DNA from: Oscillospiraceae bacterium
GTDB taxonomy: Bacteria > Bacillota > Clostridia > Oscillospirales > CAG-272
Assembly: GCA_015063895.1 (NCBI GenBank)
Contig: SVTG01000011.1
Span: 1 to 55,583, forward strand
Direction of reading: 5' to 3'
DNA length: 55,583 nucleotides
Below the pieces are notes generated by a model that saw only the letters and a list, made by a program, of their open reading frames with translations, searched no databases and was not told the origin of the DNA. This document shows, piece by piece, positions 1 through 55,583 of this stretch. Position numbers and translations under genes: made by a program. Position 1 is the first letter of the stretch; each line of letters starts with the position of its first letter.

Positions 1-483
1 CAAGATGCATTTACAAATCAAGAAAGAAATATTACCGTTGCTACCTCTCGTATAGATAAAATCAAGGAGATCTGTCAAAAGAAAGATGCGTCGTTTTATG
101 CTCCGTTGCTACAAAGCTTAATGATAGGGACATTTTATGATGCCTTACAAATACCGCAAACTATTACAAAAATTGACACTGACGAGTTTTTGCAAAAAAC
201 ATTCAGCTATATCGACCAACATTTGCATGAAAAAATCTTGCTTGACGATCTTGCAAAACACACGTCGAGATCAAAATCCTCCTTTTGCCATCTGTTTGAG
301 ACAAAAATGAATATTTCCCCCAAGCAATATATCTTGCAAAAAAAGCTTGCTCTTGCAAGCAAGCTGATTGGCGAGGGCACTCCGCCAACCATCGCCGCCG
401 CGCAGATTGGCTATGAGAATTACAGTAATTTTTACCGTATATATTTAAAACATTTTGGAACAACCCCGACAAAAAAGAAATAA
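1..483 (+). CDS. AraC/XylS-family transcriptional regulator, C-terminal part (start lies before the window)
   Basis: The frame is open from base 1, so the gene begins upstream and only the last 160 residues are visible. The final 90 residues have the two-helix-turn-helix pattern of AraC/XylS DNA-binding domains: first HTH around LDDLAKHTSRSKSSFCHLF, then a linker helix, then the second HTH around IAAAQIGYENYSNFYRIY, ending with the GTTPTKKK that matches the usual FGxTPxxYR region. The preceding 70 residues are the end of a ligand-binding domain that cannot be identified. It should be a cytoplasmic activator, often of sugar-use genes, but its target is not in view. A bidirectional terminator follows 58 bases downstream. 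The call as an AraC-type domain is firm; the ligand is unknown. Confidence 0.9.
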   Translation, partial: QDAFTNQERNITVATSRIDKIKEICQKKDASFYAPLLQSLMIGTFYDALQIPQTITKIDTDEFLQKTFSYIDQHLHEKILLDDLAKHTSRSKSSFCHLFETKMNISPKQYILQKKLALASKLIGEGTPPTIAAAQIGYENYSNFYRIYLKHFGTTPTKKK

Positions 484-540
484 CAAAATAGCTGTTTCTC
501 GACAAATTCCCCCTTGACCAGCTCATATCTGTAAAAAAAG

Positions 541-570
541 AACACCCGACTGCCAAGGCAGTCGGGTGTT
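541..570. terminator. Bidirectional intrinsic terminator between the araC-like gene and the giant beta-helix gene
   Basis: Perfect 14-bp stem (AACACCCGACTGCC and its complement) with a two-base AA centre. It is followed by TTTT on the plus strand and by a run of seven T on the minus strand, so it can end both convergent transcripts. Confidence 0.9.
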
Positions 571-601
571 TTGGTTTGTGAGCCTCGCTCACGGAGTGTG
601 A

Positions 602-3600
602 TTATTTTTCGTGCTTAGGCATACGCTCACCCTCAGGCAGGTACTTTCTCAAGGAATCCTGCTGTGCGGGCGTGTAACGGCTGAAGTACATACCTTCCTT
701 CATGATGGTTGCATAGCAGTATACGCGGCCACCATTCTCCCAAGGTCTGGTATCCAGATCGTAAAGAGCTGCCTTAGCGATCGTGCGCATATCCTGCGTG
801 ACAGACGCAGATACGTGCGTTGCATAATGGTAGGTAACAGTACCCTTTTCATCAACGACCTTGATGTATGCAATACCCGTCATGGCACGGTTGTGATTCT
901 CCTCCTTGATATTGATCAAGGATGCGTAGTAGGTCACCGAACCGTCTGCGGCAACGACCTGACCCTTGTCAGCAACGATATCTACGTAAACGCTGCTTTC
1001 GGGTTTACCGTTTTCATCGGCATAAGCCTTAAGGTCAGCCAAGAAATCGGTGTCGTTATCCCATTCGCCATCATTGAGATACTCGGTCGGGAAGATCAGC
1101 GTACCGTAGCTTACGGTACCGATACCGCGGAGATACTCAAGGGTTGCTGCAGGAATGTGTGCAGAGTAGGTAATACCCTCAGCGCCAAGAACCGCGCGAA
1201 GTGCGGGCGTAGAGGTCATTACAGGACCGTATTCACGGTAGTAACCGAAGCATACGTAGTAATCCTCGCCGTCAAGTGTTTCAACTGCAGCATACTTCGT
1301 AATAGGCATCGAGTTCATCGTGTTATCGTAATCGTAGAAGAAGTTATCCTTCTTTTCAAGCACGTACATCTTGAAGTTGCCTTCAAAGTTAAATACGGCC
1401 CTCGGATTCATCTTGATGAAGGTCTGCTTATTACCAAGACGCTGGTCAATGAAGGTACCGCCCTGGATCGTGATCACAGAGGGGTTCTTACCTACAGCGT
1501 AGATAAGACCGTTGTCGGTATTGTTACCCGACTTGGGCAGCAGCGTAAACGTACCGCCCTTAATGTACATAGGCGTGGTGTTGTTATCAAGGTAAATCAG
1601 TCTTGCAGCAGTGGTGCTGAAGTCACCGTCCTCGATATTTACAGTCATACCCGTGCCGTCGTAGAAGAACATACGGGAGTTTTCGGAGTAGAACTTACCG
1701 CCTCTGATCAACAGCTCATACTGAGGAACCTCAGAGAGCAGGTGGAACATCGTGGAGTTCTCCATAGCATTGAATGTACCGTCTTCGATCAGAATGCGAG
1801 CATCGCCGAGACCGCCGTTCGCATTAGCATTCTTCATTGCCACCGTAATATAGAACATATTACATACGTTGGTGGCCGTGTAAGTACCGCCGGTAAAGTG
1901 AATATTACCGATAAAGGCGTTGGTGATCTGGAAGATACGGTTAGGATGCTCAACGTTCATGCCGGGACCGAAGGTGATATTACCACCCTCAACTACGAAC
2001 ATAGCCGTGCACGACGTGGTTACGGGAAGTACGAAGTTACCGGAAACGAAGTTGATCTCACTACCTGCGCAGTTACGGTGGATATACATACCGTAAACCG
2101 TTACGTTAGCCTTCTTGCCCTTGTCAAGGTCAACACCTACACCGTCGGAAAGCTCCTTGAACTGAGGTGTCGTGGTAGCAGTCTTATCGAAGGTTACCTT
2201 CATATTGGGAGCTGCCAGGTAAATCCAGCGAAGACCCTTGGAGAAGGTACCGCCCACGATCGTCAGCTCCTGATCGGCAGCACCGGTCAGATATACGTGG
2301 TGATACTGGTACTTATTACCTACGAAGTTACCGCCCGAGATATAGATCGTGTTGCCGGTGTAGTTAGAATAGATCGTGTTAGAATCGTCGCACGACTCGG
2401 CATTGCTGGTGAAGTTACCACCGGTAATTACCAGGTGACCGCGACCGCTCGAGAAGAGCACGACGCGAGCCGCAGTAAAGTTACCGCCGGAGATCGTCAG
2501 ATCTACCCAGAGATCGGCTGCCGTAGCATAGGAGGTAAACATACGGCTATCATTTTGCAGCTCCTTGCTGGTCTCATCGTAGCGAGAGCCCATATTGATC
2601 GTGAAGTTACCGCCGGAAACGTCTACGTCAATGTCGCCCTTCAGAACGAACATATAACGCTCGTACGTGTCGGTCATAGAGTAGGTGCCTGCAGAGATCG
2701 TCAGATCAACGTGCTTGCTGGCGCCGTTCACGTCAAAGTAGAAGCCGTAACGGGTGAAGTTATCGGGTGCACGGAAGGTGGGTGCACTGACAACCTCAGT
2801 CCAGGGGTTGACCTTCTCGGCCATATCTACGGTTACACCATAGTTAGAGTAGAACCAGTTATAGCCACCGGTAAAGTCACCGCCGTAGAAGTTGAAGGTG
2901 GTACCGCCCTGACCTGCAAGGCCGATGATCGCGCGAGCATAGCCACCGTTATAGGTACCGCCGTAGATGGTAAGGCTTGCGCCGTTACCGCGCACGCAGA
3001 GCAAGTAGTTCTTGTTGCTATCGTAGAGAATGGTGTTGTTATCGCTGGGGTCATAGATCATCGGGCCATTTCTACCGTCATACTCAACGCCGGGGCCGTA
3101 GATCTGTGCGATGGTCTGCTTGTTGAAGTTGCTCTTGAATACGCCGCCGTAGATCGTGGTTGCACCGTATGCATAGTAATCCATCAGCACGCGGGTTGCT
3201 TCGTAGTAACCGTCGCAAATGATGAAGATGGGATTACCGCCACCTGCAAAGTAGAACAGAGGCGAGGTGTAGTTCTCGTAGTCGATAACAGGAGTTACCG
3301 TACCGTCGCCGTTCAGGATACCCTTGTAGAACTTACCGTTGTAGATGATAAAGGTCGCAGAGGAACCCTGAGCATGAATGATATTGCCGCCGAAGCCAAC
3401 CACAAAGGTGGGCTGTGCAGACACATCAAATTCCTTACCGATGGTGATATTGGAATCACCCTCAAGGTAGATCACGTCACTGCCTTCACTTGCGTAGAAG
3501 ATACCGTCCTCAATAACAAGGTCAACGCCGTAAAGCTTGAAGAGCGTAGCACCGGGGAAGCGGTAGTCGCCACCCTTAATGGTGATGGTGTAGTTGCCCT

Positions 3601-6600
3601 GAAGCTGAAGTGCGTAGGTGCCTGCATCACCGAAGGTGACCTTCGTGGAACCGAAGAAGTTGCGGATGTACTTCTGGGCTGCCGCAGGGGTATCCCAAAC
3701 CTCGTTTGCCGTAACGTCAACGGTGATACCGAGTCTTACGCTGCCGTTGATCACGTAGCTGGCATTGTTCAGCAGAGTCTTGACCGTGGCTGCAGCCATA
3801 GTGGTATCGAGAATGGTTGCGTAATTTTCAACCGCGAACGCCGTAGCAGCCGTCAGGTTGAAGTTGGCGGAGGTGGGCTGCGTTTCGCCGTTTGCGATAA
3901 ACTCAAACAACACGCCACCAATGCCGGTTGCCTTATAGGTACCGCCGCTGACGGTGATCTGGGATTCGGTAGTGATGTGGAAGAGCGACCCCTCAAAGCT
4001 ACCGCTCGTTACCGTAAGATGGCCCTTTGCCACGTGGAAGATATCGGAGGTGCCGACCGTACCCGTGAAGGTACCGCCCGTGATATTGGCAACGGCAGAT
4101 GCGTTGTTCAGATACATATAGTGGTTATTGGCATAACCCTCGGTATCCGTGAAGGTACCGCCGTTGATGGTAAGCGTGGTGACAACGTTGGAGATGTACC
4201 AGCCGCCACCGCCGTTAAAGGTACCGCCGTTGATGGTGGTGGAGGCACCGTTGCCGCCGCTCTGTGCGAGCACGTAGTTGCCCTGCTTGTTATCAAAGCT
4301 ACCGCCGTTGATGGTAAGCGTCACGCCCTCACCGCGAGGAGCGAGCATATGTGCGTTGGTAGGACGCGCCGTGATATTGGTGCCGTCTACGACACAGTTG
4401 CTCACGAACGTACCGTTCTCAATGGTGGCGGTAACGGGTACGTAGTAAATGAGCAGTACACGGGTTGCCTCAAAGTAGCCGTTCTGGATTGCGAAGGTTG
4501 CAGCCTCAGCCGTGCCGTCGAACACGAAGAGTGCGTCCATCTGGTCGTTGCTTGCGTCGTATGCCAACTCAACAAAGCGGCCGTTCTTCACGGTTACATT
4601 TGCTGCGCTTGCATTCTTGGCGTAAACGATACGGCCCGTGGTGTACATACCGTTCGTTTCCTCAGTACCGGTATTGGGCAGATCGATCTCTACCACAGCA
4701 CCTGTGCCTGCGATCTGAATGATGTCACCTGCATTGTTGGTGAACTTACCGCCCGTGATCTTCAGGGTACCTGCGGTAACCTTGAACATAAACGGCGCGC
4801 TAGCCGTATAATCGCCGCCCGTGATCGTCACGGTAAGCCCTGCGTTGTTAAGGTGAAGAGGTACAAAGCTATCAATGCTTACAGTGAGATTTGCAAACTT
4901 GCTCTCCAAAGCGGCCTGCACCAAAGCCGTGATCTCAGAGATCTGACTGATGGTGTAAGCACCGCTCTGCGTCAGATCGATAGCAGCCATACCGTTAACG
5001 GTAACCTGCTGGTCACTGACGTTAAAGCTTGCCTGAAGCTGTGCGTCGCCTGCGGCGCCCACAGTCATCTTAGCATTGGTAACCGAGATATTACTGGTAT
5101 CTACGCCGTCTGCAATATAGATCAGATAGCTGCCGGCACCGGATATGTTGTATTCGCCGCCGTTGATGATGACCTCTGCATTGCCTGTAACCTCAAACAG
5201 CTTTTCGCCTGCCTGAGCTACGTAGTTACCGCCGTTGACCTTCAGCGTACCCTTATTGATCTTGATCAACGAGGGCATTGCATATACATCGTTAACGTTT
5301 TCAAGCGTTACGATAACGCCCTCACCGTCAATCAACATGGGAAGCCATGTAGTAAAGGCGGTGGGATCAGCCTCGAAGCTTGCAAACTGACCGGCAACCA
5401 GAGTATAAAGATCTGCAGGAGAGGAGATCACATAACCCTTATTGTCGGGATCTTCACCGACGAAGGGCTTACGAATGATGATATCATTGGTGATAGCACC
5501 CTCAAATACGACGTGAAGCGTAGTAGTATCGATATTGTTATAAACAGGAAGACCTGCACCGCCGCTGATCTTAACGGTCGCGCCGGTGACTACCGTGCCG
5601 GGCTTATCCATGCTGGCAGGAATCAGGCTTGCGCCCTCGCCAACCACGTTAAAGGTACCGCCAGTAATTTCAAATGCGGCAAGGCCCGCATCGGGGAAGA
5701 GGAACCAAACGTTGTTCTTGTTTTCAATATTGAAGATACCTGCACCGATCTTCAGCTCGGCAGAGGCGTTCGAGATCTTGAAGCCCTCAATATCAACGAT
5801 GGTTGCACCGTTAGAGGTTGCGGAGCGCTTCAGATAGAACTCGGGATCCACACCGTTGGGGTTCGGCATGATATTGAACTTAGCAGCAGCATCGATACGT
5901 GCGAAGCAATAATACTCACTACTGCTGCTCGCGTGGAGCGTACGGGAAACGAACGAACCGCCCGTAATGTTTACAGTAGCAGCCTGGGTAAGTCTGAAGC
6001 AGTTCATGTATTCCACGAACTGACCGCCGCTGATGTTGACGGTTGCCGTGGACTGCACAACAACAAGAACGTTATTGGGCTGCTCCACGCGGTGAGTATA
6101 GGTACCGCCGGAAATGTTCACGGTAACATTATCAAGAATGTAGAAGTTACGGTAACCCTCGACCGAAAGATCACCCGAGAAGTTCAGAACCGCACCGTTT
6201 GCGCCCGAACGTACTACGATAGTACCGCCCGAGTTACCGCCGATAAACTTACCGCCGGTCACGTTCAGCTTCTGGATAGGAGCATAAACCTGAAGCGGGA
6301 TCATGTAGTCGCGTACTGCGCCATCTACGCCGCCCAAGGCACCGCCGCTGATCGTAACGTCAGCGTCAGCAGCATTCGCAGAAATATTAACTACGCCAAT
6401 AGTGTCGCTGCCCGTAATAGAATACAGCGAACCACCGGAAATGGTGAGCTTGACAGGACCGTCAATGTTGATCACGTGAGAACCGTTGGCATCGTTCTTC
6501 AGATCGCCGCCGGTAATATTCACAGTACCCTTGGTAGCGCGAACAACATTGGTCATACCCTTGATCTCGCCGCCGCTGATATTCAGCACAGCATTTTCGG

Positions 6601-9600
6601 AGTACAGCTGCACACCGTAAGCCTCCAGAGCGCCCTCGCGCTTGTTCATCAGGCCGTCGGTGATAGTAACAGTCAGGGTTGCAGTTTCGTCAATGTAAAC
6701 GACAACACCGCCATTCAGGGTGCCGCCGCCAATGGTGATATCGTTACCAACCGCTGCCGTAGTATAAATAATGTAGGAATTTGCAGAAATGCCTGCATTG
6801 AGCGTGCCGCCCGTGATATTCACGGTACCGGCCTTATGGTCGATCACCTTGCCGCCGTCAGAGCCGTTCAGCGTAGCGGCGATCACGTTGAGCGTACCGC
6901 CCTCCATCACGACCACAGCGTCCTTATCGGCAGTGAAGGTCGCACCGCGAAGGTTAAGCGTACCTGCCACGACCTTGAAGAAATACGAGTCGCTGGTGAT
7001 ATACTCACCTGCTACGATGTTAACGACTGCATCGGCGTGATTGAGCGTCAGCGGGATCCAGCCGGAAAGATTAAGCTGCGCCTTCGGGAAACGCGTACCG
7101 TATTCCTCGGCAAAGTCAGCCATTGCCTGCTGCTGGGAAATTGCCAGATACTCCTCCAGCGTGTTAAAGACGTAAACACCGGCCGTGTTGATTTCAAAGA
7201 CAGCCTCATACTCGGTGAACTTAACGTTGATCTTGGACCAGTCAACGATCGTATCGAGCGCTACCTCGGGAACCGCTGCACCCTTGCCAAGCACCACGGT
7301 GCCGGAGTTAGAGGTCACGGTAACGTTAGTAAGGTTGGAATAATCAGCATTGCTCGTATGCTTGGAGAAGAGCGTTGCGCTGCCAACCAGCTCGATCGTT
7401 GCGCCGTCAAGGGTGATCAAGCTTGCCGAGGTATTCACCAGCGAGAAGACGGGTGCGCCGTTGGCAACGACCTTAACACCGGTGCCCAGCGTTACGTTAA
7501 TGGGGCTGGTCTGGTTGTTGAAGTCGGCTGCAAAGATCTTGCCTTCAGCCGTAGTGAAGGTTGCGTTGGTGGCTGTCATTTCGGAGCCGTTCGAGAACAG
7601 AATGTTTGCAAACATCGTGTTCTGGCCGCCGGTAAAGGTGCCGCCCGTAATGGTCAGGGCTGCATACTTCTGGAAGCATACGATATAGCCCTGAGAGCTG
7701 AACTTACCGCCGCTGATCGCGATCTCGCCGTGTGCGGTCGAGGTACCCGTATTGACGCGGATGACCGCAATACCCTGCTTGTTTGCATCGGTACCTGCGT
7801 TGTACTTCGCGCTGATCTCGGTCTTATTACCGGAAATGGTGAGCTTACCTGCAGCGTTTACAAAGAACACGGAGGTCGACACGTCGGCGTCGATCACCAT
7901 ATTGTGTACGGTCAGATCCGCTGCCGCGTTGCCGATCGCGATATAGGTCTTCGGTGCAGCCGCAAGGTCATACCCGATCATGAAGCTCTCAAGCGTCACC
8001 TTACCTGCCTGCGCGTTGATCAGCGTCGCCTGACCTGCGGTAACGGTAGAGGTGAATACCAGCTTGGCGTCAGCCGAGCCACCCTTAATGGTGTAAGTTT
8101 TGTCAATATTAAGCACGAGAGCGGGGATCCTCAGTTCGCCGTAGATCGTGATCACGGCGCCGTCGGCAGTCACAGCCGCCATCGCATTGGCAAGAGAAGT
8201 ATAATACTTCATCGATTCGCCCTGTGCGAGCACCAGGCCGCACACGTGATCGGGCAAGCGCGTTTCTGCACCCTCGATGTTGAGCGTACCGCCCTGCACG
8301 TCAAAGGTTTCGCCGTCCTCACCGACGGTCATCTTGGTTGCGGTATAGTTTACGGTACCGCCCTCGACAACCACCATTGCGGTGTCGTCAGCGCCCACCA
8401 GCTCGCCGCCGGTAAGATTCAGCGTACCGCTCTTAACAACGAACATCACGTTACCGTTTGCGGTGTATTTGCCGCCCGTAACGTTTACAGTCGCACCGTC
8501 AACGACGATCGTGGTCCAACCGGGCACGAGCTTGGTGATGTGCGAAGGAACTGCGGCTGCAACAAGTGCTGCCACGTCGTCGGCAGAGGTGATATCAACC
8601 GTGCCCGTGGTCAGCGTGATCTCGCTGAGAGCAACGCCTACCTTGGACCAATCGATCATCGTCCAGGCTGCACGCGGGCAGGGTGCGCCGTTTGCGAGAA
8701 CGACCGTGCCTGCGGTTGCGGTGATCGTGCCAAGGGGTGCATCTACGCCAAAGAGCTCGGCGGAAGCACCGTTCATATAAAACGTTGCGCCGTTCAGCTC
8801 AACCGCGGTGTTTGCATTCAAGCCGTCAAACGCCGCCTTGTTGTTTACATAGATCTTGGCGCCCTCCTTAACGTCCACCTTAGCGGATGCTGCGTTAAGT
8901 GCAAATACAAGCTGGCCGTTACCCGGCACGAGCTCGCCACCGGAAACGGTAATGACCGACGGTGTCGGCGCCGACATAGTCATCGTGATCTGCATCAAAG
9001 CGGCCGCGCCACCGATCAGCTTACCGCCCGTCACGTTGACGGTAACGGTCTTACCGACTGCAGATACCACGGTTTTCGTGGCGGCGATCTCGCCGCCCGC
9101 AAAATTCACGGTAGCACCGTTCACGGATGCCTTGAAGAAGAATTGTGCACCGCTGATATCGGTTTCATCGCCGCTCACCGTAACGGTAGCAGCAGCCTCA
9201 ACCAGAACGGTGTTGGTCACATCGGCCTCGGTGACTACGTTATTCAGCACAACCTCAGCTGCGCCGCCTACGCGGATCACACTGATCGGTTTTGTGCTTG
9301 CATTAAACAAGGACTCGGCGTAAGAGAAGTTCACGCCGTCAAACGTGACCTTACCTGCGCTCACCTCGATCAGCGCTTTTTCCTCGCTGGTCGAAATAAA
9401 GTTAAGAGTCACGCGTGCGCCGTCCTTGCTCTTGATGGTGTACGCATAAGGCACATCAAGAGTCACGGCCTGCTCTGTTACTTTTTGCAGAACAGTAATC
9501 GTGTAGCCGTCAGCCTCAATGGACGCGATGGCATTTTCCAAAGTACTGTAGTACTTCGGCTGTCTGTCACGCGGACCCGTGAGAACTGAGTAGTAGTGTC

Positions 9601-9712
9601 CGTTTTCGGGGGTGGTAGCGCCCTCGGTCACCGCAGAGGCAACCAGCGCCGACGCCATGATCAGAATCATGACCAGCACCGCGAAAAGAACCAAACGCAG
9701 TTGTTTCTTCAT
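602..9712 (-). CDS. Giant secreted right-handed beta-helix (pectate-lyase-like) repeat protein, 3036 residues
   Basis: The product starts with a Sec signal peptide: KK, a hydrophobic stretch at about residues 8-26 and an ASA-type cleavage site near residue 27. Most of the protein consists of short beta-strand repeats of the form VNISGGTF, LTITGGTF or VTVSGGTY, typical of parallel beta-helix adhesins. Two early modules begin alike (YYSTLENAIA near residue 54 and YYTSLANAMA near 508). At least four linkers of the type AGVY or SGAY...W(I/L)PL punctuate the helix. The last 170 or so residues lack the repeats and resemble a domain found at the ends of many Clostridia secreted proteins (YGTLIFPTEYL, YYASLINI). 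No LPXTG, SLH or choline-binding motif was seen, so how it stays on the surface is unclear. The start is supported by AAGGAG ten bases upstream. It is monocistronic. The likely role is adhesion or glycan contact, which is inference. Confidence 0.9.
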   Translation of the reverse strand: MKKQLRLVLFAVLVMILIMASALVASAVTEGATTPENGHYYSVLTGPRDRQPKYYSTLENAIASIEADGYTITVLQKVTEQAVTLDVPYAYTIKSKDGARVTLNFISTSEEKALIEVSAGKVTFDGVNFSYAESLFNASTKPISVIRVGGAAEVVLNNVVTEADVTNTVLVEAAATVTVSGDETDISGAQFFFKASVNGATVNFAGGEIAATKTVVSAVGKTVTVNVTGGKLIGGAAALMQITMTMSAPTPSVITVSGGELVPGNGQLVFALNAASAKVDVKEGAKIYVNNKAAFDGLNANTAVELNGATFYMNGASAELFGVDAPLGTITATAGTVVLANGAPCPRAAWTMIDWSKVGVALSEITLTTGTVDITSADDVAALVAAAVPSHITKLVPGWTTIVVDGATVNVTGGKYTANGNVMFVVKSGTLNLTGGELVGADDTAMVVVEGGTVNYTATKMTVGEDGETFDVQGGTLNIEGAETRLPDHVCGLVLAQGESMKYYTSLANAMAAVTADGAVITIYGELRIPALVLNIDKTYTIKGGSADAKLVFTSTVTAGQATLINAQAGKVTLESFMIGYDLAAAPKTYIAIGNAAADLTVHNMVIDADVSTSVFFVNAAGKLTISGNKTEISAKYNAGTDANKQGIAVIRVNTGTSTAHGEIAISGGKFSSQGYIVCFQKYAALTITGGTFTGGQNTMFANILFSNGSEMTATNATFTTAEGKIFAADFNNQTSPINVTLGTGVKVVANGAPVFSLVNTSASLITLDGATIELVGSATLFSKHTSNADYSNLTNVTVTSNSGTVVLGKGAAVPEVALDTIVDWSKINVKFTEYEAVFEINTAGVYVFNTLEEYLAISQQQAMADFAEEYGTRFPKAQLNLSGWIPLTLNHADAVVNIVAGEYITSDSYFFKVVAGTLNLRGATFTADKDAVVVMEGGTLNVIAATLNGSDGGKVIDHKAGTVNITGGTLNAGISANSYIIYTTAAVGNDITIGGGTLNGGVVVYIDETATLTVTITDGLMNKREGALEAYGVQLYSENAVLNISGGEIKGMTNVVRATKGTVNITGGDLKNDANGSHVINIDGPVKLTISGGSLYSITGSDTIGVVNISANAADADVTISGGALGGVDGAVRDYMIPLQVYAPIQKLNVTGGKFIGGNSGGTIVVRSGANGAVLNFSGDLSVEGYRNFYILDNVTVNISGGTYTHRVEQPNNVLVVVQSTATVNISGGQFVEYMNCFRLTQAATVNITGGSFVSRTLHASSSSEYYCFARIDAAAKFNIMPNPNGVDPEFYLKRSATSNGATIVDIEGFKISNASAELKIGAGIFNIENKNNVWFLFPDAGLAAFEITGGTFNVVGEGASLIPASMDKPGTVVTGATVKISGGAGLPVYNNIDTTTLHVVFEGAITNDIIIRKPFVGEDPDNKGYVISSPADLYTLVAGQFASFEADPTAFTTWLPMLIDGEGVIVTLENVNDVYAMPSLIKINKGTLKVNGGNYVAQAGEKLFEVTGNAEVIINGGEYNISGAGSYLIYIADGVDTSNISVTNAKMTVGAAGDAQLQASFNVSDQQVTVNGMAAIDLTQSGAYTISQISEITALVQAALESKFANLTVSIDSFVPLHLNNAGLTVTITGGDYTASAPFMFKVTAGTLKITGGKFTNNAGDIIQIAGTGAVVEIDLPNTGTEETNGMYTTGRIVYAKNASAANVTVKNGRFVELAYDASNDQMDALFVFDGTAEAATFAIQNGYFEATRVLLIYYVPVTATIENGTFVSNCVVDGTNITARPTNAHMLAPRGEGVTLTINGGSFDNKQGNYVLAQSGGNGASTTINGGTFNGGGGWYISNVVTTLTINGGTFTDTEGYANNHYMYLNNASAVANITGGTFTGTVGTSDIFHVAKGHLTVTSGSFEGSLFHITTESQITVSGGTYKATGIGGVLFEFIANGETQPTSANFNLTAATAFAVENYATILDTTMAAATVKTLLNNASYVINGSVRLGITVDVTANEVWDTPAAAQKYIRNFFGSTKVTFGDAGTYALQLQGNYTITIKGGDYRFPGATLFKLYGVDLVIEDGIFYASEGSDVIYLEGDSNITIGKEFDVSAQPTFVVGFGGNIIHAQGSSATFIIYNGKFYKGILNGDGTVTPVIDYENYTSPLFYFAGGGNPIFIICDGYYEATRVLMDYYAYGATTIYGGVFKSNFNKQTIAQIYGPGVEYDGRNGPMIYDPSDNNTILYDSNKNYLLCVRGNGASLTIYGGTYNGGYARAIIGLAGQGGTTFNFYGGDFTGGYNWFYSNYGVTVDMAEKVNPWTEVVSAPTFRAPDNFTRYGFYFDVNGASKHVDLTISAGTYSMTDTYERYMFVLKGDIDVDVSGGNFTINMGSRYDETSKELQNDSRMFTSYATAADLWVDLTISGGNFTAARVVLFSSGRGHLVITGGNFTSNAESCDDSNTIYSNYTGNTIYISGGNFVGNKYQYHHVYLTGAADQELTIVGGTFSKGLRWIYLAAPNMKVTFDKTATTTPQFKELSDGVGVDLDKGKKANVTVYGMYIHRNCAGSEINFVSGNFVLPVTTSCTAMFVVEGGNITFGPGMNVEHPNRIFQITNAFIGNIHFTGGTYTATNVCNMFYITVAMKNANANGGLGDARILIEDGTFNAMENSTMFHLLSEVPQYELLIRGGKFYSENSRMFFYDGTGMTVNIEDGDFSTTAARLIYLDNNTTPMYIKGGTFTLLPKSGNNTDNGLIYAVGKNPSVITIQGGTFIDQRLGNKQTFIKMNPRAVFNFEGNFKMYVLEKKDNFFYDYDNTMNSMPITKYAAVETLDGEDYYVCFGYYREYGPVMTSTPALRAVLGAEGITYSAHIPAATLEYLRGIGTVSYGTLIFPTEYLNDGEWDNDTDFLADLKAYADENGKPESSVYVDIVADKGQVVAADGSVTYYASLINIKEENHNRAMTGIAYIKVVDEKGTVTYHYATHVSASVTQDMRTIAKAALYDLDTRPWENGGRVYCYATIMKEGMYFSRYTPAQQDSLRKYLPEGERMPKHEK

Positions 9713-9736
9713 AGGAAAATCTCCTTTTCTTGTATT

Positions 9737-9750
9737 GTGGGTTTACCCAC
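9737..9750 (-). other. Hairpin in the 5' leader of the giant gene
   Basis: GTGGGT-TT-ACCCAC, a 6-bp stem lying 25 bases before the start codon of the giant gene, just upstream of its ribosome site. It could affect translation or mRNA stability; nothing links it to a known riboswitch. Confidence 0.4.
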
Positions 9751-9762
9751 TGTTTGTATGTT

Positions 9763-9791
9763 CGGTTTGTGACGGTTGTGTGCACAAACCG
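9763..9791 (-). other. 5'-terminal stem-loop of the giant-gene transcript
   Basis: A 9-bp stem (CGGTTTGTG with CACAAACCG, 11-base loop) lies within about 12 bases of the predicted transcription start. A stem at the extreme 5' end is a common way to protect a long mRNA from decay; that role is inferred. Confidence 0.45.
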
Positions 9792-9808
9792 TAAAAAGAT
9801 ACAATCAT

Positions 9809-9837
9809 ATTATATATGATTTCCAAAAAACAGTCAA
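9809..9837 (-). promoter_or_regulatory. Sigma-A promoter of the giant beta-helix gene
   Basis: TTGACT (9832-9837) and TATAAT (9809-9814) on the minus strand, separated by exactly 17 bases. This near-consensus promoter predicts strong constitutive transcription with a leader of about 90 bases. Confidence 0.85.
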
Positions 9838-9968
9838 TCCTTTTTGCTCATTTTCGCGATTTTCAACAAAAATTCAGTGATCAAAATATACAGTTTGACA
9901 GCGCAAAAGGGTGTTTTTTCCGTACATCTTATATTGCGCGCACGGCACGCACGTAAAAAAGCAAAAAA

Positions 9969-9986
9969 GGGCCGCCAAAGCGGTCC
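9969..9986 (-). terminator. Terminator of the CNNM-CNNM-dtxR-rnhA operon
   Basis: Seven-base arms GGACCGC and GCGGCCC with one mismatch, followed on the minus strand by TTTTTT. It begins ten bases after the rnhA stop codon. Confidence 0.8.
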
Positions 9987-9996
9987 TTTTTTGCAG

Positions 9997-10467
9997 CTAT
10001 TGATTTTGATTCGCAGCCTCATCTTCACTCGGCGGAAAGCTATCGGCAAATGCGGTAGCCAAACGGTCACAGCGCTCGTTATATGCGTGGCCCGCATGAC
10101 CGCGCACCCAGCAAAAGGTGACCTTGTGCTTTTTCAGCAATCCCAAAAGCTGCTCCCACAGATCAACGTTCAGAGCAGGTGATTTATCTGCCTTTTTCCA
10201 GCCGCGTGCACGCCAGCCCTCGGCCCAGCCGTTATTCACGGCCTCCACCACGTATCGGGAATCCGAGGTCAACGTGACCTCGCAGGGCTCACGCAATGCC
10301 GAAAGTGCGGCGATGACACCGCAAAGCTCCATACGGTTATTCGTCGTGTGAGGATCCCCACCCGACAATTCGCGCTCATGCTTACCGTACACCAAAACGG
10401 CGCCCCAGCCGCCGCGCCCGGGATTTCCTCTGCAGGCTCCATCGGTATAAATATCAACGTGCTTCAT
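9997..10467 (-). CDS. rnhA: Ribonuclease HI
   Basis: A 156-residue single-domain RNase H1 that cleaves the RNA strand of RNA-DNA hybrids. The four acidic catalytic residues are in place: D9 in YTDGACRGNPG, E47 in NRMELCG, D69 in TSDSRYV and D134 near NERCD, with the catalytic histidine H124 in RGHAG. The length matches the classical bacterial enzyme, and the basic-protrusion region (residues 80-100, WAEGWRARGWKKADK) is present. The C-terminal tail is acidic. The start overlaps the end of the upstream dtxR-like gene by 14 bases, so translation is probably coupled. It is the last gene of a four-gene operon led by two CNNM-like membrane proteins. The link between RNase H and metal transport may be only genomic convenience. 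Confidence 0.97.
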   Translation of the reverse strand: MKHVDIYTDGACRGNPGRGGWGAVLVYGKHERELSGGDPHTTNNRMELCGVIAALSALREPCEVTLTSDSRYVVEAVNNGWAEGWRARGWKKADKSPALNVDLWEQLLGLLKKHKVTFCWVRGHAGHAYNERCDRLATAFADSFPPSEDEAANQNQ

Positions 10468-10843
10468 TTTTCTTGTCCTTAAATGCCAAGAGATGCGTCT
10501 TCAAGCAAGCAATGGTCTCCTCACTGAGGTCATGCTCTATTTTACATGCGTCCTCCAGCGCCACCTCTCGTGAAACGCCGAGCGCCATCAGGACCTCCGC
10601 CAGCAAGCAATGACGCTCATACATGCGCTCAGCCACAGCCCTACCCTTTTCGGTCAAGGCAAGACCACCGCCTACAGCATCCGTAACAAAGCCGTTTTCA
10701 CGCAGCTCACGCAGCATAACGCTGACGGTGGGACGGGAAAATCCCAGCGCTGCGCAGATATCCACAGCTCTCACCTTTTCCTTCGTAGCGGAAAGAATCA
10801 AGATCTGCTCAAGATAATTCTCTCCCGATTCGTGAATAGCCAA
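10454..10843 (-). CDS. DtxR/MntR-family metal-dependent transcriptional regulator
   Basis: A 129-residue protein with an N-terminal winged helix (residues 5-70, HTH around AVDICAALGFSRPTVSVML) and the metal-binding dimerisation domain. It ends there and lacks the SH3-like third domain, as MntR does. The visible ligand set is H78, E83, C100, E103 and H104 (EDACKIEHDLS). The cysteine at position 100 is the DtxR/IdeR-type (iron) ligand, where MntR has glutamate. It sits directly after two CNNM/CorC-like genes in the same orientation, 22 bases from the nearest, and overlaps rnhA. It therefore probably senses Fe(II) or Mn(II) and may control its own operon. No clear operator palindrome was recognised at the operon promoter. 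Confidence 0.93.
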   Translation of the reverse strand: MAIHESGENYLEQILILSATKEKVRAVDICAALGFSRPTVSVMLRELRENGFVTDAVGGGLALTEKGRAVAERMYERHCLLAEVLMALGVSREVALEDACKIEHDLSEETIACLKTHLLAFKDKKNEAR

Positions 10844-10865
10844 AATTTTCCCTCCCTTCCTTCTT

Positions 10866-12179
10866 TTACAGCTTCTCCTCGTCCTCAGCCTCGGGTAAGG
10901 GCTTCACGAAAAGCGTAAGCTTGGTCACGCGTTCCTCTTCCATGCCCGACACGATCACGAAAAGATTTTCATATTCAAAGCTATCGCCCACGTGGGGATT
11001 GGCCTCCAGCATCTCAATAGCCCAACCGCCCATGGTGGTATATTCACAGGAAAAGTCCTCAGGACAGCGGAACGAGACCTCGTCAAAGCAGTCCTCGATA
11101 TTCATATCACCCGACACCTCATAGGTGTTTTCACCCGTCGGGAAGCACTCGGTAACGATCACGTCGGTATCGTCCCAGATATCACCGACAAGCTCCTCTA
11201 AGATATCCTCCATGCTCACCACACCCAATGTGCCGCCAAACTCGTCAATGACGATGGCAAGGTGCATCTTCTGCTCACGCAAGCGCGCCAGTGCAGCAGG
11301 CAGCTTCATGGTCTTATGTAGCTTACAAGGCTTTAACAAAAGCTCGCGGATATCGGGCTCGGCCGTGTCCATGGCGGCCTTATAATAGCGGTTCAGCGAC
11401 AAAATACCGATCACGTTATCCACGCTCCCCTCATACACGGGGATACGTGAATACTGTGCCGTATCGGCAAGCACGGCGCGCATCGTCTCCATGTCATCAA
11501 TGTCAACAGCAGTCACGTTGATGCGCGGCGTCATGATCTTCTCAACGGTGATATCATGGAACTCGAGCGCAGATTGCAGCAGCTCACCCTGCTCCTCGTC
11601 GATCACGCCCTCCTCTTCGATCGTTTCAATAATGGAAGAAAGCTCCTCCTCTGTCACGGTCGGGTCGCTGTCGCTGCGGTCCTTGCCCCAAAGCTTACGC
11701 AGCGCAAACAGCAGTGCCATAACGATGAGAACGATAGGGCTGACAAGCACGGTCAGCACACGCGTGGGAATTGCTACGATGCGCGCAACGGCATCGGCAT
11801 GCTGCTTTGCCAGCACCTTGGGCACGATCTCACCGAAGATCAGGATCACGACAGTTACAACGATCGTAGCGATAAACGAAGCCATGCCCGCCATGTCGGG
11901 GGCAAACAAATTCATCACGATCAGCGTCGTGCAAGTAGAAACGGCAATGTTAGCCAGATTGTTGCCAACCAGAATAGTCGACAGGGACATCGTGAAGTTC
12001 TCCGCGATCTTATACGCAGTTCTTGCCGTGCGAGAGCCCTCGTCGGCGGCGCGGCGCAAGCGCATCTTATTGGCGCTGTTAAAGGCAATTTCAGAAGCGG
12101 AAAAATATGCGGAAAAGCAGATCATGACAAAAATCACGACGTATGCCCACCACATTTTTACAAAATGCTCAGCCATCAT
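10866..12179 (-). CDS. CNNM/CorC (HlyC-like) membrane protein with CBS domains
   Basis: 437 residues in the order of the bacterial CNNM family: a DUF21 transmembrane domain (residues 10-190, with SASEIAFNSANK and NLANIAVST), a CBS pair (about 205-340, including MTPRINVTAVDIDD and VIDEFGGTLGVVSMEDILEELVGDIWDD) and a C-terminal CorC_HlyC domain (350-430). Family members move or regulate Mg2+ or other divalent cations across the cytoplasmic membrane. The old name hemolysin is not supported by function. It overlaps the upstream paralogue by four bases (ATGA) and precedes the dtxR-like gene, which fits a divalent-metal role. The two paralogues may work as a hetero-oligomer, which is inference. Confidence 0.93.
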   Translation of the reverse strand: MMAEHFVKMWWAYVVIFVMICFSAYFSASEIAFNSANKMRLRRAADEGSRTARTAYKIAENFTMSLSTILVGNNLANIAVSTCTTLIVMNLFAPDMAGMASFIATIVVTVVILIFGEIVPKVLAKQHADAVARIVAIPTRVLTVLVSPIVLIVMALLFALRKLWGKDRSDSDPTVTEEELSSIIETIEEEGVIDEEQGELLQSALEFHDITVEKIMTPRINVTAVDIDDMETMRAVLADTAQYSRIPVYEGSVDNVIGILSLNRYYKAAMDTAEPDIRELLLKPCKLHKTMKLPAALARLREQKMHLAIVIDEFGGTLGVVSMEDILEELVGDIWDDTDVIVTECFPTGENTYEVSGDMNIEDCFDEVSFRCPEDFSCEYTTMGGWAIEMLEANPHVGDSFEYENLFVIVSGMEEERVTKLTLFVKPLPEAEDEEKL

Positions 12180-13501
12180 GCCTGCACCTCCTCTTCCGTG
12201 GACTTGGCGGCAAGGGCAGCAAGGTCCTCCTCGTCAAGTACGTGCACAAAGGCGCGCACGGGGCGCTGATTTTCAACGGTCTCAACGGTAAACTCCAGGT
12301 CATCAATGAGGAAGCTCTCCTCCACCTCGGGCAAGCGCCCAAGCGTCTCAAGCATCAAAGAAAGCAACGGCTTGGCACAAAGATGCTTCGGTGCATCGGA
12401 TAAGCCGATACGGGCATAGAGATCGCCCATCAGCATATGCGTGTTGACAAGATAACGGTTGCCGCCAAGGGCCTGGAAATCCTTATCGACCACGTCCTCC
12501 TCGTCAAAGATCTCGCCTACCAGCTCCTCGAGAATATCCTCGATGGTGGCAAGACCGACTATTTTCTTGTTTTTATCACGGACTAACACAATATGGTGCT
12601 TGTGCTGACGCATATCGGTCAGGATCTCGCCGATCTTAGTGTCCTCACTGACAAAATGAGGCTGCGAAAGCAGTCCGCGCACCTTCACCTTTGGATTGCG
12701 ACGGTACTCGGTCAGAAACGTACGGATACGCAACGTACCGATAATACGGTTGATATCACCTGCATACACGGGGATACGCGAATGATTGGCGGCACGGATA
12801 ACGTCCAGCACCTCTTCCGTGCTGGCAGAAACGTTGAGCGCTTCAATATCACGCGTCATCGTCATAATATCGCCTACCACCGTATCGCCGAATTCAAGCG
12901 CGGACTTCAGCATATCGCTTTGCTCCTCATCCACAACGCCCTCCTCCTCGACGGTATCAATGATCTCGATCAACTCGTCCTCCGTAATAGAGGGCTCTGC
13001 CTCACCCTTTGAAAAGGCCTTGGAGGCAGCCGTAGAGATCAAGCCGAAGAAGCCTGCTATGGGAGAAAGCACGCGCATCAGAAAGCGCAACGACCCTTGG
13101 AAGAACAGCGACACGCTCTCACTGCGGTCGTTGGCAAAGCTTTTCGGGATCATTTCGCTGAACAGAAAGACAACCGCCGTGCTCGCGGCACTGCACATGA
13201 TCGAAAAGGCAAACGAATTGATAAAATTCTCGCCCTTGTGCGCAAACATCTGCGTAGCGATCAGTGTAGCAACCGAGGCGGCCGCAATTTTGGTAACGTT
13301 GTTGCCAACGAGCAGGGTCGTTAACGCTTTATCAAAGCGATTGACCACCCAAAGCACGCCACGCGCACGCTTGTTACCGTCATCGGCCAGGGTTTTGATC
13401 TTAATTTTGTTAACTGCCGAAAAAGAGCTTTCGGTAGCGGCAAAATAAGCGCCACCCACAATGCAAATCACAAACACAATCCATAAGGGTATACTGTCCA
13501 T
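12176..13501 (-). CDS. CNNM/CorC (HlyC-like) membrane protein, first gene of the operon
   Basis: 441 residues, paralogous to the next gene. DUF21 starts right after the N-terminus (MDSIPLWIVFVICIVGGAYFAATESSF), followed by a CBS pair with MTMTRDIEALNVSAS and VLVRDKNKKIVGLATIEDILEELVGEIFDEED, then the CorC_HlyC domain. The frame stays open upstream to 13612. The ATG at 13501 is chosen because GGAG lies 11 bases before it, the product then begins with the normal first helix, and the upstream part overlaps the promoter. Like its neighbour it should be a divalent-cation transporter or regulator in the cytoplasmic membrane. It heads the operon, with a consensus promoter 50 bases upstream. Confidence 0.92.
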   Translation of the reverse strand: MDSIPLWIVFVICIVGGAYFAATESSFSAVNKIKIKTLADDGNKRARGVLWVVNRFDKALTTLLVGNNVTKIAAASVATLIATQMFAHKGENFINSFAFSIMCSAASTAVVFLFSEMIPKSFANDRSESVSLFFQGSLRFLMRVLSPIAGFFGLISTAASKAFSKGEAEPSITEDELIEIIDTVEEEGVVDEEQSDMLKSALEFGDTVVGDIMTMTRDIEALNVSASTEEVLDVIRAANHSRIPVYAGDINRIIGTLRIRTFLTEYRRNPKVKVRGLLSQPHFVSEDTKIGEILTDMRQHKHHIVLVRDKNKKIVGLATIEDILEELVGEIFDEEDVVDKDFQALGGNRYLVNTHMLMGDLYARIGLSDAPKHLCAKPLLSLMLETLGRLPEVEESFLIDDLEFTVETVENQRPVRAFVHVLDEEDLAALAAKSTEEEVQA

Positions 13502-13550
13502 GAAAAAAACCAACTCCTTTATATTTGAAATTTGAATGTGTTTAACTGTT

Positions 13551-13579
13551 AATATAACATATTTATGTTCTTTTGTCAA
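13551..13579 (-). promoter_or_regulatory. Promoter of the CNNM-dtxR-rnhA operon
   Basis: TTGACA (13574-13579), a 17-base spacer and TATATT (13551-13556) on the minus strand. This is the only strong promoter found ahead of the four genes. Confidence 0.85.
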
Positions 13580-13599
13580 GAGAGGGCACAAAAAATAGG

Positions 13600-13634
13600 C
13601 CAAGGGCCTCACCGCGACGCGGTGAGACCCTTGG
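13600..13634 (-). terminator. Terminator of the DUF5685-DnaJ-membrane protein operon
   Basis: A 16-pair stem with a single internal mismatch (CCAAGGG and CTCACCGCG arms) just after the stop codon at 13640, followed on the minus strand by CCTATTTTTT. Confidence 0.85.
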
Positions 13635-13639
13635 AAATA

Positions 13640-14179
13640 TCAGTCATCATGCAAAAAACGAAAGCGCTGATGCAAACGGTATAAATAGGCCGTGATCAGA
13701 CGCGTCAATGCCACGTCATACAGCAAAAAAACAACGCCTCCCAAGGGAAATATAGCAAGATGCCACGGTTGCCATACGACCTCAATGAGTAAAAACAGCT
13801 TGACGCAAACAAGCAGGATCAGGCCAAGCGCCGCCTCAAAGGTCAAAATCTTAAGAACCCACGACACGGGACGCGAAAAACGGCTTTCCAATAACCGTTT
13901 CACAATAGGATAATACCCTGCAAACAGGGCAAAAAGTAACGCGGGAGTCTTGACCGGCAGCAGCAACACCGACAGCAAGGAAATGCCGAAATAAACCATA
14001 TACGGATATTTTCCCTTCAGCTCGATCGCCGCAAACACCACACAAAGCGAAGCGATGGCTGCCATGGAAAGATCAAGTACCTCTACCAAGGCGCCAAGTG
14101 CCAGTAAAATCACACCAAGTGCCACTAAGATCGCAGCGGCCGTCATTTGACGCGTGGATTTTTTTCTGCGTGTACTCAT
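13640..14179 (-). CDS. Small multi-spanning membrane protein of unknown function
   Basis: 179 residues with a basic N-terminus (STRRKKSTR) and about five hydrophobic segments (roughly residues 12-33, 36-52, 60-75, 78-92 and 110-160). No catalytic motif was recognised. The distribution of charged loops resembles the small DUF2232 or ECF-like membrane proteins, but the similarity is too weak to assign. It starts one base after the stop of the DnaJ-domain gene (TGA-T-ATG), so the two are translationally coupled and the three genes from 15753 form one transcription unit ended by the hairpin at 13600. Its function may relate to the DnaJ protein, but nothing in the sequence proves this. Confidence 0.75.
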   Translation of the reverse strand: MSTRRKKSTRQMTAAAILVALGVILLALGALVEVLDLSMAAIASLCVVFAAIELKGKYPYMVYFGISLLSVLLLPVKTPALLFALFAGYYPIVKRLLESRFSRPVSWVLKILTFEAALGLILLVCVKLFLLIEVVWQPWHLAIFPLGGVVFLLYDVALTRLITAYLYRLHQRFRFLHDD

Positions 14180-14180
14180 A

Positions 14181-14882
14181 TCAGCAGCAAGGAATCAGAT
14201 CGCCGCCCATGCATTCGCAGCAGCAATCGGCACAGATCAGCGACGTGCACCAATCGCAACCGCCGCCGTTCGAGGTCTGATACCCGCCGCCGAAGCCGTT
14301 GGCCTTTTGGTGCATTTTCTCCTTGAACTGCCAGTATTCATTATTTGTGGGCTCCATACGGTAAGCAGTCTCAAACGAGCGCTGTGCATCTACGTAATAT
14401 CCCTTGTGCAGTTGGATACAGCCCAGCAAAAAGACCCATTCGGCACCGCGATCGGCACCGTCGACCTCATCAAGCAAGCGCTCGGCCTCGGTAACGTTGC
14501 CCTGGTTGATGCAATTACGGATCAAGGTAAACTTACTTTTTGCCTCGGCCGAATAATTTTGTGAATGATAGTTGGTTCCACCACCCATATCGGTGCGGTG
14601 GGTTTCCTGCTTTGTGCCACGTGCTTGCCCGTTATCGGACGTGCGAGAAGCGTCGGCGCCGTAAGTGCCGCCTCCGTAAGCAGTACCACCCTCTCGCAGG
14701 CGCAGGATCTCCTCGTACGCGGCATTGATCTCCTTCATTTTCTCCCCTGCAAGGTCGGCAAGGTCAGAGTCACTGTAATGGTCGGGGTGATATTTACGTG
14801 CCAACTCACGGTATGCTTTTTTGATCTCTTCGTCATCAGCCTCGGGCGAAACGCCGAGGATCTTATAAGGATTATTGCTCAC
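14181..14882 (-). CDS. J-domain protein with TPR-like middle and cysteine-rich tail
   Basis: 233 residues. The N-terminal 70 form a J domain ([20 protein letters not shown] and the HPD motif in [10 protein letters not shown]), which stimulates Hsp70/DnaK ATPase. A glycine-rich linker follows, then a helical segment (about residues 120-195) that looks like a pair of TPR helices. The tail is unusual, with nine cysteines within about 28 residues ([15 protein letters not shown]). It could bind metal, be lipid-modified or form disulfides. The GTG at 14882 is chosen over an in-frame ATG at 14909 because a perfect AAGGAGG lies six bases upstream of it. It overlaps the end of the DUF5685 gene by 11 bases. 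It has no CXXCXGXG zinc domain, so it is not DnaJ itself. Confidence 0.88.
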
Positions 14883-15753
14883 TTGTGTCCTCCTTGCAAC
14901 CTGCTTCACCGTAGATCACGGCCTTTGCCACGGCAGGCATGCCTAAATACAATATGTTTTCCAACACCGCGCGACGGGGCGATGACTTTGGCTCGTCGAT
15001 CAGATCAAGTGCCGCGGCCGCATCGTCAAGACAAACGACCAGGGCATCGTAAAGCATCTGCTGCTCCTGTGCCTCGGGGCGCTTGCCGTAAAGCAAAAGC
15101 ACGGGGTTATAATTTTTGCTCTTTTCATCGCGCGCCATATCGTCGATCGCATCGACAATATAAATAAACCTGCCGATCTTAGTGCCGATCACGCGTGCAA
15201 TACGCGCCGACTCCTCAGGCAGACCGTCAGCAAACAGTAAGGCCAGTATCTCACCAAAAACGGCGGCAGGCTCATCGACGCTGGCGCGCGCGCCGCGCTC
15301 TATTTGTGAAAGCTTGATCAGCAGCGCACGCAGAGCTGCTGCCAGCTCTTTGTGCCGTTTTTCGGCACGGCGGTAAGCGCCATGTAAAAACAGACACCGT
15401 AGCGACGCCCCTACACGCCCCCAAAAACGGGCATCTGCTCTATCGTCGCGACATTTCTCATACGCCAGCAAGGCGGAAACGTCTGCAGCATAAAGCAGCT
15501 CCGCGTTCGGCTCCATCATCATGCGCGCCCTGAACGGGTGTATCAGGCAGCGACGCTTTTTAAGCTGCGGCTCAACGCCGCAAAGCGCCATACGTACCTG
15601 AGACAAAAAGGAAACATCGTAGCTGAGTGTCAGACGTGAGCACTGTCCTGTGCATTTTCCCATACTGCGGCAAAGCCCACAGTAGGCCGCACGGTAATAC
15701 TCGTACTCGCGTACGCGCAATTCCCCTTTGTTGACTTTTACGTAACCGAACAT
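14872..15753 (-). CDS. DUF5685-family protein (function unknown)
   Basis: 293 residues, beginning [12 protein letters not shown] and carrying the family signature YCGLCR (C25, C28) followed by C34 and C38. The helical body holds two acidic motifs, D91...DD104 and D201xxDD205xxxD209 followed by NYNP. Their spacing recalls the two Asp-rich motifs of all-alpha isoprenoid synthases, so a hidden prenyl-transfer or metal-pyrophosphate activity is conceivable; that is inference. It is the first gene of a unit with the J-domain protein and the membrane protein, an arrangement I recall in other Clostridia. The ribosome site is weak (GGCGGT). Two overlapping promoter-like pairs occur in the 97 bases upstream, and neither is clearly better. 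Confidence 0.8.
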
Positions 15754-15850
15754 ATTTTTACCGCCAATTTAAGATATTAAAGCATCTATGATACATATTA
15801 CCAAATTTTGCCGACAAATACAAGTCTTATTTCAAAAAATCAGCGCACCG

Positions 15851-16735
15851 TCACAAAAACTTTTTACGCCATTCAAGCGGTGACGTGCCCATATAACGCC
15901 GAAAGATTTCCGCATAATAGCTGGCACCCGAGAAGCCGACGCTGAGTGCCACCTCCAGCACGGGACACCGCGGCTCGCGCAAAAGCACCAGAGAGCGCAA
16001 TACGCGCTGATGCTGTAAGTAATCAAAGGCGGTGCGCCCCGTATAGCGCCGAAAGGTGCGGCAAAATTCGCTACGTGACAGATGCGCTTCACGCGCCAGA
16101 TCGTCAAGAGAAAGCTTTTCAGCGTAGTGCGTTTCCATAAAAGAGATGGCGCGCTTGACAGCCTCGGCACCGATCGGGCGCTCCTCGGCATCTGCGGGGC
16201 GACGCAGATAAAAATAATACCACAAGCGGCAAAGTGCCGCTTTTAAAAGCAACTCCCACCCGTCGGGGTGCACACGCGCAAGAGCGCAGACCTCATTCAC
16301 CACCTCAAGCAACGGCGCATCCTCAGGACAATCGGCGCGCATCACTACGCTGGGCAGTGCCTCCCCCAAAAGCGGCGCTACGTATTTGCGGTCAATGCGG
16401 CTGTCCTCGTGCCCTGACAAAAATAAAGGCCAGAAATTAATGGGATGATACACACACGAAGCGCCGTCGCAGCTACGCCCTGCGTGCATCACGTTTGCGT
16501 TGACAAATACTGCATCTCCCTCACACAAAAGATATTCCATGTCGTTGGCACGGTAGTACATTTTCCCGGAGGCGATCAACGTCAACTCCGCCTCGGGGTG
16601 AAAATGACAGGCGAACTGCTCTCCCTCATATTGCATGATCTCAACACCGTGTTGCACTGCCAAAACAGGAAAATCAAAGTTGCCACGCGTGCCGCGCTCA
16701 AGACCGGTTTTGTCAATATTTAAAGTGTGCTTCAT
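15851..16735 (-). CDS. AraC-family regulator with N-terminal cupin, probably controls the divergent GH4 gene
   Basis: 294 residues. The N-terminal half is a cupin-type sugar-binding domain (CHFHPEAELTLIASG near residue 43, then EGDAVFVNANVMHAG), and the C-terminal 100 residues form the double HTH (LSLDDLAREAHLSRSEFCRTF and LEVALSVGFSGASYYAEIF, ending GTSPLEWRK). The start at 16735 has GGAGG five bases upstream; an in-frame ATG 19 codons earlier overlaps the operator region and is less likely. It is divergent from a GH4 galactosidase with 130 bases between, which hold a perfect 18-bp palindrome. The natural reading is a local activator or repressor that responds to an alpha-galactoside; the ligand is inferred. 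A weak TTGTGC-19-TAAAAT promoter may serve it. Confidence 0.92.
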   Translation of the reverse strand: MKHTLNIDKTGLERGTRGNFDFPVLAVQHGVEIMQYEGEQFACHFHPEAELTLIASGKMYYRANDMEYLLCEGDAVFVNANVMHAGRSCDGASCVYHPINFWPLFLSGHEDSRIDRKYVAPLLGEALPSVVMRADCPEDAPLLEVVNEVCALARVHPDGWELLLKAALCRLWYYFYLRRPADAEERPIGAEAVKRAISFMETHYAEKLSLDDLAREAHLSRSEFCRTFRRYTGRTAFDYLQHQRVLRSLVLLREPRCPVLEVALSVGFSGASYYAEIFRRYMGTSPLEWRKKFL

Positions 16736-16762
16736 CACGACCTCCGCAATATTGTTATCAAA

Positions 16763-16780
16763 AAGCGCAATATTGCGCTT
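16763..16780. promoter_or_regulatory. Perfect 18-bp palindrome, candidate operator between araC-like and GH4 genes
   Basis: AAGCGCAATATTGCGCTT equals its own reverse complement. Its last two bases overlap the -35 hexamer of the GH4 promoter, and a second GCAATATTG half-site lies 20 bases to the left, inside the araC-like leader. The placement suits repression or regulated activation. Confidence 0.65.
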
Positions 16781-16808
16781 GACTTTCGCCATTTTAAGGC
16801 ACTATAAT
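16779..16808 (+). promoter_or_regulatory. Promoter of the GH4 gene
   Basis: TTGACT (16779-16784) and TATAAT (16803-16808) with an 18-base spacer. The -35 overlaps the palindromic operator. Confidence 0.8.
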
Positions 16809-16865
16809 GATAATAGCACAACGCGTGCCGAAAAGCAAGGCTTAAATGAAAGGACGGTAATTTTT

Positions 16866-18188
16866 ATGAGCAAAATTACGTTTATGGGTGCAGGCAGCAC
16901 CGTGTTTGCCAAAAACGTACTGGGCGACAGTATGATGACCGAGGCGTTGCGCGATTTTGAGATCGCGCTTTATGACATTGACGCACAGCGTCTGCAGGAA
17001 TCCTTTGATATGGTCACCCTTCTGAATGCCAATATCAACGAGGGGCGCGCAAAGGTGAGCAAATATCTTGGTGTGGAAAATCGCCGAGATGCGCTGCGCG
17101 GTGCCGATTTCGTGGTCAATGCCATTCAGGTCGGCGGCTACGACCCCTGCACGATCATTGATTTTGAGATCCCCAAAAAATACGGCCTGCGACAGACGAT
17201 CGCCGACACGCTCGGTATCGGCGGCATTTTCAGAACGCTGCGCACCATTCCCGTTTTGCAGGGCTTTGCCGAGGATATGCAGGCAGTCTGCCCCAACGCA
17301 TGGTTTTTAAACTACACCAATCCGATGGCAATGCTCACGGGCTATATGCAGCGCTATACCGACGTCAACACCGTCGGCCTTTGCCACAGCGTACAGGTCT
17401 GCACCTCGCATCTGCTGAAAGCACTTGCCATCACGACCGAGGGACCTGTGCGCGAAAAAATCGCCGGCATCAACCACATGGCGTGGCTGCTTGAAATTTA
17501 CGATGCGCAGGGCAATGACCTCTATCCGGAGATCAAGCGCCGCGCGATTGAAGTGCTCAACAACCCCGAAAACGATTCTCACGATCTGGTGCGCTATGAA
17601 TATATCCGCCGCTTTGGCTACTACTGCACCGAATCAAGTGAGCATAACGCCGAATACAACAATTTGTTTATCAAGGCCAACTATCCCGAGCTGATCGAGC
17701 GCTATAAAATTCCGCTTGACGAATATCCGCGTCGCTGCATCAATCAAATCCAAAAATGGTCGACCAACCGTGAAAAATACCTCACCGAGGGTATCACGCA
17801 CACGCGCTCACGCGAGTATGCTTCACACATTATGGAAGCGATCGTCACGGGCAATCCTTACGAGATCGGTGGCAACGTGCTGAACACCGGCTTGATCACC
17901 AACCTGCCGCAAAATGCCTGCGTGGAGGTTCCCTGCCTTGTCAACAAGCGCGGCGTGATCCCCACGGTGATCGGCGATCTGCCCGAGATCTGCGCCGCCA
18001 TGAACCGCACCAATATCAACCCCCAGCTTCTGACGATCGAGGCTGCCGTTACCCTGAGGAAGGAAGCGGTATATCAGGCCGCCATGCTGGATCCGCACAC
18101 CTCCTCCGAGCTATCGATCGACGACATCGTAGCCCTTTGCGACGACCTCTTTGAAGCACATCGCGACTGGCTCCCCACCTACCGTTAA
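16866..18188 (+). CDS. melA: Glycoside hydrolase family 4, alpha-galactosidase-like (MelA type)
   Basis: 440 residues of the NAD- and Mn-dependent GH4 family, which cleaves by transient oxidation at C3 rather than by acid-base hydrolysis. Visible features are the Rossmann GAGSTVFAKN at residue 8, ALYDIDAQRL (NAD ribose binding), NYTNPMAM (residues 149-156) and GLCHSVQ with the Mn ligands C173 and H174, then INHMAW and the SSEHNAEY region that is closer to alpha-galactosidases than to 6-phospho-glycosidases. The ATG at 16866 follows AAAGGACGG. The reading frame is open further upstream but without homology. It is divergent from the cupin-AraC regulator and closed by a strong terminator. A family-level call is certain; an alpha-glucuronidase or other GH4 specificity is the main alternative. 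Confidence 0.9.
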   Translation: MSKITFMGAGSTVFAKNVLGDSMMTEALRDFEIALYDIDAQRLQESFDMVTLLNANINEGRAKVSKYLGVENRRDALRGADFVVNAIQVGGYDPCTIIDFEIPKKYGLRQTIADTLGIGGIFRTLRTIPVLQGFAEDMQAVCPNAWFLNYTNPMAMLTGYMQRYTDVNTVGLCHSVQVCTSHLLKALAITTEGPVREKIAGINHMAWLLEIYDAQGNDLYPEIKRRAIEVLNNPENDSHDLVRYEYIRRFGYYCTESSEHNAEYNNLFIKANYPELIERYKIPLDEYPRRCINQIQKWSTNREKYLTEGITHTRSREYASHIMEAIVTGNPYEIGGNVLNTGLITNLPQNACVEVPCLVNKRGVIPTVIGDLPEICAAMNRTNINPQLLTIEAAVTLRKEAVYQAAMLDPHTSSELSIDDIVALCDDLFEAHRDWLPTYR

Positions 18189-18200
18189 GCTCAAAAAGCA

Positions 18201-18230
18201 AAAAGGCTTTCGCCGCGGCGAAAGCCTTTT
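18201..18230. terminator. Bidirectional terminator between GH4 and the repeat membrane protein
   Basis: Perfect 14-bp stem AAAAGGCTTTCGCC with a GC centre, with T-runs on both strands. It ends both convergent genes. Confidence 0.92.
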
Positions 18231-18235
18231 TTATC

Positions 18236-20479
18236 TTACGAAACCGAACAAACACCCGCACCCACGGTCTTACTGACACGCCCGGCGCGGTAATTGACCG
18301 ACACGGTAACCGTGCCATCCTCGGCAGGATCGGTATAATAATACAGCGTATGAGCATCCACCTGCAAAGCCGACACCGCTTCGCACAGCACACGTGCCTT
18401 TGCGCCGTTTTCACTGACAAACAGCGCGCCCGTCGCATCAATATAGCAGAACAGATCATCTGCCGTTACGGTAAGCGTTTCGGGCTTGATACTGTCTGCC
18501 ATACGCGAAATGCCAAATTCAGGACGGTACAGGTACAGCGCATTTTCATCACGGGTATACAGCACACGGCTGCCGTCCACGTTAGGGCAATAATTGGTAA
18601 CGTCCCAGTCAATGCGCACGATCTTACTCTTGCCCACCTTAACACTCAGCAGCTCCGCGCGACCGTGCTCATTGGTCAGAATAAAAAACGCACGCTTATC
18701 TGTCACAGTCACCGTAGCGGCATCGTCCACACGCGACACGTCCGACCATACGCCCTTTCGGTCAATATACTGCAAATGCAGCCCGTCCTCACACGCCAGA
18801 AGGTAGTAGCTCTTATAGAACGTGGTAGTCATATACTGCATACCGTTTGGCAACATACGCTGCGCCACGCGGTTGTTAGGCATCAACTGTAAAAACGTAT
18901 TCTTGTCATCAAATACGCCTTGGCGTTCCCCCTCGGCGATCAAAACCGTACGACCGTTTTCCACCAGCAGCAGCTCAGTAAAATCACGGTTAAAGGAAAA
19001 CGACGACGCGTCCGGAGCTTGTGCCAGGGTCGTAGCAGTATTGCGCTCGCGATCAAAGACCACCAAATGCCCGTCGGCATTCATATAATACACAAAATCA
19101 CATTTATTGGCAACCGCCAAAGGGCGGCAGCCACGCACAGCGGGGATATACGGCCGCTCGCCCGCATAAGATTCGACACGCATCTGCGTTTCCTCGCCAA
19201 GACCCGCGGTATACACCAGCTGCTTGCCGTCAGAGGACAGACAGTACGCCGTATCATAGCATTCGCGCGAGATCAGAGAGGGGGTAGCTTTATCGTTTGT
19301 TTTGCGATAGTATAAAAACGAAGGGGCTGTGCGATAAGCCACGACGTCGCCGTTGGCCGACAGCACAAAATCCGTCACCTCATCGGCGATTTTTGAAACC
19401 GCTTTGCCGCTGATCACGTAAAGCTCATCACCGATCAAGGCAGCGCATATATCTCCGTGGCCGTTTTGCGACTTAAGCTGCAGTGCGCCCTGTACGCTCT
19501 CGCGCACGACACCGTTGACCACGATCGTCGTTTTATCCTCCTGCGGCAAATACAGAAAATTCACCGAATCTGTCTGTTCGGTATACACGGCAGGACGGTT
19601 GTAATAAATGAACGCAGAAACGGCAAACACCAAAACGATCGCCAGGATCAATACGATACGGGCAAAAAAGCTGCGTTTGACGCTGGCCACCATTTCGGGA
19701 AAATATACCGTGGGCGTAGCCTCCGCCGGCAGATTTTCATCGATTGGCACTACGGCTGCGACCACGCATTCATCAGATGCCTCGGTCGTTTTCTTGGTCG
19801 TACGGCGACGGGACGGTGCCTTCTTTTCGGGTGCTGCAGCCGCTTCGTCGGCAGGCGTCCCTGCTACGGGAACGGCCTCAATGGGCTGTGCCGCTTGCAC
19901 GTCTTGTGCAGGATCGGCAACGGACTCGGCTGTTTTCTTGGTCGTGCGGCGACGGGACGGTGCCTTCTTTTCGGGTGCTGCGCTCACTTCAACAGCAGAC
20001 GTTTGTGCTACGGAAGCAGCCTCAACGTGCTGTGCCGCTTGCACGTCTTGTGCAGGATCGGCGACAGGCTCAGCCGTTTTCTTGGTCGTGCGACGGCGGC
20101 TCGGCGCCTTCTTTTCGGGTGCTGCGCTCACTTCAACAGCAGGCGTTTGTGCTACGGGAACGGCCTCAACGGGCTGTGCCGCTTGCACGTCTTGTGCAGG
20201 ATCGGCAGCAGGCTCGGCTGTTTTCTTGATCGTACGACGGCGGCTCGGCGCCTTCTTTTCGGGTACTGCAGCCGCTTCGTCGGCAGGCATCTGCGCTACG
20301 GGAACGGCCTCAACGGGCTGTACTTCCGGCTTTGCCTCGCCCTGTTTTTTTCGGGGGGCAGAGCTGGATCTTTTGCGCGTGGCAGAAGAGCCGGGGGCTG
20401 CTGTTTTCACTGCTTGGGGTTCGGGTTCTTTTGCCACGTCGGAAATGCGATCCATCGTAGTATCATTCACTTGATTCAC
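18236..20479 (-). CDS. Single-pass membrane protein: basic 48-residue cytoplasmic repeats, one helix, external beta-propeller-like domain
   Basis: 747 residues. After a short N-terminus comes a PA-rich region of tandem 48-residue repeats, each with EKKAPSRRRTTKKTAE, then one transmembrane helix (RIVLILAIVLVFAVSAFIYY, about residue 275), then some 450 residues of repeating strands typical of propellers (SKIADEVTDFVLSANGDVVAY, LSSDGKQLVYTAG, YCPNVDGSRVLYTRDENALYLY). The positive-inside rule puts the basic repeats in the cytoplasm and the propeller outside. The basic repeats resemble histone-H1-like or nucleic-acid-binding tails, which is inference. The GTG at 20479 is chosen because AAGGAGG lies seven bases upstream; the in-frame ATG at 20506 comes before that site. 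It stands alone between two terminators. Confidence 0.82.
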   Translation of the reverse strand: MNQVNDTTMDRISDVAKEPEPQAVKTAAPGSSATRKRSSSAPRKKQGEAKPEVQPVEAVPVAQMPADEAAAVPEKKAPSRRRTIKKTAEPAADPAQDVQAAQPVEAVPVAQTPAVEVSAAPEKKAPSRRRTTKKTAEPVADPAQDVQAAQHVEAASVAQTSAVEVSAAPEKKAPSRRRTTKKTAESVADPAQDVQAAQPIEAVPVAGTPADEAAAAPEKKAPSRRRTTKKTTEASDECVVAAVVPIDENLPAEATPTVYFPEMVASVKRSFFARIVLILAIVLVFAVSAFIYYNRPAVYTEQTDSVNFLYLPQEDKTTIVVNGVVRESVQGALQLKSQNGHGDICAALIGDELYVISGKAVSKIADEVTDFVLSANGDVVAYRTAPSFLYYRKTNDKATPSLISRECYDTAYCLSSDGKQLVYTAGLGEETQMRVESYAGERPYIPAVRGCRPLAVANKCDFVYYMNADGHLVVFDRERNTATTLAQAPDASSFSFNRDFTELLLVENGRTVLIAEGERQGVFDDKNTFLQLMPNNRVAQRMLPNGMQYMTTTFYKSYYLLACEDGLHLQYIDRKGVWSDVSRVDDAATVTVTDKRAFFILTNEHGRAELLSVKVGKSKIVRIDWDVTNYCPNVDGSRVLYTRDENALYLYRPEFGISRMADSIKPETLTVTADDLFCYIDATGALFVSENGAKARVLCEAVSALQVDAHTLYYYTDPAEDGTVTVSVNYRAGRVSKTVGAGVCSVS
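19788..20330 (-). repeat. Tandem 144-bp coding repeats (48 residues each)
   Basis: The same segment begins at 19788, 19932, 20076 and 20220, exactly 144 bases apart, giving three full units and most of a fourth. The copies differ at scattered positions but keep the length, as expected for a repeat that expands and contracts by recombination. Confidence 0.9.
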
Positions 20480-20511
20480 GGTCCGCCCTCCTTTCTTAGT
20501 ATACATAGCTC

Positions 20512-20540
20512 ATTTTAACATGATTTTATAGAAAATGCAA
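20512..20540 (-). promoter_or_regulatory. Promoter of the repeat membrane protein gene
   Basis: TTGCAT (20535-20540), 17 bases, TAAAAT (20512-20517) on the minus strand. An overlapping TTGCAA-16-TAAAAT pair lies slightly upstream. Confidence 0.6.
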
Positions 20541-20567
20541 GGGGTTGCAAAAAAAAGGCAAAAAAAC

Positions 20568-20597
20568 ACCCGCAACAGCGAAAAAACTGTCGCGGGT
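20568..20597 (-). terminator. Terminator of the MurE-like operon
   Basis: An 11-pair stem (ACCCGCGACAG, one G-U) and an 8-base loop, followed on the minus strand by GTTTTTTT, nine bases after the stop codon at 20606. Confidence 0.88.
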
Positions 20598-20605
20598 CCT
20601 CATTT

Positions 20606-22042
20606 TTAACGGCGTGCTAACGCCTGTTTAACCGCTAAACGGTCAGAGAAAAACTCCTTTTTGCCTCGTGTTAACTGTGTGTCCTCTCTCGGCTTACCGA
20701 GGATCAGCAGCGTGTCACCCTCCTGCAGATCCGCCACAGCCGCTTCAATAGCCGCTGCGCGCGAGAGGCAAATACGGTACGCGGCGCTGTTATAATACTC
20801 ACCAATAATATCCTCGGCGATCTTTTGCGGCAACTCGGCATCTGCATCATCGGCGGTCAACCATACGAAATCGGCATTTTGAAACGCTGCGTCACCAAGT
20901 GACACGCGGCGCTCGGTAGCACGGCCGCCAACCGAACCGAGCACAACCGAAAGTCTGGCATCGGTCACGAGGCGCAGGGCGCGTAAAACAGCCGCAAGAT
21001 CTTCATCCTCATAAGCAGCATCAAGATAGACGCTTTTCCCGTTCTCAGTGAAAAGCCTTTCCAGCCTGCCCACCGGTGCCGCCTTAGGCATGGCCTGTGC
21101 GATCTCCGCGGCCGAAACACCCACAGAAAACGCAAGTGCGGTAGCCGCCAGCGCATTTTTATATGCAAAATCACCCACAACGGGGTAAAAAATCTCTGCT
21201 TTTTCCCCGGAAAGATCAACCGTGAGTGCTACCCCTTCACGCCCCACAGGACTTGCTTCACGCAAAGCAACTTCCCCATCGCTGCCATAGCGCACCACAC
21301 GCCCCACAGCCGTCAAAGCCGTGCAATCAAACGGCAGAAGCTTGAGCGGTGCCGCACTCTCAAGCAGCGCTTGCTTAGCCGCGCGATAGCTACACTCGTC
21401 GGCATGCACGGTACCGATATGGCGCGGCGCGTAATCGGTTAGCAAAACAGCGGTAAACGGTATTGAAAAATGCGCCTTTTGTGCCAGCATATATGAGGAA
21501 AACTCCACCACGGCAAACTCGGCTTTTTCACGGTGCGCAAGGCGCAAAAAGCGCCAAAGATCCGCTGCGTCCGGTGCGCGATCCCCCGCGTGCACAAAAT
21601 GCTCACCGTAGCTGACGCCATCGGTGGTCAGTGTTGCCACACGTCTGCCGGTCGCTCTCAGAAGAGCCGCAAACGTGTCAATTACCGAGGTTTTTCCATG
21701 CGTACCCGTAACGCCGATAACAGTCACATCGCGCACAGGCTCCCCGTAGCATTTTGCTGCAAGCGTGGCCAGTGCCAGCTCGGGCGATGGCGTATAATAC
21801 TCCACCGCATCCGAGGGCAGATCCATCACACGTGAGCCAACAAACACACGGCAGCCGCGACTGTAAGCGGCCGCTGCGCCGTGATGTCCGTCGCCAAACG
21901 GCGTTTTAAGCGCAACGTATACCGTATCACGTGCCGCGGCATCGCAAGTAGTGACAATATTTTTAATTTTCAGATCATAGGTGTAAAGAGCCCCCTTGCG
22001 CCGTGCAAGGTCAAGATTACCAAACAATTTGTCAACTCTCAA
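20606..22042 (-). CDS. MurE-like Mur ligase (UDP-MurNAc-tripeptide synthase homologue)
   Basis: 478 residues with all three Mur ligase domains: N-terminal UDP-binding part (VYVALKTPFGDGHHGAAAAY), ATPase domain with P-loop GVTGTHGKTS (about residues 110-119), the SYRAAKQAL segment with the lysine that is carbamylated in the family, and the C-terminal domain (VLGSVGGRATERR). MurE adds the third amino acid to the peptidoglycan stem in the cytoplasm. The meso-DAP signature DNPR is replaced by DDAD in LTADDADAE, so the amino-acid specificity cannot be DAP by the usual rule. It may be a paralogue with another acceptor. It overlaps the upstream short ORF by four bases (ATGA), so the two are coupled. 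Confidence 0.85.
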   Translation of the reverse strand: MRVDKLFGNLDLARRKGALYTYDLKIKNIVTTCDAAARDTVYVALKTPFGDGHHGAAAAYSRGCRVFVGSRVMDLPSDAVEYYTPSPELALATLAAKCYGEPVRDVTVIGVTGTHGKTSVIDTFAALLRATGRRVATLTTDGVSYGEHFVHAGDRAPDAADLWRFLRLAHREKAEFAVVEFSSYMLAQKAHFSIPFTAVLLTDYAPRHIGTVHADECSYRAAKQALLESAAPLKLLPFDCTALTAVGRVVRYGSDGEVALREASPVGREGVALTVDLSGEKAEIFYPVVGDFAYKNALAATALAFSVGVSAAEIAQAMPKAAPVGRLERLFTENGKSVYLDAAYEDEDLAAVLRALRLVTDARLSVVLGSVGGRATERRVSLGDAAFQNADFVWLTADDADAELPQKIAEDIIGEYYNSAAYRICLSRAAAIEAAVADLQEGDTLLILGKPREDTQLTRGKKEFFSDRLAVKQALARR

Positions 22043-22407
22043 AAACGTTTTCCTCCCAAAATGTCACTTGCATCACGCAAAATAAACTTTTTCTCAAGCA
22101 ATGTGCGATTACGGTGCACAAAACCGTGATATGCCCCATCACACTCAATCAACAGAGGCAGACGAAAGCCGCTTTCATCGCAAAGCGAGCCGAGCACTTT
22201 CAGCATCACCTCATCACCAAGCGTAGCAGGGGCAAAGACTAATTTCACATCAGGCAAGAAACGCAGCGTAAGCGCTCGCTTGCCCGTCAGGACCGTGCAA
22301 GGCACGCCGTATTCTCTACCCATGCGACGCACACATGCATGCCCCTCGGTATTAGAGCCGAGAATCACGGGAAACAGACACTCACCCAGTATTTCGTTGA
22401 TTTGCAT
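22039..22407 (-). CDS. Short protein resembling the pre-ATP-grasp domain of carboxylate-amine ligases
   Basis: 122 residues. The segment LFPVILGSNTEGHACVRRMG resembles the N-terminal domain of ATP-grasp ligases (typical form PVLLGxDxNxYGMARxF), followed by an alternating alpha/beta pattern (LPLLIECDGAYHGFVHRNRT). The ATP-grasp catalytic domains that normally follow are missing. The gene ends in ATGA overlap with the MurE-like gene, so it is either a standalone partner of that ligase or a remnant. The start at 22407 has GGGGTGAGG upstream; a more distal in-frame codon (22461) lies in the promoter -10. I am fairly sure it is expressed and unsure of its role. Confidence 0.65.
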   Translation of the reverse strand: MQINEILGECLFPVILGSNTEGHACVRRMGREYGVPCTVLTGKRALTLRFLPDVKLVFAPATLGDEVMLKVLGSLCDESGFRLPLLIECDGAYHGFVHRNRTLLEKKFILRDASDILGGKRF

Positions 22408-22462
22408 CGCCTCACCCCTTTTCCGATCGCACAAAACAAACCCGCGCTGTGCAACCAACATT

Positions 22463-22491
22463 ATTATACTCCATTACGGGGTATAAAACAA
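22463..22491 (-). promoter_or_regulatory. Promoter of the pre-ATP-grasp/MurE-like operon
   Basis: TTGTTT (22486-22491), 17 bases, TATAAT (22463-22468) on the minus strand, back to back with the GNAT promoter. Confidence 0.65.
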
Positions 22492-22519
22492 GCGAATTTT
22501 GGCGTTTTTGAAAATTCTA

Positions 22520-22548
22520 TTGCAAGTGGGGAAATTTTTATGTATAAT
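22520..22548 (+). promoter_or_regulatory. Promoter of the GNAT gene
   Basis: TTGCAA (22520-22525), 17 bases, TATAAT (22543-22548). The ATG at 22541 lies within the -10 box, which argues that translation starts later, at the TTG at 22573. Confidence 0.75.
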
Positions 22549-22572
22549 AGAGAAAAGAAAGGGGGCGAGTGC

Positions 22573-23148
22573 TTGAAAAAGGAAAATATTCTGCACATTT
22601 TTTCGCGCATGCCCAATCTTGAGACCGAGCGGCTTTTGCTGCGCCCCTTGCGCGTAAGTGACACCGACGATATGTATGCCTATGCTAAGGACCCCGAGGT
22701 TACGCGCTATCTTTTGTGGCGACCGCACCCACATCCTCAGCACACGCGCAGTTATCTTGAGTATCTTGCAGGACGCTACCGCATTGGCATGCACTACGAA
22801 TGGGCCATTGTATTAAAGGAAGAAGATCGCATGATCGGCACGTGCGGCTTTGTCACCATCGATTGCACACACCGCCGCGCAGAGGTCGGCTACGTTTTAA
22901 ATCCCGACTACCGTGGACGCGGCATCATGCCCGAGGCCCTCGGGCGCGTTTTGCGCTTTGGCTTTGATATGCTGGGGCTGCACCGTATCGAGGCGCGCTA
23001 CATGGTCGGTAACGATGCTTCGCTACGCGTCATGCAAAAGGTCGGCATGCGCTATGAGGGGGTGGCCCGTGACGGTATGCTTGTCAAGGGCGCGTATCGC
23101 GACATCGCCACAGCCGCTATCCTACAAAACGAATTTCACCCTGAATAA
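22573..23148 (+). CDS. GNAT-family N-acetyltransferase, RimJ/RimL type
   Basis: 191 residues of the RimJ/RimL branch, which acetylates protein N-termini or small amines with acetyl-CoA. Visible motifs are LETERLLLRPLRVSD near residue 20, AEVGYVLNPDYRGRGIMPEAL with the acetyl-CoA pyrophosphate loop (residues 113-127), and the terminal NDASLRVMQKVGMRYEGVARD. A TTG start is proposed: GGGGG lies seven bases upstream, and the in-frame ATG at 22541 is part of the promoter. The next gene, rubrerythrin, follows after two hairpins and may receive read-through from here. The substrate cannot be told from the sequence. Confidence 0.88.
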   Translation: MKKENILHIFSRMPNLETERLLLRPLRVSDTDDMYAYAKDPEVTRYLLWRPHPHPQHTRSYLEYLAGRYRIGMHYEWAIVLKEEDRMIGTCGFVTIDCTHRRAEVGYVLNPDYRGRGIMPEALGRVLRFGFDMLGLHRIEARYMVGNDASLRVMQKVGMRYEGVARDGMLVKGAYRDIATAAILQNEFHPE

Positions 23149-23151
23149 TCA

Positions 23152-23164
23152 CCCCCGTTGGGGG
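23152..23164 (+). other. Short GC hairpin after the GNAT gene
   Basis: CCCCC-GTT-GGGGG immediately after the stop codon and seven bases before the larger terminator hairpin. It has no T-run of its own. Confidence 0.45.
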
Positions 23165-23171
23165 CAATACT

Positions 23172-23203
23172 CCTCCTTGCAAGCTTTGCAAGGAGGTTTT
23201 TTT
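23172..23203 (+). terminator. Intrinsic terminator whose 3' arm is the rubrerythrin ribosome site
   Basis: Perfect 11-bp stem (CCTCCTTGCAA, loop GCT) at 23172-23196, followed by TTTTTTT (23197-23203) and immediately by the ATG of rbr at 23204. The AGGAGG ribosome site is the end of the 3' arm. When folded, the RNA both stops transcription and hides the ribosome site, so this could act as a switch. Confidence 0.85.
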
Positions 23204-23770
23204 ATGGCAAGCTATACCAAACAGGGTGTCAGTGCAGAAGCACTGAAGGGCACCAAAACCGAGCAAAATCTACACACTGCCCTCTCGGGTGAATCGCAAG
23301 CGTATCTGCGCTACAAATGGTTTGAAAAAAAGGCAAAAAACGACGGCTACGTGGAAATCTCGCAGCTCTTTCGCGACACCGCCGCCAACGAAATGGAGCA
23401 CGCCGAGCTGTGGTTCCGCTATCTTGGCGGCTACAGCTCAACCGAGCGAAATCTTGACGCAGCGGTGGGCGGCGAGCATTTTGAATGGGCTACCATGTAC
23501 GCAGAATTTGCCGCTGACGCACGCCGAGAAGGGTTTGACGTGATTGCTGATCTGTTTGAGCGCATCGGCAGTATTGAAAAGCAGCATGAGGAGAATTATC
23601 AGAAGAAATTGACCGACCTCAAAAACGGCACTGTATTTACCTCCGCCACCCCCAACACACGTTGGATCTGCCTGAATTGCGGCTATATCGTCACAGCCCA
23701 GCAGCCGCCCGCCGTCTGCCCCGCCTGCCAGCATCCGCAAGGATATTTTGCCAAAAAGCAAGAGAGCTGA
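23204..23770 (+). CDS. rbr: Rubrerythrin
   Basis: 188 residues. It contains a ferritin-like four-helix bundle with the diiron ligands (GESQAYLRYKWF, the EMEH motif near residue 67, and ERIGSIEKQHEENY near residue 128) and a C-terminal rubredoxin domain with two CxxC pairs (CLNCG and CPACQHPQGYF). It reduces hydrogen peroxide with electrons from NADH via rubredoxin and protects anaerobes from oxygen. Start at 23204 follows AGGAGG by seven bases, but that site is locked in a terminator hairpin with a seven-T tail. No separate promoter was seen in the 55 bases before it, so expression may depend on read-through from the GNAT transcript or on relief of the hairpin. A clean terminator follows. Confidence 0.97.
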   Translation: MASYTKQGVSAEALKGTKTEQNLHTALSGESQAYLRYKWFEKKAKNDGYVEISQLFRDTAANEMEHAELWFRYLGGYSSTERNLDAAVGGEHFEWATMYAEFAADARREGFDVIADLFERIGSIEKQHEENYQKKLTDLKNGTVFTSATPNTRWICLNCGYIVTAQQPPAVCPACQHPQGYFAKKQES

Positions 23771-23774
23771 AAAG

Positions 23775-23800
23775 AGCTCCCCCACCGCGGTGGGGGAGCT
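23775..23800. terminator. Terminator after rubrerythrin (also facing the ABC exporter gene)
   Basis: 12-bp perfect stem AGCTCCCCCACC with a GC centre, then TTTGATTTTTATTTT on the plus strand. The minus strand has CTTTT after the stem, so it may work weakly for the convergent gene as well. Confidence 0.88.
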
Positions 23801-23825
23801 TTGATTTTTATTTTACTTATATCGC

Positions 23826-26800
23826 TTATCTATCCTTGATCGCGTCAACGGGCTTCTTGCGTGCAATACCGTTAACGGGCAGGAAGGAGGCAAGCGCGGC
23901 TACCACGATGCTGACGCCCAGCATAATAGCAACCTGCACCGCACCAAACGACAGGAGTGTAATATTGATGCCCGAATTTCTCATATAGTAATTGAGCACC
24001 AGCACAGCGGCGACGGAAGCAGCCACTGCCATCAGGAAGTTGATGAGTGCAATGATAAACGCCTCGCTAAAGAAGATCTTAAAGACGTCGGAGGAACGGG
24101 CGCCCACAGCACGCAGGATACCGATCTCGCGCTTCTTGTAAGAAATCGAGGTGCTGATAAAGTTCATCAGCAGAAGTGCCGAGAAAAGTGCAAGGCCAAG
24201 CCCGACCCATACGAACACCTGTGCCAGAACCTCAATGATCTCATTAAAGTTACCAAGCGTATACATCACGGCGTTCTGCATCTCAAACAGGAAGTCGGTG
24301 GTGTGCTCGTCGGAATACGACAGCTCAACCAGCTTCTGAATGGCAGCGGCGTCACCCGCGCTGATCGCTGTCAGCGCAAAGGCGTAGCTGCCCGGCGTAT
24401 GCTCCACACGCTCCTCCGTATAATCGGGAATGAACATATCGCCGTTCATGTTTTTATCCTGCTCGCTCTTCCAGGTAGTGAACTCCTCATAAACAGTATC
24501 ACTGATAACCATCGAGTCACCCTCGGTGTTTTCGGTAATAAAGAAGCCTACGACCTTATACTCGCTGTAGTCGGTCTTGATTTCTCTGCTCTCCGACCCA
24601 TCGATCCACGTGTTGACCTCCAACTGATACAGCATACCGTTGACGATTGTAAAGATATCTGCCATCGTCTGGTTAGTGAGTGCCAGATACATATTCATAG
24701 CACCCTCATAGATCGCTACACGCGTGCCGCCAAATCTGCTCGCACTATTCATATACTCCCAACGGTACATATCAGTCAGGCGCGACAAACGCTCGCTGTC
24801 ACTGTAGCCACGCCATTCGCTGAGCTTACCGTCCATATACTCATTGACATATTTATTGACGAAAGCAGGCAGCGGATCGGTTCCGTTTACCTTATGATAG
24901 TTCTGTGACTCAAAATAATTTGATAACAAAATAGCGGAATATCTTTCGACCACGGTGTAATAACTTAACTTCTCGCCGCTATTATCAAGCATCCTTGCCA
25001 GCTGATCAATACCGTATGTGCTCATATCGCCGGAAAGTCCAAACATAGCAAGAACAGCATTTTTCACCGCAGTATTGCCAAAGAAGGAATAGATCACTCC
25101 CTTGTAAGTAAGCAGGCTCTTGCCCGTGGGCACGTAATCCGACTCATCCCAGCTCCATTTCTCTTTCCAATACTGCTCAGCGTCGCTCCAATACGTACCG
25201 TATTCATTGTTTGCGTCCTGCATAACGGTTGCCTCAAGCGTGGAGTCTTGCGCGAATGCATCTGCAATATACTTATCACGGTATGCCAGTTTAGCAGCCG
25301 CCACAACGCTATAATTCAACTTGTAACCGGCAAACGTAGACGCCACAATGGGTGTCACGGCTGCTTCAAACGCCGCCAGCTTATCGGTAGCGATCGTCAT
25401 TTCCACGCCGGGCAGGAACTCGCTGTTCAGCTTGCTATAGGAAATCATCATTTCATCAGCTGCAAGGGTTTCACGCGCAGCGCCATCAAAGGTCACCTTA
25501 TCGAGCTGAGGCAACAGCGAGCTGCCGCCCACACGCTGCATCCACACGTTAACGGAAGCAGGATTGTCGCCATCTACTTCAGGCGGCTTGTAAACGCTCA
25601 GATAAAGCGAGCTATTAAAGGCGCTCATATACTCGCCAAGGGAAGAGCCACCATAATTCATACCCATCATAGCCGTCATAGCAGCAATGTCGTCCGCGTG
25701 AGCAAAGGCCATACCGTGGAAGCCGAAATCACGCTCATAGCCGACTTCTCTTTCAAGGAACATATCCATCAGAGAAGGCTCTTCCTGCGGCGCGGAGGGC
25801 TGGTGCTGGTCGCTTGCAACGGGCATCAGATTCTGATAGCGGTCGTAATTAAAGTTGGTATTCAATACGCCGACGATCTTCAACGTATACGCACTTGAGT
25901 CGGACAGCGTAGACCAACCGATATTGCGGATCGAAATAGTCTTGCCGATCATAGCCTCAGCGGTAACATTCTGACCCTCGATCGTGGTGGTGCCGTCAGT
26001 ATAACCGTATTGCTGCAGCTGACGCAGGAAGAACTCGGTGATCACGACCTCGCCCTGGTTGGCGCGCCACGTACCCGCCATCAGCTGATATTCAGCAGGC
26101 AATTCATTCTGCTCAATGTCGATCAGGCCGGCAATACGCCCCGAAAAGACCGAGTTATCCTCATATTGCTTGAAAACATGCTTCATATCAAAGTTCTGAC
26201 TGCCACCGTACATATCTACACGGTCATAGCCCGTAAATACGGGCAGGAAATTAAGGCCGGTCAGCTCCTTGAGCTTTGTCATATCCTCGTCGTTCATGGC
26301 ATGCGATTCGTGCCAGCTGTACATATCGCCGTCCTCATACGTGGTGGTACGACGCACGCCCATCGTCATAGCGGCAGAACGGATCTCGGTATCGATGATC
26401 GACTGCGTAGCGGCATGCACCTTCTCGTAAGCGGCCATGGAGCTCGACAGACCAAACATAGCAAAGGAAATAAAGGACAGAAGGATCGTCATCGCCAGAC
26501 GGAACTTCTTATGCTTCAAGCCCGAAGCACCCATCTTGACGGCGTTTTTCATGGGAAGCCGTGAGCGAATGAATTTAGAATCGCCCTTCTCGTACTTCTT
26601 TGTTTTGATATCCTTTTCAGGCACCGTGCCCTCAAAAACGGTTGTTGAACCGTCCTTGGAAATGCCTGCGGCAGAGCGCAGCTCCTCATTGACGCGCCCG
26701 TCACCCGACAAAATAATATCGCCGTTTGCCTTAGCAAGGTAGGCATTGATCATATCAAGATCGGCAGCGGTCAGCTTGTAGCCGCTTTCAATGCGCAAAA

Positions 26801-27524
26801 TGCTGTCGTTGATGGCATGCAGACCCTCGGAAAGCTGCATAGCATGCTTCTCGTGCTTGGTGACGTCCTCAATAATTCTACCGTCAGCCAGCTCTACGAT
26901 ACGGTCGGCATAGCGCTCAGCAAAATCGCGGTCGTGCGATACGATCAGCACGAGCTTGGTTTTGGAAAGCTCCTTCAGGGTATCGAAGATCTGCTTACCC
27001 GTATTGGAGTCAAGTGCACCCGTCGGCTCATCGGCCATAATGATCTGCGGCTCCTTTACCAGCGCACGGGCGATTGCCACGCGCTGCTTCTGACCGCCCG
27101 AAAGCTCGTTGGGCTTACGGTGTGCATAATTCAAAAGGTCAACCGAGGCAAGAATCTCATTGATCTTTTCCTCCGTGGCCTTTTTGCCCTGTAATTCCAG
27201 CGCAAGGCCGATATTAGCACCCACCGTAAAATCGTCAAGAACGTTATATTCCTGGAAAATAAATCCGATGAAGGTGTTACGGTATGCGTCGAAATCAGAA
27301 CCCACAAAATCGTTTGAGGATTTGCCCTTGATGATAAATTCACCGCTGTCGTAGCTGTCAAGACCACCCATCACGTTTAAAAGCGTGGATTTACCCGAGC
27401 CCGATTTACCGAGAATAAACACCATGCCCGATTCAGGGAAGCTGATGCTGACATTATCTAACGCCTTGACCTCTTCACCGGTCTTGGAACGGTAGATCTT
27501 TGTCACGTTGCGTATCTCAAGCAT
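23826..27524 (-). CDS. ABC transporter, ATPase fused to FtsX-type permease (MacB-like)
   Basis: 1232 residues. Residues 1-220 are an ATPase of the LolD/MacB group: Walker A GKSGSGKST (39-47), Q91, signature LSGGQKQR (141-148), Walker B IIMADEP with E166 and H197. A linker leads to a transmembrane helix (about 345-365, LAMTILLSFISFAMFGL), a very large extracellular domain of roughly 700 residues, and three C-terminal helices of the FtsX fold (VFVWVGLGLALFSALLLMNF onward). Such exporters move peptides or lipids out of the envelope or sense antimicrobial peptides. Fusion of both parts makes a homodimer sufficient. It is monocistronic, with AAAGGAGGT at the start and a promoter whose -35 sits in an inverted repeat. 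Confidence 0.9.
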   Translation of the reverse strand: MLEIRNVTKIYRSKTGEEVKALDNVSISFPESGMVFILGKSGSGKSTLLNVMGGLDSYDSGEFIIKGKSSNDFVGSDFDAYRNTFIGFIFQEYNVLDDFTVGANIGLALELQGKKATEEKINEILASVDLLNYAHRKPNELSGGQKQRVAIARALVKEPQIIMADEPTGALDSNTGKQIFDTLKELSKTKLVLIVSHDRDFAERYADRIVELADGRIIEDVTKHEKHAMQLSEGLHAINDSILRIESGYKLTAADLDMINAYLAKANGDIILSGDGRVNEELRSAAGISKDGSTTVFEGTVPEKDIKTKKYEKGDSKFIRSRLPMKNAVKMGASGLKHKKFRLAMTILLSFISFAMFGLSSSMAAYEKVHAATQSIIDTEIRSAAMTMGVRRTTTYEDGDMYSWHESHAMNDEDMTKLKELTGLNFLPVFTGYDRVDMYGGSQNFDMKHVFKQYEDNSVFSGRIAGLIDIEQNELPAEYQLMAGTWRANQGEVVITEFFLRQLQQYGYTDGTTTIEGQNVTAEAMIGKTISIRNIGWSTLSDSSAYTLKIVGVLNTNFNYDRYQNLMPVASDQHQPSAPQEEPSLMDMFLEREVGYERDFGFHGMAFAHADDIAAMTAMMGMNYGGSSLGEYMSAFNSSLYLSVYKPPEVDGDNPASVNVWMQRVGGSSLLPQLDKVTFDGAARETLAADEMMISYSKLNSEFLPGVEMTIATDKLAAFEAAVTPIVASTFAGYKLNYSVVAAAKLAYRDKYIADAFAQDSTLEATVMQDANNEYGTYWSDAEQYWKEKWSWDESDYVPTGKSLLTYKGVIYSFFGNTAVKNAVLAMFGLSGDMSTYGIDQLARMLDNSGEKLSYYTVVERYSAILLSNYFESQNYHKVNGTDPLPAFVNKYVNEYMDGKLSEWRGYSDSERLSRLTDMYRWEYMNSASRFGGTRVAIYEGAMNMYLALTNQTMADIFTIVNGMLYQLEVNTWIDGSESREIKTDYSEYKVVGFFITENTEGDSMVISDTVYEEFTTWKSEQDKNMNGDMFIPDYTEERVEHTPGSYAFALTAISAGDAAAIQKLVELSYSDEHTTDFLFEMQNAVMYTLGNFNEIIEVLAQVFVWVGLGLALFSALLLMNFISTSISYKKREIGILRAVGARSSDVFKIFFSEAFIIALINFLMAVAASVAAVLVLNYYMRNSGINITLLSFGAVQVAIMLGVSIVVAALASFLPVNGIARKKPVDAIKDR

Positions 27525-27555
27525 TGAGGATACCTCCTTTTGTTAGATTGGTTTG

Positions 27556-27584
27556 ATTATATATCATTTTTTAAAGTATTTCAA
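27556..27584 (-). promoter_or_regulatory. Promoter of the ABC exporter gene
   Basis: TTGAAA (27579-27584), 17 bases, TATAAT (27556-27561) on the minus strand. Confidence 0.8.
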
Positions 27585-27593
27585 TACTTTAAA
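27570..27593. promoter_or_regulatory. Inverted repeat over the ABC exporter promoter, candidate repressor site
   Basis: Perfect 10-bp arms TTTAAAGTAT and ATACTTTAAA with a four-base centre that contains part of the -35. The layout is that of a dimeric winged-helix or TetR-type repressor. No regulator gene is adjacent. Confidence 0.65.
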
Positions 27594-27622
27594 GTAAATT
27601 TTATCACTTTGCACAAATGAAA

Positions 27623-27649
27623 AGCCGCCCCATCTCGGATGGGGCGGCT
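27623..27649 (-). terminator. Terminator of the NSS transporter gene
   Basis: 11-bp stem AGCCGCCCCAT with a 5-base loop, then TTTTCATTTG on the minus strand, 13 bases past the stop codon. Confidence 0.85.
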
Positions 27650-27662
27650 CGCCTCGTTTGTA

Positions 27663-29060
27663 TCAAACGAAGAAGTTCACGATCGAATACACAAGCAGGA
27701 AGGCAATGATCACGGGCAGCGCATAGGTCATATAGTAGGTGATCCAACGCGGCATCTTCAAGCCCTCGCCGGCATTGAGCTCCTCAGTAAAGCCCTTGCG
27801 TCCCCAGCCCCAACGTGTGGTGCAGAACAGCACGTACAGCAAGCTGCCAAGGGGTAGCAAAACGTTGGAGACCACAAAGTCCTCCATATCGATGAAATCC
27901 TTGCCGATCACACCGACAATACCGCTCCAGATATTGCAGCCGAAGATCGCAGGGAGCGTAAGCACAAGGAAAAGCCCCACGTTGATCAGCGCGATCGTCA
28001 TACGGTTCAGCTTTGTCAGCTCAAGCCAGAAGGACATGATATTTTCAAACACCGCAATCACCGTGGAAAGAGCGGCAAAGAGCAAGAACAGGAAGAACAA
28101 AGTACCGATAATACGACCGGCAACAGCACCCATCGAATTAAAGATACCTGCCAGTGTCGTAAACAGGAACCCGGCTCCCGCCTGCTCGGCGCCGATGGCG
28201 CCGCCGGGATTAAAGGTGAAGAATGCAGGGAAAATGATAAGACCTGCGGAAACAGCCACAAAGGTATCAAGGCCCGTAATGGTGATCGCCTCACCCAGGA
28301 GCGAGCGCTTTTTGTCAATATAGCTGCCGAAAATCGCAATGGAACCGATACCGACCGAAAGCGTGAAAAAGGCCTGGCCCATCGCGGCAGTGATGATTTC
28401 ACCAAGACGGCCCTGCTTGATCGGCTCAACGGAGGGTACAAGATAGAACTTCAAGCCCTCTGCGGCGCCGTCCATAGTAAAGGCATAAACGGCAAGACCG
28501 AGAATCAGCACAAACAGTGCCAGCATCATCACCTTCGTGATACGCTCCACACCCTTTTGCAAGCCAAGCGAGCAAACGGTAAAGCCGATCAGCACGATGA
28601 TCGCCGTGGTAAGGATCAGCAGCCAGGGCTTGCCGAGCGTGCCGCCGAAGAAAGCACCGAGTGCCGCCGTATCGGCGCCAAGCTTCATAACCTCGCCGCC
28701 TGTGAGGAACTGCCAAAAATAGATCAGCATCCAGCCGGCGATGACCGTATAAAACATCATCAGCATATAGTTGCCGACAATGCCGAGATACTTCATCAGA
28801 TGCCACTTCTGACCGGGCTTTTCCATCACCTCAAACGAAGAGGCAATGCTACGCTGGCTTGAACGGCCAACGGCAAGCTCGCAGCACATAACGGGTATAC
28901 CGAGCAAAAGCAAAAACGCCAAATAGATCAGCACGAACAACGCACCGCCGTAAGCACCCGTAATGATCGGGAAGCGGTATACGTTACCAAGACCGATGGC
29001 GCAGCCCGCGGAGATCAGCAGGAAGCCGAGGCGCGAACCAAATTTTTCTCTTTTTTCCAT
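27663..29060 (-). CDS. Sodium-dependent transporter of the NSS (SNF) family
   Basis: 465 residues with about 11-12 transmembrane helices. The N-terminal FGSRLGFLLISAGCAIGLGNVYRFPIITGAYGGALF contains the Na+ and substrate loop of helix 1 typical of LeuT-fold NSS proteins, and the helix 6 region GQAFFTLSVGIGSIAIFGSY is also as expected. It is a Na+ symporter for amino acids or related amines in the cytoplasmic membrane. It has its own promoter, whose -35 overlaps the stop codon of the upstream MFS gene, and its own terminator. The substrate cannot be read from sequence alone; tryptophan, tyrosine or branched-chain amino acids are typical of bacterial relatives. Confidence 0.94.
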   Translation of the reverse strand: MEKREKFGSRLGFLLISAGCAIGLGNVYRFPIITGAYGGALFVLIYLAFLLLLGIPVMCCELAVGRSSQRSIASSFEVMEKPGQKWHLMKYLGIVGNYMLMMFYTVIAGWMLIYFWQFLTGGEVMKLGADTAALGAFFGGTLGKPWLLILTTAIIVLIGFTVCSLGLQKGVERITKVMMLALFVLILGLAVYAFTMDGAAEGLKFYLVPSVEPIKQGRLGEIITAAMGQAFFTLSVGIGSIAIFGSYIDKKRSLLGEAITITGLDTFVAVSAGLIIFPAFFTFNPGGAIGAEQAGAGFLFTTLAGIFNSMGAVAGRIIGTLFFLFLLFAALSTVIAVFENIMSFWLELTKLNRMTIALINVGLFLVLTLPAIFGCNIWSGIVGVIGKDFIDMEDFVVSNVLLPLGSLLYVLFCTTRWGWGRKGFTEELNAGEGLKMPRWITYYMTYALPVIIAFLLVYSIVNFFV

Positions 29061-29105
29061 AAAAACAGTCCTCTTTTCTTTACCGTCCTAAAATAAGGCA
29101 CTTCC

Positions 29106-29134
29106 ATTATATATGATAAAAGCTTAAAAGTCAA
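29106..29134 (-). promoter_or_regulatory. Promoter of the NSS transporter gene
   Basis: TTGACT (29129-29134), 17 bases, TATAAT (29106-29111) on the minus strand. The -35 covers the stop codon of the MFS gene. Confidence 0.8.
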
Positions 29135-30369
29135 TCCAAACTTTTATTTTTTGCAGTTTTCAAAAGATAAAAATAAACCGCCGTAGCACAAATCGGGAAA
29201 AACGCGCCTACCATCATGCCAAGGCGCATGCCGCATTGCTCCGCACTCAGGCCAAGACGCTCCGACACGTTGATCATGGTGGGCGAAAGCATGGCTGCAT
29301 CGGTGATAGCACCCAGAAGCTGGGGTCCCACCGAGGCACCGAGGTCGCCGCCCGATGCCATCATAGCATATAAAAATACACCGCCTGACGGTATGCGTTT
29401 TTCCGCCGCCACAAGGCACCCAGGCCAAAGCATTGACACACAAAATCCCGTCAGTGCACAAGCGGCAAGACCAATAAGCGGCAAGGGTGAGAGGGCAGCC
29501 AGCAAATAGCACACGCTTGCCCCCAAGCCGCCTAACAACAATACCGTTTCAATATTTTTACCGTATTTGGCATACAGGGTGCGCCCCAGTCCCAGCGTCA
29601 GCGAGAACATGGCAACACCCACCATGTCGCCCAAAATCTTAGGAATACCCAAGGCCCCCTCAAGATATCCCGAGCACCACTGTGACATGCTGCATTCAGC
29701 AGATCCGCCGAGAAATATTGCCAAAAACATGACCCATAACGCAGGTCTTTTAAAAAAGGCAAGTGCACCCGAAACACGGCCCGGTGTCTGCATATCTGGC
29801 AGATCTGCACCGAAAAACAGCAAGGCAGCAACAAGAGGCACTGCAGAAAACGCAAAGATCATATACTGCCAATACACAGCGCTCACCGTAAAAATATACA
29901 AGGCACTCAGTAAGATCACGCCAACCGCACCCCACGCATATACTGCGTGCAGCTTGCTCATTTCCCTTTCGGGATTCTTTGCCGGAATCGCCGCCACCAC
30001 GGGGCTGATCAACACCTCACCAAGACCGCTTGCCGACGAGAATACGACCGTAGCCAGCACCAGCCCCACGTAAGGCGCGCTCGGGAAAAGCCACGGCGTC
30101 AGCGCAAACAGCCAAAGGCCGACAAAGGCAATGACCGGGATCAGTCTGACGGTCGTTTTAATATTGAATTTATGAGAAAAAAACGAGAAGATCAGATCGA
30201 CCGTCAGCTGTGTGAGAAAGTTTACCAGCACCAAAAGTCCTAACTTGGTATAAGAAATTCCATACAGCGCACGAAAAGTCAAAAACAAAAGCGGCGTTAC
30301 GTTGCACGTAACGGCAGCTGTGACGTTGCTGGCATAGCAAGCCCATTTTGCACGGCGATAAAGTACCAT
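29131..30369 (-). CDS. MFS transporter
   Basis: 412 residues with 12 predicted helices and the usual central loop (about residues 190-205). The opening CYASNVTAAVTCNVTPLLFLTFRALYGISYTKLGLLVLVNF and the repeated pattern in the second half (GIPKILGDMVGVAMFSLTLGLGRTLYAKYGK) match the major facilitator fold, close to the fucose-permease-like branch. AAGGAGG precedes the ATG. It lies 21 bases after the second chromate-transporter half, with no terminator between, so it is probably the third gene of that operon. Substrate unknown; sugar or drug are the common options. Confidence 0.9.
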   Translation of the reverse strand: MVLYRRAKWACYASNVTAAVTCNVTPLLFLTFRALYGISYTKLGLLVLVNFLTQLTVDLIFSFFSHKFNIKTTVRLIPVIAFVGLWLFALTPWLFPSAPYVGLVLATVVFSSASGLGEVLISPVVAAIPAKNPEREMSKLHAVYAWGAVGVILLSALYIFTVSAVYWQYMIFAFSAVPLVAALLFFGADLPDMQTPGRVSGALAFFKRPALWVMFLAIFLGGSAECSMSQWCSGYLEGALGIPKILGDMVGVAMFSLTLGLGRTLYAKYGKNIETVLLLGGLGASVCYLLAALSPLPLIGLAACALTGFCVSMLWPGCLVAAEKRIPSGGVFLYAMMASGGDLGASVGPQLLGAITDAAMLSPTMINVSERLGLSAEQCGMRLGMMVGAFFPICATAVYFYLLKTAKNKSLD

Positions 30370-30390
30370 GATTTATCCTCCTTAGCAGCA

Positions 30391-30978
30391 CTACACGGCA
30401 ATACCGCAATATTCAAGCGCAAGGCATACCGCAATCCCCAAAGCCGCCGACAGCAAGATCAACCAAATCGCAGAAAGCGCTTTTTTGCGCAGACGTTTGA
30501 CGGCAAAATAGACGGCACATAACACCGTAAAGACCACGAGTGACGGGACGTGTAAGGAAAAATTCAGTTTAGCAAGCCCCACACTTTTCAGCACAAGCGC
30601 AACACCCGTGGCCAGGATCATAGCCACTGCAACAGGCTTAACGCCCGACAAAAATGCAGCAAACCAGACGTTTTTCGTCAAATTCTTCAGCACAGCGGCA
30701 ATCAACAGTATAATGATAAACGAAGGCATGATAACGCCAAGCGTCGCGCAGGCACTGCCAAGCACACCGCCCTGTGTGGCGCCTACATAGGTGGCAACGT
30801 TCACAGCAATAGGCCCCGGGGTCGATTCACAAACGCCCACAAAATCGTAAAACGCCTCGTCAGTCAGCCAACCGTGGGAAAGCACGGTATCCCTGATCAG
30901 TGGGATCATGCCAAAGGCACCGCCGAAGCAAAACAGCCCAACCTTAAAAAATTCCAAAAACAAAACAAGATAGATCAT
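30391..30978 (-). CDS. Chromate transporter (CHR) family, half-size subunit B
   Basis: 195 residues, one CHR domain with about six hydrophobic segments. Signatures are FFKVGLFCFGGAFGMIPLI at residue 9, the GWLTDEAFYDFVGVCESTPGPIAVNVATYVG segment and the PxxxI/L helices after it. In short-chain CHR systems two such proteins of opposite topology form the pump for chromate (or possibly sulfate-like anions). It overlaps the first half by four bases, so the pair is co-translated. Chromate as natural substrate is doubtful in a gut-type anaerobe. Confidence 0.92.
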   Translation of the reverse strand: MIYLVLFLEFFKVGLFCFGGAFGMIPLIRDTVLSHGWLTDEAFYDFVGVCESTPGPIAVNVATYVGATQGGVLGSACATLGVIMPSFIIILLIAAVLKNLTKNVWFAAFLSGVKPVAVAMILATGVALVLKSVGLAKLNFSLHVPSLVVFTVLCAVYFAVKRLRKKALSAIWLILLSAALGIAVCLALEYCGIAV

Positions 30979-31541
30979 GCGGCACCTCCCTTATGCGCCC
31001 CTTTGGAAATCGCATACGAAATAAGACCGACAAGACCACCCGTTAAAATAGCAAACACCGTGCTAAAGGAGAGTGCCAACAGCTCACACACCAGCATCAA
31101 CGCAAAAACGGTGCCAAACAACACAAGCGGCAAAGGACGCTTTTTGACTTTACCAAGCATGGAAAGACCTGCCTTCAAAATCAAAATGGCTACCGCACAC
31201 TTTACCCCTACAAAAGCAAAGGATACATATTTGTTAGCCATAAACGCATCTAAAAACATGGAGATCGCAAAAATGATCACAAACGAGGGCAGCACCACGC
31301 CAAGCGTAGCCGCCGCCGCGCCGAGCACACCGCGCCGACGGTACCCAACGTATGTAGCAAGATTGATGGCGATCGGCCCCGGGGTCGATTCCGCCACGGT
31401 GATGATCTCGAGCAGCTCGTCATCGTCAAGCCAACCGCGACGGGTCACCACCACCTCGCGTATGTTGGCTATCATCGCGTAGCCACCGCCAAAGGTAAAC
31501 AGCCCTATTTTAAAAAAGGTAAAAAACAACTGCCACAGCAC
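30975..31541 (-). CDS. Chromate transporter (CHR) family, half-size subunit A
   Basis: 188 residues, homologous to the next gene: FFKIGLFTFGGGYAMIANI at the start, then the GWLDDDELLEIITVAESTPGPIAINLATYVGYRRRG block. The GTG at 31541 is chosen because AAAGGGGGTGAGG sits right before it; upstream in-frame ATGs fall inside or before the promoter. It is the first gene of the CHR-CHR-MFS operon under a consensus promoter. Gene order and four-base overlap with its partner indicate a heterodimer. Confidence 0.92.
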   Translation of the reverse strand: MLWQLFFTFFKIGLFTFGGGYAMIANIREVVVTRRGWLDDDELLEIITVAESTPGPIAINLATYVGYRRRGVLGAAAATLGVVLPSFVIIFAISMFLDAFMANKYVSFAFVGVKCAVAILILKAGLSMLGKVKKRPLPLVLFGTVFALMLVCELLALSFSTVFAILTGGLVGLISYAISKGAHKGGAA

Positions 31542-31571
31542 GACCTCACCCCCTTTTAAAACCATACTAGT

Positions 31572-31600
31572 ATTGTAATGATTTTGCCCTGCCCTGTCAA
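31572..31600 (-). promoter_or_regulatory. Promoter of the CHR-CHR-MFS operon
   Basis: TTGACA (31595-31600), 17 bases, TACAAT (31572-31577) on the minus strand, about 30 bases before the GTG start. Confidence 0.85.
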
Positions 31601-31625
31601 GGCATTTGCCAAAAAAGATTTCAAG

Positions 31626-31651
31626 CAAAAAAAGCCGCGCTACGCGCAGCT
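31626..31651 (-). terminator. Minus-strand terminator upstream of the CHR operon
   Basis: Eight-pair stem AGCTGCGC/GCGCGGCT (one G-U) with loop GTA, followed by TTTTTT on the minus strand. It would stop any transcript arriving from the metH side or antisense to the structured RNA. Confidence 0.65.
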
Positions 31652-31774
31652 TTCATGCAATCAACAATACTATTATATCATACCCGATCGCACTTGTAAA
31701 GTATAAAATGTGCATTTTTGCTATTTTCTGCGAATTTAATAAAAAATAATTGTTGATTTGTTACAATTTGCCGA

Positions 31775-31803
31775 TTGCAAAGCAGCTCAAAATATGCTAT
31801 ACT
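31775..31803 (+). promoter_or_regulatory. Promoter of the structured RNA
   Basis: TTGCAA (31775-31780), 17 bases, TATACT (31798-31803), preceded by an AT-rich stretch. Start predicted near 31809. Confidence 0.8.
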
Positions 31804-32115
31804 AAAGGCGAAGAAGAAAGGGAGGTACAGTCCAATGAAAACCTAAACTTCTCATCACAAAGCCAAAAACTGCGAGGTATACGCCGATGAGAACTTAACC
31901 ATCTCTTGTAAACCAAGCGCCGAGTGTGAAAACGGCACTACGGGAGTGCCGACGTTATGTGGGGTGCGCAAGGTTCACAAGACCCCCTACTTCGCCTTTT
32001 GCGGGACAAAATACCGAAAACCAAGGTTATTCTCCTCAAAGAATTTTAGTGCTGTGTTTTAAGTTGTATGCAAGCCGGGCAAAAGGTAGACAATAGAAAG
32101 AGAGGATCACAAAAG

Positions 32116-32145
32116 ATGTTAGATACCAAGAGCGAACAGAAATGA
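32116..32145 (+). CDS. Possible nine-codon ORF in the 3' part of the structured RNA
   Basis: ATG to TGA encodes MLDTKSEQK. AGAGGA lies about nine bases upstream, and the stop codon falls in the 5' arm of the terminator hairpin. This resembles a leader-peptide layout, but the ORF is too short to prove coding. A three-codon frame (ATG AAA ACC TAA at 31835) with GGGAGG before it also occurs at the 5' end. Confidence 0.25.
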   Translation: MLDTKSEQK

Positions 32146-32192
32146 CCCTTGACTTTGGCTGACAACCGGAGTCAAGGGTCATTTCTCTTTTT
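32140..32192 (+). terminator. Terminator of the structured RNA
   Basis: Perfect 15-bp stem AAATGACCCTTGACT (32140-32154) with its complement at 32170-32184, a 15-base loop, then CTCTTTTT. Confidence 0.92.
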
Positions 32193-32200
32193 AAGCGGTT

Positions 32201-32224
32201 AAAAGGGCGCACAGCGCCTTTTTT
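32201..32224. terminator. Bidirectional terminator between the structured RNA and metH
   Basis: AAAAGGGCGC-ACA-GCGCCTTTTTT. The stem has flanking A and T runs, so it serves metH on the minus strand and backs up the RNA terminator on the plus strand. Confidence 0.75.
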
Positions 32225-32249
32225 ATTTGCAGGATCAAAGCTTTCCTGC

Positions 32250-34658
32250 TCAGCTCAACGCTATAAAGATCTCTTCGGCACAACGCACCGCACCCATTGC
32301 ATCTGCCGCATAATAATCAGCACCGATATTTTTTGCATATTCGGCTGTCAGCACCGCGCCGCCAACCATCACACGGCACCACGGGGCGTTAGCCCTCAGT
32401 AAAGCAACCGTCTTTTCCATCGCGGGAACGGTAGTCGTCATCAAGGCGCTGAGCGCAGCGATCGGTGCGTGCTGACGCACGACCTCCTGTACGACACGCT
32501 GAGGCGAAACGTCACGCCCAAGGTCTGTCACGGCAAACCCGTAATTTTCAAGCAAAAGCTTCACGATATTTTTGCCGATATCGTGAATATCCCCTTGAAC
32601 GGTAGCAATAATCACGGGGCATTTGGTGGCCGCCTCACCGATCTGCATGTGCTCCTTTACACATGCAAAGGCAGCCTTTGCAGCCTCTGCTGCCATCAGC
32701 AGCTGAGGCAGATATACGGTCTTGTTTTCAAATCCCACACCCACAGTATCCAGTGCAGGAACGATCTCCTCCTGCACCACGGCAAGCGGCGCCTTGCTTT
32801 TTAAAAGCTCCCGTGTCAGCACAGAGGCACGGTCAGCCAAGCCACAGATCACAGCATACTGTAAAGTGTCGGCATCGCCCGCTGACAAAGGGGCGTTCGG
32901 TGCGGTAGCAGCCGACACGGCGGCCGCTGCGGGCAGCGTCGCGGCAAAATTGATATAATCGCCACAGTTATCGTCAAGCCCGGCCAGCGCACGGTATGCA
33001 TAATAGGCCTTCATCATATCGGCGGCATAAGGATTCATAATAGCGGCAGAAAGCCCCTGTCCCAACGCCAACGTGAAAAAGCTCGACGTGATCGCCTCAC
33101 GGCAAGGAAGACCGAAGGAGACGTTTGATACGCCAAGAGAGGTGTGACAGCCAAGGCCGTAGCGAATTTCGCGTACCGCCTTCAGGGTTTCTGCGGCCGC
33201 ATTTTGATCGGCACTGACGGTAAGTGCCAGCGGATCAAAAATCAGATCCTCGCGCCTGATGCCGTATTTTTTGGCACAAGCCAAAATTTTTTTAGCGATC
33301 GCCACGCGCGCCTCGGCACCGGACGGAATACCCTGCTCATCAAGGGTCAGCGCCACCACCAGCGCACCGTATTTTTTTGCAAGCGGGAAAACTGCCTCCA
33401 TGCTTTCGCGCTTGCCGTTGACGGAATTGAGCATTGCCTTGCCGTTATAACGGCGCAGTGCACTTGCCATGGCCTCATAATTCGAGGTGTCGATCTGCAA
33501 GGGCAGATCGGTGATAGCTTGCAGAGAACACACCGTGTCGGTGAGCGTTTTTATCTCGTCGATCTCGGGCAGACCTACGTTAACGTCAAGAATATGCACA
33601 CCCTTTTCCGCTTGTGCCATTCCCTCACGCAGGATATACTCCATATCACCCGCGCGCAGCGCCTCCTTAAAGCGCTTTTTACCCGTAGGATTGATGCGCT
33701 CGCCGATCAACACGGGCTCTTGATCAAATATGACGGCATGCGTATAAGAGGAAACAGCAGTAACGGGGTGCACATCGCGGCACACGGGTGTAAAATCTGC
33801 TGTTTTTCTGCAAAGTGCGGCAATATATTCGGGTGTAGTGCCACAGCAACCGCCCACAGCGCCAAGCCCCTTAGTCGCAAGTGACGCCACCTCATCGGCA
33901 AATGCCTCGGCGCCAAGATCGTACACGGTTTTACCGTCCACCATCTGCGGCAGACCCGCATTTGGCTTAAACAGCACGGGAACCGTCGCATATTTTAAAT
34001 AAACCTCGGCCACCTCACCAAGCGCCCTTGGTCCCAGTGAGCAATTCACACCGATCGCATCGGCGCCAAGCCCCTCCAGCATCGTGATCATTGCCAACGG
34101 GTCTGCCCCCGTCATCAGCTTGCCGTCAGACCCGTATGCATTTGACACAAACACGGGCAGCGTGCTGTTTTCCTTCGCGGCAAGCACCGCGGCCTTGGTT
34201 TCATAGCTATCGGCCATGGTCTCAATAAAAACAAGATCGGCACCGTACTTTACGCCAAGGCGCACGGTTTTGGCAAAAGCCTCCACCGCCTCTTCAAAAT
34301 CAAGGTCGCCATAAGGCTTCAGCATACGCCCGGTGGGACCGATATCGAGCGCCACCCATTTGGGGTGTGCGCCCGTCGCTTCACGCGCGGCACGGCGTGC
34401 GTTGACGATCGCAGCACGTACAATGCTCTCCAGCTCCGCCTCATCAAATTTCAAAGCATTCGCGCCAAAGGTATTGGTGTTTACCACGTGGGCACCCGCC
34501 TCAAAATAAGCGCGATGAATGGCCGTGATCCTATCCGCGTGCGTCAGATTCCAACGCTCGGGCAGCTCACCGGGCGCCAATCCCGCCGCTTGCAGCAGCG
34601 TACCCATGCCACCGTCAAGATACAGTAAATTTTTCTTCAAAAAGCTTGTAATTTTCAT
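32250..34658 (-). CDS. metH: Cobalamin-dependent methionine synthase without reactivation domain
   Basis: 802 residues. Homocysteine-binding barrel (1-290) with zinc ligands C206, C271 and C272; pterin-binding domain (about 310-560, VLIGERINPTGKKRFKEAL); four-helix cap; and B12 domain with GDIHDIG, H692 being the lower axial cobalt ligand. It transfers the methyl group of methyl-THF to homocysteine. The AdoMet-dependent reactivation domain (about 350 residues in E. coli) is absent, as in many Clostridia, so another protein must re-reduce inactive cob(II)alamin. It starts eight bases after metF, forming a metF-metH operon. No cobalamin or SAM riboswitch was recognised in the leader. Confidence 0.97.
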   Translation of the reverse strand: MKITSFLKKNLLYLDGGMGTLLQAAGLAPGELPERWNLTHADRITAIHRAYFEAGAHVVNTNTFGANALKFDEAELESIVRAAIVNARRAAREATGAHPKWVALDIGPTGRMLKPYGDLDFEEAVEAFAKTVRLGVKYGADLVFIETMADSYETKAAVLAAKENSTLPVFVSNAYGSDGKLMTGADPLAMITMLEGLGADAIGVNCSLGPRALGEVAEVYLKYATVPVLFKPNAGLPQMVDGKTVYDLGAEAFADEVASLATKGLGAVGGCCGTTPEYIAALCRKTADFTPVCRDVHPVTAVSSYTHAVIFDQEPVLIGERINPTGKKRFKEALRAGDMEYILREGMAQAEKGVHILDVNVGLPEIDEIKTLTDTVCSLQAITDLPLQIDTSNYEAMASALRRYNGKAMLNSVNGKRESMEAVFPLAKKYGALVVALTLDEQGIPSGAEARVAIAKKILACAKKYGIRREDLIFDPLALTVSADQNAAAETLKAVREIRYGLGCHTSLGVSNVSFGLPCREAITSSFFTLALGQGLSAAIMNPYAADMMKAYYAYRALAGLDDNCGDYINFAATLPAAAAVSAATAPNAPLSAGDADTLQYAVICGLADRASVLTRELLKSKAPLAVVQEEIVPALDTVGVGFENKTVYLPQLLMAAEAAKAAFACVKEHMQIGEAATKCPVIIATVQGDIHDIGKNIVKLLLENYGFAVTDLGRDVSPQRVVQEVVRQHAPIAALSALMTTTVPAMEKTVALLRANAPWCRVMVGGAVLTAEYAKNIGADYYAADAMGAVRCAEEIFIALS

Positions 34659-34666
34659 ACCGTTTC

Positions 34667-35545
34667 CTATCCAAGAATGTCCGATAGATTCTGTAAAATA
34701 GCCGCCGCCACATCAGGCTTATTCATGGAATACACATGCACGTTTTTGATACCGTTGGCGAACAGATCGATGATCTGATCGGTAGCGTAAGCAATGCCTG
34801 CCTGACGCATAGCAGCCGGTGAGGCGCCAAACTTGTCCACCAATGCCTTAAAGCGCTGCGGCATCAGGGATCCTGACAGCTTTATGGCACGCTCCACCTG
34901 ATTGCCGTTGGTGATCGGCATAATGCCGGGGAGAACAGGCACCACGATCCCTGCCTCGCGGATCTTGTAAAGAAAGTTGTAAAACAGGTTATTATCAAAA
35001 AACATCTGAGTCGTTAAAAAATCACATCCTGCCTCCACCTTTTGGCGCAGATAGTAGATATCCTCCTTTTGGTTGCGGCTTTCGGGATGGATCTCGGGAT
35101 AACAGGCGCCACCCACACAAAAATGATTGCCCGTTGCCTTTAATTCGCGCACCAGCTGCACCGCGTGTGTGTAATCCCAGCCCGTACGGTCCTGCCCGGC
35201 AAGCTCTGCCGGAATATCACCGCGCAGAGCCATGACATTTTCGATCCCGGCTTCCTTCATCGCGGCAATTTTTTGCCCGACGGTTTCTCTGGTAGAAGAA
35301 ACGCACGTCAGATGTGCAATGGTCGGCACGCCATACCGCTCTTTGATATTTTTGGCGATCTCAAGCGTATAACGGCTCGTGCCTCCCCCGGCCCCATAGG
35401 TTACACTCATAAACGAGGGAGAAAGCGCAGCAATCTCCTCGGTAGCGTTTTTCACGCTCTCAAACGCCGTGTCATTTTTGGGCGGAAAGACCTCAAAGGA
35501 AAGCGATAGCTTATCACGGCCGAGAAATTCAGTCAATTTCATCAT
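34667..35545 (-). CDS. metF: Methylenetetrahydrofolate reductase
   Basis: 292 residues, a single TIM barrel of the MetF family: LSFEVFPPKNDTAFESV at the N-terminus (the catalytic Glu is in FEVFPPK), SVTYGAGGGTSRYTLEIA, and later GCDFLTTQMFFDNNLFYNF and PVLPGIMPI. It reduces 5,10-methylene-THF to 5-methyl-THF with FAD. It supplies MetH, encoded eight bases downstream. Two consecutive ATG codons follow GAGGTG; the second (35542) has the better spacing, so the first Met may be absent. In acetogens this enzyme also serves the Wood-Ljungdahl methyl branch, but no partner genes are nearby. Confidence 0.96.
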   Translation of the reverse strand: MMKLTEFLGRDKLSLSFEVFPPKNDTAFESVKNATEEIAALSPSFMSVTYGAGGGTSRYTLEIAKNIKERYGVPTIAHLTCVSSTRETVGQKIAAMKEAGIENVMALRGDIPAELAGQDRTGWDYTHAVQLVRELKATGNHFCVGGACYPEIHPESRNQKEDIYYLRQKVEAGCDFLTTQMFFDNNLFYNFLYKIREAGIVVPVLPGIMPITNGNQVERAIKLSGSLMPQRFKALVDKFGASPAAMRQAGIAYATDQIIDLFANGIKNVHVYSMNKPDVAAAILQNLSDILG

Positions 35546-35587
35546 GGCACCTCTTTTTTCAGCACAATGTGCTCATTTCTTATGCCC

Positions 35588-35617
35588 ATTATACAATACC
35601 AACCCGTGTAAAATCAA
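35588..35617 (-). promoter_or_regulatory. Promoter of metF-metH
   Basis: TTGATT (35612-35617), 18 bases, TATAAT (35588-35593) on the minus strand. The leader of about 40 bases is too short for a SAM riboswitch; it holds a small AGCAC-ATT-GTGCT hairpin. Confidence 0.65.
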
Positions 35618-35689
35618 GTAGTTTTGCGTCAAAATAAAAAATATAACACGGGATAACCGAAATATATAGACTTCTTATTTTGACAAGGA

Positions 35690-35718
35690 TTGACAAACGC
35701 TTTTTGGCGTGATAAAAT
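35690..35718 (+). promoter_or_regulatory. Promoter of the ion transporter/TIR-LRR unit
   Basis: TTGACA (35690-35695), 17 bases, TAAAAT (35713-35718). The spacer contains ACGC-N6-GCGT, a small inverted repeat that might be an operator. Confidence 0.8.
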
Positions 35719-35753
35719 AAATGTGTATATTTCAGCTGACCACAGAGGTAACT

Positions 35754-37046
35754 ATGATAGTCGCAATCACCATCAGTGCAATCACCTGTCTTGCCATGAT
35801 CATGGCAGTGCTCTTTTTTCCCAAGATGCGCCTTGGCAAGCTTGAGCTGAGCTCATATTGGCTTATCACGTTAGCGGGGGCGTTTCTGCTCTTGCTCACA
35901 AGGACCGTTGCGCTCTCCACCGTGACGTCGGCCCTGTTTGCCGACACGGCCATCAATCCCTTGAAGATCCTGGTGCTCTTCATCTCAATGACCTTGCTTT
36001 CCATCTTTCTGGATGAGCTCGGCTTTTTCAGATATCTTGCCAACTTCGCCTTAAAGCGCGCAGGCACCAGCCAATTCAAGCTCTTTATTTTCCTGTATGT
36101 CACGGTGTCGGTTCTGACCGTTTTCACCTCAAACGACATCATTATCCTGTCCTTTACCCCCTTTATCTGTTATTTTGCCAAGAATGCGCATATCAGCCCC
36201 GTCCCCTATCTTGCCGCTGAATTTGTTGCGGCCAATACGTGGAGCATGACACTGATCATCGGCAACCCCACCAATATCTATTTAGTAACGGCCGCTGGCG
36301 GTGATTTTATTTCTTACCTCAAGATCATGCTTTTGCCAACGATTGCTTCCGGCTCCGTCGCGTGCCTGTTCTTGTTTTTGCTCTTCCGCAAAAAGCTGCT
36401 TGCCCCCGTTGAGGCCGAGCCCGAGGAGGTGCATCTGCCTGACAAGCTCTCGCTTTGGGTTGGCATTCTGCACTTAGCCATCTGCACGGTGGTGCTGGCT
36501 GTGGGTTCTTACGTCGGTATTGAAATGTGGCTGGTGTCGCTGATTGCAGCGATAAGTCTTTTCTTGTTTGCCATCGTCATTTCTCTGTGTCGCAGACAAT
36601 ATCCCAAAACCCTTGCCGCGTGTCTCAAGCGCGCTCCATGGGAGCTGATCCCCTTTATTCTTTCCATGTTCGTTATGGTTGAGGCACTCAACCACAACGG
36701 CGTGACAGACGCCATTTTCAAGCTTCTGGGCAGCACCGCGCCCGTTTGGAAATACGGCATCACCTCGTTTCTGGCCGCCAATCTGATCAACAATATCCCC
36801 ATGAGCGTGCTCTACTCCGCGATTTTACAGCACGCCGGCTCCACTGCCGCTGTGATGGCTACCGTCGTTGGCTCCAATCTTGGCGCATGCCTGACACCCA
36901 TCGGTGCATTGGCAGGCATTATGTGGTGCTCTATTTTGAAAAAGCACGACCTCAAATTCGGATATCTTGATTTTTTGAAGATCGGCATCACCGTAGCCGT
37001 TCCCGCCCTGCTCGCGGCGCTTGGCATGCTTACACTGATGCTTTAA
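35754..37046 (+). CDS. ArsB/NhaD-like ion transporter (IT superfamily, SLC13-like)
   Basis: 430 residues with about 11 helices. The two re-entrant signatures of the ion transporter superfamily are visible: FTSNDIIILSFTPFI with IGNPTNIYLV in the first half (residues 120-180) and NLINNIPMSVLYS with GSNLGACLTPIGALAGIMW in the second (about 345-400). Family members export arsenite, exchange Na+/H+ or import dicarboxylates. The ATG at 35754 is preceded by AGAGGT. The TIR-LRR gene starts 47 bases after the stop with no T-run hairpin between, so the two may be co-transcribed. No arsR or arsenate reductase is nearby, so arsenic is not the obvious substrate. Confidence 0.88.
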   Translation: MIVAITISAITCLAMIMAVLFFPKMRLGKLELSSYWLITLAGAFLLLLTRTVALSTVTSALFADTAINPLKILVLFISMTLLSIFLDELGFFRYLANFALKRAGTSQFKLFIFLYVTVSVLTVFTSNDIIILSFTPFICYFAKNAHISPVPYLAAEFVAANTWSMTLIIGNPTNIYLVTAAGGDFISYLKIMLLPTIASGSVACLFLFLLFRKKLLAPVEAEPEEVHLPDKLSLWVGILHLAICTVVLAVGSYVGIEMWLVSLIAAISLFLFAIVISLCRRQYPKTLAACLKRAPWELIPFILSMFVMVEALNHNGVTDAIFKLLGSTAPVWKYGITSFLAANLINNIPMSVLYSAILQHAGSTAAVMATVVGSNLGACLTPIGALAGIMWCSILKKHDLKFGYLDFLKIGITVAVPALLAALGMLTLML

Positions 37047-37093
37047 CCTAAATATTATTACGGAAAGGGCCCTTTGGGCAACAAGGTAACGTT

Positions 37094-38686
37094 ATGACAA
37101 AAGACATGCTGGATCCCAATTATTACGACATGGATCTCCCCTCCTACGATGGCGACGAGCCCTATATTTTTATCAGCTACTCTCACGCTGACACACCCAA
37201 GGTGCGTGAGATCTTAAAACGCGTTGATAAGGAAAAATTCCGCTTCTGGTATGACGACACGATGGAGATCGGTGAGGATTTCCGCCGCGAGCTGCAAACG
37301 CGCATCGAAGGCTGCCACGCCTTCCTGCTCTTTATTTCTCCCTCCTCCATGCAGAGCAAATACTGCGGTATGGAGATCATCACAGCCTTTAAAAACAACA
37401 AGCGCATCTTCCCCGTATATCTTGACGATACCACCGAGATCCCCGGGGCCCTGAAGATGATTCTTGAAAATCTGCAGCACGTCAAGGGTACCGCCATTGA
37501 TAAGGACCCCCGTTATATTGATAAGCTGATCGCAAGCCTCCCCCCCGAAACCATGCGCAGCCTCGCGATCGAGGGTGACGTATTGGTGCGCTGCAAGGAC
37601 GGCAGCAGCACGCTGAGCGTACCCGAGGGCGTGCGCGTCGTTGGCAAGAGCGCCTTTAAAAACTGCGAAAAGCTGGAGCGCCTTGACATTGGCGACTCGG
37701 TAGAAACGCTCATGACCGAAGCCTGCCGCGGCTGTAAGCGTCTTGCCAATCTGGTGCTGCCCAAGAACGTACGCTCAGTAGGCGAAAGCGCGTTCCGCGA
37801 CTGCACGTCACTGACCTCGCTTGTTGTGGAAAACGATGAGATCGAGCTTGGTGAGCGCGCCTTTGAAAACTGTGCAAGACTGGAAAGCGTGCAGCTCGCC
37901 GACGGCATTTCCGAAATTTACGGCGGCGTATTCAACAGCTGCAAGGCCCTGACCTCGATCCGACTGCCTGAAAATCTTACGGTGCTCGGTGAGAGCTCGT
38001 TTGCCGATTGCGTTTCTCTTGGTGAGATTGATATTCCCGCCGAGGTCACCAAAATTGACGACCTTGTATTTAACGGCTGCCTTTCCCTCTCGCGCGTGGA
38101 TATGAAGGATAAGATCACCAAGATCGGCAAATACACCTTTAAGGATTGCAAAAATCTGGAATCGATCCATCTGCCGCGCTCGGTCAATTCCATCGGCATC
38201 GGCCCCTTCCGCGGCTGCACTAAGCTCAAGGAGATCGAGGTCGACCCCAAGAGCCGCTACTTCAAATCGGTCGAAAACGTGCTGTTTAACAAAAACAAGT
38301 CCGTGCTGGTGGCCTTTGCCCCCCGTCAGCCCCTGTCCACCTACACCATTCCCGATTCGGTGACCTCTATCAGCGCTTGGGCATTCTGCAACTGCCACAA
38401 CCTTGAGCAGATCATCATTCCCGATTCCGTCATCGAGATCGGCGAGGGCGCCTTCTATCAATGCGAAGCCCTGCGGTCGCTGACGATCCCCGAGTCGGTT
38501 GACCGTATTGACGATACCGCCTTCCGTGGCTGTATCAATCTTGAATCGGTCACGATCCCCGATTCGGTGATTGATTTCGGCTGGGGTATCTTCAACGGCT
38601 GCGATAAGATCCATGTGATCTGCTCAGACCATTCCGCCGCCGCCAAATACTGCGACAAGAAAAACATTCCTCACCACGAGGCATAA
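37094..38686 (+). CDS. Cytosolic TIR domain-LRR protein (TIR plus BspA-type leucine-rich repeats)
   Basis: 530 residues. Residues 22-150 form a TIR domain: YIFISYSHAD, the BB-loop WYDDTMEIGEDF, and CHAFLLFISPSSMQSKYCGMEI, where E94 fits the catalytic glutamate of TIR NADases (SxxCxxE). From about residue 160 to the end there are some 15 BspA/LRR_5-type repeats of about 23 residues (SAFKNCEKLERLDIGDSV, SAFRDCTSLTSL, TIPDSVTSISAWAF). No signal peptide or membrane helix is present, so the LRRs are cytoplasmic, unlike most BspA proteins. There is no NB-ARC or STAND ATPase module. It could be a sensor-effector in defence or cell-cell conflict, or a scaffold; this is inference. It follows the ion transporter by 47 bases and ends at a strong terminator. 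Confidence 0.93.
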   Translation: MTKDMLDPNYYDMDLPSYDGDEPYIFISYSHADTPKVREILKRVDKEKFRFWYDDTMEIGEDFRRELQTRIEGCHAFLLFISPSSMQSKYCGMEIITAFKNNKRIFPVYLDDTTEIPGALKMILENLQHVKGTAIDKDPRYIDKLIASLPPETMRSLAIEGDVLVRCKDGSSTLSVPEGVRVVGKSAFKNCEKLERLDIGDSVETLMTEACRGCKRLANLVLPKNVRSVGESAFRDCTSLTSLVVENDEIELGERAFENCARLESVQLADGISEIYGGVFNSCKALTSIRLPENLTVLGESSFADCVSLGEIDIPAEVTKIDDLVFNGCLSLSRVDMKDKITKIGKYTFKDCKNLESIHLPRSVNSIGIGPFRGCTKLKEIEVDPKSRYFKSVENVLFNKNKSVLVAFAPRQPLSTYTIPDSVTSISAWAFCNCHNLEQIIIPDSVIEIGEGAFYQCEALRSLTIPESVDRIDDTAFRGCINLESVTIPDSVIDFGWGIFNGCDKIHVICSDHSAAAKYCDKKNIPHHEA

Positions 38687-38690
38687 AAAA

Positions 38691-38714
38691 AGCAGGAGCC
38701 GTACGGCTCCTGCT
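38691..38714. terminator. Bidirectional terminator after the TIR-LRR gene
   Basis: A fully palindromic 24-bp stem beginning AGCAGGAGCCGT, flanked by seven A and seven T. It ends both the TIR-LRR gene and the convergent ywaF-like gene. Confidence 0.93.
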
Positions 38715-38734
38715 TTTTTTACCCGTATAAGCAC

Positions 38735-39505
38735 TTATGTTTGTGATTTCCGTTTTTCAATATAAAAATACACGCTGTAAAAAGCAAAAATATACAGCAA
38801 AAACAAAGCGACCACGATCAAGGGATACAGCACGGGGTGCCCGCCCACCAGATTATAAAAAATATCGTAAGGAGTGCCGTCACCGCGCACCAGGAACATA
38901 TAGTTATAATCGATCAAGCGATTTACCGCAAAGGCGGCCGCACAAAAGCCACCCAAAATACCAAAGGTGATCGGCATATTACGCTTTTTCATACTGATCA
39001 TACCCGAAAAAACGATATACAGCGAACAAAATCCCGCGATCGCGTGCGTGACACCCGAAACCATATTATCAAACCCAAGCACGGGATACGCGGCATAATT
39101 TTGCCCTGCGCCGTAGGTACCGAGCACCGCACCGAGAATGCCGAAAATAAGCACGAAATCCAGCGCCGCCTCCTTCAGCCGACCGCGGCAAAACGCCGCC
39201 ACAGGTATCGTGATCAGCTGTATGCTGCACAAAAAGAGCGGCAAATTGTACAGCCACGCCATCGGATCCGAGGAATTGACACACCCAAGAATAATTTTAA
39301 TAATTTCAAGCCCGTCAATCAACAGAGCCGCTACCACAAGCACACGGTTCTGATCCTTTTTTGAAGCTCTTTTTCGGGCTCTGCCGAGCCATATCGCAAA
39401 AAAGACCATCAACAGCATCAAAATCGTTACAAATGTCAAGTGCTGCCAAGACAAATACCCCTCGGGCTCTCTTTGATAGCCCCCAATGCCAAAGAACTCG
39501 CGCAT
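38735..39505 (-). CDS. YwaF/TMEM164-like integral membrane protein (TIGR02206 family)
   Basis: 256 residues with seven hydrophobic segments. Conserved features of this family are visible: WQHLTFVTILMLL near residue 21, NLPLFLCSIQLITIP near residue 86, and the late LIDYNYMFLVRGDGTPYDIFYNLVGGHPVLYPL. The human relative TMEM164 is reported as an acyltransferase with a catalytic cysteine; the C in LPLFLCSIQ is in the matching place, so acyl transfer is possible here but inferred. It has its own consensus promoter and AGGGGG ribosome site and is not in an operon. Confidence 0.82.
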   Translation of the reverse strand: MREFFGIGGYQREPEGYLSWQHLTFVTILMLLMVFFAIWLGRARKRASKKDQNRVLVVAALLIDGLEIIKIILGCVNSSDPMAWLYNLPLFLCSIQLITIPVAAFCRGRLKEAALDFVLIFGILGAVLGTYGAGQNYAAYPVLGFDNMVSGVTHAIAGFCSLYIVFSGMISMKKRNMPITFGILGGFCAAAFAVNRLIDYNYMFLVRGDGTPYDIFYNLVGGHPVLYPLIVVALFLLYIFAFYSVYFYIEKRKSQT

Positions 39506-39534
39506 ATCGCACCCCCTCTGATAATGTCAGATAA

Positions 39535-39563
39535 ATTATAACCATACTATGCGCAAATGTCAA
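39535..39563 (-). promoter_or_regulatory. Promoter of the ywaF-like gene
   Basis: TTGACA (39558-39563), 17 bases, TATAAT (39535-39540) on the minus strand, a full consensus match. Confidence 0.9.
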
Positions 39564-39603
39564 GGGAATGAACGTTTTTCACACTTTAACGTACATAAAT
39601 TAC

Positions 39604-39632
39604 TTGACTTTTTTGCCATCTCACATTATACT
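39604..39632 (+). promoter_or_regulatory. Promoter of the histidine phosphatase gene
   Basis: TTGACT (39604-39609), 17 bases, TATACT (39627-39632). Confidence 0.8.
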
Positions 39633-39691
39633 GATTATATTGCAAGCAACCACAGCAAAAGCTTATTTTTCATATAGCAAGGGAGAAAATC

Positions 39692-40396
39692 ATGCTTTTA
39701 TACATCATTCGTCACGGCGACCCCAATTATAAGACCGATTCCCTGACCGAGCGCGGTCGCAAGCAGGCAGAGGCACTTGTGCCGCGTATGCAAAAGGCCG
39801 GTATCAATCGCATCTTCTCCTCCCCTATGGGGCGCGCAAAGGAGACCGCAGGCCCCACCTGCCGCGCGCTGGGCATTCCCTATACCGTTGAGGACTGGAC
39901 ACACGAGATCGGCGACGAGCGCTTGACCACCTATCCCGACGGCAAGCTCAAATCCATTTCTCTGCTTGATAATACGGTATTCCGTGAAAACGGTAACGTT
40001 GATCTCTCCTATGACCAAAGCTTTGCGTGCACGGGGATCGATCAAACGAAAATGCAGCAAGCCACCGCCTATATTGAAGCCTGCGGTAACGAATTTTTAG
40101 AGCGACTTGGCTATCGCTACGAAAACGGTGTTTACCGCATTCTCACACCCAGTGAGGACCGCGTGGCGCTGTTCTGCCACTCTGCCTTCTCCCGCGCATG
40201 GCTCTCCTCGCTGCTACACGTACCGCTTCACCTCATGTGGGGCTCCTTCAATTACACGCACACGGGCGTGACGGTCCTGCAGTTCAAAAATCACAAAAGC
40301 GGCTTTACCGCACCGCGCTGCCTGTGCTTTTCCGATATGTCGCATCTCTTTGCGGCAGGTCTTGATCTTTCCTTTAACAACGAGCTTGAAATATGA
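39692..40396 (+). CDS. Histidine phosphatase family protein
   Basis: 234 residues of the branch-1 phosphoglycerate mutase-like superfamily. The nucleophile motif is IIRHGDPNY (H8), R64-type contact in SSPMGRAKETA, and the second catalytic His in LFCHSAFSRAWL near residue 168. The middle is longer than in simple PhoE-type enzymes, with an inserted segment about 85-130. It hydrolyses a small phosphomonoester; the substrate is not evident. Start follows AAGGGAG by about eight bases. It is the last conserved gene before a repeat-rich stretch and has no recognisable terminator of its own. Confidence 0.92.
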   Translation: MLLYIIRHGDPNYKTDSLTERGRKQAEALVPRMQKAGINRIFSSPMGRAKETAGPTCRALGIPYTVEDWTHEIGDERLTTYPDGKLKSISLLDNTVFRENGNVDLSYDQSFACTGIDQTKMQQATAYIEACGNEFLERLGYRYENGVYRILTPSEDRVALFCHSAFSRAWLSSLLHVPLHLMWGSFNYTHTGVTVLQFKNHKSGFTAPRCLCFSDMSHLFAAGLDLSFNNELEI

Positions 40397-40450
40397 CAAA
40401 AAAGAGCAGGCGCTTCTCTCTGCATTCTTAGTGGAGAAATGGCAGTCACA

Positions 40451-40526
40451 AAACTTCGGCAGAGAACTTGTTTTCTCTGCCGATTTGTGTTATAATGGAA
40501 CCAACGAAAAGCCTCCCTCCGAGAGG
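40451..40526 (+). repeat. Dispersed intergenic repeat A, copy 1
   Basis: About 76 bp beginning with a hairpin (GGCAGAGAA-CTTGTT-TTCTCTGCC at 40458-40481) and running into CCTCCCTCCGAGAGGG. A second copy in the opposite orientation lies at 53278-53354, with few mismatches by eye. Confidence 0.85.
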
Positions 40527-40650
40527 GAGGTGGCACGGCGTAGCCGTGACGAAAGGAGCCTGCGTGACTTTAGGTTTGAATTAACTTCATTGTAGCGCAC
40601 TCTCCCTCAGTCAGCTTCGCTGACAGCTCCCTCCCAGAGGGAGCCTTTGG
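40507..40650. repeat. MITE-like element built of four short hairpins
   Basis: Starts AAAAGCCTCCCTC and ends GAGGGAGCCTTT, imperfect terminal inverted repeats. Inside are hairpins at 40512-40530, 40533-40548, 40610-40624 and 40626-40644. It carries no ORF. I recall similar elements scattered through Oscillospiraceae genomes. Together with repeat A it fills the 347 bases between the phosphatase and the Cys4 gene. Confidence 0.75.
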
Positions 40651-40743
40651 ACGCGTTCGTGCATCTTTAGGGGTATGGGCTTTGCCCGAAGCCTTTGTAA
40701 TACAAAGGCGAAACTGGCGATAAAAAGCAAAGGAGATATATTC

Positions 40744-41001
40744 ATGATAGATAAGGATGATTGGAGATTAAGAGGGCAAGAAGATTATTTATCAGGCAAA
40801 GCATTATATTTTCGCAAATGGAAAGCTCCCAAGAAAGAATGGGATCACGATCATTGCGAATTTTGTTGGGAGAAATTTTTCGATTATCCCGACACACTAC
40901 ATGAGGGATATACGACAGAAGATAATTACTATTGGATATGTCCTACTTGTTACAATGATTTCAAAGAAATGTTCAAATGGAAAGAAAATGATCGTCAATA
41001 A
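40744..41001 (+). CDS. Small Cys4 (zinc-ribbon-like) protein of unknown function
   Basis: 85 residues with two CxxC pairs, HCEFCWEKF near residue 38 and ICPTCYNDF near residue 69, set to bind one zinc. The rest is rich in aromatic and charged residues (WRLRGQEDYLSGKALYFRKW). AAAGGAGATATATTC gives a good ribosome site before the ATG. Codon and base use are clearly more AT-rich than the neighbours, and the gene is bracketed by dispersed repeats, which suggests lateral acquisition. A strong terminator follows five bases after the stop. I do not recognise a function. Confidence 0.8.
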   Translation: MIDKDDWRLRGQEDYLSGKALYFRKWKAPKKEWDHDHCEFCWEKFFDYPDTLHEGYTTEDNYYWICPTCYNDFKEMFKWKENDRQ

Positions 41002-41006
41002 TGGCT

Positions 41007-41039
41007 AACCCCGACAGATTTTGAAAATCTGTCGGGGTT
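41007..41039 (+). terminator. Terminator of the Cys4 gene
   Basis: 16-bp perfect arms (AACCCCGACAGATTTT) around a single G, followed by ACTCTTTGTTTTC. Confidence 0.85.
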
Positions 41040-41071
41040 ACTCTTTGTTTTCTGCATATCCATTTTATTAT

Positions 41072-41184
41072 CCGTAGGGGCGTTCTATGAGCGCCCGTGG
41101 GTGAACACAGTTCGCCCCTACCGTATATCGGTGAAAGATTTTGTGATTTCTCCGCTAACTGTGCACGCCGTTGCCTGCTCTTTT
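41072..41184 (+). repeat. Dispersed intergenic repeat B, copy 1
   Basis: Begins CCGTAGGGGCG, contains GTGAACACAGTTCGCCCCTACCG and ends in a T-rich tail at the apbE stop codon. The GTAGGGGCG and CGCCCCTAC ends can pair. A related copy in the same orientation is at 53363-53466. Confidence 0.8.
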
Positions 41185-42237
41185 TTATTTTTTCAAAAAC
41201 GCGTCAAAACGCGCACTTTTATACTGCGTTCCGTCATCGCGCACCCAAAGGGCAGCGGCATCGGGATACTCGTTTAAAAGTGCGGTGCCCTCCTCAATGC
41301 TCATACAAAACAGCGCCGTGGAGAGCGCATCGGCAAGAGCCGTATCCTCGGCCAGGACCGAAACCGAAAGATAACCCGTAGCAGGCTTGTTGGTCTTCGG
41401 ATCCACAATATGATGATAACGCACACCGTTCATCATATAATAACGCTGATAGCTACCACTTGTGGAAAGCGCGCGATCCACCACCGTAACCTCGGCAAGA
41501 TACGGCGAAGCTGTATTGACTGCGGGCTGCTCGATACCGACCACCCACGCTCTGCCGTCGGCACGCGCGCCCACGGTACGTACCGTACCGCCCACGTTCA
41601 GCACGTAATGTGACAACCCACGTGCTGCCAGCTCCTTCGCGGCACACTCTGCGGCATACCCCTTGGCGATCGCCCCCAAGTCAAGCGTCATTTGTGGATC
41701 GGTGATCGTAACGGTGCTGTTTTCGCTATCAATGACCAGATGATCAAGCGACGTGTGTGCGGCAGCGGCAGCAAGCTCCGCATCAAGCGGCACGGTGGGA
41801 GTGTCAGGGCTCTGCAACGCCGCCTCGCGATGCGTGTGCCAAATGGAAAGCACACTGCCCATACCGATATGCAGCGCACCGTTGGTCTTAGTATACATAT
41901 CCTTAGCAAACTGTAAAAGAGCGATGATGCGCGCATCCACCGTCACGGTGCGATGTACGCCGTTTTGCAGCTCATTGACGGTATAAAGATTTTCTATGCC
42001 GTCATATGCATGATAAATATCAAACAGCCGATGGTATTCCCCCAGCATCTCAAAGATCAAGGCGACCTCGTCAAGGAATTTTTTCTCGCTCTCGGCGTAT
42101 CCGATCACCGTGGTGACCGTGTCAAAATACGCAAAGCTTTCAGCCTGATAACGTTGCGATCCTCCGCCGCGGCAGCCACCGAAAGTCAACACACTCAGCA
42201 AAAGCGCTAACACCATCACAAATGAAACGATCCGCAC
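41185..42237 (-). CDS. apbE: FAD:protein FMN transferase (ApbE), probable lipoprotein
   Basis: 350 residues. The N-terminus has a signal peptide followed by a cysteine (FGGC, near residue 22); the lipobox is slightly off consensus, but lipid anchoring is likely. The ApbE body shows YFDTVTTVIGY, LGAIAKGYAAECAA (residues 190-205), the NVGGTVRTVGA FAD segment, STSGSYQRY and HHIVDPKTNKPATG near the C-terminus. ApbE attaches FMN covalently to Thr in RnfG and RnfD outside the membrane. It is the last gene of the rnf operon and directly abuts the Gx transporter gene, which fits that job exactly. Confidence 0.95.
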   Translation of the reverse strand: MRIVSFVMVLALLLSVLTFGGCRGGGSQRYQAESFAYFDTVTTVIGYAESEKKFLDEVALIFEMLGEYHRLFDIYHAYDGIENLYTVNELQNGVHRTVTVDARIIALLQFAKDMYTKTNGALHIGMGSVLSIWHTHREAALQSPDTPTVPLDAELAAAAAHTSLDHLVIDSENSTVTITDPQMTLDLGAIAKGYAAECAAKELAARGLSHYVLNVGGTVRTVGARADGRAWVVGIEQPAVNTASPYLAEVTVVDRALSTSGSYQRYYMMNGVRYHHIVDPKTNKPATGYLSVSVLAEDTALADALSTALFCMSIEEGTALLNEYPDAAALWVRDDGTQYKSARFDAFLKK

Positions 42238-42756
42238 CTACGGCACCTCCCCTTCAAACGGCAAACGCGGTACGCGGCGCACGGCAAGCCCTCCTAAGAG
42301 TCCTACCGCAAGGCCGAATACGCACCCCGTAATGGCCAATACGATCAAATAGTATCCGATCTCGACTACGCCCAACAAAGCGATCGCCGTTAAAATTTGC
42401 CCCGCATTATGCGCAATGCCGCCCACCGCGCTAACGCCGATCACGGAAAACAAGTGTGTTTTTTTCAAAAGCGCCATCAAGGCAAGGCTGCATAAAGCGC
42501 CAACGCCGCTATATGCAAAATAGAGCGCATTGCCGAAAAGCAGTGACATCAGCAGCACCCGCAGCAAGGAAACGGTTGCAGCACGCAGCGTTCCCCAACG
42601 GTAAAGCACAAATATCACCACCACGTTGGCAAGCCCAATCTTAACACCGGGCACTGCTGCAAAAACGGGTGGCAGCAGGACCTCAACGTAAGAAAAGATC
42701 ATCGCAAGCGCCACACATATGCCCATCAGTGCCGTACTTCTTGCCGTATGCTTCAT
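42238..42756 (-). CDS. Gx transporter family membrane protein (heptaprenyl diphosphate synthase component I domain)
   Basis: 172 residues with five or six helices and the family features VKIGLANVVVIFVLYRWG (near residue 38) and GGIAHNAGQILTAI (near residue 115). This fold is related to ECF substrate-binding components. The gene regularly sits between rnf, NusG-II-domain and apbE genes in Clostridia, so it may import a flavin precursor or quinone-like molecule; that is inference. The stop codon is immediately followed by the apbE start. Confidence 0.88.
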   Translation of the reverse strand: MKHTARSTALMGICVALAMIFSYVEVLLPPVFAAVPGVKIGLANVVVIFVLYRWGTLRAATVSLLRVLLMSLLFGNALYFAYSGVGALCSLALMALLKKTHLFSVIGVSAVGGIAHNAGQILTAIALLGVVEIGYYLIVLAITGCVFGLAVGLLGGLAVRRVPRLPFEGEVP

Positions 42757-42781
42757 CGCTTGCTACTTCCTTTCGTTTGAT

Positions 42782-43189
42782 TTATACGACCACGTCGGGC
42801 CCATCCTGCCCGTCGCACTCGATCGTGATCACCACGCCGTGCGGCAAGCACGTAATACTCTCACGCGTACCGTTAATCGGGCGATGAGAGGCGCAGATCG
42901 CATCGGGGCAGTCGGTAGCCTCAACATATGCCTGCCCATCCTTGATCACCAAGCGGTTATACCCTGCCTCGGTGACGATATCCACCATTGCATCCTCGTG
43001 CAAGGGATATACGCCGTACAGCTGACCGTTGACCGACACACGCACCATATCCCCCTGCTTTTGCGTGAGCAGCAAGCATACGCCGACCAACAAAAGAACC
43101 GCCAGAAGCGCCAAAATAAGCACCAGATCGTTTTTCCATTTTGGAGAGGGGGCACGCCGTGCTCCCTTTTCTTTACACGTCACGCGCAT
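42782..43189 (-). CDS. NusG domain II-containing membrane-anchored protein
   Basis: 135 residues: a basic N-terminus, one helix (LVLILALLAVLLLVGVCLLL, about 22-42) and an external NusG-II-like domain with the repeated form VRVSVNGQLYGVYPLHEDAMVDI and the C...C pair in ATDCPDAICASHRPI. Such genes accompany rnf and apbE in Clostridia; the role is unknown. The ATG at 43189 overlaps rnfB by 17 bases and lacks a good ribosome site. A start nearer 43123 (GTG at residue 23) cannot be excluded, so the N-terminus is uncertain. Confidence 0.85.
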   Translation of the reverse strand: MRVTCKEKGARRAPSPKWKNDLVLILALLAVLLLVGVCLLLTQKQGDMVRVSVNGQLYGVYPLHEDAMVDIVTEAGYNRLVIKDGQAYVEATDCPDAICASHRPINGTRESITCLPHGVVITIECDGQDGPDVVV

Positions 43190-43985
43190 CAGGAAAGATC
43201 ACTCGCTTCAAACTTCCCGTAGGACAAGCCTCGGCACAAAGACCGCAGCCGATACATTTATCATAATCAACCGCAGCCAATTCATTTTGCACCGAAACGG
43301 CACCGTTGGGGCAGACCTTTTCACACTTTTTACAGCCAATACAGGCATTGGTGCATTTTTTGCGCGCCACAGCGCCCTTGTCGCGGCTGTTACACATCAC
43401 AATAGCAGCCGTTGCCTGCGGCACCATGCCGATCACGTGCTTAGGGCAATTCGTGGCACAAAGGCCGCAGCCGAGGCAGCGCACGGTATCCACGTGAGCG
43501 ATCCCGTCACGCATACAGATCGCATTGGCAGGGCAAGCTGCCGCGCAGTCACCAAATCCAAGACAAGCAAACTGACAAGCCTCGGGCCCACCGTAAAGCA
43601 TAGCAGCAGCCTTACAGCTTAATATGCCCTCGTAGGCGTTGGCCTGTACAGTCGGGGCGTGGCAACGGTCGCAATGCACAAACGCTACCATATCACGGGG
43701 GGCGGTAGCCTCAACACCAAGATGATCTGCAAGCGAAGTCGCCACGTCACTCGCACCCGGCACACAACGGTCGGGGGCGGCAGTACCTGCTGCAAGCGCC
43801 GCCGCATAATCATCACATCCCTTAAAGCCACACGCACCGCAGTTGATGCCGGGCAGCATGGCCCGCAACTCCTTCTCGCGTACATTCTCCTCTACCGCAA
43901 AAAAATGCGATACAAGTGCCAAAAGCACACCAACAAAGAGCCCCACTCCCGCCACAACGGCAAAGCCGATCAAAATTTCACCCAT
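43173..43985 (-). CDS. rnfB: Rnf complex subunit B, iron-sulfur
   Basis: 270 residues. One N-terminal helix, then a 4Fe-4S domain with CGACGFKGCDDYAAAL, and further cysteine groups including FACLGFGDCAAACPANAI, CLGCGLCATNCPKHVI, CIGCKKCEKVCPNGAV and CIGCGLCAEACPTGSL. RnfB takes electrons from reduced ferredoxin and passes them into the membrane core. It begins 14 bases after rnfA and is followed by the NusG-II gene with an overlap. All cluster ligands appear intact. Confidence 0.97.
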   Translation of the reverse strand: MGEILIGFAVVAGVGLFVGVLLALVSHFFAVEENVREKELRAMLPGINCGACGFKGCDDYAAALAAGTAAPDRCVPGASDVATSLADHLGVEATAPRDMVAFVHCDRCHAPTVQANAYEGILSCKAAAMLYGGPEACQFACLGFGDCAAACPANAICMRDGIAHVDTVRCLGCGLCATNCPKHVIGMVPQATAAIVMCNSRDKGAVARKKCTNACIGCKKCEKVCPNGAVSVQNELAAVDYDKCIGCGLCAEACPTGSLKRVIFPDARDV

Positions 43986-43999
43986 ATCACACTACCCCC

Positions 44000-44602
44000 T
44001 TATCCGAAAAGACCGTCAACAAGCCCCGCAAAGCCCATAAAGGCAAGCGAGAGGAAGGAGGCTGCGATAAGCGTAATGGCAACGCCACGGAACGGAGCGG
44101 GAACACGGCTTTCGTCAATGCGTGAGCGAATGCCCGAAAACAGCACCATTGCAAACAAAAAGCCAAGGCCGCAGCCAAGAGAGCTGACCATAGATTCAAC
44201 AAAATTGTATCCGTCGGTAATATTATTGATCGCCACACCGAGCACTGCACAGTTCGTGGTAATGAGCGGCAAATACACGCCAAGACCGCGATGCAGTGCG
44301 GGAATAAAGCGCTTGAGCAGCACCTCAAGCATCTGTACCAGCGCCGCTATCACCAAAATAAACACGATCGTCTGCATATAGCCGAGCCCCAGCCTATCAA
44401 GCACCAGATACTGTATCGGCCAGGTCACCGCCGTTGCAAGCAGCATCACCGCCGTTACCGAAATGCCCATACCCGTTGCCTGATCAAGCTTTTTGGAAAC
44501 GCCGAGGAAGGGGCAGATCCCGAGGAAACGGCTTAACACGTAGTTATTGATCAAAACCGAGGAAAGTAAAATAACGATCAAAGACTTAAACATATCCCTC
44601 AC
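44000..44602 (-). CDS. rnfA: Rnf complex subunit A, membrane core
   Basis: 200 residues with six helices; INNYVLSRFLGICPFLGVSKKLDQATGMG is the strongly conserved start and LPLITTNCAVLGVAINN is the central motif carrying the cysteine that helps hold the 2Fe-2S cluster shared with RnfE. With RnfE it forms the ion-conducting core. The start overlaps rnfE by four bases. Confidence 0.97.
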   Translation of the reverse strand: MRDMFKSLIVILLSSVLINNYVLSRFLGICPFLGVSKKLDQATGMGISVTAVMLLATAVTWPIQYLVLDRLGLGYMQTIVFILVIAALVQMLEVLLKRFIPALHRGLGVYLPLITTNCAVLGVAINNITDGYNFVESMVSSLGCGLGFLFAMVLFSGIRSRIDESRVPAPFRGVAITLIAASFLSLAFMGFAGLVDGLFG

Positions 44603-45288
44603 GCCTCCTTTCCTTCACAGCAAGCACCCGTGCGGCAGGTAGCCGCAGAGGGGCACCCCTGACAGGCAAAGCTCTTTTTCAAGGGTGCTCTGCCGCTTGT
44701 CACCGCGTAGGTCAGCGCGATCATCAAGCCGTATACCATCATACCGCCCGGTGCCTTGACAATGAATCCGAGCTTATAGGGCTCAAGGAACGGGATGGTA
44801 ATGCCCGCAAAGCTGGCATTGCCGAGCACCTCGCGGACCGTAGCTATTACCGTAAGAGCGAGGGTAAAGCCAAGCCCCATGCCAAGCCCGTCAAATGCCG
44901 ATGCTACCACACCGTTTTTGCCGGCAAACATCTCAGCGCGGCCGAGAATAATACAGTTTACGGTAATCAAGGCAAGATACACGCCCAGCATCTCGTAAAG
45001 CGCGGGAAAATATGCGTGCACCAGCATTTCCACCACCGTCACAAACCCTGCAATGATCACGATATAGCAAGGAATACGCACGGCATCGGGGATCAGGCGG
45101 CGCAGCAGCGACACCAGCATATTGGAGCAAACAAGCACGGCAAGCGCTGCAATGCCCATACCGAACGCCCCCACCACGTTAGTCGTCGTGGCAAGCGTAG
45201 GGCAGGTGCCAAGCACCAGCACCAACGTAGGATTTTCCTTTAAAATACCCTTTAAAACGAGGGTAAGATTCTGATTTTTCTTCATCAT
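44599..45288 (-). CDS. rnfE: Rnf complex subunit E, membrane core
   Basis: 229 residues with six helices, homologous to RnfA in inverted topology. Motifs are NPTLVLVLGTCPTLATTTN near residue 19 and LALITVNCIILGRAEMFA near residue 108. The C-terminus ends with a cysteine-rich tail (CQGCPSAATCRTGACCEG), also found in some Clostridia RnfE. Four-base overlaps on both sides show translational coupling. Confidence 0.97.
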   Translation of the reverse strand: MMKKNQNLTLVLKGILKENPTLVLVLGTCPTLATTTNVVGAFGMGIAALAVLVCSNMLVSLLRRLIPDAVRIPCYIVIIAGFVTVVEMLVHAYFPALYEMLGVYLALITVNCIILGRAEMFAGKNGVVASAFDGLGMGLGFTLALTVIATVREVLGNASFAGITIPFLEPYKLGFIVKAPGGMMVYGLMIALTYAVTSGRAPLKKSFACQGCPSAATCRTGACCEGKEA

Positions 45289-45803
45289 TGCACCTCCCCC
45301 GCCGTAACACGAAGCATTTGTGCCGCACGCAGGGCATCCGCCACTGCCGCACGGTATGCAGTCGTCGTCTTTGTGGCGCCCGCCACGGTATCTACGGCAG
45401 CAGCACCCGTCCGATCAAGCCCGACAAACTGCTCACCGAAGGTCTTTTCAAAGCCGAGCGTTTCACTGGAGGAAAGGCAAACGGTCCCTGTCACGGTTCC
45501 GCTTGCATCCACACCGCACATAATGATAAGATCCTTACCGTAGCCCGTTGTTTTGAGCTTAAACACGCAACCGCCGCCGTCTTCACGGTAGGCCTCCGTC
45601 ACAGTATCGGGCGCCCCCTCAGGCAGAAGCACCGACACAAAATTCACACCCTCCGGCATCACCTGCTGTAACGCTTTTTGCGTGGCCTTTCTTTCATTTT
45701 CGGCGATCACGGGAGAGGTGGCGTAATGCGTAATTGCCATCAGGAGCGCCATCACGGCACAGATCGAAACAAGCACCAACGTATTCTTAAGACCCGTCTT
45801 CAT
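45285..45803 (-). CDS. rnfG: Rnf complex subunit G, covalent-flavin protein
   Basis: 172 residues: one N-terminal helix and an external FMN-binding domain. The flavinylation motif is VDTVAGATKTT near residue 140, matching the S/A-GAT-x-T signature. ApbE from the same operon attaches FMN to the Thr. RnfG passes electrons on the outer side. Overlaps both neighbours by four bases. Confidence 0.96.
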   Translation of the reverse strand: MKTGLKNTLVLVSICAVMALLMAITHYATSPVIAENERKATQKALQQVMPEGVNFVSVLLPEGAPDTVTEAYREDGGGCVFKLKTTGYGKDLIIMCGVDASGTVTGTVCLSSSETLGFEKTFGEQFVGLDRTGAAAVDTVAGATKTTTAYRAAVADALRAAQMLRVTAGEVQ

Positions 45804-46729
45804 ACCGTCTTTCCCCCTTTTCCAAACACATGGCGTCTTGTCAGGCGATCGATATAGGGTGTTAAAATATTCATAAACAAGATCGCAAACGAAACGCCCT
45901 CGGGATACGCACCGAAATAACGGATCAGCACGGTAATAAGCCCTGCCCCAACGCCAAATATCACGCGCCCGACAGGGGTCACGGGTGACGTTACGTAATC
46001 GGTTGCCATAAAAACAGCACCCAGCAGCAGGCTGCCCGACATGACCTGCCCCATCGCCTCGTAGGCATCAAAGCCCTCAAGCAGAAAGCAAAGCACCAAC
46101 GCGCAAGCGATAAATGAAACGGGAATATGCCACGTGATCACGCGGCGGAAAAGCAAATAAGCAAATCCAAGTAAAATCGCCAGCGTGCAGGTCTCACCGA
46201 TCGTACCGCCGTATATGCCAAGGAAAAGCCGATAAAGGGGCACTATGTGTGCGCCCTCTGCCAAGGGCGTAGCGGTGGCCACGGTATCCACGATCGTCGG
46301 CATGCAGGGCGAGATCATCGCGTCAAACGAAACCAGCATCAACACGCGTGCGGCAATGGCGGGATTGACCAGATTGTATCCAAGCCCACCGAACAGGCAC
46401 TTGACCACTACGATCGCAAAAAAATCACCTGCAACGATCTGCCACAAAGGAATGTTCGCGGGCAGATTCAGGGCCAACAGCAGTCCCGTTACAGCGGCAC
46501 TGCAATCACCGACGGTCTGCTCCTTTTTCATTAAAACGTTAAAAAGTGCTTCAAAGCCAACGGCACAAGCAACCGAAAGTGCGACAACCAACAACGCGCG
46601 TGCGCCGAAAATGATCGCCCCCGCCACCGTTGTCGGCAGCAAGGCAATCAGCACGTCACGCATAATGCCCGCGGTGGAGCGGCCGCTATGTATATGAGGG
46701 GAGACCGAAAGAACTGTTTTCTGACTCAT
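45800..46729 (-). CDS. rnfD: Rnf complex subunit D, membrane protein with covalent flavin
   Basis: 309 residues, NqrB/RnfD family, about nine helices. The motif DTVATATPLAEG near residue 156 corresponds to the S-GATPL flavin site, with Ala-Thr-Ala in place of Ser-Gly-Ala; the acceptor Thr is retained. Also seen are GGLGYNLVNPAIAARVLML and ATDYVTSPVTPVGR. It overlaps rnfC and rnfG by four bases each. Confidence 0.96.
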   Translation of the reverse strand: MSQKTVLSVSPHIHSGRSTAGIMRDVLIALLPTTVAGAIIFGARALLVVALSVACAVGFEALFNVLMKKEQTVGDCSAAVTGLLLALNLPANIPLWQIVAGDFFAIVVVKCLFGGLGYNLVNPAIAARVLMLVSFDAMISPCMPTIVDTVATATPLAEGAHIVPLYRLFLGIYGGTIGETCTLAILLGFAYLLFRRVITWHIPVSFIACALVLCFLLEGFDAYEAMGQVMSGSLLLGAVFMATDYVTSPVTPVGRVIFGVGAGLITVLIRYFGAYPEGVSFAILFMNILTPYIDRLTRRHVFGKGGKTV

Positions 46730-48054
46730 TTCTGGCCACCCTCCTTTGCTTTTTCTTCGCGCAAAAATACTTTGGCCAGCTTATTGTTCTGCACCAAGGG
46801 GCGATTAGCGGGGCAAACAAAGCTGCAGCAGCCGCATTCCATACAAGTCATCACGGCAAGCTCCTCAAGCAATGTCGCATCACGGCGCTCAAGCGCGGTA
46901 GCGATCATAAAGGGAGCCAAGCCAAACGGGCAATGATTCACACACGAGCCACAGTGGATACAGGGCGTCGCCTTCGGCATTTTCGCCTCGCGCGCGGTCA
47001 ACGCCAGCAAGGCATTGGTGTTTTTTAAAACAGGGGCACTGTCGTCAGGCGCGGTAATACCCATCATCGGGCCGCCGTAAAGCAGCTTATGCGGTGGCTG
47101 CACATACCCGCCGCAAAACGCAACGATGTCTGCCATTGAGGTGCCGATTGGCACCAGCACGTTTTGCGCGTGCTTCACCGCACCCCCCGCCACGGTCACG
47201 CATTTTTCCACCAACGGCATACCCGTTTGCAAATACGCGCCCACAGCAGCCAAGGTCGTACAGTTCAGCACCACACACCCCATGTCGATCGGCAGCTTGC
47301 CTGTCGGCACTACACGACCCGTGGTGTGGTAGATCAACACCTTTTCTCCGCCCTGCGGATAGGTGGCGGGCAGCACCTGCACCGTCAATGCAAGCACGTC
47401 GGCAAGCTCGCTTGCCAAAGCACGCATTGCAGCAATAGCCGCAGGCTTATTGGCTTCAATGCCGATCACCGCACGGCGCGCACCAAGCCATTTAGCCAGC
47501 GCTTTCAAGGCTGCTGCCATATCGGCACCGCGCGTTTGCATCGTTTGGGTGTCACTCGTCACATAGGGCTCGCACTCGGCGCCGTTGATCACCAGATATT
47601 CCATTTTTTCGGGGGGCACGTTTAATTTAACGTGCGTAGGAAATCCCGCGCCGCCAAGACCAACGATACCGCTGCTCGCAAGCGCTTCCAGCAGCGCCTC
47701 GCGCGAGGTGATAACGGGCGGGGCGATCGCATCCGCAACCGTCATTTCTCCATCGGATTCGATCACCACCGCCTTGGTAGTAGCTCCGCTTGATAAAAGA
47801 AAATCCTGCACGGCAACGACCTTGCCCGACACGCTGGAAAACACAGGCGACGACACGGGCCCCGCTGCTGCACCGATCATAGTACCGACGCAAACGGCAT
47901 CGCCGACCTTGACCTGCACCTCGGCAGGTCGCCCGATGTGCATCGCCATCGGCAACACGACACGCGTAGGCGGCGCCATGCGTATGGGCTTGATATGCGC
48001 CGTATCCTTTTTGTGGGGCGTATGGACCCCGTGGAGAGAAAACAATTTCATCAT
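46726..48054 (-). CDS. rnfC: Rnf complex subunit C, NADH-binding
   Basis: 442 residues. After an N-terminal barrel-sandwich part come the NADH/FMN Rossmann domain (SGIVGLGGAGFPTHVKL and YLVINGAECEPYVTSD near residues 133-175) and two 4Fe-4S motifs, CIHCGSCVNHCPFGLAP and CMECGCCSFVCPANRPL (near 370 and 410). It reduces NAD+ with electrons from the complex, or the reverse. First gene of a nine-gene unit with its own consensus promoter. Two successive ATG codons occur; AAAGGA precedes them. Confidence 0.97.
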   Translation of the reverse strand: MMKLFSLHGVHTPHKKDTAHIKPIRMAPPTRVVLPMAMHIGRPAEVQVKVGDAVCVGTMIGAAAGPVSSPVFSSVSGKVVAVQDFLLSSGATTKAVVIESDGEMTVADAIAPPVITSREALLEALASSGIVGLGGAGFPTHVKLNVPPEKMEYLVINGAECEPYVTSDTQTMQTRGADMAAALKALAKWLGARRAVIGIEANKPAAIAAMRALASELADVLALTVQVLPATYPQGGEKVLIYHTTGRVVPTGKLPIDMGCVVLNCTTLAAVGAYLQTGMPLVEKCVTVAGGAVKHAQNVLVPIGTSMADIVAFCGGYVQPPHKLLYGGPMMGITAPDDSAPVLKNTNALLALTAREAKMPKATPCIHCGSCVNHCPFGLAPFMIATALERRDATLLEELAVMTCMECGCCSFVCPANRPLVQNNKLAKVFLREEKAKEGGQK

Positions 48055-48156
48055 CTAATTCCTTTACTGCATCAAAACTTACTACATCGCCGACTCAAAA
48101 CGTCAAATACCACAAATCACAACAAAATAACCGTTTTTAGTTCTAAAATCAACATA

Positions 48157-48185
48157 ATTTTAACACACAATCGGTAAAAAGTCAA
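48157..48185 (-). promoter_or_regulatory. Promoter of the rnf operon
   Basis: TTGACT (48180-48185), 17 bases, TAAAAT (48157-48162) on the minus strand, giving a leader of about 100 bases. The rest of the 354-base gap is AT-rich, without a gene. Confidence 0.85.
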
Positions 48186-48359
48186 CATTATGTGTCAAAT
48201 TGCCACAAAAATCAACGAATTTTTGGCAAAATGCAGCATGCAGCGTGCCGCCATATGTATTCTTTTAACAATACCTCTGCCTGTTTATGAAAATTTTGTT
48301 ATCAAAGCACATTTTTTGCTTGTAAAATTACAATTCTCAGCCGGTAGTATAAGATCTCA

Positions 48360-48398
48360 GAGCCGTATTTCTCCCACACCCGCAGAGAAATACGGCTC
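48360..48398. other. 14-bp inverted repeat downstream of the SGNH esterase
   Basis: Arms GAGCCGTATTTCTC and its complement with an 11-base loop, 10 bases past the stop codon at 48409. It lacks a T-run on either strand, so it is a weak or atypical terminator. Confidence 0.6.
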
Positions 48399-48408
48399 AT
48401 TCAAAAAA

Positions 48409-49362
48409 TCATGTCAAAAACGGTGCCAGCGCGTCGGCAAACAAGTGACCTAATTTTATTTCGCTAAGTGCATCGTAATGTGCAAGATCGGGTGTACCCT
48501 CAGGCTCCTCTGACCGTGTAAGCCCCGCCGCCACGGTATCGACGATCACATTCATCGGCGACCGGTCAGCCACCGTGCGCTTTGCTTGATTGACCAACCC
48601 ACAATGTACCCAGAAGGAGGGATCATTAGCAATATACGCATCGGCAAAGGCCATTCCCTCCTGCGGTGCATAGCACTTAAACTCCGCACGGATATCCTTT
48701 ATAAAATCAGCAAGATAGATCCCGTAATCGGCGGCAGCCTCTGCTGTGCAGGAATCCGACTCACCCTGCATCCAGCACATGCCCTTTACCGTGATATCGT
48801 AATCCTTTTTTTCAAGATAGGCAAGCGAGGCTTTTACGTATGCCACAAATTGAAGATAGAGCTCCCCCGTTTCTCCCTGCGCGGAGGGTGAGCGCCATTG
48901 CTCATACAAATTAGTACCGCCCCACGCACATTTGATAATAAAAAAGGTTTCGTCGGGGTAGGCCTCGTGCAGCCTTTCGGCAAGCCCCAGTTCAGGCCCA
49001 AAATACCCCTCGTGCTCCCCTTGCAGCACACTGCACTTCACAAACCCCTCGGAGCACCGTCCGCCTGCAAGATAGTTGATATAGACGTTATCATAGCCGT
49101 TTTGATATTCGGCATATTTTTCGGGAATAGACTTTTGCTGCAAATAATCGTCACGGCTGCTGCCCGAGGCATTGGATTGCCCGCCGAGCAGGATCACCGT
49201 AGCCTCTTTGCCCTGCCCGTCCGCCAGGGTATCCTTGACGGTAAAGGTGATTTGATTTTTCAGATATACGCGTATGAAAAGGGGCGCACCTGCGATCAAA
49301 AGCACCGCACAAAAAAGGCAAATAACCCCCACTGTGATCTTTTTTTGCTTAGTCATAAACAT
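48409..49362 (-). CDS. Membrane-anchored carbohydrate esterase, SASA/CE6-like (SGNH fold)
   Basis: 317 residues. A single N-terminal helix (about residues 9-29) anchors the catalytic domain outside. Motifs of the sialate O-acetylesterase-like (SASA) family are visible: ILLGGQSNASGS with the nucleophile Ser near residue 63, KCAWGGTNL, WMQGESD and the C-terminal DLAHYD with Asp and His. It should remove acetyl groups from polysaccharides such as xylan or from sialic acids. A second in-frame ATG (49356) has better spacing from the GGGG ribosome site than the first. Its promoter lies inside the terminator of the upstream hydrolase gene. Confidence 0.85.
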   Translation of the reverse strand: MFMTKQKKITVGVICLFCAVLLIAGAPLFIRVYLKNQITFTVKDTLADGQGKEATVILLGGQSNASGSSRDDYLQQKSIPEKYAEYQNGYDNVYINYLAGGRCSEGFVKCSVLQGEHEGYFGPELGLAERLHEAYPDETFFIIKCAWGGTNLYEQWRSPSAQGETGELYLQFVAYVKASLAYLEKKDYDITVKGMCWMQGESDSCTAEAAADYGIYLADFIKDIRAEFKCYAPQEGMAFADAYIANDPSFWVHCGLVNQAKRTVADRSPMNVIVDTVAAGLTRSEEPEGTPDLAHYDALSEIKLGHLFADALAPFLT

Positions 49363-49405
49363 CCCCGCTTTGCATTCGCAAACAAATTAGCATTGCTATA
49401 CCTTG

Positions 49406-49434
49406 ATTGTAGCAAAAAAGCCGCGCTGTGTCAA
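49406..49434 (-). promoter_or_regulatory. Promoter of the SASA esterase gene, embedded in a terminator
   Basis: TTGACA (49429-49434), 17 bases, TACAAT (49406-49411) on the minus strand. The -35 is in the terminator loop, and the spacer includes its 3' arm and T-run. Confidence 0.75.
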
Positions 49435-49477
49435 GTGCTGCCCTGCACGGCGGCCCCTGTCACATTGCGGCTTTTTT
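49414..49477 (-). terminator. Terminator of the AEC-hydrolase operon
   Basis: Outer arms AAAAAAGCCGC and GCGGCTTTTTT (49467-49477 and 49414-49424) with a 42-base internal region, followed on the minus strand by the T-run. Confidence 0.75.
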
Positions 49478-49530
49478 AAGTGCTTCGGTTTTGCTTGCTC
49501 CGATCGGAGGAAGTGATTGAAAACACCCTC

Positions 49531-50286
49531 TCACAGGCTTGTCACCCACTCAAATACCATTTTTCCAAGCACAGAATCTCCCAACTCGTCTACCCGTGTA
49601 TTATAAGAGCAATGCTTGCCGTGCATCAAACGATACGTGAGCTTGCTTTCATCGTAATCAAAATGTCGTAAAGCAGCCCGCACAAGCTGTATCTGCTCAA
49701 AGCGGCTCGGCATATCATCGTCAGCCACCACCAGCATCATCGGCGGATACGCTTGCGCATCGCTGATATGATATAAGGGTGCCGTGTCGTCAACGATCAC
49801 ACGGCGACTGTCAATTCCGCGCTCACGCAACACGTTAAAATGAGCGGTCGGCTGACCTGCATCGTGAAAATAACCCACAACGGGTATTGAAAATTCTCCA
49901 CATTCACCATACCAACGCGCGTCAAAGCAAAGCATCATAGATAAATAAGCACCGGCTGAGCTACCGCCCACAAAAAGCCGCTTACACGTGCCGTACGCGC
50001 CGATATGGCAAGAGACCCAATGCACTGCGGCGGCCGCATCGCGCACGAAATCAGGATATGCGGCACACGGATATTTGCGATAATCGGCAGCAGCCACCGC
50101 AATGCCGTGTGCCGCTAACCACGGGGCGATCGTCTTAACCGCCGCATTTCCCTTGTGTCCGCTCTCCAGTCCGCCACCATGAAAATATACAAACACGTCA
50201 AACACCCGTTCATCAGGCAAATACAGATCAAGGCAAAGCTGCTCACTTCCGCGCTGCGCGTAACAAATATTTTCAAGCAGTTTCAT
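49531..50286 (-). CDS. Alpha/beta hydrolase, carboxylesterase of the HSL/BD-FAE group
   Basis: 251 residues. Oxyanion-hole motif FHGGGLESG near residue 35, nucleophile elbow GGSSAGAYLSM (Ser near 110), the Asp in VVADDDMPSRFEQ and the His in MHGKHCSYNTR, so the triad is complete. Short cytosolic esterase without signal peptide. It lies nine bases after the AEC permease gene, so the two are an operon controlled with the divergent LysR regulator. The permease may bring in an ester or acid that this enzyme handles; that is inference. Confidence 0.9.
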   Translation of the reverse strand: MKLLENICYAQRGSEQLCLDLYLPDERVFDVFVYFHGGGLESGHKGNAAVKTIAPWLAAHGIAVAAADYRKYPCAAYPDFVRDAAAAVHWVSCHIGAYGTCKRLFVGGSSAGAYLSMMLCFDARWYGECGEFSIPVVGYFHDAGQPTAHFNVLRERGIDSRRVIVDDTAPLYHISDAQAYPPMMLVVADDDMPSRFEQIQLVRAALRHFDYDESKLTYRLMHGKHCSYNTRVDELGDSVLGKMVFEWVTSL

Positions 50287-50295
50287 CTCAGCACC

Positions 50296-51255
50296 TCAAA
50301 GAAAGCAGGAAAGCAACCAAAAGAGCGTCGGGATCGTGAGTATCGACAAAAGCGTTGTACCAAGCGTAAATACCACCGCATTTTCCACGTCGCCGCCGTA
50401 ATTATCAGCAAATGTAGAAGCCAGCCCGGCTGTTGGCATTGCAAACGCAATGAAAAAGCCGAGAACCATGTCGCTGTTGAATACACCGCCCACCAGCGTC
50501 CTGCACGCCAACAGCACACCGACGATCACCGCGGGGAACAAAATCAGCTTCAGCGCCGATACGTAATACCCCTTGCACGACGTAAAGAGCGTTGAAAGCC
50601 TGACTGTTGCCAGCTTCATGCCAAGAATGGTCATGGAGATCGGCGTCACGATCCCGCTGAAATGGTCGGAATATGTGCTGATCTCGGGAACGTATTGCTT
50701 CACGTTGAGCAAATTCAACACAATACCCACCAAAAAGGCAATCAGAATAGGATTTAAAAAAGCTTTTTTCAGACTGATGCTGCTTTTATCGCCGGAGATC
50801 AGATACGCCCCCAGCGTATACATCATCACATTGGTGACAATGTTCAGAATGACCAAAACAACAAATACCCCCGAGCTCTTACCGAACACGGCGACCGCCA
50901 AGGGAATACCGAGAAAGCCGTTGTTGGAAAACACCGCGCAAAACCGCATCATACCGTTGGTCTTGTGTTCCTTTTCCGACGCACAAAGCGGCAAGGAGGC
51001 AAAAAACATGGCAAGCGTATAGGCAACGCCAAGTGCCAGAACGATCAACAGTTGCACCAGCAGCTCGCCACCAAGCGTTAAGTTATTGACCGTGCCCGAA
51101 AGAATAAGAAACGGCATGCCGACGTACATCAGTATCTTGGAGATCACGCCCGATTGCTCCTGCTTCAGTATACCGCACCGAACCAACAAATAACCGGGAA
51201 CAGCCAGTGCTGCAAATAAGATCACATTGCGTAGCATAATCAAAAAAGCGTCCAT
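50296..51255 (-). CDS. Auxin efflux carrier (AEC) family permease
   Basis: 319 residues with ten helices in two halves, joined by a loop at about 155-165. Features are GYLLVRCGILKQEQSGVISKILMYVGMPFLILSG at the start, FSNNGFLGIPLAVAVFG in the first half and MPTAGLASTFADNYGGDVENA in the second, all usual for AEC/MleP-type permeases that move malate or other organic acids. AAAAGGGGG precedes the ATG. Divergent from a LysR regulator across a 130-base region with a long inverted repeat, so it is probably that regulator's target. Confidence 0.93.
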   Translation of the reverse strand: MDAFLIMLRNVILFAALAVPGYLLVRCGILKQEQSGVISKILMYVGMPFLILSGTVNNLTLGGELLVQLLIVLALGVAYTLAMFFASLPLCASEKEHKTNGMMRFCAVFSNNGFLGIPLAVAVFGKSSGVFVVLVILNIVTNVMMYTLGAYLISGDKSSISLKKAFLNPILIAFLVGIVLNLLNVKQYVPEISTYSDHFSGIVTPISMTILGMKLATVRLSTLFTSCKGYYVSALKLILFPAVIVGVLLACRTLVGGVFNSDMVLGFFIAFAMPTAGLASTFADNYGGDVENAVVFTLGTTLLSILTIPTLFWLLSCFL

Positions 51256-51278
51256 TTTGTATTTCCCCCTTTTTTGTC

Positions 51279-51306
51279 ATTATAACATGCTTTTATCATC
51301 ATGTAA
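51279..51306 (-). promoter_or_regulatory. Promoter of the AEC-hydrolase operon
   Basis: TTACAT (51301-51306), 16 bases, TATAAT (51279-51284) on the minus strand. It lies 15 bases from the inverted repeat of the LysR promoter. Confidence 0.65.
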
Positions 51307-51320
51307 ATAATAACATTAAA

Positions 51321-51354
51321 TATGCCACCATCACTTGAAAGTGATGGTGGCATA
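51321..51354. promoter_or_regulatory. Perfect 14-bp inverted repeat around the lysR -35, candidate operator
   Basis: Arms TATGCCACCATCAC and GTGATGGTGGCATA, with a 6-base centre that is precisely the TTGAAA hexamer. A protein bound here would cover the lysR promoter and sit upstream of the AEC promoter. Confidence 0.7.
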
Positions 51355-51363
51355 TGCTATAAT
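51335..51363 (+). promoter_or_regulatory. Promoter of the lysR-like gene
   Basis: TTGAAA (51335-51340), 17 bases, TATAAT (51358-51363). Confidence 0.8.
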
Positions 51364-51385
51364 AAAACAAAAAAGGAGGGCTCAC

Positions 51386-52246
51386 ATGGAACTGTTACAG
51401 CTCAAATATTTCACCGAAGCGGCCAAAAACGAAAATTTATCGGCAACCGCAAAAAAATTCATGGTGCCTCCATCGGCCGTATCTCAAAGCATCAAGCGCT
51501 TAGAAAAGGAAATGGGGTGCGATCTGTTTATCCGACAAGCCAACCGCATTCATCTGAGCCCTAAGGGGGGGATTTTTTACGAAAAGGTATCCAAGGGATT
51601 GCAGCTTCTCAACGATGCAAAGGAGGAGCTCACCGACGAGGGCACCCACGGCACCGTCAAGCTTTCCATTTTTATCAACCGCAGATTGGTCATGCAAACG
51701 GTAGAAAAATTCAGTCGTCAATATCCCGAGATCAATATCGTTACCAAATATACAGCCGCGCCCACAGAGGACGATTTTGATCTGATCATCACCGACAAGA
51801 TGCCCCATGAGGAGGCTTATTCCGCAGTCAAGCTGCTCGAAGAAAGTATTTTACTGGCTGTGCACCGCGAAAATCCCTTAGCCAAGGCAACCGTCATTAC
51901 CGCACAAGCTCTCTCACAAGTACCCTTCATCTGCACCAATCAAAGCAGCAGCCTATCCGACATCACCGAAAATATCTGCACCCGTCTTGGCTTTTCTCCG
52001 CACGTTGCCATACGTAGCGACGACCCGTATTATATCAGAAAATGCGTAGAGCTGGGGCTGGGCGCCACGTTTGTGCCCACGCTCTCCTGGCAAGGGCAGT
52101 TTTCGGAAAACGTGGTGCTGAAAAAGGTCACCGACGACACCCGCACCACCTATGCCTACCGCAACAGGCAAAAATACTTTTCAAGGCCCGCGGCGCTATT
52201 TTTAAAGATGCTGGAAGAGGAATTTTCAGCGCCCTTGCTTTTTTGA
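51386..52246 (+). CDS. LysR-family transcriptional regulator
   Basis: 286 residues. N-terminal winged HTH (ELLQLKYFTEAAKNENLSATAKKFMVPPSAVSQSIKRLEKEMG, residues 2-44), then a two-lobed effector-binding domain (about 90-286). It probably binds an organic acid. The ATG at 51386 follows AAAGGAGGG by five bases; an in-frame ATG 17 codons earlier falls in the inverted repeat and promoter. It is divergent from the AEC permease, and its promoter is covered by a perfect inverted repeat, which suggests autoregulation plus control of the permease. Confidence 0.94.
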   Translation: MELLQLKYFTEAAKNENLSATAKKFMVPPSAVSQSIKRLEKEMGCDLFIRQANRIHLSPKGGIFYEKVSKGLQLLNDAKEELTDEGTHGTVKLSIFINRRLVMQTVEKFSRQYPEINIVTKYTAAPTEDDFDLIITDKMPHEEAYSAVKLLEESILLAVHRENPLAKATVITAQALSQVPFICTNQSSSLSDITENICTRLGFSPHVAIRSDDPYYIRKCVELGLGATFVPTLSWQGQFSENVVLKKVTDDTRTTYAYRNRQKYFSRPAALFLKMLEEEFSAPLLF

Positions 52247-52275
52247 TAATTCTTTGATAATTTCAGTGTCTCCCC

Positions 52276-52304
52276 TTGACACGGGCGGCCGAATCCATTA
52301 AAAT
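52276..52304 (+). promoter_or_regulatory. Promoter of the short-chain dehydrogenase gene
   Basis: TTGACA (52276-52281), 17 bases, TAAAAT (52299-52304). Confidence 0.85.
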
Positions 52305-52341
52305 GAAACTGTTGAATTTTATCTTAAAGGAGAACACAAAC

Positions 52342-53172
52342 ATGGCAAACGTATGTGTCATCACCGGCGGCGGCTCCGGCATGGGGCTTGAGGCTGCCAA
52401 ATTTATGCCTAAAGACAAAATTATCGTTTTGTCGGGCAGAACCCTCTCAAAGCTTGAGGGCGCTGTTGAGGAGCTCAAAGCCCTGGGCTTTGAGGCTTAC
52501 GCCAAGACCTGCGACACCTCCAAGCGCGAAAGCGTCAAGGAGCTGGTGGATTTCGCCGTATCGCTTGGTACGGTCAAAAACGTCATCAACTCCGCAGGTG
52601 TTTCCCCCGCGATGAAGGGCACCCAGGAAGGGATCCTGCGCATCAACGCACTGGGCACGGTGTACATCAACCAGGAATTCTCCAAGGTCATGGAGCCCGG
52701 CAGCGTCATCGTTGACGTATCCTCCAACTCCGCTTACGTTCTCCCCTCCTTCCTGATCAACAAAAAGGTGTATGCCTTAGCTGAAACCGACGAGGAGACC
52801 TTCCTCAAGAAGCTGGTCAAGAAGAGCAATCTTGCCAAGGGTGAGTATCAGCGCAAGGGCTTTGCCTACTCGCTTTCCAAGAATTTCGTGGTATGGTATG
52901 CCAAGAAATGCGCCTTTGAGTACGGCAAAAAGGGCATTCGCGTGGTATCCCTCAGCCCCGGCCTCATTGCAACCGATATGGGCAATATGGAAAAGGAAGA
53001 GGGCGGCATGCTGATCCCCTTCTCCGCTGAGGAGCGTATGGGTAAGCCCGAAGAGCTTGGCTACGCACTCGCGACCGTTGCCGATGAGCGCAACGGCTAC
53101 CTGGCAGGCGTTGACGTGCTCTGCGATGGCGGCAGCACCAGCGGCATGAAGGAATTCAAAAAGAAAAAATAA
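52342..53172 (+). CDS. Short-chain dehydrogenase/reductase
   Basis: 276 residues of the classical SDR fold: cofactor loop TGGGSGMG near residue 9, SGRTLSKLEGAVEEL (NADP-type Arg in the second strand), NSAGVSP in place of NNAG, catalytic Ser in VSSNSAY and the YSLSK motif (Y and K) near residue 175, and SPGLIATDMGNM. Start follows AAAGGAG. The substrate is not evident; hydroxysteroid or sugar-alcohol types are both possible for gut Clostridia. A perfect terminator follows, and it has its own promoter, so it is independent of lysR. Confidence 0.93.
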   Translation: MANVCVITGGGSGMGLEAAKFMPKDKIIVLSGRTLSKLEGAVEELKALGFEAYAKTCDTSKRESVKELVDFAVSLGTVKNVINSAGVSPAMKGTQEGILRINALGTVYINQEFSKVMEPGSVIVDVSSNSAYVLPSFLINKKVYALAETDEETFLKKLVKKSNLAKGEYQRKGFAYSLSKNFVVWYAKKCAFEYGKKGIRVVSLSPGLIATDMGNMEKEEGGMLIPFSAEERMGKPEELGYALATVADERNGYLAGVDVLCDGGSTSGMKEFKKKK

Positions 53173-53180
53173 CCGCAAGG

Positions 53181-53210
53181 CAAAACGGACGGCAACTGCC
53201 GTCCGTTTTG
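53181..53210 (+). terminator. Terminator of the SDR gene
   Basis: 14-bp perfect stem CAAAACGGACGGCA with a two-base centre. Its 3' arm ends in TTTTG, followed by CTTTATC. Confidence 0.85.
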
Positions 53211-53277
53211 CTTTATCGCACTTATCGAATACGTCTTTTAAAATTGCCAAATACCTCGTTTACCTTTTCAAAGCTTA

Positions 53278-53354
53278 CCATCTCGGAGGGAGGCTTTTCG
53301 TTAGCTCCATTACAACACAGATCGGCAGAGAAAACAAGTTCTCTGCCGAAATTT
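53278..53354 (-). repeat. Dispersed intergenic repeat A, copy 2 (inverted)
   Basis: Reverse complement matches 40451-40526 with a few substitutions, including the GGCAGAGAA hairpin. With repeat B copy 2 and the tRNA relic it fills the 386 bases between the SDR and esterase genes. Confidence 0.85.
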
Positions 53355-53362
53355 ATGTGTAT

Positions 53363-53466
53363 CCGTAGGGGAGGCCTGCGGTCTCCCGCGGGCGAACACA
53401 GTTCGCCCCTACCGTGTTCCGAAAACATCCTTATGAGAAACTGCGCAAGGCGGTGCCTTTTTTAGA
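53363..53466 (+). repeat. Dispersed intergenic repeat B, copy 2
   Basis: CCGTAGGGGAG, then GGGCGAACACAGTTCGCCCC and TACCG, as in 41072-41184. It ends in a CCTTTTTT tail similar to that copy's end. Confidence 0.8.
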
Positions 53467-53489
53467 TGCCGCGTTATATTGCAAGAGAA

Positions 53490-53541
53490 AGAGAACTGAA
53501 ACCTCCGCGAAATTGCCCCACTAAAACCTGATGATAACGTC
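53490..53541 (-). pseudogene. Degenerate tRNA-Leu fragment (relic)
   Basis: About 52 bases that align with the intact tRNA-Leu (54663-54749) from the T arm through the variable arm to the anticodon stem, at roughly four identities in five, in the same orientation. Most substitutions are C to T on the tRNA strand. It looks like the displaced 3' part of a tRNA left by an integration event. Confidence 0.65.
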
Positions 53542-53558
53542 GCCTCGGTGAAAGGTTT

Positions 53559-54317
53559 TTAATGATTCAAAATCCACTCCAAAGCGCCTTGTATGTGAAG
53601 ATCCCACCATTTCCAAGAGTGATCTCCTTCGGATGATTCAAATTTATGAGAAACGCCAAGCTCCGTCAAATGCTGATCAAACGAGCGGTTTACCTCAATC
53701 AAACTATCCTCTGTTCCACACCACATATATAGTTTTGGAAGCTGCTTCCCTTCACCCTTTGCTTTTGAAGTAAGTGCGTACAGATCGTGTTCGCTTCCCT
53801 CAAGCTCCAGAGGACTATTCATATTGAATCCAAAAATGCTCCTCCACTCGTTTAAGTTGCAAGGGCGGCCCTTTCTCGTAATATCGAGCGATCCCGACAG
53901 AGAAATGCAAGATCCGTATTGCTCAGGACATGAAAATGCCATCTTTATAGCGCCATATCCTCCCATCGAAAGCCCCGCCACTATGTTATCTTCACGCCTT
54001 TGACTCATTTGACTGAAGGTTCTAAAACACAGCTCAGGCAGTTCTTTTGTAATGAATGAAAAATAATTAGCATCGTACGCTGTATCGGTATACCAGCTTC
54101 TATCCGCGTTAGGCATTATCACTGCAAGACTGTGCTTTTTCGCATAGCGCTCGATTGAAGTATATCTCATCCAACCTGTGTTATCATCTGAAAGTCCATG
54201 CAAAAGCCACAACGTTTTGTACGAAGTATCGTTTTTTTCATTTTTATCGGGAAGCAAAACAAACACCTGAGTATGCCGTTTCAGTTCGATAGATTTAAAA
54301 TTCATTTCTAAAAACAT
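53559..54317 (-). CDS. Alpha/beta hydrolase, esterase D/tributyrin-esterase (CE1-like) family
   Basis: 252 residues. LWLLHGLSDDNTGWMRYTSIE near residue 37, nucleophile elbow AGLSMGGYGA (Ser near 117), Asp in WCGTEDSLIE and His in GDHSWKWWD, the pattern of esterase D/antigen-85-like enzymes that cleave short acyl or feruloyl esters. No signal peptide. The ATG at 54317 is preceded by GAGGAG about ten bases upstream, with a TATAAT-like box at 54353-54358. Base use is more AT-rich than the surroundings, and it lies between a tRNA-Leu relic and the intact tRNA-Leu, so it is probably acquired DNA. Confidence 0.88.
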   Translation of the reverse strand: MFLEMNFKSIELKRHTQVFVLLPDKNEKNDTSYKTLWLLHGLSDDNTGWMRYTSIERYAKKHSLAVIMPNADRSWYTDTAYDANYFSFITKELPELCFRTFSQMSQRREDNIVAGLSMGGYGAIKMAFSCPEQYGSCISLSGSLDITRKGRPCNLNEWRSIFGFNMNSPLELEGSEHDLYALTSKAKGEGKQLPKLYMWCGTEDSLIEVNRSFDQHLTELGVSHKFESSEGDHSWKWWDLHIQGALEWILNH

Positions 54318-54473
54318 ATCGCAAATTCTCCTCAAATCAAGTATTCAATCATATTATAACATAAAAATTTCAATATGAAAACATTAAAATGCGACGAATA
54401 CTACAAAAAAACCTCGAAAACTAGCGTTTTCAAGGATTTGGGTGATGCGAGTAAAAGGACGTTGCCCCGCTTT

Positions 54474-54601
54474 CTGCGGCTATGCCGCAGACGCTTAAAG
54501 AATGCCTTGATGCCCGAACGGCATCATTTTGCAAGCAAAAACGGCATTCTTTTCTGCCGCCGTATCCTTTCACAAAAGCCCATCATCGCAAGCGGCGGCA
54601 G
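54474..54601. other. Hairpin-rich intergenic segment with a three-way-junction fold
   Basis: CTGCGGC-TAT-GCCGCAG at 54474-54490. An outer 10-bp helix (54497-54506 with 54543-54552) encloses two hairpins (54508-54526 and 54527-54540). Then an 8-bp helix CTGCCGCC with GGCGGCAG (54554-54561 with 54594-54601). It sits in the 345 bases between the esterase and tRNA-Leu. No promoter was found for it on the plus strand, so it may be a repeat rather than an RNA gene. Confidence 0.45.
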
Positions 54602-54629
54602 GGCTCAAGCCGATACCTGCGGCAAAAGA

Positions 54630-54657
54630 AAAATGGCACCCAATCGGGTGCCATTTT
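54630..54657 (-). terminator. Terminator of the tRNA operon
   Basis: 12-bp perfect stem AAAATGGCACCC with a four-base loop, then TTTTCTTTTG on the minus strand, just past the tRNA-Leu CCA end. Confidence 0.88.
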
Positions 54658-54662
54658 TCTTT

Positions 54663-54749
54663 TGGTGCGGGTAAGAGGACTTGAACCTCCACGAAGTTGC
54701 CCCCACTAGAACCTGAATCTAGCGCGTCTGCCAATTCCGCCATACCCGC
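54663..54749 (-). tRNA. tRNA-Leu (CAG)
   Basis: 87 bases including an encoded CCA end. Acceptor stem GCGGGTA with TACCCGC, D arm with GGCAGACGC, anticodon loop TTCAGGT (CAG), long variable arm TGGGGGCAACTTCG, T loop GTTCAAGTC. It reads CUG codons and is co-transcribed after tRNA-Pro. Confidence 0.95.
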
Positions 54750-54842
54750 ATATTTGTGCGGGTGTGGTGGAATGGACCGCCTATACCCGCATATTTGTGC
54801 GGGTGTGGTGGAATGGACCGCCTATACCCGCGTATTTTGTCG
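54743..54842 (-). repeat. 41-bp tandem hairpin repeats inside the tRNA operon
   Basis: Units at 54743-54783 and 54784-54824 are identical, and a third is partial from 54825. Each can form a hairpin (GCGGGTGTGGTGG with CCGCCTATACCCGC, imperfect), and the arm GCGGGTGTGGTGGAATGG resembles the 5' end of the tRNA-Leu itself. Confidence 0.85.
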
Positions 54843-54860
54843 CGTAAAGCTTGCTTTACG
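54843..54860 (-). other. Hairpin between tRNA-Pro and the tandem repeats
   Basis: CGTAAAGC-AA-GCTTTACG, a perfect 8-bp stem one base from the 3' end of tRNA-Pro. It might guide tRNA processing; it has no T-run. Confidence 0.55.
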
Positions 54861-54861
54861 T

Positions 54862-54937
54862 TGGTCTGAGTGACACGACTTGAACGTGCGGCCTCTACCA
54901 CCCCAAGGTAGCGCGCTACCAACTGCGCCACACCCAG
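54862..54937 (-). tRNA. tRNA-Pro (GGG)
   Basis: 76 bases with an encoded CCA end. Acceptor CTGGGTG pairs CACTCAG with one G-U, D arm GCGCAGTTGGTAGCGC, anticodon loop TTGGGGT (GGG), T loop GTTCAAGTC. First gene of the two-tRNA operon. Confidence 0.93.
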
Positions 54938-54955
54938 ATTTTCTGCGACCTACAT

Positions 54956-54984
54956 ATTTTAGCATAAAGAAAATAGATTGTCAA
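54956..54984 (-). promoter_or_regulatory. Promoter of the tRNA-Pro/tRNA-Leu operon
   Basis: TTGACA (54979-54984), 17 bases, TAAAAT (54956-54961) on the minus strand, with transcription starting about 12 bases before tRNA-Pro. Confidence 0.88.
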
Positions 54985-55051
54985 GGGTTTTTTAAAATTT
55001 TTTTCGTTTTGTTTAAAAACCGAATTTTACCCTGTTTTTTTGCGCTTTTTA

Positions 55052-55080
55052 TTGCTTTTTGCCACACTTTCCGTTATACT
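55052..55080 (+). promoter_or_regulatory. Promoter of the DUF1294 gene
   Basis: TTGCTT (55052-55057), 17 bases, TATACT (55075-55080). Confidence 0.65.
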
Positions 55081-55113
55081 ATAAGTGACACCCACCACAA
55101 GGAGGTAAATCTG

Positions 55114-55383
55114 ATGATTCCCTTTTATTTGATCTATTTAATGATGCTCACCGTGATCACGCTGGTGCTGTACGGTACGGACAAGCACCGTGCACAGGTC
55201 AATGCCTGGCGCATCCCCGAAAAGGTACTGCTCGGTGCCTCCCTGCTCGGTGGCGCTGTGGGTGGCTTACTCGGTATGCAGCTGTTTCGTCATAAGACAA
55301 AGCACCGGTACTTCACTGTTATCAATGTAGTGGGGCTGGTTTTGCACACTGTAGTGCTGTTTTTACTGATTGCCAAAATCTGA
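55114..55383 (+). CDS. DUF1294-family small membrane protein
   Basis: 89 residues with three hydrophobic segments (about 3-20, 38-55 and 67-88). Family features include YGTDKHRAQVNAWRIPEKVLL followed by GGAVGGLLGMQLFRHKTKH, where the DK and HKTKH blocks are conserved. The function of DUF1294 is not known. Start follows AAGGAGG by seven bases. It is a single gene with its own promoter. Confidence 0.9.
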   Translation: MIPFYLIYLMMLTVITLVLYGTDKHRAQVNAWRIPEKVLLGASLLGGAVGGLLGMQLFRHKTKHRYFTVINVVGLVLHTVVLFLLIAKI

Positions 55384-55459
55384 AAAGCCATAAAATAAAA
55401 AAGCGCCGTGGGGCACCTGCGATAAAGCAGTATCAAATTGAATACTACCTACCGAAAGG

Positions 55460-55498
55460 AAAAGGACGAAGAATTGTTAAAATTCCTCGTCCTTTTTT
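55460..55498 (+). terminator. Terminator downstream of the DUF1294 gene
   Basis: Stem AAAAGGACGA with TCGTCCTTTT, plus an inner GAATT/AATTC pair, and a TTTTTTCTT tail. It lies 77 bases after the stop, so it could also be a leader attenuator for a gene beyond the window. Confidence 0.8.
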
Positions 55499-55504
55499 CT
55501 TGAC

Positions 55505-55583
55505 AAGCACTGCATTTGTGGTCACAAACGCATGTAGTGAAATGTTTTGCTTTCGCAAAACGTGAAATAATGTGCTATTGCAC
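55505..55583. other. Palindrome-rich segment at the window end
   Basis: TTTGTG-GT-CACAAA, then GTTTTGC-TTTC-GCAAAAC and the repeated GTGAAAT motif. It resembles the start of another dispersed hairpin element, but it is cut by the window edge. Confidence 0.4.

Follow-up and report, generated by a model that had tools for sequence, protein, structure and literature searches.

What is transcribed from a strong promoter and ended by a strong terminator when no ordinary gene lies between them? The question is raised by a locus in the window (the whole stretch of DNA analysed, 55,583 nt of an Oscillospiraceae bacterium; contig SVTG01000011.1), where promoter search and locus comparison place a main promoter with a TG extension (TTGCAA-17-TATACT, 31775..31803, + strand) ahead of an intrinsic terminator that compensatory pairs support (32139..32192, +; 18-bp stem 32139-32156/32168-32185 and T-tail). 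The predicted transcript (31810..32192, +), with its 5' end set by the -10 spacing and its 3' end by the terminator, contains no long ORF in the ORF list of the window. Minus-strand genes flank it, namely two chromate transporter genes, one MFS and one SNF transporter on the left, and a MetH-like gene and a methylenetetrahydrofolate reductase gene on the right. The gene immediately downstream is convergent, and the next long + strand ORF with a protein family, a CitMHS/ArsB transporter, lies at 35721. An Rfam 15 scan of the window returned just two tRNAs at or above the gathering score, both beyond 54 kb, and no family reached that score within the RNA region (6S, tmRNA, OLE, ROOL, GOLLD and RNase P included); in 20 homologous loci, the scan found only tRNAs, Gut-1 and ZTP. 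The raiA motif (RF03072), a structured RNA widespread in Bacillota according to PMC11706538, had been offered as a possible identity, but its covariance model matched neither in the window or the RNA region nor in any of 98 genomes, one of which is the window's own, a search that carries little weight alone because the control genomes were silent too. The transcription unit 31775-32192 is real. The earlier note was right about its strong promoter, its strong terminator (stem 32139-32185 with T-tail), the lack of a normal gene inside and of a same-strand gene directly behind, and its status as an autonomous, unrecognised RNA, conserved in relatives and not the leader of a following gene.

The answer suggested by comparison of the homologous loci is that this RNA is built around very short ORFs. 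Near its 5' end, two predicted three-codon ORFs (hereafter, mini-ORFs) follow strong ribosome-binding sites: GGGAGGTACAGTCCA (31820..31834, +), supported by the SD pairing energies of the family, precedes mini-ORF 1 (ATG AAA ACC TAA, MKT*; 31835..31846, +), and AGGTATACGCCG (31875..31886, +) precedes mini-ORF 2 (ATG AGA ACT TAA, MRT*; 31887..31898, +), the last three features being supported by motif counts. At the other end, a ribosome-binding site beginning AGAAAGAGAGG (32095..32115, +; family mean anti-SD pairing -13.6 kcal/mol, n=132) precedes a putative nine-codon 3' ORF (ATG TTA GAT ACC AAG AGC GAA CAG AAA TGA, MLDTKSEQK*; 32116..32145, +), the stop codon of which lies inside the terminator stem. 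The most conserved parts of the family are these predicted translation signals (mini-ORFs and 3' ORF) and the promoter. The earlier note had overlooked both three-codon ORFs, the nine-codon ORF running into the terminator, the 3' structured domain and a divergent promoter with its terminator.

Of 98 genomes compared by BLAST, the window's own among them, 32 carry the RNA, with the strongest similarity at both transcript ends. A pattern search for the 3' end returned at least 117 stretches of GTDB genomes, and among the 80 matches listed, all were MAGs titled Oscillospiraceae, Clostridia, Faecousia or Eubacteriales bacterium. The working set, after removal of near-identical copies, comprised 132 loci. 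A model of the 3' end matched in 36 of the 247 genomes of the order, a count that includes two inspected weak false matches and at least one partial one, with up to four loci per genome; one genome (G249) carries three loci with different peptides. Across the class, 11 of 393 genomes matched, and eight beyond the window's genome scored at least 82 bits; weak matches, two in the class (L188 and L189) and two others (L164 and L165), were ordinary terminators. The phylum sample comprised 298 other genomes, none with a convincing member; three matched at 33-34 bits, two of them in ordinary coding or terminator sequence. The third (L230), from another class of the phylum, carries an 8-codon ORF (MLEVERTG*) that lies directly behind a normal gene and whose end falls within the terminator stem; 350 nt of sequence showed no mini-ORF. 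This locus possibly hints at a wider habit of terminator-overlapping micro-ORFs.

The two ends of the RNA were also modelled separately. A 5'-module model, based on sequence only, spans the promoter to the mini-ORF stop and has no sequence in common with the 3' model. It gave 35 matches of at least 37 bits in the 247 genomes of the order, a cut-off set after seeing the list, and 34 of the 35 lay, by eye, on the same strand and no more than about 600 nt upstream of a 3'-model match; the model was trained on 43 loci found via the 3' element, and at least the window is among the matches. The sole match without a 3' match (L242) marks where a longer small gene begins, and the low-scoring matches (210 of 247 genomes at E 0.001) read as AT-rich promoter look-alikes. 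By this co-occurrence, the 5' and 3' halves belong to one family. Viral contigs gave no match to strict 3'-element patterns in two attempts (one scan covering 2.9 million contigs), and two mini-ORF patterns gave 13 and 23 matches there, about as many as a rough estimate of chance gives, so a phage origin was rejected. Among these mini-ORF matches, L211 truly belongs to the family (67 bits), and L209 and L213 score only 21 bits. The true member, IMGVR_UViG_3300032167_001270 of IMG/VR (10413-10519, - strand), is complete with the 3' ORF MEPNSEEK, and its adjoining gene looks cellular by eye. Literature searches on the peptide forms, on minimal ORFs or minigenes with small RNAs and on clostridial structured or small RNAs, which did not extend to supplementary tables, found neither this RNA family nor an expressed or named relative; an unnamed entry is possible in large candidate lists such as those of the surveys PMC8040213 and PMC11109978. 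The comparative evidence places the RNA in a family of autonomous micro-ORF transcripts of Clostridia that is as yet undescribed.

The mini-ORF motif, seen by inspecting about 30 loci, consists of a strong SD, GTACRGTCC or GTGATACC, R, ATG, six bases and a stop; the family form can be written as a strong SD, CC[A/G] and AUG-NNN-NNN-stop, one to four times per RNA. In 121 loci with at least 500 nt of upstream sequence, 144 motif sites lie no more than 600 nt ahead of the 3' element, and 117 of them open ORFs of exactly three codons (eight more open ORFs of two). Occurrences of the motif elsewhere in these loci give exactly three codons in 18/382, and other ATGs of the same stretches in 49/1009. 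The excess persisted in the 109 loci that exclude those first used to see the motif (105/131 vs 17/372 elsewhere), making the motif definition independent of the sequences counted. The stops of 126 short ORFs are TAA (103), TGA (17) and TAG (6), and the encoded peptides take 49 different forms (MKT 12, MNK 11, MYK 9, MYR 9 and 45 others). In these predicted mini-ORFs, therefore, length is conserved, and peptide and codons are not. A pattern fitting both window mini-ORFs has only those two matches in the 1.86-Mb genome, with none on the other strand and none for a reversed control pattern. Pairing of the mini-ORF SD with the anti-SD, assuming a canonical 16S tail, averages -16.2 kcal/mol (n=124). 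For long ORFs, each taken at its best candidate start, the mean is -10.8 (n=258), and random positions give -5.6 (n=396). The first AUG lies a median of 21 nt from the predicted transcript start (96 loci). By motif, 78 of the 121 loci have one mini-ORF, 12 have two, eight have three and 23 have none; one locus (L177) has four by eye. Loci without a motif mini-ORF include some that have lost the start or stop (L149, L121 and the first copy in L122), one that starts with TTG (L140) and some with nothing recognisable, so mini-ORFs cannot be essential in every locus. A GG...CC hairpin in the ribosome-binding site of the mini-ORFs was considered and dropped, its pairs failing across variants by eye.

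The 3' ORF shows a different kind of conservation. All 120 pattern matches (120/120) encode M-L/I-D-x-K.., a result largely forced by the pattern itself, and a less biased set was formed from 34 ORFs of 8-10 codons, taken from covariance-model copies plus L211. In these, synonymous codons are used freely (Leu TTA/CTA/CTG/TTG/CTC, Asp GAT/GAC, Glu GAA/GAG, Pro CCC/CCT/CCG), an extra codon after ATG is optional and TTG serves as an alternative start. The peptides form two classes without crossing, L-D-(I/T/F/N) in 24 of 33 and (L/I/x)-E-P in nine of 33, with Pro following Glu in 9/9 and Asp in 0/24 (Fisher p 2.6e-8 for 33 of the 34 ORFs, nominal only because the sequences are related); the 34th (L169) has neither Asp nor Glu. 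Two members missed by the script agree with this division: MLDIKNSRS* (L170, ATG..TAG) has Asp without Pro after it, and MTEPKHSGNNP* (L175) has Glu-Pro in 11 codons, with its stop deeper in the stem. Paralogues retain M-L-D/E-I/P, the second half of the peptide varies widely, and the peptides are polar by eye. Codon-level comparison thus shows amino-acid-level constraint on the predicted 3' ORF. Its stop codon generally lies in the basal part of the terminator stem, in which 11 of 18 pairs show compensatory change and 97.8% of cells are paired (45 sequences; 0/500 shuffles as high). Within this stem, a UGA stop stands opposite UCA and a UAA stop opposite UUA, implying that stop codon and terminator stem are kept together.

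Covariation also marks a structured domain before the 3' ORF (31994..32087, +), composed of an outer helix (31994-32001/32080-32087) and inner helices (32017-32021/32056-32060 and 32029-32033/32040-32044). In an alignment of 34 window-type sequences, chosen by eye from 69 with the outer helix, 14 of 19 pairs change on both sides and 88.1% of cells are paired, compared with 0/500 shuffles as high and 41-58% for slid alignments. The outer-helix percentage is inflated since the sequences were selected for it, which does not affect the inner helices (79.9 and 83.3% of cells paired); a free consensus fold of the same alignment gave the outer helix only. We regard the covarying domain as real, and its covariation suggests an RNA-level role in addition to the coding one. 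The earlier note had seen an ornate structured RNA closed by a 10-bp helix (31804-31813/31990-31999) and crossed by two pseudoknots, and only part of this picture survives, as a covarying 3' domain at other coordinates. That helix is complementary in the window, but at least nine pairs form in just three of 59 loci with a recognisable 3' arm, and with a predicted start near 31810, six of its ten pairs would be untranscribed; it shares the GCCUUU left arm of the real outer helix and pairs it upstream with mostly untranscribed bases. The first arm of the longer pseudoknot (31824-31833/32004-32015) is the mini-ORF ribosome-binding site, and its partner GGAC..UACC is found by eye in the nearest relative and not in L005; the shorter pairing (31961-31965/31982-31986) may close a hairpin, a pseudoknot not being demonstrated. 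Both proposed pseudoknots were rejected for lack of support. Folding of the full 383-nt RNA beats shuffles (z -3.82), but 31810-32100 alone does not (z -1.15; 28/200 shuffles equally good), so most of the fold stability comes from the terminator end. The middle of the RNA is by eye the least conserved part. A mid-RNA motif, CACGGCGGTG, mostly followed by (T)nACGC..ATATAGAT, occurs in 41 of 132 loci (e.g., L012, L022, L027, L031); the window lacks it and has a different hairpin, GGCACTACGGGAGTGCC, at the corresponding place. An anti-SD hairpin loop acting as a switch was rejected, as the loop sequence is by eye not conserved.

Upstream, a divergent sigmaA-type promoter with a TG extension (TTTACA-17-TATAAT, 11/12; 31672..31700, - strand) was identified by promoter search. 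Of the 132 loci, 96 have a mini-ORF and sufficient upstream DNA, and in these a single conserved block comprises the main promoter, a spacer of near-constant length and this divergent promoter. The best match to the divergent promoter reaches at least 10/12 bases in 94 of the 96 loci and 12/12 in 50, compared with 21/960 and 0/960 when the same search was run on mononucleotide shuffles, and the -35 to -35 distance of the two promoters is 73-77 bp in 84 of 96 loci. The divergent transcript would begin GUUGGG.. or AUGGGCG... A terminator search placed an intrinsic terminator of an approximately 40-nt divergent transcript at 31630..31654 (-) in the window. Across the family, 49 of 96 loci have a terminator stem no more than 130 nt from the assumed start, its end lying at a median of 29 nt (shuffled controls 5/480, elsewhere 19/387), and in the other 47/96 none was detected. 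Where a consensus promoter runs into a terminator some 30 nt on, the product could be a hairpin RNA of about 35 nt, or the promoter could be a 'dead-end'. The block between the promoters (31701..31774), of nearly fixed length, contains TTTCTGCG, an A-tract and a TTGTnAAn3nTTACAA-like palindrome (by eye); its conservation in sequence and length suggests a specific regulator.

Comparison across the family supports well the predicted translation of the mini-ORFs and the 3' ORF, and from it we infer translation in the cell, tethered re-initiation and a physiological role of the RNA. The reading that we rank first, with slightly less than an even chance, is an autonomous micro-ORF mRNA whose ORFs would be short enough for tethered ribosomes to re-initiate, holding ribosomes and making a micropeptide. 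Unusually strong SD sites would recruit ribosomes to the mini-ORFs, and a ribosome there would form two peptide bonds, terminate while the SD-antiSD pairing still holds and re-initiate on the same AUG. Each RNA would hold several cycling ribosomes, which would protect it and feed repeated synthesis of the terminal micropeptide, and each passage across the 3' ORF would open the terminator stem, tying the RNA 3' end to translation; the output would be the micropeptide or the held ribosomes themselves. A precedent measured in vitro, on other mRNAs, is given in PMC6495379: ORFs of 2-8 codons are cited there as translatable reiteratively without ribosome dissociation, each ribosome is reported to make about 71 rounds on the 7-codon mccA mRNA, and 30 and six rounds at 11 and 15 codons, and a figure legend names ribosome binding to mccA as an inducer of transcription termination. 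Such a mechanism suits a family whose ORFs have 3 and 8-10 codons and SD sites of exceptional strength. More specifically, the RNA could be dedicated to holding ribosomes, with a start-stop minigene array selected only for length and SD strength, which would park cycling ribosomes and buffer or throttle translation capacity, while the terminal micropeptide ORF would couple translation to the 3' end and the other arm of the promoter pair would yield the ~35-nt hairpin RNA; we consider this elaborated version doubtful.

The closest likeness is to mccA of microcin C operons, which according to PMC6495379 combines a strong SD, a reiteratively translated ORF of 2-8 codons and a terminator just behind. 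The mccA ORF of about seven codons behind its strong SD is matched here by ORFs that are slightly longer (8-10 codons in the 34 ORFs), but the peptides mostly end in Lys and not in the C-terminal Asn that MccB modifies (one, in L179, ends in Asn), and several ORFs occur per RNA. No ThiF-like mccB lies among the seven window neighbours (SNF symporter, MFS, two chromate transporter, MetH-like, MTHFR and CitMHS/ArsB genes) or, elsewhere in the family, among the 25 commonest neighbour families listed (142 proteins). Dual-function small RNAs such as SgrS/SgrT and RNAIII are likewise autonomous and combine an ORF with structure; their ORFs are tens of codons long, and an array of minimal ORFs is seen only here.

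Ranked second, and rather unlikely in our estimate, is a plain micropeptide gene, in which the 8-10-residue peptide would be the product and the mini-ORFs would merely stabilise the mRNA through a ribosome near its 5' end. Strong 5' SD sites stabilise mRNA in Gram-positive bacteria, and the 21-nt median distance of the first mini-ORF from the predicted start is as expected on this account, as are the amino-acid-level constraint and the M-L-D/E-I/P retained by paralogues. Such a gene does not account for as many as four mini-ORFs, of which some lie a long way from the 5' end (L177 and L168), for the widely varying second half of the peptide or for the lack of a partner gene conserved alongside. 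Much less probable is a regulatory structured RNA, the 3' domain of which would act by target pairing or protein binding while ribosomes on the short ORFs set folding or lifetime. The three covarying helices speak for it, but a class-level paralogue lacks the middle structured domain, its three tandem mini-ORF units (MFR*, 45-46 nt apart) being joined directly to the 3' ORF (L186); moreover, the window fold without the terminator end equals shuffles and the middle is least conserved.

Lambda bar minigenes are two- or three-codon ORFs with an SD, and a toxic minigene or translation sink of that kind, shut off via the inter-promoter regulator and carried as a patchily spread accessory module, would suit the strong SDs, the ORFs of 2-3 codons and a distribution that is patchy, with multiple copies in some genomes. 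Here, however, the codons are free and the ORFs sit in several copies per transcript on a chromosomal autonomous RNA, no antitoxin or defence family appears among the 25 commonest families listed (142 neighbours), and viral contigs contain no strict-pattern match; we hold this reading very unlikely. Neither does the locus resemble a type I toxin-antitoxin system, which pairs a small hydrophobic toxin ORF with an overlapping antisense RNA: the peptides are polar, and the promoter on the other strand of the conserved unit faces away from the RNA. The stop codon within the terminator stem would be natural in a leader or attenuator whose downstream gene is switched on when 3' ORF translation melts the terminator. 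Against this stand the convergent next gene in the window, a downstream gene that runs in the same direction in 81 of 136 cases and in the opposite one in 55 (duplicates included), and 270 flanking proteins that fall into 189 clusters, so that the conserved same-strand downstream gene typical of a cis-regulatory leader, riboswitch or attenuator is lacking and the reading is highly improbable. Among the first 142 of 199 nearest neighbours, no common family was found, at most five sharing one, and flanking clusters and neighbour families show no conserved neighbour gene or defence island.

If the first-ranked reading, with tethered ribosomes on micro-ORFs, is true, length-fixed and codon-free three-codon ORFs would mean selection for starting and stopping translation and not for a product. 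Strong ribosome-landing sites for three- and nine-codon genes look like a new way of using translation. The family would offer a genetic handle on SD-tethered re-initiation, add a family of 8-10-residue micropeptides far below the usual gene-calling length limit and account for a transcript that many uncultured Clostridia of the gut encode.

Several loci depart from the common arrangement. In L168, 10-codon ORFs (MRLNFKSPIK and MRVAFQAPIK) alternate by eye with mini-ORFs before the 3' ORF MVLDFKSEQK, and each ends just before a mini-ORF SD, resembling a duplicated micro-operon. Tandem 3' elements, two or three per contig, occur in L122, L090 and L158, with mini-ORFs upstream in L122 and L090. 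In L243 and L244, an 8-codon ORF (MVPAVCSL*) in GGGTGAGTCCAATG or GGGACGAGTCCAATG context lies upstream of genes for long, probably secreted proteins.
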